Assembly: GCA_036268875.1 (NCBI GenBank)
Contig: DATATI010000043.1
Coordinates: 1-55,918 of the forward strand
Direction of reading: 5' to 3'
DNA length: 55,918 nucleotides
DNA from: Polyangia bacterium
Lineage (GTDB): Bacteria; Myxococcota_A; Polyangia; Fen-1088
The notes beneath the pieces are model-generated. The model was not told the DNA's origin, ran no database searches, and saw only the letters and a program-made list of their open reading frames with translations. Made by a program: the position numbers and the translations under genes. Numbering within the stretch: the first letter of the stretch is position 1; each line of letters starts with the position of its first letter. This document shows positions 1 through 55,918 of this stretch, one piece after another.

Positions 1-159
1 GGCTCTCCTGACGTTCGAGTGGGTGCGTGAGACGCGGCTGGTGGCGTGAGTTGTCGACGGTGACGGTGCGCTCGGGCGCGTCCCCGGAGGTGGCTGAAAA
101 GTGCGCATGCAGGAGGCGGTACCCTGCGGCTTCTTGACGACCACGGAGCCACCACCCGC

Positions 160-1404
160 ATGCGCGCCACGACGTTACTTCGAATCATGTTTGTGTTGAA
201 ACTGACCCGCGTGACCCGAGCGAGCACCGGCCCGTTTGGCATCGTGGCCACCGTGGCACCGGCGACCCGCGTGCCGATCTGCTCGGGCTGCATGCACCGC
301 GCGCGATGGGCCTACGACAGGGACCGACGCGAGTGGCGCCACCTGGATGCCAGCGGGATGGAGACCACGCTGCGCTATGACCTGCGGCGCGTCGATTGTC
401 GTCGCTGCGGCGTGCGTACCGAGTTGGTGCCATGGGCGGACACGGGCTCGCGGTTCACGCGCGACTTCGAGGACCACGTCGCCTACCTCGCCCAGGGCAC
501 GGACCGCACGACGGTCGCCACGACGATGAGGATCGCCTGGAGGACGGTGGGCAGCATCGTCGCCCGCGTCGTCGCTCGCCTGCGCTCGGGCGACAGCCTC
601 GACGCCTTGGAGCATATCGGCGTCGACGAGCTGTCCTATCGGAAACACCACGAGTACATCACCGTAGTGCTCGACCACGGCGCCGGCCGCGTCGTCTGGG
701 CGGCGCCGGGAAAGAACGCGGCGACGCTCAAGGAGTTCTTCGCCGCGCTCGGAGCTGCGCGGTCCGCGAAGCTCAAGACGGTCACCATGGACATGTCGCA
801 GGCGTACATCAACGCCGTGCGCGCGTGCGCCCCGAACGCGCGCATCGTGTTCGATCGCTTTCACGTCCAGCGACTCGCACACGACGCCCTCGACGAGGTT
901 CGGCGCGACCAAATGCGCAAGCTCGTCGGTACCGACGAGGGCAAGTCGATCAAGAAGACCCGCTGGGCGCTGCACAAGAATCCCTGGAACCTGACCGGCC
1001 TCGAACACGACAGGATCGCGCAGGTGCAACGCGCCAACCGGCCGCTCTACCGCGCCTATTTGCTCAAGGAGTCGCTTGCCGGGATCCTCGGGCGCCATCA
1101 ACTCCACGTCGCCCGCACCAAGCTCCACGAATGGATCGCGTGGGCAGCACGATCGCGACTCCCCCCGTTCAAGAAGCTCGCGAAGACGATCCGCCGACAC
1201 CTCGACGGCATCCTCGGTCACATCGCGACTGGGCTCAGCAACGGTCCCGTCGAGGGCCTCAACGGCAAGATCAGAACGATTACCCGCCGCGCCTACGGCT
1301 TTCACAACGCCGGCAACCTCATCGCCTTCATCTTCCTCTGTTGCACCGGGCTCATCCTCCGTCCCGTCTTCAAGACGCCCGTTTCACACCCACTCGAATG
1401 TTAG
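160..1404 (+). CDS. ISL3-family transposase
   Basis: DDE transposase of 414 residues that cuts and joins the ends of its own insertion sequence. The N-terminus has a four-Cys zinc finger (C41, C44, C80, C83), followed by a helix-turn-helix stretch near residues 115-135. The catalytic triad is readable as D156 in GVDE, D211 in TMDMS and E365 in PVEGLN, with the FDRFHV block typical of the family just after D211. The length is normal and the frame is intact, so the element may be active. The ATG at 160 gives the longest frame. An ATG at 187 is an alternative, and no clear ribosome binding site decides between them. The stop lies 7 bases inside the right end of the element. Confidence 0.9.
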   Translation: MRATTLLRIMFVLKLTRVTRASTGPFGIVATVAPATRVPICSGCMHRARWAYDRDRREWRHLDASGMETTLRYDLRRVDCRRCGVRTELVPWADTGSRFTRDFEDHVAYLAQGTDRTTVATTMRIAWRTVGSIVARVVARLRSGDSLDALEHIGVDELSYRKHHEYITVVLDHGAGRVVWAAPGKNAATLKEFFAALGAARSAKLKTVTMDMSQAYINAVRACAPNARIVFDRFHVQRLAHDALDEVRRDQMRKLVGTDEGKSIKKTRWALHKNPWNLTGLEHDRIAQVQRANRPLYRAYLLKESLAGILGRHQLHVARTKLHEWIAWAARSRLPPFKKLAKTIRRHLDGILGHIATGLSNGPVEGLNGKIRTITRRAYGFHNAGNLIAFIFLCCTGLILRPVFKTPVSHPLEC

Positions 1405-1411
1405 GAGAGCC
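1387..1411 (-). repeat. Right terminal inverted repeat of the ISL3 element
   Basis: The reverse complement reads GGCTCTCCTAACATTCGAGT followed by GGGTG and pairs with bases 1-25 with two mismatches. Read on the plus strand, this end contains AGGAG. Confidence 0.85.
1403..1407 (+). promoter_or_regulatory. Shine-Dalgarno sequence carried by the IS end
   Basis: AGGAG lies within the right terminal repeat of the insertion sequence and ends 8 bases before the ATG at 1416, an ideal distance for a ribosome binding site. No other purine-rich site is available for that start codon because everything upstream is insertion sequence. Confidence 0.55.
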
Positions 1412-1415
1412 AGAA

Positions 1416-2159
1416 ATGCTCATGCGCGCGGTCGCCTTCGCCTTCGCCCTCACGGCGACGGTGGCGACGTCAGCCGTGGCGGCGACGCCGGCGATACCGG
1501 ACATGCCGACGGCATTCGTCACCGATCGCGCCGGGCTCTTGTCGGCGAACGTCGTCGGCAAACTGTCCACGCGCCTGGCGGCCTATCAGACCGCCACTGG
1601 ACATCAGATCCTGGTCTACGTCGACCATACGACGGCGGGTATCCCCATCGAGGATTGGGCCACGAAGGCTTTTGAGAAATGGCGCGTGGGCCGACGCGGC
1701 TTCGATGACGGCGCCATTGTGTTTCTCTTCGTTGACGATCGACGCCTGCGCATCGAGGTGGGCTACGGACTTGAAGGCCAAGTGCCCGATGCTCTGGCGG
1801 GACGAATCATCAATGAAGAGATTGCCCCTCGATTGAAGGCGGGCGATGGCGACGGCGCGGTGACCGCCGGAGTCGAGAGCCTGATCGCCGCCATCGGCGG
1901 TGACCCCGGTGGGGCAGCGAATCAAGGTCCGTTGCCCACACCAATTCCCGGTTGGTTGTTGGTGGTGGGCGGCATCTTGGTGGCGCTGATGATCGGCGGT
2001 TTGGTCACGCATCCCGCGCTGGCGGCCTGGTTGCTCATCAACATCGCTTCCGGGCGGGGCGGTCGAGGCGGGGGCTTTTCCGGTGGTGGATTCGGGGGCG
2101 GCGGATTTTCGGGCGGCGGCGGCCGCTCCGGTGGCGGGGGCGCGTCGGGATCATGGTGA
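1416..2159 (+). CDS. TPM-domain membrane protein (YgcG/Psb32-like)
   Basis: Exported membrane protein of 247 residues. A signal peptide (residues 1-23, ending SAVAA) is followed by a TPM domain (about 28-160), one transmembrane segment (about 183-203) and a Gly/Ser-rich tail of repeated GGGFSGG units. This is the standard layout of TPM/YgcG proteins, whose biochemical role is not settled (phosphatase or membrane-protein repair have been suggested for relatives). The start is chosen at ATG 1416, 8 bases after AGGAG in the IS end; ATG 1422 is the alternative. Upstream sequence in the same frame is the transposase gene read out of frame, not part of this protein. Its stop overlaps the next gene by 7 bases. 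Confidence 0.82.
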   Translation: MLMRAVAFAFALTATVATSAVAATPAIPDMPTAFVTDRAGLLSANVVGKLSTRLAAYQTATGHQILVYVDHTTAGIPIEDWATKAFEKWRVGRRGFDDGAIVFLFVDDRRLRIEVGYGLEGQVPDALAGRIINEEIAPRLKAGDGDGAVTAGVESLIAAIGGDPGGAANQGPLPTPIPGWLLVVGGILVALMIGGLVTHPALAAWLLINIASGRGGRGGGFSGGGFGGGGFSGGGGRSGGGGASGSW

Positions 2160-2596
2160 CGCCGCGACAAATCCACGGGATCGACGTGGCCCTGGTGAAG
2201 GCGGCGATCTGCCGCGCGGAACGCCTGACCTCAGGTGAAATTCGCGTCGCGGTGGCGCGGTACTATTTCTGGGGCAAGGTTGATCGCGCCGCCCAGCATG
2301 CGTTCAAGCGCTTGCGGATCGCCCACACCCGACAGCGAAACGGCGTCCTGATCTTCGTGGCGCCGCGGCGCCGTCAGCTGGCGGTGATCGGTGACGTCGG
2401 GATCAACGCGCGGGTGCCGGCGGCGTTCTGGCGCGAGCTGGTGGACACCGTCGGCGCTCATTCAAAAAAGGGAGATCTGACCGCCGGTCTGGTCGACGCG
2501 GTGGCGCGGGTGGGGACGATTCTGGCGGAGACCTTCCCCCCGTTGCCCGGCGTCAACGTGAACGAGCTTCCCGACACCGTGGTCGCGTTGCCCTAA
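2153..2596 (+). CDS. Second TPM-domain protein, soluble
   Basis: Protein of 147 residues that begins inside the end of the previous gene (ATGGTGA overlap), so the two are probably translated together. It contains a TPM-like domain over most of its length, with TSGEIRVAVARY near residue 30 and GVLIFVAPRRRQ near residue 70. It has no signal peptide or membrane segment. Pairs of a long membrane TPM protein and a short soluble one are common in bacteria. The function is unknown. Confidence 0.75.
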   Translation: MVTPRQIHGIDVALVKAAICRAERLTSGEIRVAVARYYFWGKVDRAAQHAFKRLRIAHTRQRNGVLIFVAPRRRQLAVIGDVGINARVPAAFWRELVDTVGAHSKKGDLTAGLVDAVARVGTILAETFPPLPGVNVNELPDTVVALP

Positions 2597-2644
2597 GCGC
2601 CGCCGACGCGATTGGTCTGTTCGGCGAAAGAAGAAACCCGCAGC

Positions 2645-2830
2645 CGCCCAGATGGCCGGAACATGAGCTGCCTGGCAAAGCCACAAGACCTCCTCCTGCA
2701 GTTCGGCCAGGCGCTCGAATCCCACTTCGACCGTCAGATCGCCCCGCGCGATCATGACGGCCAGGGGAGGCCGCCGCAGTCCCTCGATGAGAACGCCGGG
2801 AAGGTTCTCGAAGCCCGGGCACTCCGCCCG
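2645..2830 (-). pseudogene. Pyruvate kinase fragment
   Basis: About 60 codons on the minus strand translate to an unmistakable piece of the pyruvate kinase barrel: ENLPGVLIEGL, then VMIARGDLTVEVGFERLAEL, then QEEVLWLCQAAHVPAIWA. In complete enzymes this stretch holds the MIARGDL metal and substrate site. The homology stops abruptly after IWA and again upstream of the ENLP segment, so the active-site core is left without either flank. It lies in the gap between the TPM unit and the alcohol dehydrogenase, and no other part of the gene is visible nearby. Confidence 0.75.
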
Positions 2831-2869
2831 CAGGGAGCAAGGGATGAACGGCGTCCTTCACCGCGCGTC

Positions 2870-3940
2870 TTATGGTCTGATGGCGACCTTCATGACGCCG
2901 TCGCGCTGATGCGCGAAGAGATCGTAGGCGGTCTCGATCTCCGCCAGTCGGAAAGAATGCGTGACCAGATCGCAGAACGGGAATCGCTTGGCGGCCACGA
3001 TGGACATCAGTCGACGCATGCGTTCTTTACCGCCCGGACACAGCGACGTCACGATGGTGTGATCGCCCAATCCGGCCGCGAACGCGTCCAGCGGCAGGGT
3101 CAAATGCCCTGAATAGACGCCCAGGCTGGACAGGGCCCCGCCGGGACGGATGCTGCGCAGGGCATTCTCGAAGGTCGGACCCGTGCCCAGCGCTTCGATG
3201 GCGACGTCCACGCCTCCGCCGGTCAGACGTTTGATCTCGGCCACGACATCTTGCTCCTTGTAGTTCAGCACGACGTCAGCGCCCATCCGGCGCGCCATGT
3301 CCAGTCGTTTGGGGACGCTATCGACGCCGATGACCAGCGCCGCGCCACAAAGCTTGGCGCCCGCCGTGGCGCACAGGCCGATCGGTCCTTCGGCGAACAC
3401 CGCCACGGCATCGCCCAGGCGGACGTGGCCGTGTTCGGCGGCGGAAAACCCGGTCGACATGATGTCCGGGCACAACAGGACCTCTTCGTCAGAAAGCCCG
3501 TCGGGGATCTTGGCCAGGTTGGCCTGCGCGTTCGGAACCAGCACGTACTCGGCCTGACAGCCGTCGATGGTGTTGCCGAACCGCCAACCGCCGATGGCCT
3601 CATAGCCGTCGCCGCCGTGGCCGCACTGCGACCCTTGCCCTGACAGGCACGCGCGACATTGCCCGCACGGCGTGATGGCGCCGGCGATCACGCGATCGCC
3701 GACGGCGTAACCGGTGACACCAGGTCCCAGCGCCTCGATGACTCCCACCGGTTCGTGTCCCACGATCAATCCTTCGCGCACGGGGTACTCGCCCTTCAAG
3801 ATGTGCACGTCGGTTCCACAGATGGTGGTCAACGTGACCTTGATGAGAGCCTCGCCGACACTCGGTTGCCGACGCGGAACCTCGCGAATACCGATCTTTC
3901 CTTTTCCTTGAAATACTGCCGCCCGCATCGTGGTTGCCAT
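2870..3940 (-). CDS. Zinc-dependent alcohol dehydrogenase (MDR family)
   Basis: Cytosolic NAD(P)-dependent dehydrogenase of 356 residues in the medium-chain family. Catalytic zinc ligands are C41 (CGTD) and H62-E63 (GHEP). The structural zinc knuckle is C92, C95, C98 and C106. The Rossmann nucleotide site is the EGPIGLCATAG stretch near residue 175, followed by D at the end of strand two (GVDSVPKR). Full length suggests an active enzyme; the alcohol substrate cannot be read from sequence. The start at 3940 follows GGAGGGCACC, a good ribosome binding site; a longer open frame upstream lacks one. Transcribed alone, divergent from the TPM unit. Confidence 0.88.
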   Translation of the reverse strand: MATTMRAAVFQGKGKIGIREVPRRQPSVGEALIKVTLTTICGTDVHILKGEYPVREGLIVGHEPVGVIEALGPGVTGYAVGDRVIAGAITPCGQCRACLSGQGSQCGHGGDGYEAIGGWRFGNTIDGCQAEYVLVPNAQANLAKIPDGLSDEEVLLCPDIMSTGFSAAEHGHVRLGDAVAVFAEGPIGLCATAGAKLCGAALVIGVDSVPKRLDMARRMGADVVLNYKEQDVVAEIKRLTGGGVDVAIEALGTGPTFENALRSIRPGGALSSLGVYSGHLTLPLDAFAAGLGDHTIVTSLCPGGKERMRRLMSIVAAKRFPFCDLVTHSFRLAEIETAYDLFAHQRDGVMKVAIRP

Positions 3941-4172
3941 GGTGCCCTCCACCGTCGATCTCGTTGCATGGGTGGTGCCACCGCGCAGATTTGCCTTCAT
4001 TCGCATGGTAGGGCGCAAAAAGCGCCGTGTCGGCGGGCAATCGGCGCAAAACGCGCGCGTTGCCGGCCGGCCGGTGATTTCACGCCCCGGGTCTTGCCTG
4101 CCCTTGAAATGACCAGCGCCCCACGAGAGCTCGCGCTTGTCTCCTGGCGTCACTGATGGGTTCGTTCGATCG

Positions 4173-5840
4173 TCATCGGGGCAGGCGCGCGGCGAAGCTG
4201 GGCGCCGTCGCCAGCGACAGGTAGAAGTCGCGCAGACCGACCTGGCCCTGCGCGAGGCTGGCGCGTCCGTCCTCTGCCAGGCAGGTTTGGCCGCCCGCGC
4301 CGCCGAAGACGTAGCTGGCCAGGAGGCCGCTCACGCAGTCGGTGACCTCGGGCAGGGCCGCGAGCTTCGTCGCCAGATCTTCAAGGCCATCGAATGCGAG
4401 CGTCGTCGCGTCGTCGAGCGCGACGACGGCGTGGGTGTCAAGCGGATACCCGTTCTCGTTCACGCGATAGAGGCCCACGGCGTCGAAGTGCTCGAGCCCG
4501 TAGCCGAATGGTTCGAAGAGCTGGTGGCAGGCGGCGCAGCCGCCGTGGGCGTGCTGGGTCTCGTAGCGCTGGCGGGTGGTGTCGGCCGCGGGCGCGTCCT
4601 CGACCGCCGGCACGCCCAGCGGCCGCGCCAACGGCTGTCGACACAGGAGCTGCGCGTACACGAAGAGGCCGCGGAACGTCGGCGAGGTGAAGTCGTAGTG
4701 CGATCGGCTGGCCAGGATCGACGCTTGCGCGAGGAGTCCAACGCCGCGGCCGGCGGGGCGCTCGACGGCGGCGAAGTTCGTGACGCCCGCGCCGTAGCCA
4801 TAGAACGTCGCGAGATTGGAATCGAGGAAGGTCGTGCTGGTGGTGAGCAGATCCTTGACGCCGCCGCCGGTGAGGACGACGGCCTCCAGGAAACGCCGGG
4901 TTTCCTCGGCCAGGAAGGGCGCGACCAGCGTGGGGAACTCGGCCGCTCCAGCCCGGTCGGCGCCGAGGACGCGTTCGTAGCCCGACCACTCGCGGAAGAA
5001 CTGCATCAGCGCGTCCTGACCAGGCTGGGTGGCCAGCAGCGCCCGCGCCTCGACCGCGACGGCGTCGGGCGTGTCAAGCGTGCCGCGGCCGGCCTTGGCC
5101 AGGAGATCGGGGCCTGGTGTGCTGCCGCCGTAGGTGAAGGCGAGCTCGGTCGCGACCTCGTATTGATCCAGCCTGCCGGTGGCCCCGCCCAATTCGGAGC
5201 GGTAGAGGAACGCCGGCGACTGGAGCATGGCGATCAGCGCCCATTTCACGCCGAGCACGAACCCGGCGCGCGCGCCCACCGAGCGGAACGACGCCACCAG
5301 CTCGGCGCGCTCGTCGGCCGTCAACGGCCGCCGGTAGAGCGACGGCCCGAAGGTGTCGATGAACGTCCCGCCGCACGCGTCGTCCGCCGTGGTGGCGCAG
5401 GGGAGGATCGCCGTCAGGTGCGCTGAATCGGTGACCAGCGCCGCGACGTCCTTCGCCGTCGCCAGGATCTCGCGCGCGGTTTGTTCGCCCACCACCAACG
5501 TGCTGGCGTCGTTGCCGAACCCCAGCGGCGAGATCGGGTCGGGTCCGAGGTCGACGCCGCTCCACTGCGCGGCGATGGTCGGGAAAACGTCGCGGATGGC
5601 GTTCCCGAGCTCTTGACGCGTGAGCCGCCGCAACGTCGGTGGGGCCAGCTTCGAGGTCGCGCAGCGCGCGCGGGCGCCGTCCAGGCTGGGCGCGACGAGG
5701 TTGACGGTGGTCGGATAGGGCGACGCGGGCGCGCCTGGGGTTCCGCCCGCCCCTGAAACGGAATTGTCAAACGAACACGCCCCGAGCGCGCCGCTCAGCA
5801 AGCAGCAGAGCGCGACCCGGCACCAACCCGGCGCCGTCAC
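4173..5840 (-). CDS. DUF1592-type lipoprotein with CxxCH motif
   Basis: Predicted surface or periplasmic lipoprotein of 555 residues. The lipobox is LGAC near residue 22. The domain order of the family can be followed: a DUF1587-like start (RLTRQELGNAIRDVF, about 73-87), a DUF1595/DUF1592 middle (PSLYRRPLTADER, then SPAFLYRSE), a DUF1588 region with CAACH (GGCAACHQLFEPFGYG), and a C-terminal DUF1585 part. CAACH is a possible c-type heme attachment site. The gene starts with GTG and overlaps the DUF1552 gene upstream by 4 bases (GTGA), so the pair is translationally coupled. Known in Planctomycetes and Myxococcota; function not established. Confidence 0.85.
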   Translation of the reverse strand: MTAPGWCRVALCCLLSGALGACSFDNSVSGAGGTPGAPASPYPTTVNLVAPSLDGARARCATSKLAPPTLRRLTRQELGNAIRDVFPTIAAQWSGVDLGPDPISPLGFGNDASTLVVGEQTAREILATAKDVAALVTDSAHLTAILPCATTADDACGGTFIDTFGPSLYRRPLTADERAELVASFRSVGARAGFVLGVKWALIAMLQSPAFLYRSELGGATGRLDQYEVATELAFTYGGSTPGPDLLAKAGRGTLDTPDAVAVEARALLATQPGQDALMQFFREWSGYERVLGADRAGAAEFPTLVAPFLAEETRRFLEAVVLTGGGVKDLLTTSTTFLDSNLATFYGYGAGVTNFAAVERPAGRGVGLLAQASILASRSHYDFTSPTFRGLFVYAQLLCRQPLARPLGVPAVEDAPAADTTRQRYETQHAHGGCAACHQLFEPFGYGLEHFDAVGLYRVNENGYPLDTHAVVALDDATTLAFDGLEDLATKLAALPEVTDCVSGLLASYVFGGAGGQTCLAEDGRASLAQGQVGLRDFYLSLATAPSFAARLPR

Positions 5841-7201
5841 GCCTTGAGCTCCTCGATTTCAGAGACGGCTTGCCCGCCGATGTCGCTCAGCCGCGCGCCC
5901 ATGGCCGCCGCGATGGTCGCCAGCACGTCGGTGTGCGGCCGTTCGTCCTGCACTTGTACGACCTGGCCTCCGGGCTTGAAGTAACCAGCGCCGCCGCCGA
6001 TCAGCACCTGCGGCAGGTACGTGTAAAGCGAAGGCAGGCTGCCGATCATGAGCGGCTCGGCGTCGGAGTTGTGGGCGCTACCGTCGGAGATCTCGCTCAA
6101 GACGTAGACAATGCTGTTGTCGAGCACCGAGTGGGCCGGGTCGAGCGGATCCGGCTGCGCCAGGACAGCGAGCAGCTTGGCCGCCAGCCGGCCGATGAGC
6201 CACTGCTGCGCGCGGGCGTAGGGCTCGCGCGGATCGACGACGTGTGAAAGGCCCAGGTGATGCTCGGCCGGGATGCCGGGGCCGCCCAGAAAGTCGAACC
6301 GCAAGTCGCAGCGGGCGAACATCGCCTGCAGCGTGATGACGCGCGCCGCGCCACACACCATCGCGTTCGCCGCGACCTCGAGGTGGGCGTCGAGCACGTG
6401 CCCGAACGCGGTCGGGTCTAGCGGGTCGACGCCCGCGAGCGCGCTGGACGCCGGCAGCGTCGGCCGCGTCGGGCACGCCGTGGCGATCGGCGCGGGCGCG
6501 GTGGCAAGGCTCCGCAGAGCCTGCCGGTGAATGCCGAGCTTGCTCTGCTCGGCGGCGAGGCCCGTCACGTTTTGCGCGAGGCGCGCGACCTGCGCCTGCG
6601 CGAGCGCGAGCGCTTCCTGCTCGAACGCCGTCTCGTCCACGGCGGGCGTCGCGGACGCGCCGCCCGCCGCCGCGCCTCCGAACAGTTCATCGGCTGCCGC
6701 CAGCGGGCTTTCGAGCGCCCGGACCCAGGCCCCTCCGTGTTTGGCAAGGTACGAGTCCTGCGTGAACCCATTGGCGGGCGCGTACGGGTAAGCGCCCAGC
6801 ACGTGGGGCCTGACCCCCAGCGACTTCGCGATCGTGTAGTCGATCGAGTCCACGGTGCCGCCTTCGGGGAAACCCGTCAGCGCCGCGCGGATGGCGTTGT
6901 GATCGTGGGCGTCGTTGGCCATCGCAACACCGCGCAACACCGTCACCGACTGGCGATACGGCTCGAGCGGCGAGAAGCCGCCGATGCCGCTGGCGTTGAA
7001 GTCGAGCGCGCCGCTTGCTCCCACGGGATCGAAGTGCTCCCACGGCACGCCATGCGGGATGAAGAAGATGAACAGGCGCGGCGGACGCGGGATGGCCTGG
7101 GCGCGCGCCAGCCGCGACGAGCGAAAGGCGAGCGGCGCCGCCAGCCCAAGCCCGAGCGCCGCCATCGCCGTCCTGCGCGTCAGATCAGTGCGTTTCGCCA
7201 T
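5837..7201 (-). CDS. DUF1552 protein with Tat signal
   Basis: Exported protein of 454 residues that precedes its DUF1592 partner in one transcription unit. The N-terminus has a twin-arginine signal (TRRTAMAALGLGLAAPLAF), so it should be folded before export. The body carries the DUF1552 blocks FIPHGVPWEHFDPVG, LRGVAMANDAHDHNAIRAAL and, near the end, the VYVLSEISDGSAHNS motif related to DUF1501/sulfatase folds. Its conserved pairing with a putative cytochrome-like DUF1592 protein suggests a common exported complex, but that is inference. The ATG at 7201 is preceded by GGAAG. Confidence 0.85.
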   Translation of the reverse strand: MAKRTDLTRRTAMAALGLGLAAPLAFRSSRLARAQAIPRPPRLFIFFIPHGVPWEHFDPVGASGALDFNASGIGGFSPLEPYRQSVTVLRGVAMANDAHDHNAIRAALTGFPEGGTVDSIDYTIAKSLGVRPHVLGAYPYAPANGFTQDSYLAKHGGAWVRALESPLAAADELFGGAAAGGASATPAVDETAFEQEALALAQAQVARLAQNVTGLAAEQSKLGIHRQALRSLATAPAPIATACPTRPTLPASSALAGVDPLDPTAFGHVLDAHLEVAANAMVCGAARVITLQAMFARCDLRFDFLGGPGIPAEHHLGLSHVVDPREPYARAQQWLIGRLAAKLLAVLAQPDPLDPAHSVLDNSIVYVLSEISDGSAHNSDAEPLMIGSLPSLYTYLPQVLIGGGAGYFKPGGQVVQVQDERPHTDVLATIAAAMGARLSDIGGQAVSEIEELKA

Positions 7202-7216
7202 GCCCGGGCTTCCGCA

Positions 7217-7459
7217 TCACTTCTGGGACTGCGAATCGTGACCGGCGTCCTGGCGCTGATCATAGAGCGCGGCGTCCAGATAAGCCTTCGTGTCATTGGC
7301 GTCGAGGCGATCCTGGATCGAAGGCTGTCGGCCCAGCGGCCCCAGGAAAAGCATCCAGCGACGCGCGCGGGCCAACAACTGCGGGCGCGGCTTTCCCAGG
7401 CGCTCTTCATTGCAGGGTTCAAGACTCCCTGGCCGGCGAAAAGGATAGGCGCGAAGCCC
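7217..7459 (-). other. Possible remnant or small gene upstream of the DUF1552 gene
   Basis: An open stretch of 80 codons ending 15 bases before the DUF1552 start, with a protein-like translation (EERLGKPRPQLLARARRW, then RLDANDTKAYLDAALYD). A stop codon closes the frame at 7460-7462 and no ATG or GTG lies near its 5' end; the first ATG would give about 45 residues. I do not recognise it. It could be a decayed gene tail, a small operon leader, or chance. The rest of 7202-7579 holds no other convincing gene. Confidence 0.3.
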
Positions 7460-7579
7460 TCAGCGCTGCGGTTTGGTCCCCACCGCCCCGATCAATTCGC
7501 CAGGTCCGGCGAAACCGTCGCACGCGCGCAATGGGCTCGCTCCGACCACTACGGCAGCTATCCGCGCAGCTATGCAGTG

Positions 7580-7933
7580 ATGAACGGGAGCGGACCGTCT
7601 GCGGACGCGCCGCCGCCCGGCGCCCCGCAAGCCATCGAGGCTGGGTGCAGCTTCAGCTCCATGCAGATCCAGGACGCGCCCGGAGCCAGCCGCCTGGTGG
7701 CTTGTCCGCCCGGCTTTTCGACGAAGAGCGGACTGTGGGGCGCCGACGTGTACACCGGCGACTCTGGAATCTGCCGCGCCGCCATTCACGGGGGTTTCAT
7801 CTCCGACGCCGGTGGAATGGTGGTGGTCGCGCTGGACGTCGATCGCCCCGCCTATCGCGGCAGCGCCCGCAACGGGATCACGTCATCGGACGACGGCAAC
7901 TTCGCAAAGAGCTTTCGCCTGCAGCGACCCTGA
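7580..7933 (+). CDS. LCCL-domain protein
   Basis: Short protein (117 residues from ATG 7580) consisting almost wholly of a LCCL domain, the fold named after Limulus factor C, Coch-5b2 and Lgl1. The diagnostic blocks are CPPGF, GLWGADVYTGDSGICRAAI, HGGFISDAGGMVVV and YRGSARNGITS. The open frame runs further upstream without a stop, and the N-terminus is uncertain: no signal peptide is seen after the chosen ATG although such domains are normally extracellular. The gene could therefore be a truncated copy or start earlier at a non-ATG codon. It converges with the HAD-like gene, 32 bases away. Confidence 0.65.
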   Translation: MNGSGPSADAPPPGAPQAIEAGCSFSSMQIQDAPGASRLVACPPGFSTKSGLWGADVYTGDSGICRAAIHGGFISDAGGMVVVALDVDRPAYRGSARNGITSSDDGNFAKSFRLQRP

Positions 7934-7965
7934 CAATCGCTTGTCGGCTGGCGCGGCGTCCGGGA

Positions 7966-8562
7966 TCAGCGCGTCCCGGGCGACAGAAAGAATTCGCTGA
8001 GGTGATTCCACCCGCGGGCCCGCGTGGTGGCGCCGGAGACCACGGCGTCGCTCGGTTCTGGTTCGAACAGAATCTTGCGGACGCTGGCTGGGAAAGTCGG
8101 GTGTTCAAGAATCGCGGCCCGATCGCTGATGAAATGCGTGCAGCCGAGGGCGCGCAGGCGTTCCGTTTGCGCCACCAGCGTCGCCTCGAAGAAGACCGAC
8201 GGGCGCGGCAAGGCGATGTCGTACGGATTGAAGAAGCCCTGCCGCGCTAGCCAATCCTGCGCTTGCTCCCACCGCTCGCGGGGCCGCTGCCCGACGATGA
8301 CCAAAGACAAACCGCGCTGGCGGCCGCGGCGAAAGAAGTCATGGACTCCCGACCAGGCCGGCGCGTCCGCGTGCCAGACGCCGTGGGCTTCGTCGGCGAG
8401 CGCGTCCCAGCGCTGGGCTTGGCCCAGGCGCTCCAGGTGCGCGCAAATCTCCTTCGCCCGCGGGAGAACGTCGTCCGTGATGAAGCCGGCTTCGACCGCC
8501 AGTCGATGAATCAGGCGATCGATTGCGATGACGACGCCGTCAAAATCGACGCCAATTTTCAT
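7966..8562 (-). CDS. HAD-like hydrolase
   Basis: Cytosolic protein of 198 residues. It opens with MKIGVDFDGVV, the HAD motif I in which the first Asp is the nucleophile. VIVGQRPRER near residue 100 fits motif II, with a small residue and Gly before the polar position. HFISDRAAI near residue 155 fits the acidic motif IV region only weakly. It resembles 5'-nucleotidase/phosphatase-like HAD proteins that act on soluble substrates, but the substrate is unknown. It forms a single-gene unit. Confidence 0.6.
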   Translation of the reverse strand: MKIGVDFDGVVIAIDRLIHRLAVEAGFITDDVLPRAKEICAHLERLGQAQRWDALADEAHGVWHADAPAWSGVHDFFRRGRQRGLSLVIVGQRPRERWEQAQDWLARQGFFNPYDIALPRPSVFFEATLVAQTERLRALGCTHFISDRAAILEHPTFPASVRKILFEPEPSDAVVSGATTRARGWNHLSEFFLSPGTR

Positions 8563-8643
8563 GGTCGGGCAGTTTCACACGCCTCTCGACGGATTCCCAG
8601 CGCCGCGGCGTAACCTATCGATCGAGTCTCTGCCCCGCTGCGA

Positions 8644-9495
8644 TCAGCCGGGCTGGCACACCGGCGGATCGCCAGTTAGCACGACAGGCCCGGAGGGCAG
8701 CCGCTTGCGCCCGTCTTCCACGAGGCGGTTGGTTCGTTCGCAGTCGTGCTCGGCCGCTTGCAGGCTCGCCTCGCAGCGCTGGCGGGTTCGGGCCTGTTGG
8801 TGGGCGGCACGACAGCGACGCGCGCCTTGACCGCCCTTGCAGGGGCGCGCCAGATCGGTCGCGGGCGGAAGCGCGTCGCACTGGGTGGCGATCGCGCGCT
8901 GGTTGGTGCAAGAGGTGTCCCGTTCTGCTTCCGCCGCCTTGAGCTTGCGTTGCGCTTGCTCGGTCTGTTCGTCGCGGCTGCGCCAGGCGACCTCCTGTCG
9001 CTTGGCCTGCGACCGCAGCAGCATCTCGGCGCACGCCTCGGGCGATGAATAGCGCGTGAACGTCGCGACGCGGGCGCGCAGACTTTCGGACAACGGTTCG
9101 GCCTGGGCCAAGGCGGCCTGGGCGCGCAGCTCGTCGCCGGCGGCGCGCGCCTCGACCAGCACCACCCCGGGCGCGATCGGTGCGGTCAGCGTGGGCAACG
9201 CCTCGGCGGCGCAGGCGCGGACGATGCTGCCCGTGACGCCCGGCAACGCGGTGATCGATCGCAGCTCGCTGGCCACCGCCAGCGTACAGGCCCGTCGCTG
9301 TTCATGGCCGGCGCCGTCGACGATGACGTCGGTCCATCTCTGCGGCGCGCCTGGTTCAAGATCGGCGGCCACGCGCGCTTGATACGACAGCGGATGAAAC
9401 GGCGGCTCGGGCAGCGGTTCTGGTGGCGGCGGCGGACGATGGAACGTGCCGCACGCGGCGAACGAAAGCAGAGCGATGATGAGCCTGGGCTTCAC
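8644..9495 (-). CDS. Hypothetical lipoprotein with Cys-rich, charged C-terminus
   Basis: Protein of 283 residues. A hydrophobic N-terminus ends in a lipobox-like FAAC, followed by a Pro-rich linker (RPPPPPEPLPEPP), which is typical of outer-membrane lipoproteins. Residues of about 160-260 are charged and likely helical (RSRDEQTEQAQRKLKAAEAE), possibly coiled coil, and scattered Cys residues (CTNQ, CDAL, CKGG, CRAA) may form disulphides. No known domain is recognised. The GTG start at 9495 is chosen because it places the hydrophobic segment at the N-terminus; an upstream ATG would put 12 extra residues before it. No strong ribosome binding site is seen. Confidence 0.55.
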   Translation of the reverse strand: MKPRLIIALLSFAACGTFHRPPPPPEPLPEPPFHPLSYQARVAADLEPGAPQRWTDVIVDGAGHEQRRACTLAVASELRSITALPGVTGSIVRACAAEALPTLTAPIAPGVVLVEARAAGDELRAQAALAQAEPLSESLRARVATFTRYSSPEACAEMLLRSQAKRQEVAWRSRDEQTEQAQRKLKAAEAERDTSCTNQRAIATQCDALPPATDLARPCKGGQGARRCRAAHQQARTRQRCEASLQAAEHDCERTNRLVEDGRKRLPSGPVVLTGDPPVCQPG

Positions 9496-9682
9496 AGTGC
9501 AGCCTGGGATGGCGCGCGCGTCGCCAGCCATTCAAGCACAGGTTCTGGTCGCGGCGGGCGCCGAAATGCCACGGCTTCGGACGGCGTCGAGGCCCGCCTC
9601 GTCTAATTGTTGCTGCCGCTTGTGGGCGCGTTCCGAGCCGATTAACGTAGGCATTGAGTTGTCGGCGTTGGATCAAGCCGGG

Positions 9683-10819
9683 ATGTGGGGCGTCATCAGA
9701 TTGTTCTGCTTTTCTGTTGCCGTTTCGCGGGCAGTATTTGCGCTCGCGGTGACCGGCGTGTGTCTCACCGGCTGCAAGGGCGGACCCGCCGGTGAAAGAG
9801 ACGGCGGTGAAATGTCAGGGCAGACCGTCGACGCGAGTGGCGCGCCGGATACGATCGTCGGCGACGACGAGGGACCGGCCAGCTGCAGCGTGCCCGGCGA
9901 GGGGCTGAGCAATTGCGGCCCGAACCAGGAGAGCTGCTGCAAAAGCTTGCCGGTTGTCGGCGGGACCTACAACCGAACCTTCACCGTCATGGCTGGCCAG
10001 CCAATGGGACTGGCAGATCCGGCGACCCTCAGCACCTTCCGCCTGGATAAGTACGAAGTGACCGTGGGACGGTTCCGTCGCTTCGTCAGCGCGTGGAATA
10101 ACGGAGCGGGCTTCACGCCGCCGGCCGGTTCTGGAAAACACACCCATCTGAATGGTGGTTTGGGCCTGGCGAACGGCGGGGCCGGGGGAAGCAACGAATC
10201 GGGGTGGATTGCCTCGGACGACAATCGCATCGCGCCGACGGATGACAACCTCGGGTCGTGCCAGGCGTACGCGACCTGGACTCCGTCTCCGTCATCCCAG
10301 GAAAAACTTCCCATCAATTGCGTGAACTGGTGGGAGGCGTACGCCTTCTGCATCTGGGACGGCGGCTTTCTGCCCAGTGAAGCAGAGTGGAAGTACGCCG
10401 CCGCGGGTGGAAACCGGCAACTGCAATTTCCTTGGGGCTCGACCGATCCGGGAACGGAAAATCAATACGCGATCTATGGTTGTTGCTACCCGGCGGGCGC
10501 CGGCAGCTGCACCGACGCGTGGTGCACGGGCGCCGGGAACATCGCGCCCGTCGGGACAGCGAGCCTGGGCGCCGGCCTCTGGGGCCAGATGGATCTGGCC
10601 GGAAGTTTTTGGGAGTGGAACTTGGATTTTTATCCCGACGACACTGCCTTCGTCGATCCTTGCACCGACTGCGCCTATTTGACCGCCACCTCCACGCGCA
10701 TGGTCAAGGTCGGTAACTTCTCCGAAGGTCCCTACTACCTTCCCGTCTGGATTCGCTATGACTACGATCCGTCGAACCGAGAAATTTACCTCGGCTTTCG
10801 CTGCGCCCGCGCGCCGTGA
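9683..10819 (+). CDS. SUMF1/FGE-fold lipoprotein
   Basis: Lipoprotein of 378 residues (lipobox LTGC near residue 30) with a short Asp-rich linker, a Cys-rich segment (CGPNQESCCKS), then a formylglycine-generating-enzyme-like (SUMF1) domain. The domain is recognised by FRLDKYEVTVGRFRRFV, LPINCVNWWEAYAFCIW, GFLPSEAEWKYAAAGG, the PVGTASLGAGLWGQMDLAGS segment and C-terminal GFRCAR. Many secreted members of this fold do not make formylglycine and are ligand-binding or uncharacterised, so enzymatic activity should not be assumed. The start at 9683 puts a signal sequence at the N-terminus; an earlier in-frame ATG exists. Confidence 0.82.
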   Translation: MWGVIRLFCFSVAVSRAVFALAVTGVCLTGCKGGPAGERDGGEMSGQTVDASGAPDTIVGDDEGPASCSVPGEGLSNCGPNQESCCKSLPVVGGTYNRTFTVMAGQPMGLADPATLSTFRLDKYEVTVGRFRRFVSAWNNGAGFTPPAGSGKHTHLNGGLGLANGGAGGSNESGWIASDDNRIAPTDDNLGSCQAYATWTPSPSSQEKLPINCVNWWEAYAFCIWDGGFLPSEAEWKYAAAGGNRQLQFPWGSTDPGTENQYAIYGCCYPAGAGSCTDAWCTGAGNIAPVGTASLGAGLWGQMDLAGSFWEWNLDFYPDDTAFVDPCTDCAYLTATSTRMVKVGNFSEGPYYLPVWIRYDYDPSNREIYLGFRCARAP

Positions 10820-10962
10820 CCGGCCCGTTCTCAGCTGAAAAAGAACGCGGCGTCGATCGCTTGCAACGCAAACGGACCGGACATAGATATCGGACGGACG
10901 CGCGACGAACGACACGCGCGGCTTCCCGGAACCACACCCTGTCAGAAGGAAAGGCGAGCCAA

Positions 10963-11298
10963 ATGAAGAAATTTCTCGTTCTCTACAAGGCACCAAGCAC
11001 GTCATTCGAGCAAATGATGAAAGCCTCCCCCGAACAGCAGAAGGCCGGCATGGATGCCTGGATGGCATGGGGCAAGAAGGCCGGCGGGAGCGTGGTCGAC
11101 ATGGGGGCGCCGCTGGGCAAGAGCCTGAAGGTCACGCCGGCCGGCGCGTCGCCGACCAAAAATGATCTGGGCGGCTATTCGATCATGCAAGGCGAATCGA
11201 AGGAAGCCCTGGCGGCGACGCTGACCGGACATCCACACTTCATGATGCCGGACGGATTCATCGAGATCGTCGAGCTGATGCCCATGCCGGGGATGTGA
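10963..11298 (+). CDS. YCII-domain protein
   Basis: Small cytosolic protein of 111 residues with the ferredoxin-like fold of the YCII/DGPF family. The recognisable parts are FLVLYKAP at the N-terminus, the alpha segment with MDAWMAWGKKAGGSVVDMG, GGYSIMQGESKEALAATLTG, and HPHFMMPDGFIEIVELMPM at the end. Proteins of this family often sit beside ECF sigma factors, but none is seen here. The ATG at 10963 is preceded by GAAGGAAAGG. The gene is monocistronic and converges on the DUF1501 gene 6 bases away. Confidence 0.75.
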   Translation: MKKFLVLYKAPSTSFEQMMKASPEQQKAGMDAWMAWGKKAGGSVVDMGAPLGKSLKVTPAGASPTKNDLGGYSIMQGESKEALAATLTGHPHFMMPDGFIEIVELMPMPGM

Positions 11299-11304
11299 GT
11301 CGCT

Positions 11305-12615
11305 TCACGCCAGCGCCGCCGCGATCACCTTGCCGGAGGTAATCTCGGCGGCGATGGTGCCGCTGTCCACGCCGGCTGCCGCCAGCATGGTCTGCCCGAA
11401 AGAGGCCAGGGTTTGACCGGCGTTGATGTCGCCGCCGGGGTCGCCTTTGCCGGTCTTGGAGTCGATGGACGTCGCGCCATAGTCGTTTTGAACCGGGGCC
11501 ACCGCGCCGATCACGCCGCCCAAGAACGGTTTGCCGATGGTGATCGACACCTGGTGGTTCGGATTGTGCTGGCGGCCGTCGGTGTTGGCGGGGCCGATGG
11601 TCCGGCCGAAGACATTCAGAGAGGTGAACGTAACCTTGTCGGCCAATCCCGCCGCCGCTAGCTGCTGCATCAGCGCGACGATGGTGGCGACGCCCGACAC
11701 CGTTTGCGTCGTCTCTGTCGCCAGCCCGACGTCCCGGTGATTGTCGCCGCCAAACGGGATGTGAACGGAGATAACCGGTGTGACGTTCATTTGAATCAGC
11801 GTCACCGCCGCCAGAATCTGCGAAGTGGCGCTGTTGTCTTTGATCGACGCGAAGGCGTTCAAAAGAGATTGATTGATGTTTCGCACCTGACTTTGCGAGG
11901 TCACCAACGAATCGATGTAAGTTCTCTGGGCCGGTGTGGCGCTGGTCTTATACAGATCGTAAAGCTGGCCCAGAGTCTGATCGCGCAGCGGTTGCAGGTT
12001 GGTCAAAGGGCCGGCAGCGTTGGTCAGGGTGTCTTTCAAGGCCAAGGCGGGGATGATGGGCAGCGCCGCTCCGTTGTAGGTCAGGCCTTCGGCGGGGGAA
12101 GTGGCGCCCACGCAGATCGGCTGGCTTTGGATGGTGCCCAGGCAACCCGCCATGTTGCGGGCCAGCAGCGACGGCAACATCTCGCCGCCGTAGGTGTCGC
12201 CCATCAGCTTCAGAACATCCGGCTCTTTCGGGTGAACCGGCGTGTTGGTCATCAGATGCCAGAAGCAGGTCCGGTTCAGCACCGCCTGCGGCAGGGTGCT
12301 CCAGGGCGTGGCGGCGGTGAACGACTGTCCGCGGATGGTCAGAGGCGCCGGCGCCATCGCCGGATCCAGGCTGTGGGCGATCTTCGGATCGTCATAGGTG
12401 CCCGGGACATTGGCGTTGATTGGATCGCCGCTGCCCAGCGTATTGAAGATGAAATACTGAGCCCGATCTTTCATCGCGCAGGCGGGCGCCGCTGCCGCCA
12501 GCGCGCGGCGCGGGTCGAGAAGAAACGACGCCGGCAGGCCGGTGGCCAGCGCGCGCAATCCCACGTAACCGGTCCCGAACAGCGTCGACATGATGGCTTG
12601 ACGGCGGGTGAGCAT
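11305..12615 (-). CDS. DUF1501-type Tat-exported protein
   Basis: Exported protein of 436 residues, second gene of a two-gene unit. The N-terminus is a Tat signal (LTRRQAIMSTLFGTGY, ending near ALAAAAP). The C-terminal half has the DUF1501 hallmark: VFGRTIGPANTDGRQHNPNH, followed by ITIGKPFLGGVIGAV, equivalent to the EFGRT/GRDH block of the sulfatase-like superfamily. The start at 12615 is chosen because GAAGGAGAC lies 6 bases upstream; an ATG 24 bases earlier lacks such a site. The CxxCH lipoprotein ends 13 bases before this start. It parallels DUF1592-DUF1552 pairs elsewhere in the window. Confidence 0.78.
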   Translation of the reverse strand: MLTRRQAIMSTLFGTGYVGLRALATGLPASFLLDPRRALAAAAPACAMKDRAQYFIFNTLGSGDPINANVPGTYDDPKIAHSLDPAMAPAPLTIRGQSFTAATPWSTLPQAVLNRTCFWHLMTNTPVHPKEPDVLKLMGDTYGGEMLPSLLARNMAGCLGTIQSQPICVGATSPAEGLTYNGAALPIIPALALKDTLTNAAGPLTNLQPLRDQTLGQLYDLYKTSATPAQRTYIDSLVTSQSQVRNINQSLLNAFASIKDNSATSQILAAVTLIQMNVTPVISVHIPFGGDNHRDVGLATETTQTVSGVATIVALMQQLAAAGLADKVTFTSLNVFGRTIGPANTDGRQHNPNHQVSITIGKPFLGGVIGAVAPVQNDYGATSIDSKTGKGDPGGDINAGQTLASFGQTMLAAAGVDSGTIAAEITSGKVIAAALA

Positions 12616-12628
12616 GTTGTCGTCTCCT

Positions 12629-14743
12629 TCAAAGTCCAATGGACACGGCCGACGGTGCCAGGCACGCCGTGACGAAGGCCGATTTCAGGGCGTCCGATGC
12701 GCTGGCCCCTTGTTGCTTGGCCGCGGCGAAATGTCCGCTCAGCAGCATGGTGGCCGGAGCGGCCCGCGGATCGGACGGCACCAATCCCATCACCGTGCCG
12801 ACGAAGTCGGCGATGGCGGCGTCGGGCTCGGCACTGGACCAGTATTTGACGCCGGCAGTTTGCTTCGCCACGCCGACGTCAATGACGGCGGTGGCGATCG
12901 CTTCGCAGACGTTCTCGGTTCCGGCGCGATAAAACAGCGTCGATTGATTGGGCAGCACCGGCTCGGTCGAACCGCGGCCGTAACCGTCGGACGGCATGCC
13001 GGTCACGATCTGGGGAACCACGCCCGCCAGCTGCTTCTTGGTGACGGCGTCCAATCCGCAGACGTCGACGAAGCCCAGCCGGTTGTCCAGCGCCGCGCAA
13101 AAATGATCGCGCCGGGACACGGCGATAACTTCACCGGTGGTGGTGCTGGTTTGGGTGGGCGAGGCGTTGGTGACCAACGGCGATGCCGCCAGTTCCTTGA
13201 CCAGCGCGCTCCACGAGTAGCTCGACGTCTTGAAGACGTCGACCACGCGCAGGAACTCGGGATCGGTGGTGTCGCAAGCGGTGGAGTTCAGGTAATAGCA
13301 AAGCTTCTGCACCCAGGCCGAGGCGAACAAAGGATGCTGGGCCAGGGCCATTGCCATGTCGCCGGTGCTATTCACGGGTTGGGTGACGCCGCGGAAAGAG
13401 AACATGCCTTTTTGGGCGGTGAAGGCCGCGTCTAGCTGTGAGTGGTAATTCCACGAATAAGTGGCGGCGAAAATCGACCGCAGCGGATCCAATGTCTGAT
13501 GACAGTAAAGACAGTTGGCCGATCCGGCGTGAGCGGCGTCCAACCCCGGATTGCCCGGTGTCACCGTGGCGTCGGTGCCGTCGACCGACGAACCCAGGGC
13601 GACGATCAACGTTTGATTCATGGTCACGCGCATCTGGTTGCTGATGTTGGTCTGCCAGTTGGCAAAGAAGGCCGGCGTGCTGAAGAACCCCACCCGCGGG
13701 ACCGACAGCACCAGCTCGGTGGCGGTGCGCAGGGCGGGCAGGTCATAGAATTTCGTCGCCGCCTCGCCGGCGGCGGGTGGCCGGATGGTGACCATCGACC
13801 AATCGCTGAAATCGCTGGCGGCGGCCAGCTGGGGCGCGGCGGCAGTCCCGCCGGAGGGCGGACAGGTGATGCCGGCGGCGCTCTTGTGCCCCTCGATCGC
13901 GCCGTAAAGTAGAAAGTGCAGAGCGATTCCCGTCGCCGAAAGAACGACCGGATCCTCCGTGCACCCGGCCACCGCGGCGTCGTTGGTGGTGACGTCCGGG
14001 TCGTACCAGTGCATGTAATTCGGGCTGGCCGGATTCAACGTGTCGGCGACGGGAATCGGTCCCTGCGCCGCCTCGACGGTCAGGGTCAGCTTGGGATTGT
14101 CGCGTTTGAAATAATCGGTGACCTTGCCGTCGTCGTCGACCTCCCAGCCGTCCAGGAACGCGTACAGCTCCTTGAGGGCGGTGGTCATCATCAGTTGATT
14201 GGTCGACACGGAATCGGTCATTGGCCGTCCGGACGCCGCCAGCTGCATCATCGTGCGGGCGAAACTTTGCTGCGCGTTCTGCACCAGCAACGGAATGGTC
14301 GAGTTGTTGAGGCCGATCTGTCGGGGGTAGGTCTGGTCGGAAAAGTCGGCCGCGGAGATCTGCGTCTGCTGAAAGGCCAGCTCGAAGAAGCGGCGCATCT
14401 TGCTTTCGTACGAGGGCAGCGTCATCCAGCTGCCGATCAAACCTTTCAACTGGGTGGGATCGGTCTGCACCTGCTGGACTTCCGAGTCGGTGGGCGGCAA
14501 TCCGACCAGCAGGTTCTTGACCTTGGCGACGTACGCCGACGGCGACACCGGCACGAACGGCGGCGGAGCAGTCATCCCGCCCGCGTCCGGCGATCCTCCG
14601 GGCGAGCCCCCGCTGCCGCCGGCCGTCTGGCCCGTGGAGGCAACCTTCCCGCAGGCGGACAAACAACCGAGCAGGGCAATTGCCGCTGGCGCCAGCGACC
14701 GGCCGAATTTGCCGCGAGCCTCACCATCAAGCGCTGGGTGCAT
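12629..14743 (-). CDS. Large CxxCH lipoprotein, partner of the DUF1501 protein
   Basis: Lipoprotein of 704 residues, first gene of the unit. The lipobox LSAC is near residue 31, followed by a Gly/Ser/Asp linker. A helical N-terminal region (PSAYVAKVKNLLVGLPPTD, then SYESKMRRFFELAFQQTQI) and a central NCLYCHQTLDPLRSIF segment with CLYCH resemble the DUF1549/DUF1588-type proteins that pair with DUF1501/DUF1553 partners in Planctomycetes and Myxococcota. CLYCH could bind one c-type heme. A 13-base gap to the DUF1501 gene supports an operon. The start at 14743 follows AAAGGGACG; two earlier in-frame ATGs exist. Role unknown. Confidence 0.72.
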   Translation of the reverse strand: MHPALDGEARGKFGRSLAPAAIALLGCLSACGKVASTGQTAGGSGGSPGGSPDAGGMTAPPPFVPVSPSAYVAKVKNLLVGLPPTDSEVQQVQTDPTQLKGLIGSWMTLPSYESKMRRFFELAFQQTQISAADFSDQTYPRQIGLNNSTIPLLVQNAQQSFARTMMQLAASGRPMTDSVSTNQLMMTTALKELYAFLDGWEVDDDGKVTDYFKRDNPKLTLTVEAAQGPIPVADTLNPASPNYMHWYDPDVTTNDAAVAGCTEDPVVLSATGIALHFLLYGAIEGHKSAAGITCPPSGGTAAAPQLAAASDFSDWSMVTIRPPAAGEAATKFYDLPALRTATELVLSVPRVGFFSTPAFFANWQTNISNQMRVTMNQTLIVALGSSVDGTDATVTPGNPGLDAAHAGSANCLYCHQTLDPLRSIFAATYSWNYHSQLDAAFTAQKGMFSFRGVTQPVNSTGDMAMALAQHPLFASAWVQKLCYYLNSTACDTTDPEFLRVVDVFKTSSYSWSALVKELAASPLVTNASPTQTSTTTGEVIAVSRRDHFCAALDNRLGFVDVCGLDAVTKKQLAGVVPQIVTGMPSDGYGRGSTEPVLPNQSTLFYRAGTENVCEAIATAVIDVGVAKQTAGVKYWSSAEPDAAIADFVGTVMGLVPSDPRAAPATMLLSGHFAAAKQQGASASDALKSAFVTACLAPSAVSIGL

Positions 14744-14863
14744 GGACGTCCCTTTCAGCATGAACAAAGTAACGCCGGTCCGGCCTGGCGAAAATGAAGA
14801 ACCCGTGAATTTCGTTGGCCCAGGGTCCACCACCGCGGATCAATCGGGCAGAATCGCTGGAAG

Positions 14864-16270
14864 ATGAGTCGGTTGCGTCGGCTTTTCTCCCGGATGCCCA
14901 TCGGCGTGAAGCTGTTCGTGGCGCTCTTCGCTGTCTGTGCGGCGGTGGCGGCGGGTATGGGCGTGGGTGTGCGGATCAGTTTCGAGCGCGGGTTTTTAAG
15001 TTACGTCAACCGCCTGGAAGCGAACCGCATGGCCGGTCTGGCGCGCCGGTTGTCGCGTCTTTATCGGGACGGCAGCGGCTGGGGCGGCATTCAGGAAGAT
15101 CGGGCGTTGTGGGAGCGCCTCGACGGTGCACCACAGGCGGTGCGGCGCCCGGGCGCGGCGCGCGAAGGCGCCCCCGGTCTTTCGATCTTCGACGCCAGCG
15201 GCGCGTTGGTGGCGGGCAGCGCGTCGCCCAGGCCCGACGCCTTGCAGGCCGACATCGTCGTCGACGGAAAAGTGGTCGGCACGCTGTTCGGCATGCCGCT
15301 GCGGCAAGTGACCAATCAAGCCGATCTGCAGTTTCAGCAAGAGCAGACGCGCATGAACTGGGTGATCGCCTTCGGCGCTTTGCTGCTGGCAGGCGCGGCG
15401 GCGGTGCTGCTGTCGCGCGCGCTGCTGTCGCCGCTGCGTCGACTGGCCGATGCCACCGGCCGCCTGAGCGCGGGCGATTTCAGTGTGCAGGTGCCGGTGG
15501 ACGGTGAAGACGAGATCGGCCAGCTCTCTCGAAGTTTCAATGGACTGGCCGAAACGCTGAACCGCAACGATCGCATGCGGCGCCAATTCATGGCCGACGT
15601 CACCCACGAGCTGCGCACGCCGCTGGCGGTGCTGCGCGCCGAGATCGAGCAGCTGGAAGACGGGCTGCGCGCGCCCACCGCCGACGCCCTGGGCTCGCTG
15701 CGCGCGGAGATGGACAAGCTGACCCGCCTGGTCGACGACATTCAGCAGCTGGCGTTGTCCGACGTGGGTGTGCTCCGTTATTTCCGCGAGCGGCTGGACG
15801 TGACGGCGCTGGTGACGGAGGCGATCGAGAGCTGGGCGCCCCGGCTGGCCGCGCATCACCTGACGTTGCGCCTGGCCGCGGGGGGCGACGGGCCGGCGGC
15901 CCGGCTATTGATCGATGGGGATCCGGCGCGGCTCGAACAGGTGCTGGGCAATCTGCTGGAAAACGCCGAGCGTTACGTCCCCGCCGGTGGTCAGGTGGTG
16001 GTGCGCTGCGGGCGCGACGGTGACCGCGCCTTGATCGAGATCGACGACAGCGGCAAGAGCGTCAGCGACGCGGCGCTGGCCCGGCTTTTCGAACGTTTCT
16101 ATCGTGAAGAGGCGTCGCGCAGCCGCACCACCGGCGGCGCCGGCCTGGGCTTGGCCATCTGCCGCACCATCGTCGAGGCGCACAGCGGAACCATCGTGGC
16201 CGCGCGTTCGACGCTGGGTGGGTTGCGGATCGAGATCCGGTTGCCGCTGGTCAGCGAGGTGCGCGGGTGA
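14864..16270 (+). CDS. Membrane sensor histidine kinase (BaeS-like)
   Basis: Inner-membrane kinase of 468 residues. The two membrane segments (about 15-36 and 165-187) enclose a periplasmic sensor of some 130 residues. A HAMP linker (about 188-236), the HisKA box with phospho-acceptor H248 (FMADVTHELRTPL) and an HATPase domain with N box (NLLENAERYV), DDSGKS in the G1 position and GAGLGLAI follow. In the G1 box most kinases have DxGxG; here the second Gly is replaced (DDSGKS). It overlaps the response regulator by 4 bases, so the two are produced together. The gene starts only about 120 bases from the divergent DUF1501 unit, which shares its promoter region. Confidence 0.92.
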   Translation: MSRLRRLFSRMPIGVKLFVALFAVCAAVAAGMGVGVRISFERGFLSYVNRLEANRMAGLARRLSRLYRDGSGWGGIQEDRALWERLDGAPQAVRRPGAAREGAPGLSIFDASGALVAGSASPRPDALQADIVVDGKVVGTLFGMPLRQVTNQADLQFQQEQTRMNWVIAFGALLLAGAAAVLLSRALLSPLRRLADATGRLSAGDFSVQVPVDGEDEIGQLSRSFNGLAETLNRNDRMRRQFMADVTHELRTPLAVLRAEIEQLEDGLRAPTADALGSLRAEMDKLTRLVDDIQQLALSDVGVLRYFRERLDVTALVTEAIESWAPRLAAHHLTLRLAAGGDGPAARLLIDGDPARLEQVLGNLLENAERYVPAGGQVVVRCGRDGDRALIEIDDSGKSVSDAALARLFERFYREEASRSRTTGGAGLGLAICRTIVEAHSGTIVAARSTLGGLRIEIRLPLVSEVRG

Positions 16271-16995
16271 CCAGCCTGGCGGCTGCCTCTGCCCACGTGC
16301 TGGTCGTCGAGGACGAACCGAAGCTGCGTGCGGTGCTGGTCAATTATCTGCAAGCGGCGGGCTACGAATGCACGGCGATGAGCGACGGAGCAGCGGCACT
16401 GGCGGCGCTGCAAGCGCGGCAATTCGACCTGGTCCTTCTCGATTGGATGTTGCCGGGTATGGACGGGCTGGCCCTGTGCCAGACCGTGCGCCGCAGTGGT
16501 CCGACGCCGATCATCATGGTCACCGCCCGGGTGGACGAAGCGGATCGTCTGATTGGCCTCGAAGCCGGCGCGGACGACTATGTGTGCAAGCCATTCAGCC
16601 CGCGCGAGGTGGTGGCCCGGGTCAAGGCGCTGTTGCGCCGCGCCCGCCTCGGCGCACCGTCGGCGGCGCCGCCGCCGGTCAGGCTGCGCATCGACGATGC
16701 CGCTCATCGCGTGCTGCTGGACGGGCGCGAGCTGCGTTTGACCCACGTCGAGTTCCGTCTGATCAGCGCACTGGCGCACGCGCCGGGCACAGTGTGGTCG
16801 CGCGACAAGTTGTTGCGCGCTCTTTATGAAGAATATCGGGTGGTCACCGATCGAACCGTGGACACACACGTCAAGAATGTTCGACGCAAGCTGCAAGAGG
16901 CCTCTCCCGGCGACGAGATCATCGCCTCTGTCTACGGCGTCGGCTATCGCATGGATCTCGCCGCTCTCGAGATCGCGCTTGGCAAGGGTGCCTGA
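16267..16995 (+). CDS. OmpR-family response regulator
   Basis: DNA-binding response regulator of 242 residues. The receiver domain (about 10-122) has the acidic pocket in VVEDE, the phospho-acceptor D59 in LLDWMLPGMDG, T in VTAR and the conserved Lys in CKPFSPRE. The winged-helix domain (about 140-235) ends in the usual VYGVGYRM. It starts with GTG inside the kinase stop codon (GTGA overlap). The pair is most like BaeSR by domain layout; target genes are unknown, but a fibro-slime lipoprotein lies 61 bases downstream on the same strand and could be co-transcribed. Confidence 0.92.
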   Translation: MTSLAAASAHVLVVEDEPKLRAVLVNYLQAAGYECTAMSDGAAALAALQARQFDLVLLDWMLPGMDGLALCQTVRRSGPTPIIMVTARVDEADRLIGLEAGADDYVCKPFSPREVVARVKALLRRARLGAPSAAPPPVRLRIDDAAHRVLLDGRELRLTHVEFRLISALAHAPGTVWSRDKLLRALYEEYRVVTDRTVDTHVKNVRRKLQEASPGDEIIASVYGVGYRMDLAALEIALGKGA

Positions 16996-17056
16996 TGACG
17001 AGCGCCGGCGATTGCAGTAAAGTAAGTATACCCATGGCTTTGTGGGTGGAGTCTGC

Positions 17057-18031
17057 ATGTCACCCAAGGGTTCAACGTTCGTATTGGTTACGCTCTGGTC
17101 GTTGGTCGGGGTCGCGGTTGGTTGCGGTTCCAGCGGGCCCGCTGGTTCGACGACGGTGACGCCGGGCTCAGGCGGCAAGGCGAGCGGCGGTGGCGCGGGG
17201 TCCGGCGGCGCGGGTGGTACCACCGTGGGTGGATTCGTGAACGCCGATGCCGGCGGCTACAAGCTAGGTCCAGCGGTGACGGGCGATCCAACCGCGGGCG
17301 GGGTGACCGCGCCGGGGCAGGATCCGAACGCCATGAACTGCAATCAGCTCCTCGGCATTGTGCGCGATTTCAAAGGTCTCGCCGAGCCGGGCGGCCACCC
17401 TGACTTTGAGCACTTCCAGGGTGACGACGTGACGCCCAATCTGGTCGGCCCCACTTTGGGAGCCGATCACAAACCGGTCTACGCCTCGCAATGCGAGGGG
17501 GGCGCCGCCATGACCGACGTCACCTGTCCCTACGGCCAGCAAACCACCAGCAAGATGGACTTCGACCAGTGGTATCGGCCCGCCGACGGCGTCAACAAAC
17601 AGTTCTTCTTGTATCTGATGTTCGACAAGCTGGCGTCCGGCGTGGCCACCTTTCAAAGCTCGCACTTTTTCCCGCTGGACGGGCAAGGGTGGGGCAACTC
17701 CGGCGAAGACACCGACGGCAACCTGCACAACTTCGGCTTCACCACCGAAGTGCACACCACGTTCAAGTACGGCGGCGGCGAGACCTTCACGTTCACCGGC
17801 GACGACGATCTGTGGGTCTTCATCAACAACATGCTGGCCATCGACCTTGGCGGCCTGCACCCGAAGGCCAGCAAGACCATCGATCTGGACATGCAGGCGG
17901 CTACTTTGGGAATCACCAAGGGCGGCAGCTATCCGCTGGACCTGTTTCACGCCGAGCGCCACACTGACGCCTCGAATTTCCGCGTCGACACGAACTTTGT
18001 TTTCGTCAATTGCGGCGTGATCGTTCCTTAG
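17057..18031 (+). CDS. Fibro-slime domain lipoprotein
   Basis: Surface lipoprotein of 324 residues. The lipobox AVGC near residue 24 is followed by a long Gly/Ser linker, then a fibro-slime (PA14-related) domain from about residue 90 to the end. Hallmarks are GIVRDFKG, HPDFEHF, WYRPADGVNKQFFLYLMFD and FTFTGDDDLWVFINNMLAID, with DLGGLHPK and DLFHAERHTDASNF after it; the Asp-rich block is where calcium and carbohydrate bind in PA14 relatives. Such domains occur in slime and adhesion proteins. ATG 17057 follows GGTGGAG; it lies downstream of the two-component genes and may share their transcript. Confidence 0.85.
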   Translation: MSPKGSTFVLVTLWSLVGVAVGCGSSGPAGSTTVTPGSGGKASGGGAGSGGAGGTTVGGFVNADAGGYKLGPAVTGDPTAGGVTAPGQDPNAMNCNQLLGIVRDFKGLAEPGGHPDFEHFQGDDVTPNLVGPTLGADHKPVYASQCEGGAAMTDVTCPYGQQTTSKMDFDQWYRPADGVNKQFFLYLMFDKLASGVATFQSSHFFPLDGQGWGNSGEDTDGNLHNFGFTTEVHTTFKYGGGETFTFTGDDDLWVFINNMLAIDLGGLHPKASKTIDLDMQAATLGITKGGSYPLDLFHAERHTDASNFRVDTNFVFVNCGVIVP

Positions 18032-18035
18032 AGGC

Positions 18036-19217
18036 CTAGAATCGAACGCTGGCGCCGGCGCTGACGTCGACGCGGAGCAAGGTTTGATAGGCGAAGAAGG
18101 TGGTGGGTCGGGGATTCCAGACCAGCTGCGGTCCGAGGACCAGCGCCCAACGAGGAGAGAGCGCGTATTCGACGCCGACACTGGGGCGGATTTCCAACGC
18201 CAACAAGCCGGGCGACTTCACTTCGCTGACTGTGTCTGGATACAGAAGTTGCGAGTCGGGCTGCAGGCCCGCCAGCAACAACAGACCGACGTCGACGCCG
18301 CCATAGACCGTCAGGCGCTGACCAAGGTCGCGCCGGAGAGCGCTTCCGATCAACAGCGACCAGAAGGTCGTGGTCGACCGTTCGCTGATCTCCGTGACGC
18401 TCAACTTGCCGCCCAGGCGGAGACGGGCGCTCCCGATGTTGGCGACGGTGTGGCCGCCGCTGATGGTCAGGCCCGGTGTGACGCTGGATACCGCCTCTTT
18501 CGCGGTCCAGAAGACGCCGCCGGCCATCACTTCGATCGCGGAGGTTGGGTTCGCGGCGACGGCCCCGACCGGTTCGCGCAGGGTCACGTCGGCCGCGCTG
18601 GTCTCGACCGCTGACGGCGGGCGCGCCGTGGTTTGCGGTGGGGGAGCCATCGGCGGCGGGCTGATTTCGGCGACGGCGGGGCGGCGGGCGACAAGCGGGA
18701 CGTTGACGGTGTGATCGCCTTCGGCGACGGTGGCGTCGAAGTCCAGGTAGCCGGATTTCTCGACGTGAAGCTGATGGGCCCCGGTGGTCGCCACCGCCGG
18801 ACCATCAAGCGGCGTCTGCCCGAGATCGCGGTTGTCCAGCATGACGTGCGCGCCCGGGACAGCACAATGGATCTCGATCTCGATCAGGTGGCGGCGCAGC
18901 TCCAGCCGTCGCTTGGTGGCATCCTGGCGGTAAAGGTCGGGGGCGGCGGTGGCCTTGTCCAGGAAGACGCCGAACGCAACGAACGCCTCGGCCGGGCGCT
19001 TGAGCCGCTCGTAAGCGCGGCCGATGTCGTACTTGATCATCGCGTCGCCGCTGGTGGCGAACGCTTGTTCCAAGGCGATCACCGCGTGGGCGTCGTCGCC
19101 TCGTCGTTGCAAAGCGGCGGCATCGCGCAGCAGATCCTCTTTCGTTGCCGCACCCGCCACGCCCGGCGCCAGCAGGGCAGCCATCAACGCCCAAATTGCA
19201 ACGCGCAACCGAATCAT
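18036..19217 (-). CDS. Exported PEGA-domain protein with C-terminal beta-barrel-like region
   Basis: Protein of 393 residues with a signal peptide (residues 1-23, ending GVAGAA). Residues 25-110 look like helical TPR-type repeats (AVIALEQAFATSGDAMIKYDIGRAYERL). A PEGA domain (about 115-180: GAHVMLDNRDLGQTPLDGP, HQLHVEKSGYLDFD) is followed by a Pro/Ala linker. A C-terminal half of alternating hydrophobic strands ends in Phe (GASVRF), as outer-membrane beta-barrels do. PEGA domains often bind or decorate cell-surface structures. The start at 19217 gives a proper signal peptide; 13 upstream codons are dispensable. It converges on the fibro-slime gene, 4 bases away. Confidence 0.72.
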   Translation of the reverse strand: MIRLRVAIWALMAALLAPGVAGAATKEDLLRDAAALQRRGDDAHAVIALEQAFATSGDAMIKYDIGRAYERLKRPAEAFVAFGVFLDKATAAPDLYRQDATKRRLELRRHLIEIEIHCAVPGAHVMLDNRDLGQTPLDGPAVATTGAHQLHVEKSGYLDFDATVAEGDHTVNVPLVARRPAVAEISPPPMAPPPQTTARPPSAVETSAADVTLREPVGAVAANPTSAIEVMAGGVFWTAKEAVSSVTPGLTISGGHTVANIGSARLRLGGKLSVTEISERSTTTFWSLLIGSALRRDLGQRLTVYGGVDVGLLLLAGLQPDSQLLYPDTVSEVKSPGLLALEIRPSVGVEYALSPRWALVLGPQLVWNPRPTTFFAYQTLLRVDVSAGASVRF

Positions 19218-19256
19218 GGCCGCCAGGCTAGCACGACGCGCATTGGCCGCGACCAC

Positions 19257-20687
19257 TCATGGCGAGTCGGCCAGGCACGGCTGTTCCAGAACGTTCGCGT
19301 GTTCCCAATCGGACGTCGCCTTGCTGCCGGGCGCCGGAATGTCGCGCCAGTACAGGGTCAGGGTAAAGCGTCGCAGCTTGGCGCCGCTGGTCTGGTCATT
19401 GTAACGGCGGCAGATATAGCGCCCGAAAATTGCCAGATCCTGGTGACGGGTGCGGGCCAGATCGGATCGATACTTGTACCAGCGACTGTAGACCACGCCG
19501 CCAGCGGGCAACAACATTGGCGCCGCGGCGGCCAGAACATCAATTGATTGGCCGTCGGTCAGTGTGCCGGTGGCGCTGAATCGGTTGAGGCGCTTGGGCG
19601 GCTCGGGCGAAAACATCGTCCAGCCTTGGCTCATTCCCAGCGCCGCCAGCTCGGCGTAGACCCCAGGGACCCAATTCCCGCGGTCTTTGCCCAGCACCAG
19701 CTGGCAGACCACGGCGGTCATCTGCAAACCAAGGATGGCCCACAACGCGGCGGTCGAACGCGAAACCGGCGTCGGCAAGCGGCTGTCCGAAAACGGATCA
19801 CCTGACGGCACGATGGCGTCGCGACGCCGCACCAGCGCGTCGATCCAGCGCGGCGAAAGATAGATCGCGTAGCTGGCCGGCAGCACCCAGGAAAAAATCC
19901 CCACCCGCATGGTCAGCGCGATGCCGACGTGCAGGCCCAGGCCCAGGGTCAGGCCCAGCGCCCGGAACACCGGCCAGCGCAGAGGCATCGACACCAGCGG
20001 CGCGAAGCCAAGCTCGGCGGCCAGCGTGCCGAAGCCGAAGACTCGCGCCAGCGTCGGGTGCGCCGCCAACCAGCTTCCGAAGGGCCGGCCAAAGTCGACG
20101 CTTTGTACGGCGTAATAGACCGCCGAACCGTTCAACCAACTGGCGCCGGTCTTGGACAAGCCGGCAAAGAGATAGACCAGGGCGATCTGCAAACGCAGGA
20201 GGCGCACCGGCAATCCCGGAACGGTCGCTTGCGGCGGCCGGCGACGCCAGATGACATCCAGGCTGAATCGCCCGCCCAGATCAATGAACAATGCCCAGAA
20301 TAAAAGAACGCGCAAAAGAGTGTCGCCGCCGTCGCCAATGGCGCGATTGCGCAGTTGAATGGCATAAACGATGGCCCAGGTGGCCACTGTGGCCAGGCGG
20401 GTTCGATAGCCCAGAGTGAAACAGGTGATGGCGACAAACCCGAAAATGAAAAAACAAACCACTCTCGCCGGCGAGGGCGCCGAACCGAAGGCCAGAAGGC
20501 TGAGCGGGGCGTTGACGAGCTCCGCATCGGGGGCGAGAAGCCCTTGGCTGGAATAGAAAGTGAAGGCGTCTCGCAGGCGGTCGGCGAAGTCCACGGCCGT
20601 CACCACGCCGATGGCGATGCGGAAGAGGGCCGGGGCGCGCGCATCAATCGGCTGGATGAGCCTACCTAGAAACGCCCGGGCCTTCAT
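19257..20687 (-). CDS. HTTM-domain membrane protein (gamma-carboxylase-like)
   Basis: Polytopic membrane protein of 476 residues with an HTTM domain, the four-helix-plus fold found in vitamin-K-dependent gamma-carboxylases and their bacterial relatives. Typical pieces are APALFRIAIGVVTAVDFADR, FYSSQGLLAPDAE, IGDGGDTLLRVLLFWALFIDLGGRFSLD, LQIALVYLFAGLSKTGASW, GSAVYYAV and the TLGLGLHVGIALTM helix. The C-terminal 150 residues form a soluble domain (QGWTMFSPEPPKRL, then RTRHQDLAIFGRYICRRYN). Bacterial members are poorly characterised and a carboxylase activity is not implied. Transcribed toward the PEGA protein, 39 bases away. Confidence 0.82.
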   Translation of the reverse strand: MKARAFLGRLIQPIDARAPALFRIAIGVVTAVDFADRLRDAFTFYSSQGLLAPDAELVNAPLSLLAFGSAPSPARVVCFFIFGFVAITCFTLGYRTRLATVATWAIVYAIQLRNRAIGDGGDTLLRVLLFWALFIDLGGRFSLDVIWRRRPPQATVPGLPVRLLRLQIALVYLFAGLSKTGASWLNGSAVYYAVQSVDFGRPFGSWLAAHPTLARVFGFGTLAAELGFAPLVSMPLRWPVFRALGLTLGLGLHVGIALTMRVGIFSWVLPASYAIYLSPRWIDALVRRRDAIVPSGDPFSDSRLPTPVSRSTAALWAILGLQMTAVVCQLVLGKDRGNWVPGVYAELAALGMSQGWTMFSPEPPKRLNRFSATGTLTDGQSIDVLAAAAPMLLPAGGVVYSRWYKYRSDLARTRHQDLAIFGRYICRRYNDQTSGAKLRRFTLTLYWRDIPAPGSKATSDWEHANVLEQPCLADSP

Positions 20688-20752
20688 GACTGGCGCAGTC
20701 TAGTGCAGGCGCGCCTATTGATGTGAACGGCCCTTTATCGTAGCGTCCGCCG

Positions 20753-22333
20753 ATGCACCCGGTTCGACAGGCGATGGTCTGCCTATTCGCGGTGTCGGTG
20801 TGCTCGGGCGCCGGTTGCGACCAGCCGCTTTCCAACCTTCCGCCGGTGCCGGAGGGTCAGTTTGGCCAGATCCAGCAGGCCGCCTGTCCGATCAACAGTC
20901 CGACCTGCATCAATCCGCTCATCGACCAGACCATCGACACCTGCACACCTTGTCTGGGTTGCAACAGCGATTCGTGCGCGACGCGGGTCTGTAACTGCGA
21001 CGGCACCTGCTCGACTACGGTCAAAATTGATGGCACCAGTTGCGACGACGGCAACAAGTGCAACGGCGCCGACAGCTGTAAAAGCGGAACCTGCAGCAGC
21101 CACGGCACCGCGGTGGTTTGCGCGGCGATCGACCGTTGCCACACGGTCGGCACGTGCACGCCGGCCACCGGTGTTTGCACCAATCCACCGCAAACGGACG
21201 GCACCAGTTGTGACGACGGAAACAAGTGCAACGGCCTCGAGACCTGCCAGAGTGGTTCGTGCGCCGCCGGCACGGCGGTGACGTGTACGGCGCTCGATCG
21301 CTGCCACACGGTCGGCACCTGTGATCCGAACAGCGGCAGTTGTTCGAATCCCGCCCAGCCGAACGGCACCAGCTGCGACGACGGCAACAAGTGCAACGGC
21401 CTCGAGACCTGCCAGGGCGGTTCGTGCAGCGCGGGCACCGCGGTCGCCTGCACGGTTCTCGATCGCTGCCACGGTGTCGGAACCTGCGCGCCCGCCACGG
21501 GGACTTGCTCGAATCCCACGCGCGCCGACGGCGTGGACTGCGACGACGGCAACAAGTGCAACGGCCTCGAGACCTGCCGCGGCGGCGTCTGCAGCCCGGG
21601 CACCGCGGTCGCCTGCACGGCCAAGGATGGATGCCACAAGGTGGGGACCTGCGATCCGGCGTCGGGCGCCTGTTCAAATCCGCTGGCACCGGACGGGACA
21701 TCGTGCGGAAACGACAACAAGTGTTCGGGCACCTCGGCGTGCAATACGGGCGTGTGCACGGCCGGCGTGGCGATCGGCTGTCCCGCCCAGGACAAGTGCC
21801 ACGGAGCGGGCAGCTGCGATGTGACGTCGGGCAAGTGTTCGAACCCGGCCCTGCCCGACGGCACCGATTGCGATGACGGCGATCCGTGCAACGGTCCGGA
21901 GATGTGTCAGCAAGGGGTTTGCGTCTCCGGCCCGCCGCTTTCGTGCGTGCCACCCGACGCGTGCCACACCGCCACCTGCAGCCAGGCAAGCGGCATGTGC
22001 CTGTACGCGGTCACCGGCAATTGCGCCGATGGCGGACTTCCCGTCGACGCTGCTGAAGACATGGGTTCCGCGGGTGACGGCGAATCTAATCCGGACACGG
22101 ACGTCACTCCCGACGCCTCCGCCAACGACGCCGGTGCGTCCGATGGATCGATCGGTGGAGGAGGCGCCGGCGGCGCCCACCCATCGGACGCGGGGGCCAA
22201 AGACGGCAGCGGCGGGAAGGGCGCAGTGATCGGACCGTGCAGTTACACTCCCGGTGATTCACCGCGCAATCCCATCGTGGTTCTAGCGGTGGTCTGGGCG
22301 GCAATGCGCCGGCGCAAGAAAAACCGGGGTTAG
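20753..22333 (+). CDS. Cys-rich tandem-repeat surface protein with MYXO-CTERM-like tail
   Basis: Exported protein of 526 residues. After a signal or lipobox-like N-terminus (GAGC near residue 23) come six repeats of 55 residues with the core DGTSCDDGNKCNGLETC, eight Cys each in most copies, suggesting a rod of disulphide-bonded modules. An Asp/Gly/Ser-rich linker then leads to a C-terminus with a Cys (CSYTPGDSPRNP), one hydrophobic helix and a basic end (RRRKKNRG). That layout matches the MYXO-CTERM surface-sorting signal of Myxococcota, where the Cys is thought to be lipidated and the tail removed. It is divergent from the HTTM gene. Confidence 0.8.
   Translation: MHPVRQAMVCLFAVSVCSGAGCDQPLSNLPPVPEGQFGQIQQAACPINSPTCINPLIDQTIDTCTPCLGCNSDSCATRVCNCDGTCSTTVKIDGTSCDDGNKCNGADSCKSGTCSSHGTAVVCAAIDRCHTVGTCTPATGVCTNPPQTDGTSCDDGNKCNGLETCQSGSCAAGTAVTCTALDRCHTVGTCDPNSGSCSNPAQPNGTSCDDGNKCNGLETCQGGSCSAGTAVACTVLDRCHGVGTCAPATGTCSNPTRADGVDCDDGNKCNGLETCRGGVCSPGTAVACTAKDGCHKVGTCDPASGACSNPLAPDGTSCGNDNKCSGTSACNTGVCTAGVAIGCPAQDKCHGAGSCDVTSGKCSNPALPDGTDCDDGDPCNGPEMCQQGVCVSGPPLSCVPPDACHTATCSQASGMCLYAVTGNCADGGLPVDAAEDMGSAGDGESNPDTDVTPDASANDAGASDGSIGGGGAGGAHPSDAGAKDGSGGKGAVIGPCSYTPGDSPRNPIVVLAVVWAAMRRRKKNRG
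21029..22018 (+). repeat. Six 165-bp tandem coding repeats
   Basis: Unit starts are at 21029, 21197, 21362, 21527, 21692 and 21857, so the period is 165 bp after a first unit of 168 bp. The best-conserved stretch in each unit encodes CDDGNKCNG. Units 2 to 4 are closest to each other; the fifth (CGNDNKCSG) and sixth (CDDGDPCNG) have drifted. Confidence 0.85.
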
Positions 22334-22356
22334 CGGAAGGCGAGCCGGGCGGCGAT

Positions 22357-22376
22357 CGGCCGACGGTTATCGGCCG
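22357..22376. terminator. Stem-loop between convergent genes
   Basis: A perfect 7-bp stem (CGGCCGA and TCGGCCG, loop CGGTTA) lies between the stop of the Cys-rich protein and the end of the kinase gene, overlapping the kinase's last codons. No T-run follows on either strand, so it is only a candidate bidirectional terminator. Confidence 0.3.
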
Positions 22377-23947
22377 CCGGGCGCGGTCAGCGGGCGCAGC
22401 TCGTTTTTCAGACGCAGGGTTCGATCGGCGTCGGCGCGCTTCGAGAAACTCTCGGGCAGAAAATGCGCGCTGCTCACCCGGATGGAATGAACCGCGCGAT
22501 CGCGCGGCAGCCTGAGAGGACCGCTCGCGGAGACGCTTTTCCCGTCGAGCTTGACGGCGATCGCCTCCTCGGCGCCTTCGATCTTGAAAGTGACGTATTC
22601 CGGCGCGGCGCTTTTCGTCGGTGGTGGGATCGCCGGCGCCACCGGGACGGTTTCGTCCTTCTCTGCCGTCGGCGCGGTGACCACAGGCGGGGCGGGCGCC
22701 GCCTTTGGTTCCGTGGCCGGAGGTGCCGGCGTGGGGGCCGTCGGGGCTGGTGCCCCGGTCGCGGCGACCGGTCGCTTCGCGGATGGCGGCGACAGCAATA
22801 CGGCCGCCAGGCCGACCGCGGTGACCAGGACGGCGGCGCCACCCACCCAATACCGCCAGGCTCCGCGCGACGGTCCGCCGGAGATCTCGCCCGCGCCTCG
22901 ACCAAGGGTGGTCACGGACAGCCGGCGCAGGGACGGTGCGGCGGCCGTCACCGGTGATTCATCGTCACGGTTATCGCTGTCGGAACGGCCATCGTCCCTG
23001 AGTTTCGGCAGGACCCTGGTGTGGCGAACGTTCGCGGCCTCTCTGATCGATGCGCTGGCGCCGGGGGCGGGCTCGGCGTTGGTTCCGGGCGGCGAGGCCT
23101 TTGCCGCGCGCTCGAGATCGTCCAGCAGCGCTTGCATCGACGGCTGGCGGTCCTCCGGCCGTTTCGCCAGCATGCGCAGAACCACCTCGTCCAGCGCCGG
23201 CGCGATCGACGCTTCATGGACACGTGGACCCTCCGGCGTCTCGTGCAAGTGCGCCGCGATCAGTTCGCCGGGAAAGTCGTAGGCGAACGGCGGCCGCCCG
23301 CACAACATGATGTAAAGCACGCAGCCCAGCGCATAGATGTCCGCGCGCGCGTCAACAAGACCTGCGCCCCGACACTGTTCGGGGGCCATGAAAAGCGGGG
23401 TCCCCAGCATCATCCCGGTCTGGGTGAGCCCCGGGCCTTCCTGCGCGCCGTCGCCGGCCAGCTTGGCCACGCCGAAATCGAGAATCTTGACCATGTCGCC
23501 GGGCGCGCCGGTGCGGTCGGGGACCAGGAACAGATTGTCCGGCTTGAGGTCACGGTGGATGATCCCGTGGCTGTGGGCGACGGCCATCGCGCCGGCAATC
23601 TGGCGGGTCACCCGGATGGCGTTGGCGCTGTCGAGGCGCCCAACCCGCTCCAGCCGAGCGGCCAGGCTTTCGCCCTCCAGCAACTCCATCACGATGTATC
23701 CGCTGCCGTCGGTGTGAAAGCCAAAGTCGAAGATGCCGACCACCGCCGGGTGGTTCAGGTCGGCGATCGCGCGCGCTTCGTTGAAGAAGCGGCGCACGAC
23801 ATCAGCGCGGCTGGACAGTTCGGGCAGCAGGACCTTGATCGCGGCCTTGCGACCGATCAGCGCGTGTTCGGCGCGATAGACGGTGCCCATCCCGCCTTCG
23901 CCGATCTTTCCCAGGATCTTGTAGCTGCCGAGATTGTCTCCGACCAC
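22367..23947 (-). CDS. Membrane-anchored Ser/Thr protein kinase
   Basis: Eukaryotic-type kinase of 526 residues. The catalytic domain (about 9-280) shows the Gly loop GEGGMGTVY, ATP-binding K38 (AAIKVL), HRDLKPDN with catalytic D133, DFG at 157-159 and GTPLFMAPEQ. All catalytic residues are present. A low-complexity juxtamembrane region leads to one transmembrane helix (about 366-386), a Pro/Ala linker and a small PEGA-like C-terminal domain outside (VTFKIEGAEEAIAVKLDGKS). It starts with GTG, preceded by GGGAGGGATC. Such kinases are numerous in Myxococcota. No adjacent phosphatase or FHA protein is seen. Confidence 0.9.
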   Translation of the reverse strand: MVGDNLGSYKILGKIGEGGMGTVYRAEHALIGRKAAIKVLLPELSSRADVVRRFFNEARAIADLNHPAVVGIFDFGFHTDGSGYIVMELLEGESLAARLERVGRLDSANAIRVTRQIAGAMAVAHSHGIIHRDLKPDNLFLVPDRTGAPGDMVKILDFGVAKLAGDGAQEGPGLTQTGMMLGTPLFMAPEQCRGAGLVDARADIYALGCVLYIMLCGRPPFAYDFPGELIAAHLHETPEGPRVHEASIAPALDEVVLRMLAKRPEDRQPSMQALLDDLERAAKASPPGTNAEPAPGASASIREAANVRHTRVLPKLRDDGRSDSDNRDDESPVTAAAPSLRRLSVTTLGRGAGEISGGPSRGAWRYWVGGAAVLVTAVGLAAVLLSPPSAKRPVAATGAPAPTAPTPAPPATEPKAAPAPPVVTAPTAEKDETVPVAPAIPPPTKSAAPEYVTFKIEGAEEAIAVKLDGKSVSASGPLRLPRDRAVHSIRVSSAHFLPESFSKRADADRTLRLKNELRPLTAPGGR

Positions 23948-23981
23948 GCGATCCCTCCCAACCCTGGCGGCGCCGAGACGA

Positions 23982-25055
23982 TCAGAACGCGAACTTGCCG
24001 AACGAGCCGAGGTCCTTGAACGCCTCGACCAGCCGGTTGGCCATTCCCTTTTCCGCCAGGTGCATCCACACGCGAGGATCGATGTATTTCTTGTTGGGCT
24101 TGTCCGGCCCCTCGGGATTGCCCAGCTGCGATTTCAGATAGGCGCCTTTTTCATCCATGTACTTCTTCACCGGATCGGTGAACGCCCACTGGGTATCGGT
24201 GTCGATGTTCATCTTCACCACGCCGTAGGAAACCGCCTCGCTGATCTCCTGCGGCGTCGAGCCCGAACCGCCGTGGAAGACGAAGTTCATCGGCTGGTTG
24301 CCAGTCTTGCGGGCGGCTTTCACGAACTCCTGCGACTGGTGAAGGATGTCCGGCTTGAGCTTGACGTTGCCGGGCGCGTAGACGCCGTGGGTGTTGCCGA
24401 AGGCGGCCGCCACGGTGAAGCTGCCCACCGGCCCCAGCTCGTCGTAGGCGCGCAGGATGTCCTCGGGGTGGGTGTACAGCTTGTCGTGCTCGACGCCCGA
24501 ATTGTCGACGCCGTCCTCCTCGCCGCCGGTGACGCCAAGCTCGATCTCCAGGGTCATCTTCATCTTGGCGATGCGAGCCAGGTATTTTTTGCTGATGGCC
24601 AGGTTCTCTTCCAGCGGCTGTTCCGACAGATCAAGCATGTGCGAGCTGAACAGCGGCTCGCCGTGGCGGGCGAAGTATTCCTCGCCGGCGGTGATGACGC
24701 CGTCCACCCAGGGCAGAAGCTTCTTCGCGCAGTGATCGGTGTGCAGCACGACCGCGACGCCATAAGCGGCGGCCACCGTGCGCACGTGCAGGGCGCCCGC
24801 CACGGCGCCGGCGATCGACGCCGCGTGGTTCGTGTTGTCCAGGAACTTGCCGCCGTAGAACTGCGAACCGGTGTGGGAGAACTGGATGATCACCGGCGCC
24901 TTCGCGTCGCGCGCGGCGGCCAGGGCGGCGTTGGCGCCGTGCGAGCCGATGACGTTGACCGCGGGCAACGCGCAACTTTGCTCCTTGCAATAAGCGAATA
25001 GCTCTAGCAATGCGTTGCCCGTCACCACCCCGGGCTTCATTTTCATTGGCGCCAT
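23982..25055 (-). CDS. fbaA: Fructose-bisphosphate aldolase, class II
   Basis: Cytosolic zinc enzyme of 357 residues that reversibly splits fructose 1,6-bisphosphate in glycolysis and gluconeogenesis. The length and the blocks LPAVNVIGSHGANAAL, HTDHCAKKLLPW (catalytic Asp and zinc His), EIELGVTGGEEDGVDN, HGGSGSTPQEI and KMNIDTDTQWAFT are those of the class IIA (E. coli FbaA-like) group. The start at 25055 is preceded by GGGGAGGAAAA; a GTG/ATG further up would add a 23-residue extension not expected in the family. The kinase starts 34 bases downstream and may be co-transcribed. Confidence 0.95.
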   Translation of the reverse strand: MAPMKMKPGVVTGNALLELFAYCKEQSCALPAVNVIGSHGANAALAAARDAKAPVIIQFSHTGSQFYGGKFLDNTNHAASIAGAVAGALHVRTVAAAYGVAVVLHTDHCAKKLLPWVDGVITAGEEYFARHGEPLFSSHMLDLSEQPLEENLAISKKYLARIAKMKMTLEIELGVTGGEEDGVDNSGVEHDKLYTHPEDILRAYDELGPVGSFTVAAAFGNTHGVYAPGNVKLKPDILHQSQEFVKAARKTGNQPMNFVFHGGSGSTPQEISEAVSYGVVKMNIDTDTQWAFTDPVKKYMDEKGAYLKSQLGNPEGPDKPNKKYIDPRVWMHLAEKGMANRLVEAFKDLGSFGKFAF

Positions 25056-25369
25056 TTTTCCTCCCCGATCTAATAACCCATCGGGCCCGGCGGCGCGGGC
25101 ATTTTCCGTCGCCCCGGCCAACATTTTCCCGGCCGCGTCGCCAATTCCATCGGTGAACGGCGCTCAGGGGGCCAGCACCGGCTCGCTGCGCGAATTAATT
25201 GGCGCGACTGTCAAAGTCACTCGGCAATCCGTCACCGACCGTCACGACACCCGCATGGCCATCGGCGCCGCGGCCGGAGCAAGCGGCCTGGTGTGCCTGA
25301 GCGCCGCTTCCGGCCGATCAGCCGGGTGCGCTTGACAGCGCCGGATGCAGACACAATTTGGGTTGAGCG
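25056..25369. other. Intergenic region between divergent aldolase and monooxygenase genes
   Basis: This gap of 314 bases separates two divergent genes and must hold both promoters. The aldolase ribosome binding site is at its left edge. I see no convincing gene, repeat or RNA structure in it. Confidence 0.5.
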
Positions 25370-26983
25370 ATGCCGCCCGACTCCTGTCAGGTCTTGATCG
25401 CCGGCGCCGGCCCGACGGGTCTGGCCTTGGCGCTGTGGCTGGCGCGGGCCGGCGTTCGCCTGCGCATCGTCGAACGCGAGCCATCGCCGCCGGAGACCTC
25501 GCGGGCGATCGCGGTGCAAGCGCGCACCCTGGAGCTGTACCGCCAGCTGGGCATCGCCGATCGGATCATCGCCGGCGGGCGGACGCTGGATGCGTTGAAT
25601 GTTTGGGTCCGCGGCCACAAGGTCGCCCACATCCCGTTCGGCGACATCGGCCGGGGCCGCAGCCGTTATCCGTTTGTGTTGATGCTGGCCCAGGATCAGC
25701 ACGAACGTTTGCTGACCGCGGCGTTGAAAGAAGCCGGCGTCGCCGTCCAGCGCGGCGTCTCGCTGACCGGGTTCACCTTCGACGACAGCGGTGTGCACGC
25801 GCGCCTGGCCATGCCCGATGGCCGCAGCGAAACGTGCGCGGCCCGCTATCTGGCTGGTTGCGACGGCGCGCGCTCGATCGTGCGGCACACCGTGAACATT
25901 GGATTTCCCGGCGGTACGTACGGCCATCTGTTCTACGTCGCCGATCTGCAAGCTGAAGGGCCGGCTGCCGACGGCCAGTTACACGTCGCCCTGGACGACG
26001 CCGGCTTTCTGGGCGCGTTTCCGCTGAAAGGAACCGGGCACGTTCGCTTGATCGGAACCGTGCGCGCCGATGCCGTGGCCGCTGATCCGTCGGACGGCGG
26101 CGGGGAGGGTTCGACGCTGACCTGGGACGACGTCGACCAGCGCCTGCTGGAAGGTGTCGGCCTGCGCGTGCGGGAGGTGCAGTGGTTTTCGACCTACCAC
26201 GTGCACCATCGGGTGGTGGATCGCTTCGGGCAGGGCCCGGTGTTTCTGCTCGGCGACGCCGCGCACATTCACAGCCCCGTCGGTGGGCAAGGGATGAACA
26301 CCGGCATCGGCGACGCCTTCAACCTGGCGTGGAAACTGGCCGAGGTCCTGCGCGGACGCGCCCCGGCGTCTCTCCTGGACACGTACGAGCAAGAGCGCCG
26401 CGCTTTCGCTGGTCGTCTGGTCGCCACCACCGATCGTCTTTTCACCCTGGCGACGCGCGACGGAGTCATCGCTCGCTGGCTGCGCACGCACGCCGTGCCG
26501 CCTACCATAGCGCGCGTCTTCAGCACCGAACGGGGCCGTCAGTTCCTGTTCGCCACGGTTTCGCAGACCCGCATTCGCTATCGGTCGAGCGCGCTGTCGC
26601 ACGGGCGTGCCGGCGTTTTACATGCTGGCGATCGTCTGCCGTGGCTGGCCGCCGACGTCGCTGACGCCGATGACAATGACAACTACGCCCCGCTGGGCGC
26701 CCGCCAGTGGCAGGCGCACGTCTACGGCCAGCCCATGTCGGGAGTCGAGGCGTTGGAGGCGGCGTGCCGGCGTCGGGACATCCCGCTGGTGAAACGACCG
26801 TGGCAGCCGTCAGCCGGCGACGCCGGGTTTGAACCAGGCGCGTTGTATCTGATTCGGCCCGACGGTTATCTGGCCTTCGTTGATCGCGACGGCGGCGCCG
26901 CCAACACCCTGGACGCTTATCTCGGGCGGCATTTTCTCGGCGCGACGGCACCGAAAACGGCGCCCGCGCCTGGTTCACCTTGA
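25370..26983 (+). CDS. FAD-dependent aromatic monooxygenase (class A)
   Basis: Flavoprotein hydroxylase of 537 residues in the PheA/TfdB/MhpA group, which adds one oxygen atom to aromatic rings using NAD(P)H. The FAD-binding Rossmann motif is GAGPTG at residues 12-17. The DG-type block is CDGARSIVR near residue 165, and the second FAD motif is LLGDAAHIHSPVGGQGMNTG near residue 300. The C-terminal 130 residues form the thioredoxin-like tail of this group (ALYLIRPDGYLAFVDRDGG). The substrate is unknown, and no ring-cleavage genes flank it. It may equally serve a biosynthetic or detoxifying role. Confidence 0.88.
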   Translation: MPPDSCQVLIAGAGPTGLALALWLARAGVRLRIVEREPSPPETSRAIAVQARTLELYRQLGIADRIIAGGRTLDALNVWVRGHKVAHIPFGDIGRGRSRYPFVLMLAQDQHERLLTAALKEAGVAVQRGVSLTGFTFDDSGVHARLAMPDGRSETCAARYLAGCDGARSIVRHTVNIGFPGGTYGHLFYVADLQAEGPAADGQLHVALDDAGFLGAFPLKGTGHVRLIGTVRADAVAADPSDGGGEGSTLTWDDVDQRLLEGVGLRVREVQWFSTYHVHHRVVDRFGQGPVFLLGDAAHIHSPVGGQGMNTGIGDAFNLAWKLAEVLRGRAPASLLDTYEQERRAFAGRLVATTDRLFTLATRDGVIARWLRTHAVPPTIARVFSTERGRQFLFATVSQTRIRYRSSALSHGRAGVLHAGDRLPWLAADVADADDNDNYAPLGARQWQAHVYGQPMSGVEALEAACRRRDIPLVKRPWQPSAGDAGFEPGALYLIRPDGYLAFVDRDGGAANTLDAYLGRHFLGATAPKTAPAPGSP

Positions 26984-27051
26984 ACGGACGACGCACCGGA
27001 TGACCTCGCGCTGTCGAGCGTCGTCGTGGCTTCGTCGTTGGCCGGCGCGTC

Positions 27052-27921
27052 TCAAGGCAAGGTGTGACTCTGGAAAGCTTCCCACACCACGTCGGGAACG
27101 GGCGCGCCCTGGGCGGCGGCTTGCGCATAAAGGACGTGGCCGGCGTTGATCGTACACAAGCTGACCTCGGCGCCGCCGGCGCACTGCTTGTTGGTGCTGC
27201 AGATCCCCTGGGTGGTTTCTGGCGCGCCGGTGCAATGATCAAGCTCGGTCCACTGATCGAAATCCGCTTGCGCGCCGGGGAACGTCCCGCCCGCATAAGG
27301 CACCAGCAGATCGCTCGTGCCGCGGAACATGATCACCGACAGCGGCCGCGACGGCTGGCAAGGCATGGTGCCATTGCCCATCGAGACCGGCGCCGTGGCG
27401 GCGAACAGATCGGCCGCCCGGCAAGCCAGCAGGTGCGACATCGCTCCGCCGTTGGACAGCCCGGTGGCATAGACGCGTTTGGGATCGATGCAGCCGTCCT
27501 GGGAAACCTTGGCCACGACGGTGCGCAAGAATCCTTCGTCGTCGACGCCGTTCATCTGCGACGTTCCGCAACACAGGCTGCCGCCGTTCCAAGAAGCGTT
27601 CAGCCCGTCGGGGTAAACGACGATGAATCCGCTGGCGTCCGCCTTTTGCCGCCATCCTGACAACAGCTCTTGCTCGAAGGCGTTCGACGTCAGCCCGTGA
27701 ATGTCCAACACCAATGGCACCGGGCTATTCCCGTCATAGCCGGTCGGGACGTGAAGGATGTAATCACGGGCCACCCCGCCAAATGGCAACATCACCGTTT
27801 GATCGCCCGGCTGCAAAAAGCCGCTGCCGCAGCCGCTGATCGCGCCCCCGTTTCGATGGGTGGTCCCGCAACCCACCAGCAAGCCCACGGCGAAAAGCTG
27901 GATCGATCGAGCGGCTCTCAT
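27052..27921 (-). CDS. LpqC/PHB-depolymerase-family esterase lipoprotein
   Basis: Secreted alpha/beta hydrolase of 289 residues of the polyhydroxybutyrate depolymerase/feruloyl esterase family (LpqC-like). A lipobox LVGC (C18) suggests anchoring. The fold blocks are YILHVPTGYDG, PLVLDIHGLTSNAFEQE (oxyanion region) and GLSNGGAMS with nucleophile S156. The candidate acid lies in the FRGTSDLLVPY segment and the His is in NAGHVLY. Several Cys (CCGTS, GCIDP, CTGAP, CSTNKQC) suggest disulphides. The ribosome binding site AAAGGAGGT before ATG 27921 is near-perfect, implying strong translation. The natural ester substrate is unknown. Confidence 0.85.
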   Translation of the reverse strand: MRAARSIQLFAVGLLVGCGTTHRNGGAISGCGSGFLQPGDQTVMLPFGGVARDYILHVPTGYDGNSPVPLVLDIHGLTSNAFEQELLSGWRQKADASGFIVVYPDGLNASWNGGSLCCGTSQMNGVDDEGFLRTVVAKVSQDGCIDPKRVYATGLSNGGAMSHLLACRAADLFAATAPVSMGNGTMPCQPSRPLSVIMFRGTSDLLVPYAGGTFPGAQADFDQWTELDHCTGAPETTQGICSTNKQCAGGAEVSLCTINAGHVLYAQAAAQGAPVPDVVWEAFQSHTLP

Positions 27922-28045
27922 GACGGACCTCCTTTAAGGATCTCTGACACCGAAGACGGAACAATCAGGAAAAAATATCCGGCGAATGTCGATGCGTACC
28001 TTGGTCGTCCGTCGTCCTGGTATCAATCCAGATGGGAGGCCCCAC

Positions 28046-28594
28046 ATGAGACTCGTCGCAACCGAATACCTGTCGCTCGATGGCTATTTCCACGAACCCG
28101 GCCAATGGTCGCGTCCGTTTTTCTGCGAAGAAGCCGGGCAATTCAAGTGGGCCGAGCTTCAGGCCAGCGATGCTTTGCTCCTCGGGCGCAAGACCTATGA
28201 AGGCTTCGCCAAGGCGTGGCCGGGCATGCGCGAGCAGACTGGCCCCTTCGGCGCGAAGATGAACGACATGCCGAAGTACGTCGTCTCGTCGACGCTGACC
28301 GAGGCCACCTGGTCGGGCTCGCAGGTCATCCGCACGAACGCCGTCGAGGAGATCCGAAAGTTGAAGGAACGGCCCGGCAATGATCTGCTGCTGGCGGGCA
28401 GCGGTCAGCTTTTCAACGCCCTTCTTCGCGCCAACCTGATCGATCGCTACCGTTTCATGGTGCATCCGATCGTGCTGGGAAAAGGAGCCCGGCTGTTCGG
28501 CGAGGGACTGGGCGAGACGGTGTTGAAGCGCGTCGAAACCCAGACGTTCCGCCTCGGCATCGTGGTGGCCGAGTACGAGCCGACCAGCGGTTGA
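28046..28594 (+). CDS. Dihydrofolate-reductase-like protein (RibD C-terminal family)
   Basis: Cytosolic protein of 182 residues in the DHFR-like/RibD C-terminal superfamily. It begins MRLVATEYLSLDGYF, the standard opening strand, and has LLLGRKTYEGF (NADPH-binding region), KYVVSSTL, LLLAGSGQLFNALLRANLID and HPIVLGKGARLF. Members reduce pteridine- or flavin-like substrates or have unknown targets. The ATG at 28046 follows GGGAGG by 7 bases; the 20 in-frame codons upstream are not needed. It is divergent from the esterase gene. Confidence 0.85.
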   Translation: MRLVATEYLSLDGYFHEPGQWSRPFFCEEAGQFKWAELQASDALLLGRKTYEGFAKAWPGMREQTGPFGAKMNDMPKYVVSSTLTEATWSGSQVIRTNAVEEIRKLKERPGNDLLLAGSGQLFNALLRANLIDRYRFMVHPIVLGKGARLFGEGLGETVLKRVETQTFRLGIVVAEYEPTSG

Positions 28595-28608
28595 CGGATC
28601 CCGGCGGT

Positions 28609-29541
28609 TCACCCGGCCAGGACCAGATCGATGCGTGCGATGAAACGCGATTGGGCGGACAGAACCTCCTGCGTCTTTCGTACCAGGGCCTTGACGTCGG
28701 CGCCGCCGAGGGCTTCGTCGACGTCGATGCGCGCGATGACCCACAATCGTCGCGGCCCGAGGAAGGTGACCACCAGCTCGGTCACCGCACGCACGCCGGG
28801 CTGCGAGGCGATGGTGGTGTGGACGCTCTGGTAAATGGCCGCCGAGGCGCGGCGCCCGATCAGGAAGTCGCCGTTTCGCCTGACCAGCTGCAGCGCCACG
28901 TACCCGAGGACCAGGCCGATGACGATCGCGGCGACGCCGTCGGGGATCGCCGAACCGGTGAGCTGGTGCAGGCCGAGGCCGATCGCCGCCACCAGGTTGC
29001 CGATCACCGCCGCCGCGTCTTCGGAAAAGATGGCGCGCCCGATGGGATCAGAGCTGAGCGCGAAGTGCTCGGCGAATTCACGACTGAGGTCGGCGGCCTC
29101 TTCGCGGAGCTGATGATAGACCCGCCGCAAAGACACCAGCTCGAGGACCAGCGAGACGGCCAGCACGAGGTAGGCGACGGCGAACGACGTTCCCTTCGTC
29201 GACGGGTGAAGCAGCGCCGCGATGCCCTGGCGCACCGACAGCAAAGCCCCGCTGAAGAAAACTGCCAGCGAGGCCATCAGCGCCCAGAAGTAAGCCTCTC
29301 GTCCGTGTCCGAGCGGATGGTCTTCGTCGGCCGGGCGCTGGCTGCGTTTTTGCGCCACCAGCAACAAGATCTCGTTGCCGGAGTCAGCCAGCGAATGGAA
29401 GGCTTCCGCCAGCATGGCGCTGGACCGCGACAGGACGGCGGCGACCAGCTTCGCCAGCGCCACGCCGATATTCGCGGCCAGCGCCACCATCACGGTGAGG
29501 ACGCTCTCGTTCGCTTCGGGCGCTGGCGCTGTCTCGGCCAT
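28609..29541 (-). CDS. Cation diffusion facilitator (ZnT9-like) transporter
   Basis: Inner-membrane divalent metal exporter of 310 residues. Six hydrophobic segments and a short cytoplasmic C-terminal domain are visible. Metal-site residues are H49 and D53 (HSLADSGN) in helix 2 and E174-D175 (FSEDAAAVIGN) in helix 5. HPLGHGREAYFW precedes helix 3. ED in place of HxxxD in helix 5, and the DFLIG sequence before the C-terminal domain, place it in the SLC30A9/ZnT9-like subgroup rather than classical CzcD. The start at 29541 gives the usual short N-terminus. It converges on the DHFR-like gene. Confidence 0.85.
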   Translation of the reverse strand: MAETAPAPEANESVLTVMVALAANIGVALAKLVAAVLSRSSAMLAEAFHSLADSGNEILLLVAQKRSQRPADEDHPLGHGREAYFWALMASLAVFFSGALLSVRQGIAALLHPSTKGTSFAVAYLVLAVSLVLELVSLRRVYHQLREEAADLSREFAEHFALSSDPIGRAIFSEDAAAVIGNLVAAIGLGLHQLTGSAIPDGVAAIVIGLVLGYVALQLVRRNGDFLIGRRASAAIYQSVHTTIASQPGVRAVTELVVTFLGPRRLWVIARIDVDEALGGADVKALVRKTQEVLSAQSRFIARIDLVLAG

Positions 29542-29682
29542 CGGTTGCCTATCTTCGCAGACGGGCGGCGTGCTGGTGGACTTCAAAAAGAGCGAGAAGA
29601 GTGGTTCGCCGCCATGCTGCCGGACGCCACCTGTCAATCCGCTGACGAGGCATCTAACCCGCTCACAAAATCTTTCGAATTC

Positions 29683-30471
29683 TCAGTTCGTCAGCCAGTG
29701 ATCGACAAGCCAGGCCAGTGCGTCGGGGTTTTGCCGCAAAGCCCTGTCCATCTGACGAACAACCTCGTCGCTGGCTGGAGAGGCGACGGCGTACGCCCGG
29801 GCGTAGAGGATCCAGTTGGACAGCTGGAAGTGATGCAACAGCGGTTCGAATCGATGTCCGGCGAAACCTTCCAGCGCGGCCAGCGCCTCGGTGGGGCCGT
29901 GACAGGGCAAAAGAGCGCTGGCGGCGTCCAGCAGGAGGGCGCGCAGGTCTTCAAAGCTTTGCTCCGGCCGCCGCGCGACGTCCTCGATCAACGCGGCGAA
30001 ACCGACTTCGGGCAGTCCGGCCAGATCGGCGGCGTCGGCGATGATGGGAAGCTGGGTGGTGATGAAATCGCTGTCGGGGGCGACCGACAGCAAGCGACCG
30101 ACCAGGTAAAGGTCGAAGGCGCTGGCAATCGACTCGGCGAAAAAAAGCCCGGCGGCCCCGCCCGCGCCGGGTCCGGCGGCGCGCGCGATCTCCCGGCTCA
30201 CCACGTGATGCCAGGCCACGTGCGCGACGACATCGGCCGGGATGTGCTCGTCGCACAGGACGTCGGCGCTTTCGGTGTCATTCCAGAAGGTCAGATTCAA
30301 AAACAGCGCCCGATCCCAGCTGATCGCCGCGGCCGCGTCGCCGGGCACAAGAAAACGAAGACCTGAGCGCTGCACGGCGCGCTTGAGGAGCCTGTAAGCC
30401 TCGATGCCGCTCACCGCTGCTTCGTCGTCGATGGTGAGCTGATCCAAAGTGCGGCTGTGCAGCGGCGACAT
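29683..30471 (-). CDS. Conserved hypothetical protein
   Basis: Protein of 262 residues without signal peptide or membrane helix. It is mostly helical with an acidic composition. DVVAHVAWHHVVSREIA (about residues 80-96) contains AHxxWHH, which could bind a metal, and FFAESIASAFDLYLVGR follows. I do not recognise the family. The ATG at 30471 is preceded by AGGGTG at a normal distance. It stands alone between the cation transporter and a divergent lipoprotein gene. Confidence 0.6.
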   Translation of the reverse strand: MSPLHSRTLDQLTIDDEAAVSGIEAYRLLKRAVQRSGLRFLVPGDAAAAISWDRALFLNLTFWNDTESADVLCDEHIPADVVAHVAWHHVVSREIARAAGPGAGGAAGLFFAESIASAFDLYLVGRLLSVAPDSDFITTQLPIIADAADLAGLPEVGFAALIEDVARRPEQSFEDLRALLLDAASALLPCHGPTEALAALEGFAGHRFEPLLHHFQLSNWILYARAYAVASPASDEVVRQMDRALRQNPDALAWLVDHWLTN

Positions 30472-30806
30472 GACGACACCCTACGTGACCTTGCCAGACG
30501 ACGCGAGGCAAGCGGCGTGCGACCACCGGTCTTGCCGGGCATCCTGCACAGCCGCGCGTGACTATCCGAGGGACAGGACTGCCAGGGGGCCTGGGCGTGG
30601 GCTTATCTTACGTGAAGGCCGACGGAACTTCGCACCTCTTGATCGGCACGGTGATCAGCTCGCCGCCGGCGCGCGCGTCGCGAACGTGGTGAGAAGAGCG
30701 AGCGCACCCGACAGGCGATAACCATGTCGTTGCTGCGGGAGGGCTGAGTCGGCGGACAACTAAGCGGCCAATTAATGGATTCCGCCCATCGCGGACACTC
30801 ACAGAC
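30472..30806. other. Intergenic region, no gene seen
   Basis: This gap of 335 bases lies between divergently transcribed genes. Short open frames on both strands have no recognisable content and no ribosome binding sites. It presumably holds two promoters. I see no repeat or RNA gene. Confidence 0.5.
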
Positions 30807-31817
30807 ATGGCCTTCAGAATCGGCCGTGCTGGTGGCAGGCACCTTCTCCTCTTTCTCGCCGGAATCCTCAGCGGCTGCGGTGGCGCCGAAAGCTTCAGCT
30901 ACCAACCGGGCAATGGCTCCGGTGGAGAGGCGGGAGCCGGCGAGACGGGTGGAACCGGCGGTGTGGTGATGGTCGGCGTCGGCGGCAGCGGCGGAAACCC
31001 GAGCGGCGTGGCCGGAGCCGGAGGCCAGGCGATTGACGTGGGCTCAAGCTCCGGCGGACAGCCAGGTGACGGCGCGACGAGCAGCGATGCTGGCGACGAC
31101 CTCGGGTTCGTGGGTGCAACGGGTGGATCGAACGCGGGCGGTGCTTCCGGTTCCGGTGGCGCTTCCGGTTCCGGCGGCGCGAACGCCAGCGGCGGCGCCG
31201 GCGGCGCCAGGCCGATCGATGCGGGCGGCGCCGACGGAGCAGCCGACGCGCGAATCGTCACCGGTGCCTGCGCCGGCAAAGTGCGCGCGCTGGGAACGGG
31301 CGATACGGTCATCGCCACCTTCGAAGACAGCAGCCTGACCAGCTGGTACGAGTACCGCGATTCCACGGCGGCGGCGACGCTGAACCCGATCGCGATCGTG
31401 ATGCCGGGAGCTGCCGGGACTTCGCGCGGCGCGCGGCTGAGTGGTCAAGGCTTTCAAGGTTACGGCGCAGGAATCGGCATCTCGATACACTGCTGGGACT
31501 CGTCCGTCTTCCAGGGGATCAGCTTCTGGGCCAAGGGCACCTCGGGAACGGACAACCGGATCGCCTTTCAGGTGGCTATTCCTCAAACTCACGCCGTCGC
31601 GGACGGCGGCGATTGCACGGCCCGGTGCTACGACCACCCGTCGAAACAGGTGTTGCTGGAGCCGAACTGGCAGCAGTACCACGTCCCCTTCACCGACCTC
31701 GCCCAAGCCGGCTTCGGCGATCCCGCCGCCTATCAGGGCATCATCATGGCGCTCAATTGGGTCAGCCTGGCGGGCCCGACCCTAGACTTCTCTATCGACG
31801 AGATCGCCTTTTATTAA
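30807..31817 (+). CDS. Lipoprotein with long Gly/Ser linker and carbohydrate-binding-like domain
   Basis: Surface lipoprotein of 336 residues. The lipobox LSGC is near residue 23. Residues 28-145 are a Gly/Ala/Ser-rich linker with repeated GGASGSGG-type units. The last 180 residues form a jelly-roll-like domain that opens IATFEDSSLTSWYEY and ends DFSIDEIAFY, as in CIA30 and several carbohydrate-binding modules; GISFWAKGTSGTDNRIAF is the typical inner strand pair. Two Cys in DGGDCTARCYDHP may pair. The role is inferred to be glycan or surface binding. Confidence 0.68.
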   Translation: MAFRIGRAGGRHLLLFLAGILSGCGGAESFSYQPGNGSGGEAGAGETGGTGGVVMVGVGGSGGNPSGVAGAGGQAIDVGSSSGGQPGDGATSSDAGDDLGFVGATGGSNAGGASGSGGASGSGGANASGGAGGARPIDAGGADGAADARIVTGACAGKVRALGTGDTVIATFEDSSLTSWYEYRDSTAAATLNPIAIVMPGAAGTSRGARLSGQGFQGYGAGIGISIHCWDSSVFQGISFWAKGTSGTDNRIAFQVAIPQTHAVADGGDCTARCYDHPSKQVLLEPNWQQYHVPFTDLAQAGFGDPAAYQGIIMALNWVSLAGPTLDFSIDEIAFY

Positions 31818-31873
31818 GGCGTCGCCGGCGCCTCGAGCGCCGGGGATAGTCCGCCGCCTCGTTCGCGTAAGAT

Positions 31874-32221
31874 TCAAAAGTCACGCTGGATGACGGTAAT
31901 GTTGTCTTTCACGACGATGACGCCTTCCACACGCCGGGCATCCTTGATGGCCCGATCGTGCTGGCTATAGGACCCGGCGCTGCCTGTCAGTTCGACGACC
32001 CCCTGGCTAGCCTCGACGGTGAACTGATCCAAGGTCAGCGCGGGATCATCGGCCAAGGCATTGCTCACCTTATTGATCAAGTTTTGATCCGGCGTCACGA
32101 TCGCCGGCGTTTCGTCGATCCTGGTTTGCGCCGCCCGGGCGACCTTTGCGGTCCCAATCCCCGGCCCAATACCAATCGCAAGTATCCCCGCGATCCCCAC
32201 AAAACACTGCCTCCATCCCAT
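31874..32221 (-). CDS. BON-domain periplasmic protein
   Basis: Small exported protein of 115 residues. A signal peptide (about 1-32, ending ARAAQT) is followed by one BON domain (about 43-112), seen in LINKVSNALADDPALTL, EASQGVVELTGSAGS, AIKDARRVEGVIVVKDNITV. BON domains bind phospholipid or attach to the envelope and are linked to osmotic or envelope stress. The ATG at 32221 is preceded by AAGGAGGG, deciding it over upstream starts. Confidence 0.82.
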   Translation of the reverse strand: MGWRQCFVGIAGILAIGIGPGIGTAKVARAAQTRIDETPAIVTPDQNLINKVSNALADDPALTLDQFTVEASQGVVELTGSAGSYSQHDRAIKDARRVEGVIVVKDNITVIQRDF

Positions 32222-32324
32222 GACCACCCTCCTTGAGCGGGAAATCTCGCAGTCCCCGCCCTTTTCAAACCTAAGCATCAAATTGCGCGGACGGCAGCGC
32301 TACCCTCGTCTCGTGCGGTCGGGT

Positions 32325-33080
32325 TCAGCGAGTGGCGTCGCTGCGGGCGGCGACGCTGGTCGCGGAGCCCAGGGCGCGGCGCGCCTCGGCGGCATGCCAG
32401 CCGCGCGGTGCCAGGATCAAATAGCGGCGGTAGGCGGTTGCGGCCCTGCCGTGGTTGCCGGCCTCGATCTCGGCGTGGGCCACGATGACGTAGGCCTCCG
32501 GCAGGGTGGGATCGATGGCGATCGCCTTGTGGGCCCAGGTGCCGGCGGCGGCGGTGTGGCCGCGGCGGTGCTCGGCCTGCGCCACCCGCATCGCCAGCCC
32601 GCTGTCGCCCACATGCGCGGCAAAGGCGGCCGAGCAGGCAGTGACCACCGTCCCCCAGCGGCCTGCATCGGCGGCGGCGTTGCAGTCGGCCAGGCGATCG
32701 GGACCGGCGGCGGGCCCAGCGCCCAGGGCTGGTCCTGCGACTGCGGCGATCGGTCCGGCTTGCGGCGGGGTCGGCGACCGCGGCGGCGCGGCGGTCAGCG
32801 CCGGGGCAGCGGCCACCGGCGGCGCGGCCGCGGCGTGTGGCCGCCCGAAGGGCCGGCGGCCCGCCAGGTTCGCGACCAGGATCGCTGCCACCGAGACCAG
32901 GCTGATGACGATCAGCCGGGCGCGCAAGGTCTCGCCGCGCGCGCGGGCGGCGGCTTTCTCCTGGGCCACATGCAACGCCTCGACGGAAGCGTGAAACTCG
33001 TCGGCCACCGATTGATCGCGCGCGAAAGAGCGGAGCGGCAGCGGGCTTTCTGTTTCCAACGGGGCCCCGGTTGTTTCCAT
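32325..33080 (-). CDS. Membrane-anchored TPR-like protein
   Basis: Protein of 251 residues with an N-terminal cytoplasmic helix (ADEFHASVEALHVAQEKAAARARGE), one transmembrane segment (about 53-70), an Ala/Pro linker and a C-terminal region of TPR-like helix pairs: AMRVAQAEHRRGHTAAAGTWAHKAIAID, then PEAYVIVAHAEIEAGNHGRAATAYRRYL. This is a frequent layout for Myxococcota scaffold proteins next to kinases, though no kinase is adjacent. The start at 33080 is the first Met of the real protein; Arg-rich upstream codons are unlikely to be translated. Confidence 0.65.
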   Translation of the reverse strand: METTGAPLETESPLPLRSFARDQSVADEFHASVEALHVAQEKAAARARGETLRARLIVISLVSVAAILVANLAGRRPFGRPHAAAAPPVAAAPALTAAPPRSPTPPQAGPIAAVAGPALGAGPAAGPDRLADCNAAADAGRWGTVVTACSAAFAAHVGDSGLAMRVAQAEHRRGHTAAAGTWAHKAIAIDPTLPEAYVIVAHAEIEAGNHGRAATAYRRYLILAPRGWHAAEARRALGSATSVAARSDATR

Positions 33081-33190
33081 GCCCCGATTGAGACACCGCC
33101 CGCGGTGCAGCGCAAGAAAAGCACCTGCGCCCGCCGCCCGGTCACGGTCCCGTACGCCGGTGGATCGTGCGCGCCCTCGCCAGGCGTCGA

Positions 33191-33487
33191 TTACTGACGG
33201 CCGTCGACGCGATAACTCGCGAGCGTGGGTGGCCCGGCGAAGAACCCGCGCACCTTTCCCACCACGTTCATCGCCGCGCCGCTGGCTTCGTACGCCTTGG
33301 CGTCCTGCTCGGTACGCCAGACGGTACACACGATGCAACGGGTGGGCTCGTCGACGTTTTCCATCAGGTAGCAATCGACGTTGCCGGCGGCGGCTTTGAC
33401 GACGGGCACGCAATCACGGTTGTAAACGGTGCGCAGGTCGTCCAGCTGTTCCGGCTGCACGGCGAACGATCCCAATCGAATCCACAT
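33191..33487 (-). CDS. ABM-domain (antibiotic biosynthesis monooxygenase-like) protein
   Basis: Cytosolic protein of 98 residues with the dimeric ferredoxin-like ABM fold: MWIRLGSFAVQPEQLDDLRTVY, a middle strand with VDCYLMENVDEPTRCIVCTV, and WRTEQDAKAYEASGAAMNVV. Many members are single-domain stress or quinone-related proteins rather than antibiotic enzymes. The ATG at 33487 follows AAGGAGAG. A much longer open frame in the same phase is the antisense of the helicase gene and is not used. Confidence 0.78.
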   Translation of the reverse strand: MWIRLGSFAVQPEQLDDLRTVYNRDCVPVVKAAAGNVDCYLMENVDEPTRCIVCTVWRTEQDAKAYEASGAAMNVVGKVRGFFAGPPTLASYRVDGRQ

Positions 33488-33565
33488 CGCGTTCTCTCCT
33501 TGGGCGTCAGGTGTTCCGCAGCGGGTGCGAGCGAGGGGCAGGCGTGATGACCGTATAGTACGCCC

Positions 33566-36500
33566 GTGCCGCCCCCGACGTTGCCGTCGATCCCACCGCC
33601 GCCCGAACGTCCGGACGACCTGCGCGCCTGGGCGGAAATCCACGGCGTTGCCGCGCGTCTCGACGATCTGGTGATCGGCGACGACGGGCCGGCGGGGACG
33701 TTGCTGCCGGCGCGCAACGGCGAGGTGCTGACGTACCGGCAGGTGTTGCTGGACGGCGCGGGAAAATCCGGGCGCCGCGGGTTCGACGACACCGAGGAGA
33801 CCGTGCGCCGCGTGCTGCACCGGATGGCGACGCTGGTGGTGATGGGCCGCGCGCGTGATGCCTGGCTGGAACAGCACGGCCGCGACCCCGAAGACACGGT
33901 GCTGGCCGCGTTCGCCGCGAAGCTGAGCGCGGCGCTGCGCGAGCGGGAGGCGGCGCGCTTGAACGTGCCGCGCGCGCCGGGGACCTACGAACCCGGCGAG
34001 GTGCGCGTGATCGCCGCGCCGGTCCCGCTGCTGCAATATCAAGAGTGGCCGCTGGTGGGGGCGGGCCGTGACAGCGACGACGGCAGCGACGGGATCTGTC
34101 TTTACCTGCTGGGCTGGAACGACGGGCCGCTGCGCTGGGGACGCGGCCGCGACGGCCGCCCGGTCGAGGCGAGCGAGCTGCCCGCCGACCTCCAGCAGGG
34201 CGCGCTGCAGGCGATCACCGATCACCTGCGCGATCCGCGCCGCGCCGCCGAGCACGAGGCGCTGGCTGACCTCTTGCGCGTGCCGGCCTGGCAGTTCGCG
34301 CTGGGCGCGCTGGACCAGACGTTGTCGCGGCTGGAAGCCGATGCCGGCGCCGCCGGAGAGGCCGCCGAAGAACGGGTGGCCTTTCGCGTGACCGCCGGCA
34401 GCGACGGCAGTTTGACCGTCACCCCCACCATCCAGAAGCGCGTGCGCGGCGGCGGATTTTCGCGCGGCGCCCGCGTGCAGTGGTACGAGCTGCCGGAGCG
34501 GCGCGCGCTCACCCCCGCCGAGCGGCGCGCCTACCAGGCCTACGACGATCGCTTCGCTCGCCGGTCGCAGGCGTGGGGCGGGGCGCTGTCGCCAGCGCAG
34601 CTGTTCGGGATCTTCCGCGCGCTGATTGATCACCCGGCGGTGTTTCTGGACGGCGGGCGCGACGGCCAGGCGGATGGCCTGCGCCTGGACATTCGCCAGG
34701 GCCGCTTGCTGTTGCGGTTTGCCACCGCCGCTGACGGCGACCTGACGCCGCACTTTGCGCTGCTGGGCCAGACGATGTCGCCCGCCGACGTGGCCGCCGC
34801 CCTGCGCGACGATCGCCACGCCATTTACCTGTTTCGTCCCGATGCCGGCGCGCCGCAGCTACTGCTGGCGCAGATCGGGCCGCAGGCGGCGGCGATGGTG
34901 CGCGCCCTGGCCCTGTCTCCGGCACGCTTTCCCCCCGAATCGCACGACGCCCTGGCCGCGCGCCTGGAATCGCTGCAGGAGACGGTGGACATCGAATTCC
35001 CGTCGACCTGGACGCGCACCATCGCCGCCGCCGATGATCGCCTGGTGGTGCGCCTGCAGCTGGCGGCTTCGGGTGCGCTGGAGGTGCGGCTGGGCGTGCG
35101 GCCGGTGCGCTTGGGGCCGGTGTTCGTTCCCGGCGAAGGCCCGGCGCTGGTGCTGGAGGGACAGGGCCGCGATCGCCACGGCGCCCGGCGCGATCGCGCC
35201 ACCGAGCGCCAGAGCGGGCACGCGCTGGCCGAACGCCTGGGCCTGGAAGCGGGCACGGTGCAAGAGCCGTGGTGCTGGCGCGTGCCGGAAGGCGATCCGG
35301 CGTTGCATCTGGTGGCGACGCTGAAAGACCTGGAGGCCACCGTGGTGGTCGAATGGGCCGACGATTATCAGCTGCTATCGCTGGGCACGATCGGTCGCCG
35401 CGACATGCGCATGAAGGTCGCCGACCGGCGCGACTGGTTCGACATCGAGGGCGGCGCCCAGGTCAAAAAGAAAAAACTGGGCAAAGGCGGCAAAGACAAG
35501 GGCGGGCCAAACAAGGGCGACAAAGACGTCGAGGAAGTCGTCCCCCTGGCAGCGCTGTTCGCCGCCATCCGCGATGGACGCCGTTACGTGGCAGTGGGCG
35601 CGCACGGGTTCGTGCGCATCGAAGAGAGCCTGCGCGAAGCCCTGGCCCGCGTCGAGGGCGGCGTGTTCGAGAAGAACGGGATCATCCAGATCGCCGCCGT
35701 GGCCAGCGATCCGCTGCTGGGTTTGGTGGAACAGGAGGAGCAGCTGGAAGCGAGCGTCGCCTTCACAGCGCTGCGCCGCCGCCTGCGCGACGCCAGCGCC
35801 GCCGTCGATCAACCGCTGCGCTTGCCGCCGGCGCTGCAGGCGGCGCTGCGTCCGTACCAGGCGGCCGGCGCGGCCTGGATGGCGCGCCTCGGGGAGTGGG
35901 GCGCCGGGGCCATCCTGGCCGACGAGATGGGCCTGGGAAAAACCATCCAGACACTGGCCCTGCTGATTCATCGTGCCGCCGCCGGACCGGCGCTGGTGGT
36001 GGCGCCGACGTCGGTGGTCAGCAACTGGGCCGACGAGGCGGCGCGCTTTGCCCCGCAACTGGGCGTGCGCCTCTATCGCGGGCCGCAGCGCGAAGCGGCG
36101 CTGCGCGGCCTGGGTCCGGGCGATCTGCTGCTGACCAGCTACGCGGTGGCGGCGCTGGACGGCGAGGCGCTCGGGCGCGTGCGTTTCGGGTCGCTGGTGC
36201 TGGACGAGGCGCAGGCGATCAAGAACGCCACCACCGAACGGGCCAAGGCGCTGCGCGCGCTGGACGCCGAGTGGCGCCTGGGGCTGACCGGCACGCCGAT
36301 CGAAAATCATTTGGGCGAGCTGTGGAGTCTGATGCGCGTGCTGTCACCGGGCCTGCTGGGAAGCTGGGAGCAGTTTCGCGCCCGTTACGCCGTGCCCATC
36401 GAAAAATTCGGCGACGACAGCCGGCGCCGATCGCTGGCCGCGCTGCTGCGGCCGTTCGTTCTGCGCCGCACCAAGGGCGAGGTGGCGCGCGAGCTGCCGG

Positions 36501-37243
36501 CGCGCACCGAGGTGGTGCGCGTGGTGCGCCTGTCGCCCGAGGAGCAGGCGCTGTACGAACAGATGCGCCAGGCGACGCTGGATGAGCTGCGCGAGGCGAA
36601 GAAGAACCCCGATCGCGACGGCAGCGACCTGCGCTTTGTTTTGCTGGCCGCGCTGACCCGCCTGCGCCAACTGTGCTGTCACCCGCGCCTGCTGTACCCG
36701 CACACCCACGCCGGCAGCGCCAAGGCATCGCATCTGCTGGATCTGTTGTTCGAGCTGCGCGAGGGCGGGCACAGGGCGCTGGTGTTCAGTCAGTTTCGCA
36801 GCTTTCTGGATCTGCTGGCCCCGCGCCTGCAGCAGCAAGGGCTGCGCGTGCTGGTGCTGGACGGCACCACGCCCACCCACGTGCGCGACGAACGCATCGC
36901 CGCCTTTCAATCCGGCGCCGCCGACGTCTTTCTGATCTCGCTGAAGGCGGGCGGCTTCGGCCTGAACCTGACCGCCGCCGACACCGTCATCTTGATGGAC
37001 CCGTGGTGGAACCCCGCCGTCGAGGATCAAGCCACCGCGCGCGCCCACCGCATCGGCCAGCGGAACCCGGTGACCACCGTGCGCCTGGTCGCGCGCGGCA
37101 CCATCGAAGAAGCCGTGCTGGGCTTGCACGCCGCCAAGCGTTCGCTGGCGGCCGGCGTCCTGGACGGCACCGACCTGGCGGCGTCGTTACCCAGCAACGA
37201 ACTGATCGGCCTCATCCAGCGCGGCGGCGACCTCGGCGACTAA
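33566..37243 (+). CDS. SWI2/SNF2-family helicase
   Basis: Large ATP-dependent DNA translocase of 1225 residues. The N-terminal 740 residues form the SNF2-associated region of bacterial (RapA/HepA-distant) members. The motor has Walker A DEMGLGKT (about residue 790), DEAQ box LVLDEAQAIKN (about 880), motif III GLTGTPIENHLGELWS, helicase C with VFSQFRSFLDLL (about 1072) and motif VI QATARAHRIGQRNPV (about 1160). Just before the middle is a Lys/Gly-rich insertion (VKKKKLGKGGKDKGG, about 633-655) that is probably a flexible linker. It begins with GTG; the next Met lies more than 80 residues in. All motor motifs are intact. Confidence 0.9.
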   Translation: MPPPTLPSIPPPPERPDDLRAWAEIHGVAARLDDLVIGDDGPAGTLLPARNGEVLTYRQVLLDGAGKSGRRGFDDTEETVRRVLHRMATLVVMGRARDAWLEQHGRDPEDTVLAAFAAKLSAALREREAARLNVPRAPGTYEPGEVRVIAAPVPLLQYQEWPLVGAGRDSDDGSDGICLYLLGWNDGPLRWGRGRDGRPVEASELPADLQQGALQAITDHLRDPRRAAEHEALADLLRVPAWQFALGALDQTLSRLEADAGAAGEAAEERVAFRVTAGSDGSLTVTPTIQKRVRGGGFSRGARVQWYELPERRALTPAERRAYQAYDDRFARRSQAWGGALSPAQLFGIFRALIDHPAVFLDGGRDGQADGLRLDIRQGRLLLRFATAADGDLTPHFALLGQTMSPADVAAALRDDRHAIYLFRPDAGAPQLLLAQIGPQAAAMVRALALSPARFPPESHDALAARLESLQETVDIEFPSTWTRTIAAADDRLVVRLQLAASGALEVRLGVRPVRLGPVFVPGEGPALVLEGQGRDRHGARRDRATERQSGHALAERLGLEAGTVQEPWCWRVPEGDPALHLVATLKDLEATVVVEWADDYQLLSLGTIGRRDMRMKVADRRDWFDIEGGAQVKKKKLGKGGKDKGGPNKGDKDVEEVVPLAALFAAIRDGRRYVAVGAHGFVRIEESLREALARVEGGVFEKNGIIQIAAVASDPLLGLVEQEEQLEASVAFTALRRRLRDASAAVDQPLRLPPALQAALRPYQAAGAAWMARLGEWGAGAILADEMGLGKTIQTLALLIHRAAAGPALVVAPTSVVSNWADEAARFAPQLGVRLYRGPQREAALRGLGPGDLLLTSYAVAALDGEALGRVRFGSLVLDEAQAIKNATTERAKALRALDAEWRLGLTGTPIENHLGELWSLMRVLSPGLLGSWEQFRARYAVPIEKFGDDSRRRSLAALLRPFVLRRTKGEVARELPARTEVVRVVRLSPEEQALYEQMRQATLDELREAKKNPDRDGSDLRFVLLAALTRLRQLCCHPRLLYPHTHAGSAKASHLLDLLFELREGGHRALVFSQFRSFLDLLAPRLQQQGLRVLVLDGTTPTHVRDERIAAFQSGAADVFLISLKAGGFGLNLTAADTVILMDPWWNPAVEDQATARAHRIGQRNPVTTVRLVARGTIEEAVLGLHAAKRSLAAGVLDGTDLAASLPSNELIGLIQRGGDLGD

Positions 37244-37438
37244 AAACGAGCGCACCTTCGGCGAGGCGGCGGCGGGTGGACCATTTGTTGATGACTGCCC
37301 GCAGCGGGTACGCCGCGATGCGATCGCCGATGAGAGGGCTGTTCGGCCTCAATTGCGCGCGGATAACGCAGGTGGCGCCTTCGCCGAGTCAGCCAACCGC
37401 CTAAGGTCCACCGGAGGATTCCCAAACAACTTCGCTTT

Positions 37439-37491
37439 GTGCCGGAGACGAGACTTGAACTCGTAAGCCCGTAAAGGCGGCGGATCTTGAG
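37439..37491 (-). repeat. tRNA-Leu 3'-end fragment, probable attachment site
   Basis: Bases 37439-37470 are identical over 32 bp to the 3' end of the intact tRNA-Leu (39097-39128). The next 21 bases continue to match with a few differences through the variable arm and the 3' half of the anticodon stem-loop, including the CAA anticodon. The 5' half of the anticodon stem and everything upstream of it are missing. A copy broken at the anticodon loop is the normal scar of a tyrosine recombinase that uses a tRNA as its target. Confidence 0.8.
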
Positions 37492-37606
37492 GACGCCGTG
37501 GCTGTTGCGCCTTGTTGCGTCCGAGGCGACAAAATGGCGAGAAATTGTGGCCTTGGTGCCAGATGCCGGGCGTTCTGTTATGCCCCATGCAACACCAGGC
37601 GACCGC

Positions 37607-37629
37607 GTTTGGTGCAAGGTTTGGTGCAA
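37607..37629 (+). repeat. Short tandem direct repeat near the attachment site
   Basis: GTTTGGTGCAA occurs at 37607-37617 and again at 37619-37629, one base apart. Paired short direct repeats beside an attachment site can be recombinase arm-binding sites, but they could also be chance. Confidence 0.4.
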
Positions 37630-37700
37630 CGGGATGATGGCCTCGTCCGCGGCCGCCGCCCGTGGTGAATCGACGCCGACATTGGTAAGCTTGGCCTCGC

Positions 37701-37937
37701 ATGACCTTGACGCTGCGAGGACACATCGAGAACGGCCGGATCGTGGTGGATGAGCGCATCGATCTTCCCGAAGGCACCGAGGTGAAGCTGTCCCTCGTAG
37801 ACGAAGCCGACGAGCTTGATGACGAGGACCGCGCGCGACTCCATGCCGCGCTCGATCAGGCTCAGACCGAGATCGATCGCGGCGAAGGGATACCCGCCAG
37901 CGAGGTCATCGCCGAGTTGCGTAAACGCGCTCGATGA
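37701..37937 (+). CDS. Antitoxin of a type II toxin-antitoxin pair
   Basis: Protein of 78 residues directly upstream of a ParE/RelE-like toxin, with the stop overlapping the toxin start by 4 bases. The N-terminal half (MTLTLRGHIENGRIVVDERI, DLPEGTEVKLSL) looks like a swapped-hairpin AbrB-type DNA-binding fold. The C-terminal half (LDDEDRARLHAALDQAQTEI, GIPASEVIAELRKRAR) is helical, acidic and Arg-ended, as toxin-binding tails are. It should bind the toxin and repress their shared promoter. Confidence 0.8.
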   Translation: MTLTLRGHIENGRIVVDERIDLPEGTEVKLSLVDEADELDDEDRARLHAALDQAQTEIDRGEGIPASEVIAELRKRAR

Positions 37938-38245
37938 GCGCTCACTACTCGATCATCGTCGCGCCGTCGGCCCGCCAGCAGGCGAAAAGGATTGCCGCTT
38001 GGTGGGAGGCGAACCGGGAGAAAGCCCCGATACTCTTCGCCCAGGAACTCGAGGCGGCTTTTGCTCGCGTGGCGACGGCGCCGACTACGGTCCGGGTGTA
38101 CCGCGAGTCGAAGGGCCGCGTGATTCGCCGCCTCTTGCTACCCCGCACTTGTCACCACCTTTTCTTCGAGGTGAACGAGGCCAAGCGGCAGGTCCAGATC
38201 CTCGCTGTCTGGCACACGGCCCGCGGTCGTGGGCCGCGACTTTGA
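37934..38245 (+). CDS. ParE/RelE-superfamily toxin
   Basis: Basic protein of 103 residues of the RelE/ParE fold: YSIIVAPSARQQAKRIAAWW (helix 1), then EANREKAPILFAQELEAAFARV (helix 2), VYRESKGRVIRRLLLPRTCHHLFFEV and QILAVWHTARGRGP. The Arg in RRLLLP and the VWHTARG end are characteristic of ParE-type gyrase poisons more than of mRNA-cleaving RelE proteins, but the target is not proven. Translationally coupled to its antitoxin by an ATGA overlap. It is the likely stabilising module of the tRNA-linked island. Confidence 0.85.
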   Translation: MSAHYSIIVAPSARQQAKRIAAWWEANREKAPILFAQELEAAFARVATAPTTVRVYRESKGRVIRRLLLPRTCHHLFFEVNEAKRQVQILAVWHTARGRGPRL

Positions 38246-38373
38246 TCGAGGAGATCGACTTGACTCGTGACTGACCGATTCGCCACGCCGACGTTCGATT
38301 TGAAGGCACTTGCCGAGACGTACGACGAGTTGCCGCTCTGGTCCGCCCCATTCGTCTTGCGCTTCTTGATGCC

Positions 38374-39084
38374 GTGCGCTTGCGCAGCGGGATGACGGTG
38401 CTGGACGTGGGGTGCGGTACCGGGTTCCCATTGCTCGAGATCGCAGCGCGGGTCGGCGGCGGCGTCGCACACGGGATCGATCCGTGGCGTGCTGCGCTTG
38501 AGCGCGCGCGGCGCAAGGCGGAGACCCGGGGTCTGGCGAGTGTGCACCTTCACGAAGGGGTCGCCGAAGCGTTGCCACTAGCAGATCAAACCGTCGATCT
38601 GATCGTGTCGAACAACGGCATCAACAACGTGTCGGATCTGGATCGGACGCTGGCTGAATGCGCACGCGTGGCACGCTCGGGCGCGCAACTTGTTTTTACC
38701 TTCAACCTGCCCGACAGCATGCGCGCGTTCTACGCGGCGCTTGAGGCGGTTCTCGTGGCGCGCGGCGATACCGGGGCGCCGACGCGGATCGCCGAGCACG
38801 TCTTCGCTCGACGGAAACCGCTCGCCTTCATCACGGCGGCCGTCGAGCGCGCGGGTTTCCGCGTCGAGGCGGTGCGGGAGGATCGGTTCACGCTCGGCTT
38901 CGCGTCAGCCGCGGCGATGTTCGACCACCCGTTCGTGCGAGTGGCGTTTCTCAGCGCCTGGCTTGCGATCGTTCCAGAAGAGGCGCGGGAGGCGGCGTTC
39001 CGGGAGGTCGAGGCGCGCTTCGTGGGCGAGGTAGCTCTCGAGATTCCGTTTGCGTGCGTCGACGCCCGCCGTGCTGGACGGTGA
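38374..39084 (+). CDS. Class I SAM-dependent methyltransferase, N-terminus frameshifted
   Basis: Protein of 236 residues holding a full SAM-binding core: MTVLDVGCGTGFPLLEIA (motif I), GIDPWRAALERARRKAE, LPLADQTVDLIVSNNGINNV and the AQLVFTFNLPD strand. The natural start appears to be GTG 38267: the 32 codons from there (FDLKALAETYDELPLWSAPF) are the usual N-terminus of this UbiE-like family but lie in another frame, which changes at about 38365 (CGCTTCTTGATG) through one missing base. The internal ATG at 38374 could still give a product without the N-terminal helix. The substrate is unknown. It lies between the toxin gene and the tRNA. Confidence 0.72.
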   Translation: MRLRSGMTVLDVGCGTGFPLLEIAARVGGGVAHGIDPWRAALERARRKAETRGLASVHLHEGVAEALPLADQTVDLIVSNNGINNVSDLDRTLAECARVARSGAQLVFTFNLPDSMRAFYAALEAVLVARGDTGAPTRIAEHVFARRKPLAFITAAVERAGFRVEAVREDRFTLGFASAAAMFDHPFVRVAFLSAWLAIVPEEAREAAFREVEARFVGEVALEIPFACVDARRAGR

Positions 39085-39097
39085 GGAGCTGAGAGGG

Positions 39098-39180
39098 TGC
39101 CGGAGACGAGACTTGAACTCGTAAGCCCTTGCGGGCGGCGGATTTTGAGTCCGCTGCGTATACCATTTCGCCACTCCGGC
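39098..39180 (-). tRNA. tRNA-Leu (anticodon CAA)
   Basis: The reverse strand folds as a complete class II tRNA of 83 bases. The acceptor stem is GCCGGAG with CTCCGGC, the D-arm is GCG with CGC, and the anticodon stem GCGGA/TCCGC holds loop CTCAAAA (anticodon CAA, reading UUG). The long variable arm is GCCC-GCAA-GGGC, and the T-arm ACGAG/CTCGT has TTCAAGT in its loop. CCA is not encoded. Its 3' end is the partner of the partial copy at 37439, so it is the probable integration target of a mobile element. Confidence 0.95.
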
Positions 39181-39280
39181 TTTGTGCTGTAGTTACAGTT
39201 ATTTACGTCATACTGCTGGCTGCCTCCATTTGAGCGTTGTAGCCTGAATGTAGCTTATTTCGCAAGAGGTAAAGAGTCCG

Positions 39281-40417
39281 ATGGCTAAGAAGAGGAGACG
39301 TCGGGGAAAAGGATTGGGCACCGTCTATCGTCGCGGCCAGATGTGGTCGGTCGCGTGGGTCCAAAACGGCGCCAAGCAGTATGCGCATGGGTTTCCGGAC
39401 GAAGATACCGCACGACGCGTTCTCGCGGTACGGATTGGTGACCTCGCCGCTCGACGCGGAGGACTGAGATCCCCGAAGCACACCGGTCCTCTGTCGGAAC
39501 TGGTGGATGCCTGGTTGAAGGTGCGCCGTGGCACGCACCGCTCGGCCGATCAGGACGAGTACAGATGGCGAAAACATCTGGCTCCCAACCTCGGTCGGTA
39601 CGCGCCCGACGACATCGACGTCGCCCTGCTCAAGAAGATCGTGGCGGTCAAGCTGGCGGATGGGCTCTCGCCTGCGACCGTCCGTCTGCTCATGCGTCTC
39701 GTGTCCACGCTATACACGGACCTCATCGACGAAGGAAAGGCGACCAAGAATCCGGCGCGCATGCTGCCGAAGCAGACGCGCGCGCTCTTCAGGCCGACCT
39801 ATGATCCAAAGAAGACGCCCTTCATCGAGAACAAGCAAGACATCGTCAAGGTGTTCAAGGGCCTGCCGGAGCCGACGAACGTCGCGTTCGCGCTCTCGGC
39901 GCTCGCGGGGCTGCGGCCCGGGGAGGTCAGGGCGCTGAAATGGGTGAACGTCGATCTCGCGCACCGGCGGATCTATGTCCGCGAGTCCGCAAACGGGCCG
40001 ACCAAGGACAAGGACAGCCGCGAAGCGCCAATGGTGCCCGGCCTCCACGATCTCCTCATCGAGTGGAAGGCGAAGAACCCGGACCCATATAATGGGCTCG
40101 TCTGTCCGCCGATCCTCGGGATGCTGGGCAAGGCGGCGCCCGGGCCGCGGCGGCGCTTCCTGGGCGAACATCGAATCACAAAGTTCATCAAGGACGCCTG
40201 CCAGAAGGCGAAGCTGCCCCAGCTCACGTTCTACGAGGCAGGACGGCACACCTTTGCGAGCCAGTGGGTGCTCAACGGCGGATCGATCGAGAAGCTCCGC
40301 GAGATCCTCGGGCACTCGACGGTGCTGGTCACCGAGCGTTACGCACACCTTAAGCCGGACCTCTTCCAAGAGGCGGACCTGCTAAGAGCAGACGTTTCGC
40401 TCAGCAACGCGAGCTGA
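39281..40417 (+). CDS. Tyrosine recombinase (integrase)
   Basis: Site-specific recombinase of 378 residues beginning 100 bases from the 5' end of the tRNA-Leu gene. A basic N-terminus (MAKKRRRRGKGLGTVYRRG) precedes a SAM-like core-binding domain (about 70-160) and the catalytic domain (180-365). Catalytic residues are R212 (GLRPGE), R322 (EAGRHT), H345 (LGHS) and the nucleophile Y354 (TERYAHL). The box II His that usually sits three residues before R322 is Tyr here (Y318 in FYEAGR). The start is preceded by AAGAGG. Length and domains are complete, so it is probably functional. Confidence 0.92.
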   Translation: MAKKRRRRGKGLGTVYRRGQMWSVAWVQNGAKQYAHGFPDEDTARRVLAVRIGDLAARRGGLRSPKHTGPLSELVDAWLKVRRGTHRSADQDEYRWRKHLAPNLGRYAPDDIDVALLKKIVAVKLADGLSPATVRLLMRLVSTLYTDLIDEGKATKNPARMLPKQTRALFRPTYDPKKTPFIENKQDIVKVFKGLPEPTNVAFALSALAGLRPGEVRALKWVNVDLAHRRIYVRESANGPTKDKDSREAPMVPGLHDLLIEWKAKNPDPYNGLVCPPILGMLGKAAPGPRRRFLGEHRITKFIKDACQKAKLPQLTFYEAGRHTFASQWVLNGGSIEKLREILGHSTVLVTERYAHLKPDLFQEADLLRADVSLSNAS

Positions 40418-40450
40418 CACGGGGCGCGACGATGGATGCCGGCGCTCGCA

Positions 40451-40717
40451 TCAACCCGCGAAACGACGGATGTCCGGACCACTGAAAGCTTGAACTTTCG
40501 TGAGGTCGATGCGGAGCTCGCCACCGCGGCGCACATACGACAGAACGCCAGCCTTGCCCCAGCGCCGGATCGTCTGGACGCTGACCGAGAGGTGCCGCGC
40601 CGCCTCGTTAACGGACACGACGCGTGACGGAACTCGTTGCTCCAGCGCCCGAACGGCGTCGGTGAGGGCGACGACTTGCTCTTGGAGGCCTATTATGAGC
40701 TCGTTGGTCTGGCTCAC
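40451..40717 (-). CDS. Small HTH protein, excisionase-like
   Basis: Protein of 88 residues with an N-terminal coiled helix (IIGLQEQVVALTDAVRALEQ) and a MerR/excisionase-type winged helix: VSVNEAARHLSVSVQTIRRW, then GKAGVLSYVRRGGELRIDL. It is transcribed toward the integrase gene from the other side (33 bases apart). In tRNA-targeting elements a protein of this kind sets the direction of recombination or represses the integrase. It starts with GTG. Confidence 0.72.
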   Translation of the reverse strand: MSQTNELIIGLQEQVVALTDAVRALEQRVPSRVVSVNEAARHLSVSVQTIRRWGKAGVLSYVRRGGELRIDLTKVQAFSGPDIRRFAG

Positions 40718-40925
40718 CCGCGCCTGGCCATCTTGCGAGCGTGGAGTGATGCCGGGAAGCTGGACTGCAACTGAGGCCTGCGTAACGCCCCAGACGTCAG
40801 CTTTTGTCGACTTTGATGGTGGAAGGGAAAGGTCTATCTAGTTCCACCCATCGTTAAATGACGCGTCGGGGATGGCGCGCAGCTGCGGCGGGTGAGTGGC
40901 GCGCGATGTCGTGACGTTGCGATGA

Positions 40926-42260
40926 ATGATGACACTCAAAAAAGGAGTCTTGATTTTGTTTGCGCCATTGTTCGCGGCCTGTGCCTTCGCAGAAAGCCAA
41001 ATCTCTTTAGTGCCCGACGGAGGAGCGACGACAATGAGTCCGGACGTTGGCGTCATACAGCAACAACCCGACAACCGAGATGTCGCGGTTGAGTTGCCAG
41101 CTATCGATACGGCTCCGGCCGACCGGGTCATTGACGGTAACAAACAGTCCGACTGGTGGAACCCGATGTTTTCGCTCCGACGGCGGCTGACGATCGACAT
41201 GCGCCTGACGTCAGCAGCCGACTTATCCGATTTCCCTGTTGCGCTCCGGATTCCGGCGAACACCGTCGATCCGACGGTGGCAGGTATGGCGGGCGCCGAT
41301 GTCCGGTTCGCGGACGCGGCCGGCAACGCCCTGGCCCGTGATATCGAAGTCTGGGATGGGCAGGACACTTCGATCGTCTGGTTGAAACTGCCAAAGCTGC
41401 CTATCAATGAGACAGCGCCAATTTATATGTACTACGGCGTCCAGGGCACGCCTGCGCCAGCGAACGATCGTCAGGCGGTGTGGCCTGCCCCTTACGCGGC
41501 CGTCTGGCACTTCGCGAACAATCCGCAAGATGCCACGTCGAACCACTTCGACGGCGCGACGGTGCAGGCGACGTTCGAAGCCGGCAAGCTGGGGCTAGCA
41601 GCCAAGTTCAACGGCGCCGCAAAAGACCATATCGGGCTCTCTCACGGCATCGGCATTATCAGTGGGGCCGAAGCGGTCACAGAGTCGGCGTGGGTCAAGA
41701 CCGAAGCCATTTCAACGACCAGCTTCGGCGCAATCCTGGCGGTCGGCACAGCAGACAAAACCGGAGACCTGGGTCGCACGCAGCTCTACATTTGGGGCGA
41801 AGCGGCCAGTTATCCTTACGGTGGACAGCCGCTGCGCAACGCTCTTTACGGGGAGATCAATCCCGACGAGATGCCCGGTGGCTGGGACTTTGTCGCGTCC
41901 CCGGTCGACGCGATCACGCCCGGACAGTGGCACTACGTCACAGTCGTTTTCGACGCCAAATACAAGTCGACCAGCGCCTACGTGGACGGCACGATGGTGG
42001 CGGGGCCGCTGGAAACGCCCGGCCACGGCGGAGGCGCGCCGCGGCCGGGGAATTGGACGCACACCACGTTCCCCGGCACGCCCACTGATCGGGTGGTGAT
42101 CGGCGCCTTGGAAGACCTAAGCCACGGCTTTTACGATGGTCTCATCGACGAGCTGCGGGTGGAAACAGTGGCTCGTTCGGCGCAGTGGATCGCGGCCCAG
42201 GCCATCGCGGTCACGGGAGACGCCATCACTTTGGGACCGGAGGAGCACGCGCAGCCATGA
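40926..42260 (+). CDS. DUF2341/LamG-domain lipoprotein
   Basis: Surface protein of 444 residues. The N-terminus is a lipoprotein-like signal (LFAPLFAACAF). A DUF2341 domain (about 78-190: RRLTIDMRLTSAADLSDFPV, VWLKLPKLPINETAPIYMYY) leads into a LamG/concanavalin-like jelly roll (about 195-435: YAAVWHFANNPQDATSNHFD, WHYVTVVFDAKYKSTSAYVD, FYDGLIDELRVE). This tandem is common in secreted binding proteins and often recognises glycans. It opens a run of six same-strand surface genes reaching 48193. Two adjacent ATG codons (40926, 40929) are possible starts. Confidence 0.8.
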   Translation: MMTLKKGVLILFAPLFAACAFAESQISLVPDGGATTMSPDVGVIQQQPDNRDVAVELPAIDTAPADRVIDGNKQSDWWNPMFSLRRRLTIDMRLTSAADLSDFPVALRIPANTVDPTVAGMAGADVRFADAAGNALARDIEVWDGQDTSIVWLKLPKLPINETAPIYMYYGVQGTPAPANDRQAVWPAPYAAVWHFANNPQDATSNHFDGATVQATFEAGKLGLAAKFNGAAKDHIGLSHGIGIISGAEAVTESAWVKTEAISTTSFGAILAVGTADKTGDLGRTQLYIWGEAASYPYGGQPLRNALYGEINPDEMPGGWDFVASPVDAITPGQWHYVTVVFDAKYKSTSAYVDGTMVAGPLETPGHGGGAPRPGNWTHTTFPGTPTDRVVIGALEDLSHGFYDGLIDELRVETVARSAQWIAAQAIAVTGDAITLGPEEHAQP

Positions 42261-42276
42261 TGAGCTTGTTTGCGTA

Positions 42277-43107
42277 ATGACTGTGTCGCAGACAAAGAGT
42301 TGTTTGGTGCTAGCCACACTGGCCACATTGATTGGTGTTTCAGCTTGCGCTTCCTCAGAGTCGAGCGGAGGCGGTATAGACAGCGCCGCCAAGGCAGGGT
42401 CGGGCGGCAACGGAGCGGGACAACTCGGCGGTTCGGGAGGGAATGCCGCCACGGCCGGCACCGGCGGCGCTGGCGGTGGCGCGAACGCGCCGGGGAGCAC
42501 CGGCGGAAACGGTGGCAGCGACGCTTCGACCGGCCGCGCGGACGCTGCTGGTGACGGCCCTTCCGACAGTGCCGGCGACGTTGCCGGCTTTGAGGTGATC
42601 TCCGGAACGCCCGACGGTGGTGCGTATAGCCGGACGGGCTGGACAGCACAGTCGACGCCACCCTATGCGACCGGCAGCAACGCACTGAACATGGATCTCA
42701 AGTACGCGAACGCTTTCGACGGCAACTTCAACACGCGATGGTCCATCGGCTCCGCGAATTCGCCGGCGCAGACCATCGGTGATGAATTTACGTTCGACAT
42801 GCTTGAGCCTCATGCCTTCAAGAAAGTTCTTTTTTGGGCGGGTGGTGAAAACGGCGTGAACGGTCCCGATCCGCGCGACTATCCAGGCGCGCTGGACCTC
42901 GCCACCTCGATTGATTGCCTTACGTTTGGACCAACGATCGCCAGCGGGAACGAACCGCAACCCGGTTGCAGCGCCTGCACGCATTCGTTTGTGATCACGT
43001 TGCCGACGCCGGCCGCCGCTCGCTGCGTTCGCCTGACGCTCACGAAGCGATTGCAGGCGGGCGGCCCTATCTGGTGGGCCATCTCGGAGCTGTTTGTCTA
43101 TCCCTGA
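42277..43107 (+). CDS. F5/8 type C (discoidin)-domain lipoprotein
   Basis: Lipoprotein of 276 residues, 16 bases after the LamG gene. The lipobox VSAC is near residue 24, followed by a Gly/Ala/Asn-rich linker to about residue 105. The C-terminal domain has the discoidin/F5-8C outline: NALNMDLKYANAFDGNFNTRWSI (signature A-D-x-x-x-T-W type strand), TIGDEFTFDMLEPHAFKKVLFW and a final ARCVRLTLTKRL. Such domains bind sugars or lipids. Co-transcription with its neighbours is likely. Confidence 0.75.
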   Translation: MTVSQTKSCLVLATLATLIGVSACASSESSGGGIDSAAKAGSGGNGAGQLGGSGGNAATAGTGGAGGGANAPGSTGGNGGSDASTGRADAAGDGPSDSAGDVAGFEVISGTPDGGAYSRTGWTAQSTPPYATGSNALNMDLKYANAFDGNFNTRWSIGSANSPAQTIGDEFTFDMLEPHAFKKVLFWAGGENGVNGPDPRDYPGALDLATSIDCLTFGPTIASGNEPQPGCSACTHSFVITLPTPAAARCVRLTLTKRLQAGGPIWWAISELFVYP

Positions 43108-43177
43108 GCCGCAGATTGCAAACGCTGACGCGTCGTCTTTCACGTCCACGATCAAGTCCTAATGATTGGGTGCCAAC

Positions 43178-44916
43178 ATGCCAAACCAAAGCAACCGGAA
43201 TGAATGGATCCGAGCCAATGTGTGGGCATGGCACGGCTGGGTAGCCGCGTCCGCCGCCATCGCCCTCGCCGCCTGCTCGGGCCAAATCGGGCAAGCGGGC
43301 GGCGTCGGTCCCATCGGCGGTGGCGGAACCGGCGGCACCGGCGTCGGCCCCGGCAAGTCTGCAGGCCCCGCCGCGTGTCAACAAGGTGCCTCTCTGGCGC
43401 CCGCGCGCTTGTCGCTCATCAGTGACGATCAGTACCGCAACATCGTACACGACGTCTTTGGCGTGACGTTTCCTGCCGCGACCAACGTGACGTCGCCTCC
43501 GAGTAAGACCGGCAGTTACCCGTACGACGAGAGCGCAAACCTCCAGGCGACGACCGTGCAGGAGTACCAGCGCGCCGCGGACATCGTGGCATCTCTTGTG
43601 ACGTCGATGCCCCCGTGCACGATGGGCGCGGTGAACGCCGCCTGCATGGAGACGTACCTGCGCAACACGCTGCCGCGGGCGTGGCGCCGGCCGGTGACCG
43701 ACAGCGAGATTGTCGGCCTGATGGGGATCTTCAGCATGGCGTCCGGCGAGACCCGGCAAACCCAGCTCACTATGGAAGCCGCGCTGATTCATCCGGCGTT
43801 TCTGTTCCGTACGGAGATTGGCAACGACGCGGCGACGGCCACCGGCAAGGTGCAACTGACTCCCTACGAGTTGGCTTCGGCGGTGAGCTTTGCGGTGCTC
43901 AACTCCGTGCCGGACGCCGGGCTCTGGGCAAAGGCGCAAGACGGCTCGCTGACCCAGTCCGCGGTGCTGGCGCCGAGGTAGGCCGACTCCTAACGCTGCC
44001 TGCGGTGCAGACGAATCTCATGAAGAAGGTGTCGTACTACCTGGATTTCGAGGCGCTGCCGTTTACCGAGAAAGACGCCACGGCGTATCCGAACTTCGCG
44101 TCGCTGCAGCCCGCGCTTTACGAGAGCGCGCAGATGTTCCTAAGCAGCATCGTGTGGACCGGTCACTTCAACGATCTGTTCACCACCAAGACGATCTACG
44201 CCAATCAGGCGATAGCGGCGGCCTACGGCCTTCCGCCGATCACCGGGACTGTGCTGCAGCCGATCACGCCGACGGGCGACATGTACAGCGCGGGCCTGCT
44301 TACGCAGCCGGCCCTCCTCGTGGCATCGAACACCAACGCCTCCGGCGACGATGTCATTCACCGCGGTCTTTGGGTTTACTACAACTTGCTCTGTGCCCCT
44401 GCGCTTCCGCCTCCTCCGGGGAACGCGGCGTCGGTGGCAATGTCGCTGACCGGCGAAAGCACCCGCCAGCAGGCAGCGTATCGCGATGTCGTCCAGCCCG
44501 GGGTGTCCGGGTCCGGTTGCGGGGCGGGCTGTCATGGCCGCTTCGATCCGTTCGGTCTGGTCACGATGAACTACGACAGCATCGGGCGCTACCGCACGAC
44601 TGATCCGTCGACGACCCCGCCAAACGCTCCGATCGATAGCAGCTCCGTCGTGGCGCCCGGTGTGCTCGCGGGAACGACGATGCCCACGCCGGTCTCCGGC
44701 GTGGAGGACGTCGCGCACATGTTCGTGCAGGGGCGCCAGGTCTCCGACTGTGCGGCGGACACTTTGGCGACGTATATGCTCGAACACAGCCCTGACGTCG
44801 AGGGGTCGTGCGACCTTGGGACCGTAAAGGACGGCTTCCACACCAGCGGTTCGTTTGCACAGCTGTTTGGTTCGATTCTCACGTCCCCTGCATTCGCCAC
44901 TCGGGACATCCACTAA
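43178..44916 (+). pseudogene. DUF1592-type lipoprotein gene with one frameshift
   Basis: Two frames together make one full DUF1592 protein of about 578 residues. The first (43178-43981) has lipobox LAAC, a Gly-rich linker, LSLISDDQYRNIVHDVFGV, LPRAWRRPVTDSE and HPAFLFRTE. The second continues LLTLPAVQTNLMKKVSYYLD, through CHGRFDPFGLVTMNYDSIG to a DUF1585-like end. The join is at about 43973, where GCGCCGAG would read on correctly as GCGGCCGAG; one G is missing. The Cys-His motif is CGAGCH, three residues between the Cys instead of two, unless the frame slips here too. Either a recent pseudogene or a sequencing error. It is followed 17 bases later by its DUF1552 partner. Confidence 0.8.
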
Positions 44917-44933
44917 AGCGCAAGGTGATAAAT

Positions 44934-46532
44934 ATGCGAAAATTCCAGCTGTCACGACGCGGATTGCTCGCCGGAGCGGGAGCGACCGCCATGGGAACGA
45001 TGTTGAGGCCGATGATGGCCTATGCCCAGACGGGCGTGGCGCCGCAAAGGCTGCTTTTCATCCATCGCCCAGATGGCACCACGATCGGCACATCGAACGA
45101 TGCCCGCTGGTGGCCGAGCGGAGGCACCACCGGATGGAAGGCTTCGCCGCTGCTTTCGTCGTTCACCGACGGAAAAATCGCTTCTCTGCAGAACAACATG
45201 GTCGTCCTCAAGGGCCTGAGTTGTCCGCGAAACATGAACTGGCTGGGCGACAAGCACGGCGGTGGGTTCATCGGAATGCTCACCCCGCCATTGAAAGACC
45301 TCGGGGATACGACCTTGCCCAAGCTGCCGACCTACTCGCCGTCATATCAGCTCGACCCGAACACGAAGAGCATCACGGCCTCCGACGAGTCCATCGACCA
45401 ATTGCTTCTTCGCCAGATTCCTGCGTTGAAAGGCTCGCCGTGCCCCATCCCTTCGGCGCAACTGACCTCGTCCACCGAATCTGCGGATCGGATGACCAGC
45501 ATTCCTTATGGCGGGAGTTGCGTGAGAGTCACGTCTTACACCCGGCCTCCCGCCGGCGGCCCAATGACCCAGGGTGCGACAGTCGTGCCCGTACCTGTCG
45601 CGCTATATCCCGAGGCCAGCCCGATGACGGCCTTTCAGAACTACTTCGCGTCCGGTCTGATCGGCATGACACCGGCTCAGTCCGCGCAAGCCGCAGCCGA
45701 GAACAAGAGCGTGCTCGATTTCGCTGCTTCCGGCCTTTCGGGCCTTCAGTCGCGTATTCCGAAATCGGAGATTTCCAAGGTCGTGGGAAGCCTGGACGCC
45801 ATTCGTCAGCTCGAGATGAATCTGGCTGCTTCGGCATCCATGGCTGCAGCGTGTGTGCCGCCCATGTTCGCGGGCGGCCCGATGTCGCCGATCCCAAGCA
45901 TGGTCGATTCGCAGACGTATCCGGTGTGGAAGCAGATGAAGGAAATCATCAAGACGATGTTCCTATGCGATCTGACGCGGGTCGTCTCGTTTACATTCGG
46001 GTACGGCAATTCCAGCATCCACTTTCAAAACGTCCTCCAGGATCCGGAGCTCATGGGCAAATACAAGGACACCAATGGCAACCCGATCAACGACTCCAGC
46101 GGGTGTCATGATATCTCGCACAATCAGGGGGCCGACCCGGCCAACGCCCAGTACATCATCGACAAGTACCATTGCGACAGGACCGCCGAGCTGCTTGCGG
46201 AGATGAGCACCACGCCGGACATCGGCGGAGGCACGCTGCTCGACAACACGCTCGTGGTGTTCTGGAACGAGTGCAGCAACGGGAATGTCCACGGCGCCGT
46301 CGACATGCCGGTGCTGCTCTTCGGGGGAAAGTTCCTGAACTTAAAAGGCGGCAGCTATCTGCAACTGGGAAGCGGGCAAACTGGTCATGTGGCGAACGGC
46401 ACTTACAGTAAGCCGGCGCCGCCTTACGCGAGCGATCTCTGGGTCACGACAGCTCAGGCGTGGGGTTACCCGTTGATGGGCTATGGCGACCCGAGTTGGA
46501 ATACTGGCAAGTTAAGCGGGATCTACGATTAG
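44934..46532 (+). CDS. DUF1552 protein with Tat signal
   Basis: Exported protein of 532 residues and partner of the DUF1592 gene 17 bases upstream. The Tat signal reads LSRRGLLAGAGATAMG, ending near MAYAQT. The DUF1552 blocks are QRLLFIHRPDGTTIG, NMVVLKGLSCPRN, HGGGFIGMLTP, DQLLLRQI, CDLTRVVSFTFGYG and TLVVFWNECSNGNVH. It is longer than the copy at 5837. The gene order (DUF1592 first) is the reverse of that locus. The ribosome binding site is AAGGTG before ATG 44934. Confidence 0.87.
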   Translation: MRKFQLSRRGLLAGAGATAMGTMLRPMMAYAQTGVAPQRLLFIHRPDGTTIGTSNDARWWPSGGTTGWKASPLLSSFTDGKIASLQNNMVVLKGLSCPRNMNWLGDKHGGGFIGMLTPPLKDLGDTTLPKLPTYSPSYQLDPNTKSITASDESIDQLLLRQIPALKGSPCPIPSAQLTSSTESADRMTSIPYGGSCVRVTSYTRPPAGGPMTQGATVVPVPVALYPEASPMTAFQNYFASGLIGMTPAQSAQAAAENKSVLDFAASGLSGLQSRIPKSEISKVVGSLDAIRQLEMNLAASASMAAACVPPMFAGGPMSPIPSMVDSQTYPVWKQMKEIIKTMFLCDLTRVVSFTFGYGNSSIHFQNVLQDPELMGKYKDTNGNPINDSSGCHDISHNQGADPANAQYIIDKYHCDRTAELLAEMSTTPDIGGGTLLDNTLVVFWNECSNGNVHGAVDMPVLLFGGKFLNLKGGSYLQLGSGQTGHVANGTYSKPAPPYASDLWVTTAQAWGYPLMGYGDPSWNTGKLSGIYD

Positions 46533-46801
46533 CGACTGAATTAGACAGTTAGCCCGAGCCCCGGACGCCGACTCGGGTGGTTCTATCGTTATGGGAGGGC
46601 TGTCGGAGCAGCCGGCCAGACGGCGGTACCGGAACGGGCGGTGGCCAGTGGGGGAAAACGGCGGGGACGGTGTTCGTCTGAAAGGAACGAAGGAGTCGCA
46701 CCCGTTGTGAAATGGCGGTAACCCCCGTCGGAGTTCTGTAGTGGTCATCGGGGTTGTCCTTGCTCAATTACAAGCCGAACGCCGACCAAGAGGTTGCCCG
46801 T

Positions 46802-47689
46802 ATGAGCACGAGATCACTGCCGCTGGGGCTCTTTGGTTCCGTGACCTTGGTACTGATCATTGGCGCATGTAGCGGCAGCCCTGGCACGGCCGGCTCTGCC
46901 GGAAGCGCGGGGACCGCCAGCACCGGTGCGGGCGGCATCGCGGACGCGACGAACACCGCGGGCACCTCCGGCGCTGGTGGCGGTGCCGGCGCTGGAACGA
47001 CCGGAAGTGCTGGAAGCGGAGGCAGTTCCGGCGGCTCGGCAGGAACGGCGGGAGTCGGCGGCGGGGGAGCTGGCGGCGGCGGCGCCGGTGGAACGACCAC
47101 CTGCACGAATGTCTGCACGAATGCGGCGACGCAGTGTGAGTCGGGCACGAGCCTTCAGACGTGCGGCGTCGCAGGTTCCGGCTGTAACGCCTTCGTTTCC
47201 TCGACGTGCGCAACCGGGCTCCTCTGCGAGCGCGTCGCGCCGGCCGGGTGCGCGGATCCAAACTGGGCCGAGTGGCCGATGCCCAATGGCCCGTCGGAGG
47301 TTGGGGCGGGTGCTCCGAACCCCGAGACCTATACGGACAACGGGGACAGCACGGTCACCGACACCGTCACGGGGCTCATGTGGCAGAAGGCCGTGGCGGC
47401 GAGGACCTTCCCCCCAGCCCCAGGCGGTGGCGTTCTGTCCAATGCTGATGCTCGCCACCCACAGCGACTGGCGCCTCCCACGATCATCGAGCTGACGTCC
47501 ATCGTGGATCTCGCGCAGTCAAATCCAAGCATCAACGTCACGTCTTTCCCGGCGACGCCGGCAGCAGCTTTCTGGTCTTCGTCTCTGGTGGCTGGCTCGC
47601 CGGCCTACGCGTGGAGCGTCTCCTTCAACCTCGGCAGCACGAGTTCCAGCGACATGACGACTGCGGGCAATGTACGTTGCGTGCGCTGA
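46802..47689 (+). CDS. DUF1566-domain lipoprotein with internal double frameshift
   Basis: Lipoprotein of 295 residues: lipobox IGAC near residue 20, a long Gly/Ala/Thr linker, a Cys pair region (TCTNVCTNAATQCESG, then CATGLLCERV) and a C-terminal DUF1566 domain (YTDNGDSTVTDTVTGLMWQK to VRCVR). Between about 47425 and 47474 the frame gives a non-homologous stretch (PGGGVLSNADARHPQRLAP). The neighbouring frame there reads QAVAFCPMLMLATHSDWRLP, the expected DUF1566 sequence. One extra C and one missing base, which cancel, explain it. The protein as read therefore has about 17 garbled residues. Confidence 0.75.
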   Translation: MSTRSLPLGLFGSVTLVLIIGACSGSPGTAGSAGSAGTASTGAGGIADATNTAGTSGAGGGAGAGTTGSAGSGGSSGGSAGTAGVGGGGAGGGGAGGTTTCTNVCTNAATQCESGTSLQTCGVAGSGCNAFVSSTCATGLLCERVAPAGCADPNWAEWPMPNGPSEVGAGAPNPETYTDNGDSTVTDTVTGLMWQKAVAARTFPPAPGGGVLSNADARHPQRLAPPTIIELTSIVDLAQSNPSINVTSFPATPAAAFWSSSLVAGSPAYAWSVSFNLGSTSSSDMTTAGNVRCVR

Positions 47690-47746
47690 GGACGGGATTT
47701 TCATTGTCTGGCCCTTTGCCCATGAATCTGGAAAGGAGCAGGTGAC

Positions 47747-48193
47747 ATGAACGCCATGTTTTCCCGTTTTCTCGGCGCGATCGCGCTGGTCACCGTCGTC
47801 TTGAGCGCGTCTGCCGAAGCGAACGCGCCTGCCGGGCGTTACACGATGAACGGCGGAACAGTCTTCGACACCAAGACCAAACTCACCTGGCAGCAGACGG
47901 TCCCGCCGGCGAAGTATGCTTGGGCAGCAGCCAAGACCTATTGCCAGACCCTGAGCCTCGCGGGCACCGGCTGGCGCCTTCCGACGAGGAAGGAGCTACA
48001 GACTATCGTCGACTATTCGCAGTCGAGCCCGTCGATTGATCCGACAGCTTTCCCGGCAACGCCGGCAGAAGCCTTCTGGTCTTCGTCTCCGGTGGTCGGC
48101 TCGCCGACGGTCGCGTGGAGCATCTACTTCATCATCGGCCTTACCTACAGCTTCGTCGTGACGGATCCGAACGAGGTTCGTTGCGTGCGGTGA
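47747..48193 (+). CDS. Secreted DUF1566-domain protein
   Basis: Protein of 148 residues with a signal peptide (residues 1-27, ending ASAEANA) and a single DUF1566 domain: YTMNGGTVFDTKTKLTWQQT, WAAAKTYCQTLSLAGTGWRL, TRKELQTIVDYSQSSPSIDP, AFWSSSPVVGSP, VRCVR. It is a close paralogue of the end of the upstream lipoprotein (FPATPAEAFWSSS against FPATPAAAFWSSS), so the pair arose by local duplication. DUF1566 is a C-type-lectin-like fold relative with unknown ligands. A good ribosome binding site (AAAGGAGCAGG) precedes it. Confidence 0.82.
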   Translation: MNAMFSRFLGAIALVTVVLSASAEANAPAGRYTMNGGTVFDTKTKLTWQQTVPPAKYAWAAAKTYCQTLSLAGTGWRLPTRKELQTIVDYSQSSPSIDPTAFPATPAEAFWSSSPVVGSPTVAWSIYFIIGLTYSFVVTDPNEVRCVR

Positions 48194-48249
48194 TCCACGG
48201 CCACAACACTACTCTGCGGCGGTGTCTGGCGGCGTCATTGGCCGAGATA

Positions 48250-48438
48250 TTAGATCATGTCCACTGCCTCCCGGCCTGTCGCCCCTGACCGGCCCCCCCC
48301 TCTTCCAGCGGCGGCGTCGGCCGGCTCCGCCGAGACGAGCCCGGCTTTCTTCGTCTGTCGCACGACCTCCTCGATGAATTGTCGAGCGACCTCATCTTGT
48401 ATCAGGCGGTCGGCGTCGGCTCCATTACACGTTCTCAT
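48250..48438 (-). pseudogene. Possible IS5/IS4-type transposase remnant
   Basis: The minus-strand frame contains NGADADRLIQDEVARQFIEE followed by VVRQTKKAGLVSAE. This resembles the segment that precedes the first catalytic Asp in IS5-group transposases (a region ending GLLSDEH in relatives). The similarity ends after about 38 residues and no catalytic residues remain. Weak evidence from a short match. Confidence 0.35.
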
Positions 48439-48459
48439 CGTGGGGTGTAGACTGAATGA

Positions 48460-49113
48460 ATGGGAAGAGGAAAGCGCGCGGAGCGCGCCCGCGGAAGGCG
48501 GATCTTAATAGTGCTTGTGGCCGCGCTCTCGCTTCGCGCTGGTGTCGTTCGCGCGGAGGCTATCGTACGAAACCCGTCCGAGGGTGACGGTGATTTCATG
48601 GCGCGGGTGCTGGGACCTTCGGCCGAACTCGCTCAGGGCGTCGCTCGTTCGACGGAGATCGCGCCTGGCAAGCTGACCCTGATCGGGTTCGTGAATATTC
48701 AGGACGACGGTCTGGTCGGGCACCTCTTGATCGAAAGGTCGTCCGGCCAATTCGAGCACGTGACGTTCCAAAGCTGCGATTCGGAGGGGGCAGCGCCGGA
48801 GTTGATGGCCGTGTTCTTTGCCCGGACGTCCAAAGGCAGGGGGCGCGACCTGGCCGTGCTCTGTCGCTGGGAACAGCAGCACGCGGTCGCCAATGGAATG
48901 CTCTATGGCGGCGAATTCTACCGCGCTGAAGACCGAGGCGCGAGGACCGTCGTCGAGCCTGTGGCCGAGCTGAACAAGAAGTTCAAGACGGACAACCTTG
49001 TCCATCTCAGCGAACATGGCAAGTGGGTTCAGGGCCCGAAAGCGAAGTTCAGCACGGTGACCGAGGTCAAGAGGCTGCTGACCAAGATGGGGCTCAAGCA
49101 GTCGCCTCAATAG
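48460..49113 (+). CDS. Hypothetical secreted protein
   Basis: Protein of 217 residues with a basic start (MGRGKRAERARGRR), a hydrophobic core and a likely cleavage site at VRA-EA near residue 33. The body is a mixed fold with LTLIGFVNIQDDGLVGHLLI and HVTFQSCDSEGAAPELMAVF, and a basic C-terminus (EVKRLLTKMGLKQ). No family is recognised. It overlaps the convergent GH19 gene by 7 bases at the stop codons. Confidence 0.6.
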   Translation: MGRGKRAERARGRRILIVLVAALSLRAGVVRAEAIVRNPSEGDGDFMARVLGPSAELAQGVARSTEIAPGKLTLIGFVNIQDDGLVGHLLIERSSGQFEHVTFQSCDSEGAAPELMAVFFARTSKGRGRDLAVLCRWEQQHAVANGMLYGGEFYRAEDRGARTVVEPVAELNKKFKTDNLVHLSEHGKWVQGPKAKFSTVTEVKRLLTKMGLKQSPQ

Positions 49114-49685
49114 CGGAGGCCGAACGTCGACACCGAGGAAACAATGTTCGCGAGCGTGGACCGGCAGAGCACGTCCAGCGCATATTTACGCTTGGCCTCC
49201 CGCTCGGGAAAACTCTGCAATGAGCTGTTAATGCGCTTGGACAGTGCCTGATAGGCCTCGATGTCCGCCAGCTCGTTGAGCCTGTGCTTTTCCCAGAACC
49301 ATGCTGCCGACAGAGCCGCATACACTGGAGTCGCCACCAGGTCTGGATTCTGGACGATGGCCACATTGACGTCTTTGGCGAACGCCGCGTAGTTGTCCCT
49401 GCCCGTGAGCTGGATGAGACCGCGCCCGCGGTACTTCCAGCCGTCGCCGCTGGCCGCGTCTTCGTTCCCCATTCGTTTTGCGTAGACCTTGTTCGCGAGC
49501 GCCTCGGGTTTGTTGACGTAGGGATCGGCGTCGACCTGGGTCTTGAAGGCCGAGGGGAAGACCTTGGTCAGCCGGTCAGCGTCCTTGTACCTCAAGTTCT
49601 CCTCGACGGCGTGGAGATAACTCGATTCGTGCGCGATGTGCCCCAAGAATGCCGCCATCCGCCTCGCTGACCGCGTGATCTTCAT
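49107..49685 (-). CDS. GH19 chitinase/endolysin-like protein, N-terminus frameshifted
   Basis: Protein of 192 residues from ATG 49685, a GH19-type hydrolase that would cleave peptidoglycan or chitin. The family blocks are AAFLGHIAHESSYLHAVEEN (E20 as catalytic acid), FPSAF, ANKVYAKRMGNEDAASGDGW and YRGRGLIQLTGRDNYAAF. The missing first helix (LTVTLLRQALPRVRATAAEI, WVGPLKAA) lies just upstream at about 49686-49775 in another frame, which ends in the TGA overlapping ATG 49685. No clear start codon exists for that upstream part. So the gene is either decayed at its 5' end or carries an indel near 49684. Similar enzymes are often phage-derived. Confidence 0.72.
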   Translation of the reverse strand: MKITRSARRMAAFLGHIAHESSYLHAVEENLRYKDADRLTKVFPSAFKTQVDADPYVNKPEALANKVYAKRMGNEDAASGDGWKYRGRGLIQLTGRDNYAAFAKDVNVAIVQNPDLVATPVYAALSAAWFWEKHRLNELADIEAYQALSKRINSSLQSFPEREAKRKYALDVLCRSTLANIVSSVSTFGLRY

Positions 49686-49993
49686 GCGGCTTTCAACGGT
49701 CCCACCCATATCTCCGCCGCGGTCGCGCGCACGCGTGGCAGGGCCTGGCGTAGCAGCGTGACGGTCAGCCCGCCCGACAGTGGATAGAGCTCCAGGCGTC
49801 TCCGAATGGACTTGTCGTGCTGCCACTCCGCCCGACCGACAGGCAGGCGGTGCTGGTGGTGTACGAGGTGCCTCAGCGCGGTCGCGTGGTCGTTGTGCTC
49901 TCTAGGGAAGCGCCGAGGGGACCAGCTTGTCTCCAGCCCATGTGGCGATTCTGCCCTACTTTGCAATTCTCCTGTGGATATTCAGGGACCGCG

Positions 49994-50366
49994 TGTAGTT
50001 GGCCACGCCTTTCCGCTGAAATCTGACCCGCCGGCGCGCACCCGTGGCCAAAACGTAGCGTGGCCAAAATTCGCGGTGGTGGCCAGAAGCGCGCAGAGAC
50101 GTCCGGCGCGGACGAAAGAAAAGCGGACCCAGGGACTTTGCCCCCCTGGGCCCGCTGATGGACCGCGGCGTCCATTCGTCTGGCGGATGAGGCCGACCGA
50201 GGCACGATAAGTGCGGTAGTTCGGTGCGTCCATTTTTCTTCCGTCCGCGCGGCGAATGGACGAAGAAACGGCTCTATTTCAGCTTTGCTGCGCCGGTTGC
50301 CGGGCGCCGTTCTTCGTGTGTCCCAGGGATTACCGGGGCCAGATCTACTGCGGTCGAATTTGTCGC
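49994..50366 (+). repeat. Left arm of the long inverted repeat
   Basis: The arm begins with the IS21-like end TGTAGTTGGCC, then several TGGCCA/TGGCCAAAA boxes within the first 110 bases, as in multi-site transposase-binding ends. A GGACCCAGGGACTTTGCCCC tract with dyad symmetry and the start of a Cys-rich small gene at 50256 follow. It ends at TTTGTCGC. Confidence 0.85.
50256..50366 (+). pseudogene. Truncated copy of the Cys-rich accessory gene
   Basis: The first 37 codons (MDEETALFQLCCAGC, then CPRDYRGQIYCGRIC) are the same as in the complete copy at 51058 on the other strand. At 50366 the repeat arm ends and the frame runs into unrelated sequence that is antisense to the second accessory gene. 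The open frame continues to 50801 but only this part is homologous. Confidence 0.7.
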
Positions 50367-50697
50367 GGAAGTCACCGACGCCACCCAGGCCCTTCGACCG
50401 ACGGCGGACCGGTCGCTCGACGACCTCGACGCTGTAGTAGACGCTCGGTTGCGGGGTGCCAAAGTCGTCGGTCAGTCCGAAGAAGGATGTACCGTCCAGA
50501 TCGGCCGCAGACACTGCAATGCGCGGAGGTCGGTCGAGCCACAGCGCCAATCCTTCGAGCAGCATCAGCGCCGCGCGCGGATGCCGGACCTGTCTCGTCG
50601 CCGGCAGCACCGCCCTCATCAGCTCGTCGTTCCCGTCGGTCACCAAGATCCGCGTTCGTGTGCCCGATAGAGACATCGTCACCGTGTACTGGCTCAT
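50367..50697 (-). pseudogene. Second accessory gene of the element, 3' end cut by the left arm
   Basis: From ATG 50697 the frame reads MSQYTVTMSLSGTRTRILVT, ELMRAVLPATRQVRHPRAAL, MLLEGLALWLDRPPRIAVSA and ends KGLGGVGDFRD. The LLEGLALW core and the GLGDFRxL end match small proteins I recall as partners of the Cys-rich protein in transposon leaders. The homology ends exactly where the left arm begins (50366), after which the frame continues by chance to 49873. The junction shares GCGAC between the two joined sequences. Confidence 0.5.
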
Positions 50698-51058
50698 CGT
50701 CGTCGCTCCCGCCGTCGGTCGCGGCCGCGCCCACCGTGGGCAGCGCCGGATCGTTCGGCGCCGTCCAGTCAGCAGCAAAGGCAAGTTTTTCGGGACCCTG
50801 ATCCGTCACGAATCGTCCCAGGGAGGCTGCGGTCGCGCGCCGCCGCGCAATGTGCGCGCGCTGGTGATCGCGGTGGTCCTCGCGACCGGCCTCGCTTGCC
50901 TGGTGGCGAGCATTCGATGCACGGCGAGCGCGCAGGCGCCCGCCGGTGCGACAAATTCGACCGCAGTAGATCTGGCCCCGGTAGTCCCTGGGACACACGA
51001 AGAACGGCGCCCGGCAACCGGCGCAGCAAAGCTGAAATAGAGCCGTTTCTTCGTCCAT
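50372..51058 (-). CDS. Cys-rich zinc-finger-like accessory protein of an IS21-type element
   Basis: Open frame of 228 residues. The N-terminal 37 residues hold C11-C12-C15, C22 and C32-C36 in a zinc-ribbon-like pattern (CAGCRAPFFVC, then YCGRIC). An Arg-rich stretch (RTGGRLRARRASNARHQASE, HRDHQRAHIARRRAT) and FVTDQGPEKLAF follow. From memory of the families, small proteins with this Cys pattern, basic middle and VTxQG end are encoded just inside the left end of some transposons ahead of the transposase. The true 3' end is uncertain because the second accessory gene starts at 50697 inside this frame; the real product may end near there. Confidence 0.55.
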   Translation of the reverse strand: MDEETALFQLCCAGCRAPFFVCPRDYRGQIYCGRICRTGGRLRARRASNARHQASEAGREDHRDHQRAHIARRRATAASLGRFVTDQGPEKLAFAADWTAPNDPALPTVGAAATDGGSDDDEPVHGDDVSIGHTNADLGDRRERRADEGGAAGDETGPASARGADAARRIGAVARPTSAHCSVCGRSGRYILLRTDRRLWHPATERLLQRRGRRATGPPSVEGPGWRR

Positions 51059-51321
51059 CCGCCGCGCGGACGGAAGAAAAATGGACGCACCGAACTACCG
51101 CACTTATCGTGCCTCGGTCGGCCTCATCCGCCAGACGAATGGACGCCGCGGGTCCATCAGCGGGCCCAGGGGGGCAAAGTCCCTGGGTCCGCTTTTCTTT
51201 CGTCCGCGCCGGACGTCTCTACGCGCTTCTGGCCACCACCGCGAATTTTGGCCACGCCTCGTTCTGGCCACGAGTGCGCGCCGGCGGGTCAGATTTCAGC
51301 GGAAAGGCGTGGCCAACTACA
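50947..51321 (-). repeat. Right arm of the long inverted repeat
   Basis: The reverse complement matches the left arm with about eight differences, for example CACTCGTGGCCAGAACGAGG in place of CACCCGTGGCCAAAACGTAG and one extra C near position 51155. Unlike the left arm, this one runs into an uninterrupted small gene. Confidence 0.85.
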
Positions 51322-51380
51322 TGGCTACTGCCGGGTCACGACATCAGGGATGACATTGCACGAAGTACGCGGCTTGAATG

Positions 51381-51617
51381 TTACTGACAGACGGCGCCGT
51401 CTTCACCCGGAGATGCATCTGGATTACATGCCTCCAGGCAACAGAATAAGCCGCCTGGATTATTACCTGAGCTGCACGACTGGGCCCCAGCATTCGAGCA
51501 TGGAGTACCGCCAACGACGCAGTGTCCGCCGGCGACGGTACACGAATCTTCCGATGAGCACGTCACACTAGGAGCGAGACAAGCCAGTGCCAAAATCAAT
51601 ACGATAATCGCCTTCAT
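51381..51617 (-). CDS. Small secreted Cys-rich protein
   Basis: Peptide of 78 residues with a signal peptide (MKAIIVLILALACLAPSVTC) and a mature part of about 58 residues containing at least eight Cys (SCTVAGGHCVVGGTPCSNAG, SCSSGNNPGGLFCCLEACNP). The spacing suggests a disulphide-rich knot, similar in style to small myxobacterial secreted proteins or toxins, but no family is recognised. The start at 51617 places the signal peptide at the N-terminus; AAAGG lies upstream. It is downstream of and probably co-transcribed with the lipoprotein at 51647. Confidence 0.55.
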   Translation of the reverse strand: MKAIIVLILALACLAPSVTCSSEDSCTVAGGHCVVGGTPCSNAGAQSCSSGNNPGGLFCCLEACNPDASPGEDGAVCQ

Positions 51618-51646
51618 ACCCCAGCCTTTCGATAGCATCACTAACT

Positions 51647-52602
51647 TCAATAAAATATGCTCGCGCCGCCGCTCGAATCGGTCAGGCCAAATGCGCAGGC
51701 AGGTGTAACGGTACTCCTTCGTGTAATAAATGAGCCTTGGACATTATTGAAGTTGTTCCAGTTTGGCCCAGGCATGTAGGTAGCCTCGCTAAAAAAATTC
51801 ATCACGTTGTCAGGTGGATACTGATTGCACGCTGTTACGTTATATGCCTCGAGCACTCCCTTAAACGCAAGCGCTGTATATTGGAGGTTCTGAAATTCAG
51901 GCTGTGCAGTCGTGGTTTGGCCAGTCCTAGTATTCTTTGACCAGATATACCATTTGTTGAATGTACCCACCCGCGTGAAATCCGTCCCATTAAATTGTGT
52001 CGTTGTAGTGATCACATCGCCCTGAACTGCGGGTATCATCGGCGAGACGTAGGTTCCACCACTTGAGACGTACCAATTTGCGACAGCATAAGAATATCCC
52101 CCGCCATTCGCAGAACCGACGCCGTATTGAAGGACTGGCTGTACAATGAAGGAACCGTCCGACGGCTCCATCCCAGGGAAGAAGTACAACAATTGGCCAC
52201 TATTCGAAGTAGGCGGCGCTGGCACCGTAAAGTTCCCGGCTATAGCGTTCCACCAGTTGAATCCATTTAGGGTCGGAGCGGTTGCTACGTCCCACTCGAC
52301 CCAACCGTTTGTAGCCGGCACTTGTCCCACAACCGATTCCTGCGGTGGGCGAGTGCCGCTTGTGCACCGAGGGTATGTTGCGACAGTGACCCCGTTAACT
52401 GACACAATGCCATCGTCGGTCACGGTCGCACCGTCTGGAATTTGATGCACGCATGATTGGCGTCTGAATCCCATTGGCGTGGCGACCCACGGATCGCCAA
52501 TCGGCGTTAATGCAGCAGTAACTATCGATGTACCCTCCTCTTTAGCGGAGTCGCCGCATCCAACGAGCCAGCTGCAATCACCCCGACAACCAGATACCTC
52601 AT
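51647..52602 (-). CDS. Unfamiliar secreted lipoprotein, frameshifted in its signal peptide
   Basis: Protein of about 318 residues. The strong site GAGGAGGTC precedes ATG 52602, giving MRYLVVGVIAAGS. The mature frame reads LVGCGDSAKEEG with an LVGC lipobox. The two are joined by one missing base near 52566, so as written the signal peptide and the body are in different frames. The body is beta-rich and aromatic (WVEWDVATAPTLNGFNWWNA, LLYFFPGMEPSDGSFIVQPV, VLEAYNVTACNQYPPDN), resembling secreted jelly-roll proteins found in fungi and Myxococcota. I cannot name the family. Its base composition is clearly less GC-rich than its neighbours, which suggests transfer. Confidence 0.6.
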
Positions 52603-52740
52603 CTTGACCTCCTCGACATCGCGCCGAAACATTCGGCATTTCCAACTCGCACTCCTTTGGTACACACCAAAAGGCGAGTGGTGCTCACGTTGGAGCAACG
52701 GACGTGCCACGAATGGACGCGCTGAATCATGCGTCTCAGG

Positions 52741-52927
52741 TCAAAGTGATCGGCTGAAGTAGTTTCGGTTTCAAAACCTCGGAAGGTGCACAAACAGCCT
52801 CCGCGCACTGGAGGCCGTCAGCCTCGAAGAGCGCCCGCAGCGCGTCCGAGATGTCTCTCCGGGTACGGAACCACTCCACTCTCAGGCACTCGTTGCGGAA
52901 CTTGCCGTTGAAGCTCTGTGGGTAGTG
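52741..52927 (-). pseudogene. IS3-family transposase C-terminal remnant
   Basis: The minus strand reads HYPQSFNGKFRNECLRVEWF followed by RTRRDISDALRALFEA. This matches the last catalytic block of IS3-group OrfB integrase domains (SFNGKLRDECLNxEWF in relatives, with the catalytic Glu in NEC). The homology starts abruptly in the HYPQS region and fades after about 35 residues. No inverted repeat or first ORF is visible. Confidence 0.65.
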
Positions 52928-53039
52928 AAAAGAAGCGCGGGTTCGGTGCGAGCCGGCCTGACAACAGTCGAAAGTCCGATAATGTGCGTTATGTTAAATA
53001 TCAGAATTCGGCATGGAGCGAGACTGGAGAGAGTCGTCG

Positions 53040-53147
53040 ATGCCGTTCGCGAAGTTTGCTTTGAGCGGCGGCCAAGGTCGTGCGCTCCCCAAGGGTTCGA
53101 ACGGTTCGACCTGGCTGCCCATCGTCGAAGACGACTGTCGGGAATGA
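53040..53147 (+). CDS. Possible small protein upstream of the AAA ATPase
   Basis: Open frame of 35 codons (MPFAKFALSGGQGRALPKGS, then NGSTWLPIVEDDCRE) whose ATG follows GGAGAGAG at 6 bases, a convincing ribosome binding site. It ends 40 bases before the ATPase start. There is no recognisable domain. It could be a real micro-protein, a leader peptide or chance. Confidence 0.28.
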   Translation: MPFAKFALSGGQGRALPKGSNGSTWLPIVEDDCRE

Positions 53148-53187
53148 CATCCCCCCAAACGGGCGCGCCCAGCTAAGCTGCGCCAGC

Positions 53188-54170
53188 ATGGCGGCACTGA
53201 ATAGTGGCACAGACGGCGTGGACGGCGGATCAGGTTCGCCGAGTGGAAAGGTGGGCGACGTCTTTCGCGACATCCTCGATTGGAGCCCGTCGCTCGCCCG
53301 CTGGCAGAACGAACTGCTTCGCCGCGTGCTTCGCGTGAGGGAGCTCGGGGAACAAGAGATAGCCGAGTTGGCCGCGGCGGCCGTCGCTGAGACCGAGCAG
53401 CAAACTTCGATGTACCCGTTCCTGTCGACGAATGACCTTCCATCCGTAGCTGCACCGGAAAGACATAGCCTTCTCGCATCGGTGGCCAGCGTCCGAAACA
53501 TCAACGTGCTTCGGGCTGACCAAACTCTCACTTTTGGGGCCCAACTGACGGTCATATACGGTGACAACGCGTCCGGCAAGTCCGGCTATTGTCGCATGCT
53601 CAAGAAGGTTTACCGGGCTCGGGTCGTTGAAGACATTCTTGGCGACGTGCGCGGTGACTCCGCTCCGTCAGGACCGGCGGAAGCGACGTTCGTCGTAAAG
53701 GGTCCATCCGGTGCCGAGCAGCGAGTCGCATGGACGGACGGCACACCCATCTCGAACGTAGGAAGATTCGCCGTCCTGGACAGTGCTTGTTCGCTCACAT
53801 ACGTCCGCGGCGGCATCCTCGCTGTGGGGCCCGCCGGCATCGATGTGCTGGACCGCTTCGCTGCAGAATTGGACAGGGTCAAGCTACGCTTGGGCACCCT
53901 CGCGTCGCAAGTGCAGCCCTCGAAACAAAGTGTGCAGCACCTGGAGGATGACACAGAAGCCGGACGATTCGTGAAGTCGCTGTCGTCCACCACGAGTGAT
54001 GAGGCGATCACGACCTTTGCGGTGTGGAACCCGGGGCAAGAAGCAGAACTCCAGCGCCTGGAGTCAGCCCTGGTGGCGGCGAAGTCAAGCACTCCTTCGG
54101 CGCAACGCGCGGAACAGAAAGCCAAAAGTGAGGCCTTGCGCTCCCTTCGAGAGCGCGTCGCGAGCTGGAT
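53188..54170 (+). pseudogene. AAA_13-like P-loop ATPase gene truncated by an IS21 insertion
   Basis: The first 327 codons of a larger SMC/RloC-type ATPase. The N-terminal helical region (DVFRDILDWSPSLARWQNEL, LLRRVLRVRELGEQEIAELA) is followed by the ATPase start: NINVLRADQTLTFGAQLTVI and Walker A GDNASGKS (125-132) with GYCRMLKKVYRAR after it. A coiled-coil-like segment begins near residue 230 (VKLRLGTLASQV). The frame runs into TGTAGACGG, the end of the IS21 element, at 54171, so the Walker B half is lost or lies beyond the window. Relatives with YGDNGSGKSGY are often found in defence islands, in some cases with nucleases; a defence role here is inference. Confidence 0.72.
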
Positions 54171-54976
54171 TGTAGACGGCCAAGCTTCCCGTCGAAATCT
54201 GGCCAAGCTGGACGTCGTAATTTGGCCTTCTTTGGTGGAGGGGTTTGGGTTTTCTGGCGCCAGGAATCGGCGTCGATGTCGAGGATGTGGCAGTGCTGAG
54301 AAAAGCGATCGACGAGGGCGACGACGCAGGCGGCTCCTGGGAACACGGTGCCCCACTGCTTGTAGGGCAGATTTGTGGTGATGACGACGGACCTGTTCTC
54401 GTGTCGACGGAAAACGATGTTGTAGAGCAGGTCGGCGGAGCGACCATCGCAGGGCAAATATCCAAGCTCATCGACGATCAAAAGTTTGGGAGCCAGGTAG
54501 CGGTGCTTGAGGCAGCGCTCGACGGCGGGTAGTGATTCGCGGCGGAGCAGGTCGGCGAGGACGGCGGCCAGGGAGCAGAAGCGCACGGTGTAGCCCCGCA
54601 GGATGGCGGCGAGGCCGAGGTTCTGGGCGAGAGTTGTTTTCCCGACGCCGCTCGGGCCGCGGAAAAGTACATTGTCGCCGCGCTCGATGAAATCGAGAGT
54701 GCTGTACAGATTGTCGTAAAGGTTGCGGTCAATGGTCTTCGGGTGATTCCAATCGAAACGGTCGATGGTGGTGAATTTGCCGAGCGTGGCGATACGAGTT
54801 CGGGCGGCGAGATTTCTGGCCTCTCGTTCACGTCGCTCGGTCTCGACCAGTTTTTCGCAGATCTCCAGGGCGCCCAGCCGGGCGTGGGTGGCGTGCTCGA
54901 TGAAAGTCCGCAGCACGACGAGGGATGAGCGGAAGCCCAAGGAGCGAAGCTGGGTGGCAATGTCATCGCTTGGCAT
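54008..54976 (-). CDS. istB: IS21 helper ATPase IstB, reading past the element end
   Basis: AAA+ ATPase of the DnaC/IstB family that helps IstA choose and capture target DNA. The P-loop GPSGVGKT is at residues 107-114, Walker B with LLIVDELGYLP near 165-175, and ITTNLPYKQW (sensor I) follows. The start overlaps the istA stop by 14 bases, the normal arrangement. Family members are about 250 residues. Here no stop codon occurs before the element's end (about residue 268), and the frame runs 54 codons into the disrupted ATPase gene, giving 322 residues. The additional tail is not part of the family. Confidence 0.9.
   Translation of the reverse strand: MPSDDIATQLRSLGFRSSLVVLRTFIEHATHARLGALEICEKLVETERREREARNLAARTRIATLGKFTTIDRFDWNHPKTIDRNLYDNLYSTLDFIERGDNVLFRGPSGVGKTTLAQNLGLAAILRGYTVRFCSLAAVLADLLRRESLPAVERCLKHRYLAPKLLIVDELGYLPCDGRSADLLYNIVFRRHENRSVVITTNLPYKQWGTVFPGAACVVALVDRFSQHCHILDIDADSWRQKTQTPPPKKAKLRRPAWPDFDGKLGRLQSSSRRALEGSARPHFWLSVPRVAPKECLTSPPPGLTPGAGVLLLAPGSTPQRS
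54171..54230 (-). repeat. Terminal end of the IS21 element with repeated GGCCAA boxes
   Basis: On the plus strand GGCCAAG occurs at 54178 and 54212, and a related TTGGCC at 54226, about 15-35 bases apart after the outermost TGTAG. Repeated boxes of this type are where IstA binds in IS21 elements. Confidence 0.6.
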
Positions 54977-55918
54977 CGTAGCCTCCGAGATCGTGCGGAA
55001 TGACGTCGCGGTCAGGCACGCCGTCGCTGATGGCGATGTTGGGCATCGGGCGGTCGGCGGCGCGGCGATGATATTCGCAACGCACGCCGATCTGCCCTGG
55101 ATCGTGGGTGCCGCGCTCGATGGTTTCGACGATGGCCTTGGCGAAGATGACGTCGCCGTAAAGGTCGAGCATCTTGCTCGCCTGCGCCACCATGCTGCCG
55201 ATGTTGCGGCCAGCGTTCACCCAGCGTTCGATGAGGATGTCGATGTTGGGGGCGGCGGCGCGCAGTCGATCACGACCGATGGCCGGCGCTGCTCCGCGCT
55301 TGCGACGCAAGATCTCGGCCCGGTGCTCGGCAGCCTCGATCTTCTGGCGGTGTCCCCACGACCGGCGATGCTCGGCAACGACCTTTGGGCCGTCGACGAT
55401 CCGGACCAGGCGGTCGTCCGCCACGATGGTCAGCGTCTTCTCGACATGATCCGGCGGTACTGAATAGATATTGGTGTCGAAGCGCGCGAATGCGGTCTTG
55501 TCGATAAATACCGGCTCCACCAAATCGGTGGCGGGCAGCGGATCGGGCAGCGGCAAGAGGCGGGTCTGTTCCTCGGCGAGACAGTCGGCGATGGTACGTT
55601 CAGGGAAGCCTGGGTGCCGCTGCTGATGCGCGATTTCATCGATGAAAGTCAGCAGCTCTCGGTTGCCTTGCTCGATGTTGTAGATCTCGCGTCCGGCGAG
55701 GAAGCGCTCACGCAGGAAGCGGATCTTGCGCTCGACGCGTCCTTTTTCGTTTCCACGGTACGGCCTACAGAGTCGAAGCTGGACGTGTAACGCGCTCCCG
55801 AGATCGAGAAGCAACGGATGGAAGCGGACCGCATCGCCGTGTCTTTCAAGGACGACGATCTTCGGATTGTCGAAGAGCCACTGGCGAGCGCAGCCACGAA
55901 AGTACGTCGCCGCGCGGG
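54963..55918 (-). CDS. istA: IS21 transposase IstA, 5' part beyond the window
   Basis: C-terminal 317 or so residues of the DDE transposase. The end of the rve catalytic domain is visible as WLFDNPKIVVLERHGDAVRF followed by HPLL, then CRPYRGNEKGRVERKIRFLR with the catalytic Glu in NEKGRVE. After it comes the Mu-type C-terminal region (FARFDTNIYSVPPDHVEKTL, HRRSWGHRQK). The N-terminal helix-turn-helix and first two catalytic Asp residues are off the window. The frame is open to the last base. Confidence 0.92.
   Translation of the reverse strand, partial: RAATYFRGCARQWLFDNPKIVVLERHGDAVRFHPLLLDLGSALHVQLRLCRPYRGNEKGRVERKIRFLRERFLAGREIYNIEQGNRELLTFIDEIAHQQRHPGFPERTIADCLAEEQTRLLPLPDPLPATDLVEPVFIDKTAFARFDTNIYSVPPDHVEKTLTIVADDRLVRIVDGPKVVAEHRRSWGHRQKIEAAEHRAEILRRKRGAAPAIGRDRLRAAAPNIDILIERWVNAGRNIGSMVAQASKMLDLYGDVIFAKAIVETIERGTHDPGQIGVRCEYHRRAADRPMPNIAISDGVPDRDVIPHDLGGYDAKR

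What the first reader, a model, noticed from the sequence alone, without database searches (positions are those of the whole stretch)
49994..51321. Palindromic 1.33-kb element with two inverted IS21-type ends and no transposase
Two arms of about 374 bp, about 98% identical and in inverted orientation, each begin with TGTAGTTGGCC and face outward. Between them are two small genes of a kind found just inside the left end of larger transposons, but no transposase. The outer ends resemble the end of the IS21-family element 3 kb away. A unit with two competent ends and accessory genes only could be mobilised in trans, or could extrude as a cruciform. I know of no described IS21 derivative of this shape.
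Basis: partly seen in the sequence, partly recalled or inferred. Interest (0 to 1): 0.75.

Follow-up and report, generated by a model that had tools for sequence, protein, structure and literature searches.

The report
Two fused IS21 left ends, transposase-less
A 1.3-kb DNA palindrome in a bacterial genome is real, but it looks like a one-off scar left when two inverted copies of a jumping gene lost their middles and were joined, rather than a new kind of mobile element.

Summary
The palindrome is real. The arms are 49994-50366 and 50948-51321, 97.9% identical over 374 columns (7 substitutions, 1 indel). Both begin TGTAGTTGGCC and face outward, and there is no transposase. The arms are the left end, leader and gene-1 start of an IS21-type element. 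Full-length relatives elsewhere have the order left end, gene 1, gene 2, istA, istB, right end. The ends match the right end of the partial IS21 element at 54171 (27 of 35 bases), so that element or a sibling is the likely parent. Reading inward from the right, gene 1 is intact and gene 2 breaks in a conserved C-terminal motif. There, at a 5-bp GCGAC microhomology, it joins an inverted, truncated gene 1. I found no evidence that the unit moves. It occurs once in its genome, in no other of 318 genomes of the class, and has no target-site duplication, whereas 11 of 13 full-length relatives do. The arms stop exactly at the transposon ends with unrelated flanks. Best explanation (0.66): two inverted IS21 copies fused by deletion. 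Mobilisation in trans stays possible, because published IstA assays accept two left ends. By-catch: gene 1 appears dual-coding across gene 2 (CxxC motif kept in 25 of 26 elements).

The parts
49994..50366 (+). Left arm: IS21-type left end, leader and 5' part of gene 1 (truncated copy)
   Evidence: Inverted-repeat search and arm alignment
50948..51321 (-). Right arm: IS21-type left end, leader and 5' part of the complete gene 1
   Evidence: Inverted-repeat search and arm alignment
49994..50090 (+). Terminal TGTAG and TGGCC boxes at 7, 52, 68 and 87 nt from the end (putative IstA sites); mirrored at 51225-51321 on the minus strand
   Evidence: Box positions identical in both arms; GGCC boxes of the neighbouring IS21 right end at 8, 31 and 54. 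Binding by IstA is inferred.
50122..50156 (+). GC-rich hairpin of the gene-1 leader (a second copy lies in the right arm)
   Evidence: Similar hairpin roughly 70-100 nt upstream of gene 1 in most relatives; the leader folds with z = -3.6
50372..51058 (-). Gene 1, complete, 228 aa, two cysteine motifs (N-terminal knuckle and C-terminal CSVCGR)
   Evidence: ORF with stop; homologues upstream of istA in relatives
50362..50697 (-). Gene 2, truncated within its conserved C-terminal GDFRDLRQL motif
   Evidence: Comparison with C-termini of about 20 homologues
50362..50366 (.). Fusion point between gene 2 and the inverted gene-1 copy, 5-bp shared sequence GTCGC/GCGAC
   Evidence: Arm identity ends here; DNA match to the G008 parent-type element covers query 369-933 and so ends about here; sequence at the joint
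50256..50366 (+). Second gene-1 copy, first 37 codons only, then foreign sequence
   Evidence: Translation
54171..55918 (-). Partial IS21 element (right end, istB, C-terminal part of istA) cut by the contig end; likely parent or sibling of the palindrome
   Evidence: PF01695 at 2e-53; IS21_help_AAA at 6.9e-57 and transpos_IS21 at 4.6e-16, both below NCBIfam's cut-off scores; end similarity

Best explanation
The palindrome is a dead or dormant remnant of two copies of one IS21-type element (order: left end, gene 1, gene 2, istA, istB, right end). They had inserted at different sites in opposite orientation, with their right ends facing each other. A deletion, probably by illegitimate joining at the 5-bp GCGAC microhomology, removed everything from near the end of gene 2 in one copy to codon 37 of gene 1 in the other, including both istA/istB pairs, both right ends and the DNA between them. 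What remains is one complete gene 1, an almost complete gene 2, a truncated gene 1 and two outward left ends. Shown: the anatomy, the parent layout, the joint, the single copy, the missing duplication. Inferred: that there were two copies and that the event was a deletion.
For: Parent layout left end-gene 1-gene 2-istA-istB in several relatives, with exact ends and 5-7 bp target duplications in 11 of 13 full-length copies. The palindrome has no duplication, even with the ends shifted by up to 3 bp. The arms end exactly at the transposon ends and the flanks are unrelated; a simple fold-back of one copy would have duplicated its flank too. The joint lies inside the gene 2 motif GDFRDLRQL with only a 5-bp overlap. 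The arms differ by 7 bases and 1 indel, and the one change inside gene 1 is synonymous (GAT/GAC), as expected of two separately maintained copies (weak). Single copy in the genome and no other in 318 class genomes. Left-flank homology to relative G014 runs to about 26 bp before the palindrome, and the G014 sequence beyond it does not match the right flank. GC falls from about 0.63 on the left to about 0.49-0.56 on the right.
Against: No intact second copy with the same left end, and no empty site, was found. Two of 13 full-length relatives also lack a duplication, so its absence is only about a 6:1 argument. The deleted middle is gone, so two copies versus one cannot be shown directly. The flank comparison with G014 is at about 69% DNA identity and proves little. 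The GC step may be ordinary local variation.
Confidence: 0.66

Rival explanations
1. A non-autonomous unit with two left ends that is, or was, mobilised in trans by an IS21 transposase such as that of the element at 54171.
For: Both terminal 48 bp are identical and the box positions match. A related transposase lies 2.85 kb away. IstA of IS5376 joined two left ends in vitro, with about 2-fold lower activity (PMC10122671).
Against: One copy only; no other in 318 class genomes, none in plasmids or in viral contigs by exact end pattern; no target duplication.
Confidence: 0.13
2. Inverted duplication of one element's left part by template switching during replication or transposition, with later loss of the duplicated flank or a later rearrangement.
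For: A 5-bp microhomology at the joint fits template switching. IS21 elements can cause deletions next to the insertion site (ISPve1, PMC3281130).
Against: A switch within one copy would extend the palindrome into the flank. The arms stop exactly at the transposon ends, so a second event would be needed.
Confidence: 0.14
3. Assembly artefact: a fold-back or a false join of two IS ends in a draft genome.
For: The genome is in 95 contigs, and the contig itself breaks inside an IS21 copy.
Against: The arms differ at 8 positions, whereas fold-back artefacts give identical arms. The inner joint shares only 5 bp, too little for an overlap-based false join. Identical runs between the arms are at most 92 nt.
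Confidence: 0.07

Closest known systems
IS21-family insertion sequences (IS21, IS5376; here the gene 1-gene 2-istA-istB subgroup)
   Same: TG...CA ends with repeated internal boxes, accessory genes 1 and 2 inside the left end, matching right end on the neighbouring IS21 copy
   Different: No istA, no istB, no right end; two left ends; no target duplication
MITEs and mobile insertion cassettes (MICs) mobilised in trans by insertion sequences
   Same: Transposon ends on both sides, no transposase, non-transposase genes inside (MIC-like)
   Different: Normal MITEs and MICs keep one left and one right end, have target duplications and are repeated (general knowledge); this one is single with two left ends
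Foldback-type elements with long terminal inverted repeats (general knowledge, not tested against a database)
   Same: Long inverted arms around a short middle, no transposase
   Different: Not repeated in the genome, no internal tandem repeats, derived from two left ends of an insertion sequence

Membership tests
Autonomous IS21-family element | istA transposase and istB helper inside | tested here: not met
   Only gene 1, truncated gene 2 and a gene 1 fragment inside
Derivative of an IS21-family element | Ends and accessory genes match an IS21 element with istA/istB | tested here: met
   End match 27 of 35 with the right end at 54171; gene 1-gene 2-istA-istB order in relatives L037, L039, L045-L047
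MITE or MIC (mobile non-autonomous unit) | More than one copy with different flanks | tested here: not met
   One copy in own genome, no other in 318 genomes of the class
MITE or MIC (mobile non-autonomous unit) | Target-site duplication typical of the parent family | tested here: not met
   0 bp at the palindrome; 5-7 bp in 11 of 13 full-length relatives
MITE or MIC (mobile non-autonomous unit) | Ends usable by the parent transposase | not testable with these tools
   Both ends complete in sequence; two-left-end activity is known only for another IS21 member in vitro (PMC10122671)
Composite transposon of inverted IS copies | Two IS copies flanking other DNA, at least one functional | tested here: not met
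   Both copies reduced to their left parts; no foreign DNA between them

The most novel reading that the evidence does not exclude
A two-left-end, transposase-free IS21 unit that keeps an intact accessory gene 1 and can be moved in trans by a resident IS21 element: a symmetric class of IS21 parasite not described in the papers I could search.
Probability: 0.1. Interest if true: 0.55.

Novelty: new variant of a known kind. Interest (0 to 1): 0.3.

Why it matters
If the unit were mobile it would be natural support for the in vitro result that IstA can pair two left ends. As the evidence stands, it is an example of how inverted IS21 copies decay, and it points to a subgroup of IS21 elements whose two accessory genes share coding DNA. 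The dual-coding gene 1/gene 2 pair and the recurrent leader hairpin are probably the more useful leads for specialists.

Tried and rejected
Search for the whole unit or one arm in relatives, the class, plasmids and (end pattern) viral contigs: no second copy. One scan of genome contigs with gene 1 gave only a 50%-identical match. The other IS21 copies of the same genome (contigs C67, C58, C18, C49) are diverged from the 54171 element, have no detectable gene 1 or gene 2 and share no end sequence with the palindrome, so they are not parents. An exact TGTAGNNGGCCA scan of the genome gave only chance sites besides the palindrome and the 54171 end. Empty-site search: left-flank homology in G014 ends before the site and does not continue into the right flank, so it does not decide. 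Rfam matches (RRE, FinP) were far below threshold and were discarded. Gene 1 has no Pfam or NCBIfam match; gene 2 has only a Pfam hit below the cut-off (E 0.034) and no NCBIfam match. The literature search found no two-left-end IS21 derivative, but only open-licence papers were searched. A first try at handing in this report was malformed.

Full report
Observation. The window is a whole 55,918-bp contig (C43) of a 6.15-Mb genome in 95 contigs. The arms 49994-50366 and 50948-51321 form an inverted repeat of 374 columns with 7 substitutions and one 1-bp indel. The identical runs are 48, 8, 4, 36, 68, 92, 74 and 36 nt. Outside the arms the flanks are unrelated. No other inverted pair in the window comes near this length or identity.

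Nature of the ends. TGGCC boxes lie at 7, 52, 68 and 87 nt from both termini; the right end of the IS21 copy at 54171 has GGCC boxes at 8, 31 and 54. The first 35 bases of the palindrome match that right end at 27 positions, score 35 against at most 20 in 300 shuffles, and it is the best hit in the window after the palindrome itself. In a relative with defined ends (L045) the left and right ends also share a similar stretch, so the palindrome ends are best read as left ends of the 54171 element or a sibling. That copy is partial: istB (PF01695, 2e-53; NCBIfam IS21_help_AAA) and the C-terminal part of istA lie before the contig end.

Nature of the genes. Gene 1 and gene 2 have relatives upstream of istA and istB in G008 (L037), G127 (L039), G124 (L045-L047) and others. 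Full-length copies in G124 and G288 are 3299-3403 bp, and 11 of 13 have 5-7 bp target duplications. The palindrome has gene 1 complete (50372-51058, minus strand). Gene 2 is intact up to GVGDFRD, where relatives typically continue LRQL. After that the sequence is the inverted start of a second gene 1. The DNA match to the G008 element covers query positions 369-933, so it ends about where the left arm begins. The joint shares 5 bp, GCGAC. That the lost gene 2 sequence also read GCGAC is inferred from the Arg-Asp codons.

Single copy. The full unit has one place in its genome. It has no second copy among 97 relatives by arm or 318 class genomes, none in PLSDB plasmids, and the exact end pattern is absent from viral contigs. 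Metagenome contigs could not be searched.

Mechanism. If one copy had folded back by template switching, the palindrome would continue into the flank. It stops exactly at the transposon ends on both sides. So either two separately inserted copies were fused, or the unit moved after it formed. Movement should leave a 5-bp duplication; none is present even with shifted ends, while relatives show one in 11 of 13 cases. This favours fusion by about 6 to 1. The 2% divergence of the arms, with a silent change as the only difference inside gene 1, also fits two copies that diverged before fusion (weak). The left flank matches relative G014 up to about 26 bp before the palindrome, and G014 then goes elsewhere. 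The GC content falls to the right. Both are compatible with a breakpoint but weak.

Could it still move? IstA of IS5376 joined left-left pairs in vitro, with insertions bordered by 5-bp repeats; left ends alone were about 2-fold less active than mixed ends (PMC10122671). IstA-IstB structures were made with two right ends (PMC11208146). So two left ends are not a mechanistic bar. ISPve1 of the IS21 family often leaves deletions beside its 5' end (PMC3281130), which shows that IS21 events without the normal outcome occur.

By-catch. In gene 2-bearing elements the gene 1 frame continues through gene 2 in the +2 frame and carries a C..C motif (RCxVCGR type) in 25 of 26 cases. The two gene 2 third-codon positions that create these cysteine codons are T in 25 of 25, against 8.9% T at other third positions of gene 2, in DNA of about 68% GC. 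This is strong evidence for dual coding, with the caveats that the sequences are related and that the motif was used to locate the codons. A GC-rich hairpin with changing stem sequence lies roughly 70-100 nt upstream of gene 1 in most relatives, and the window leader folds at -89 kcal/mol, z -3.6. It could be an RNA or DNA control element; covariation was not tested formally.

Verdict. Real and uncommon anatomy, ordinary most likely cause, no evidence of mobility. A correction to the notebook: the first entry gave 9 substitutions; the right number is 7.

Noticed in passing
window 50372-50697 (minus strand); L037, L045-L047, L120-L146: Gene 1 overlaps gene 2 in another frame: a conserved C-terminal C..C motif of gene 1 is encoded inside gene 2, with the needed T at two gene 2 third-codon positions in 25 of 25 elements against 8.9% elsewhere. 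This suggests true dual coding in an IS21 subgroup.
   Followed up: partly
window 50106-50250 and its copy in the right arm; leaders of L008-L146: A GC-rich hairpin, often preceded by an A-rich stretch and with changing stem bases, lies roughly 70-100 nt upstream of gene 1 in most relatives; the window leader has a folding z-score of -3.6. No credible Rfam match.
   Followed up: partly
window 53080-54170: An AAA/SMC-like ATPase reading frame appears to be interrupted by the IS21 copy whose right end is at 54171.
   Followed up: no
window 54171-54976 (minus strand): The istB frame has no stop before the right end of the IS21 element and runs on into the flank.
   Followed up: no
G000 contigs C67, C58, C18, C49 (L069-L072): Other IS21 copies in the same genome, three of them on contigs of 3.5-5.1 kb, are diverged from the 54171 element and have no detectable gene 1 or gene 2.
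   Followed up: partly
L053 (G157:C570): A gene 1 copy followed closely by the C-terminal part of istB (72% identical to the window istB over 72 aa): it looks like an internal deletion derivative of a related IS21 element.
   Followed up: no
window 21001-21846: Tandem repeats with a 165-bp period, 63-75% alike, in what looks like a cysteine-rich coding repeat.
   Followed up: no
window 37439-37496 and 39097-39154: Two 58-nt direct repeats, 88% identical, with GTGCCGGAGACGAGACTTGAACTC, which look like 3' parts of tRNA genes on the minus strand (not checked with a tRNA finder).
   Followed up: no
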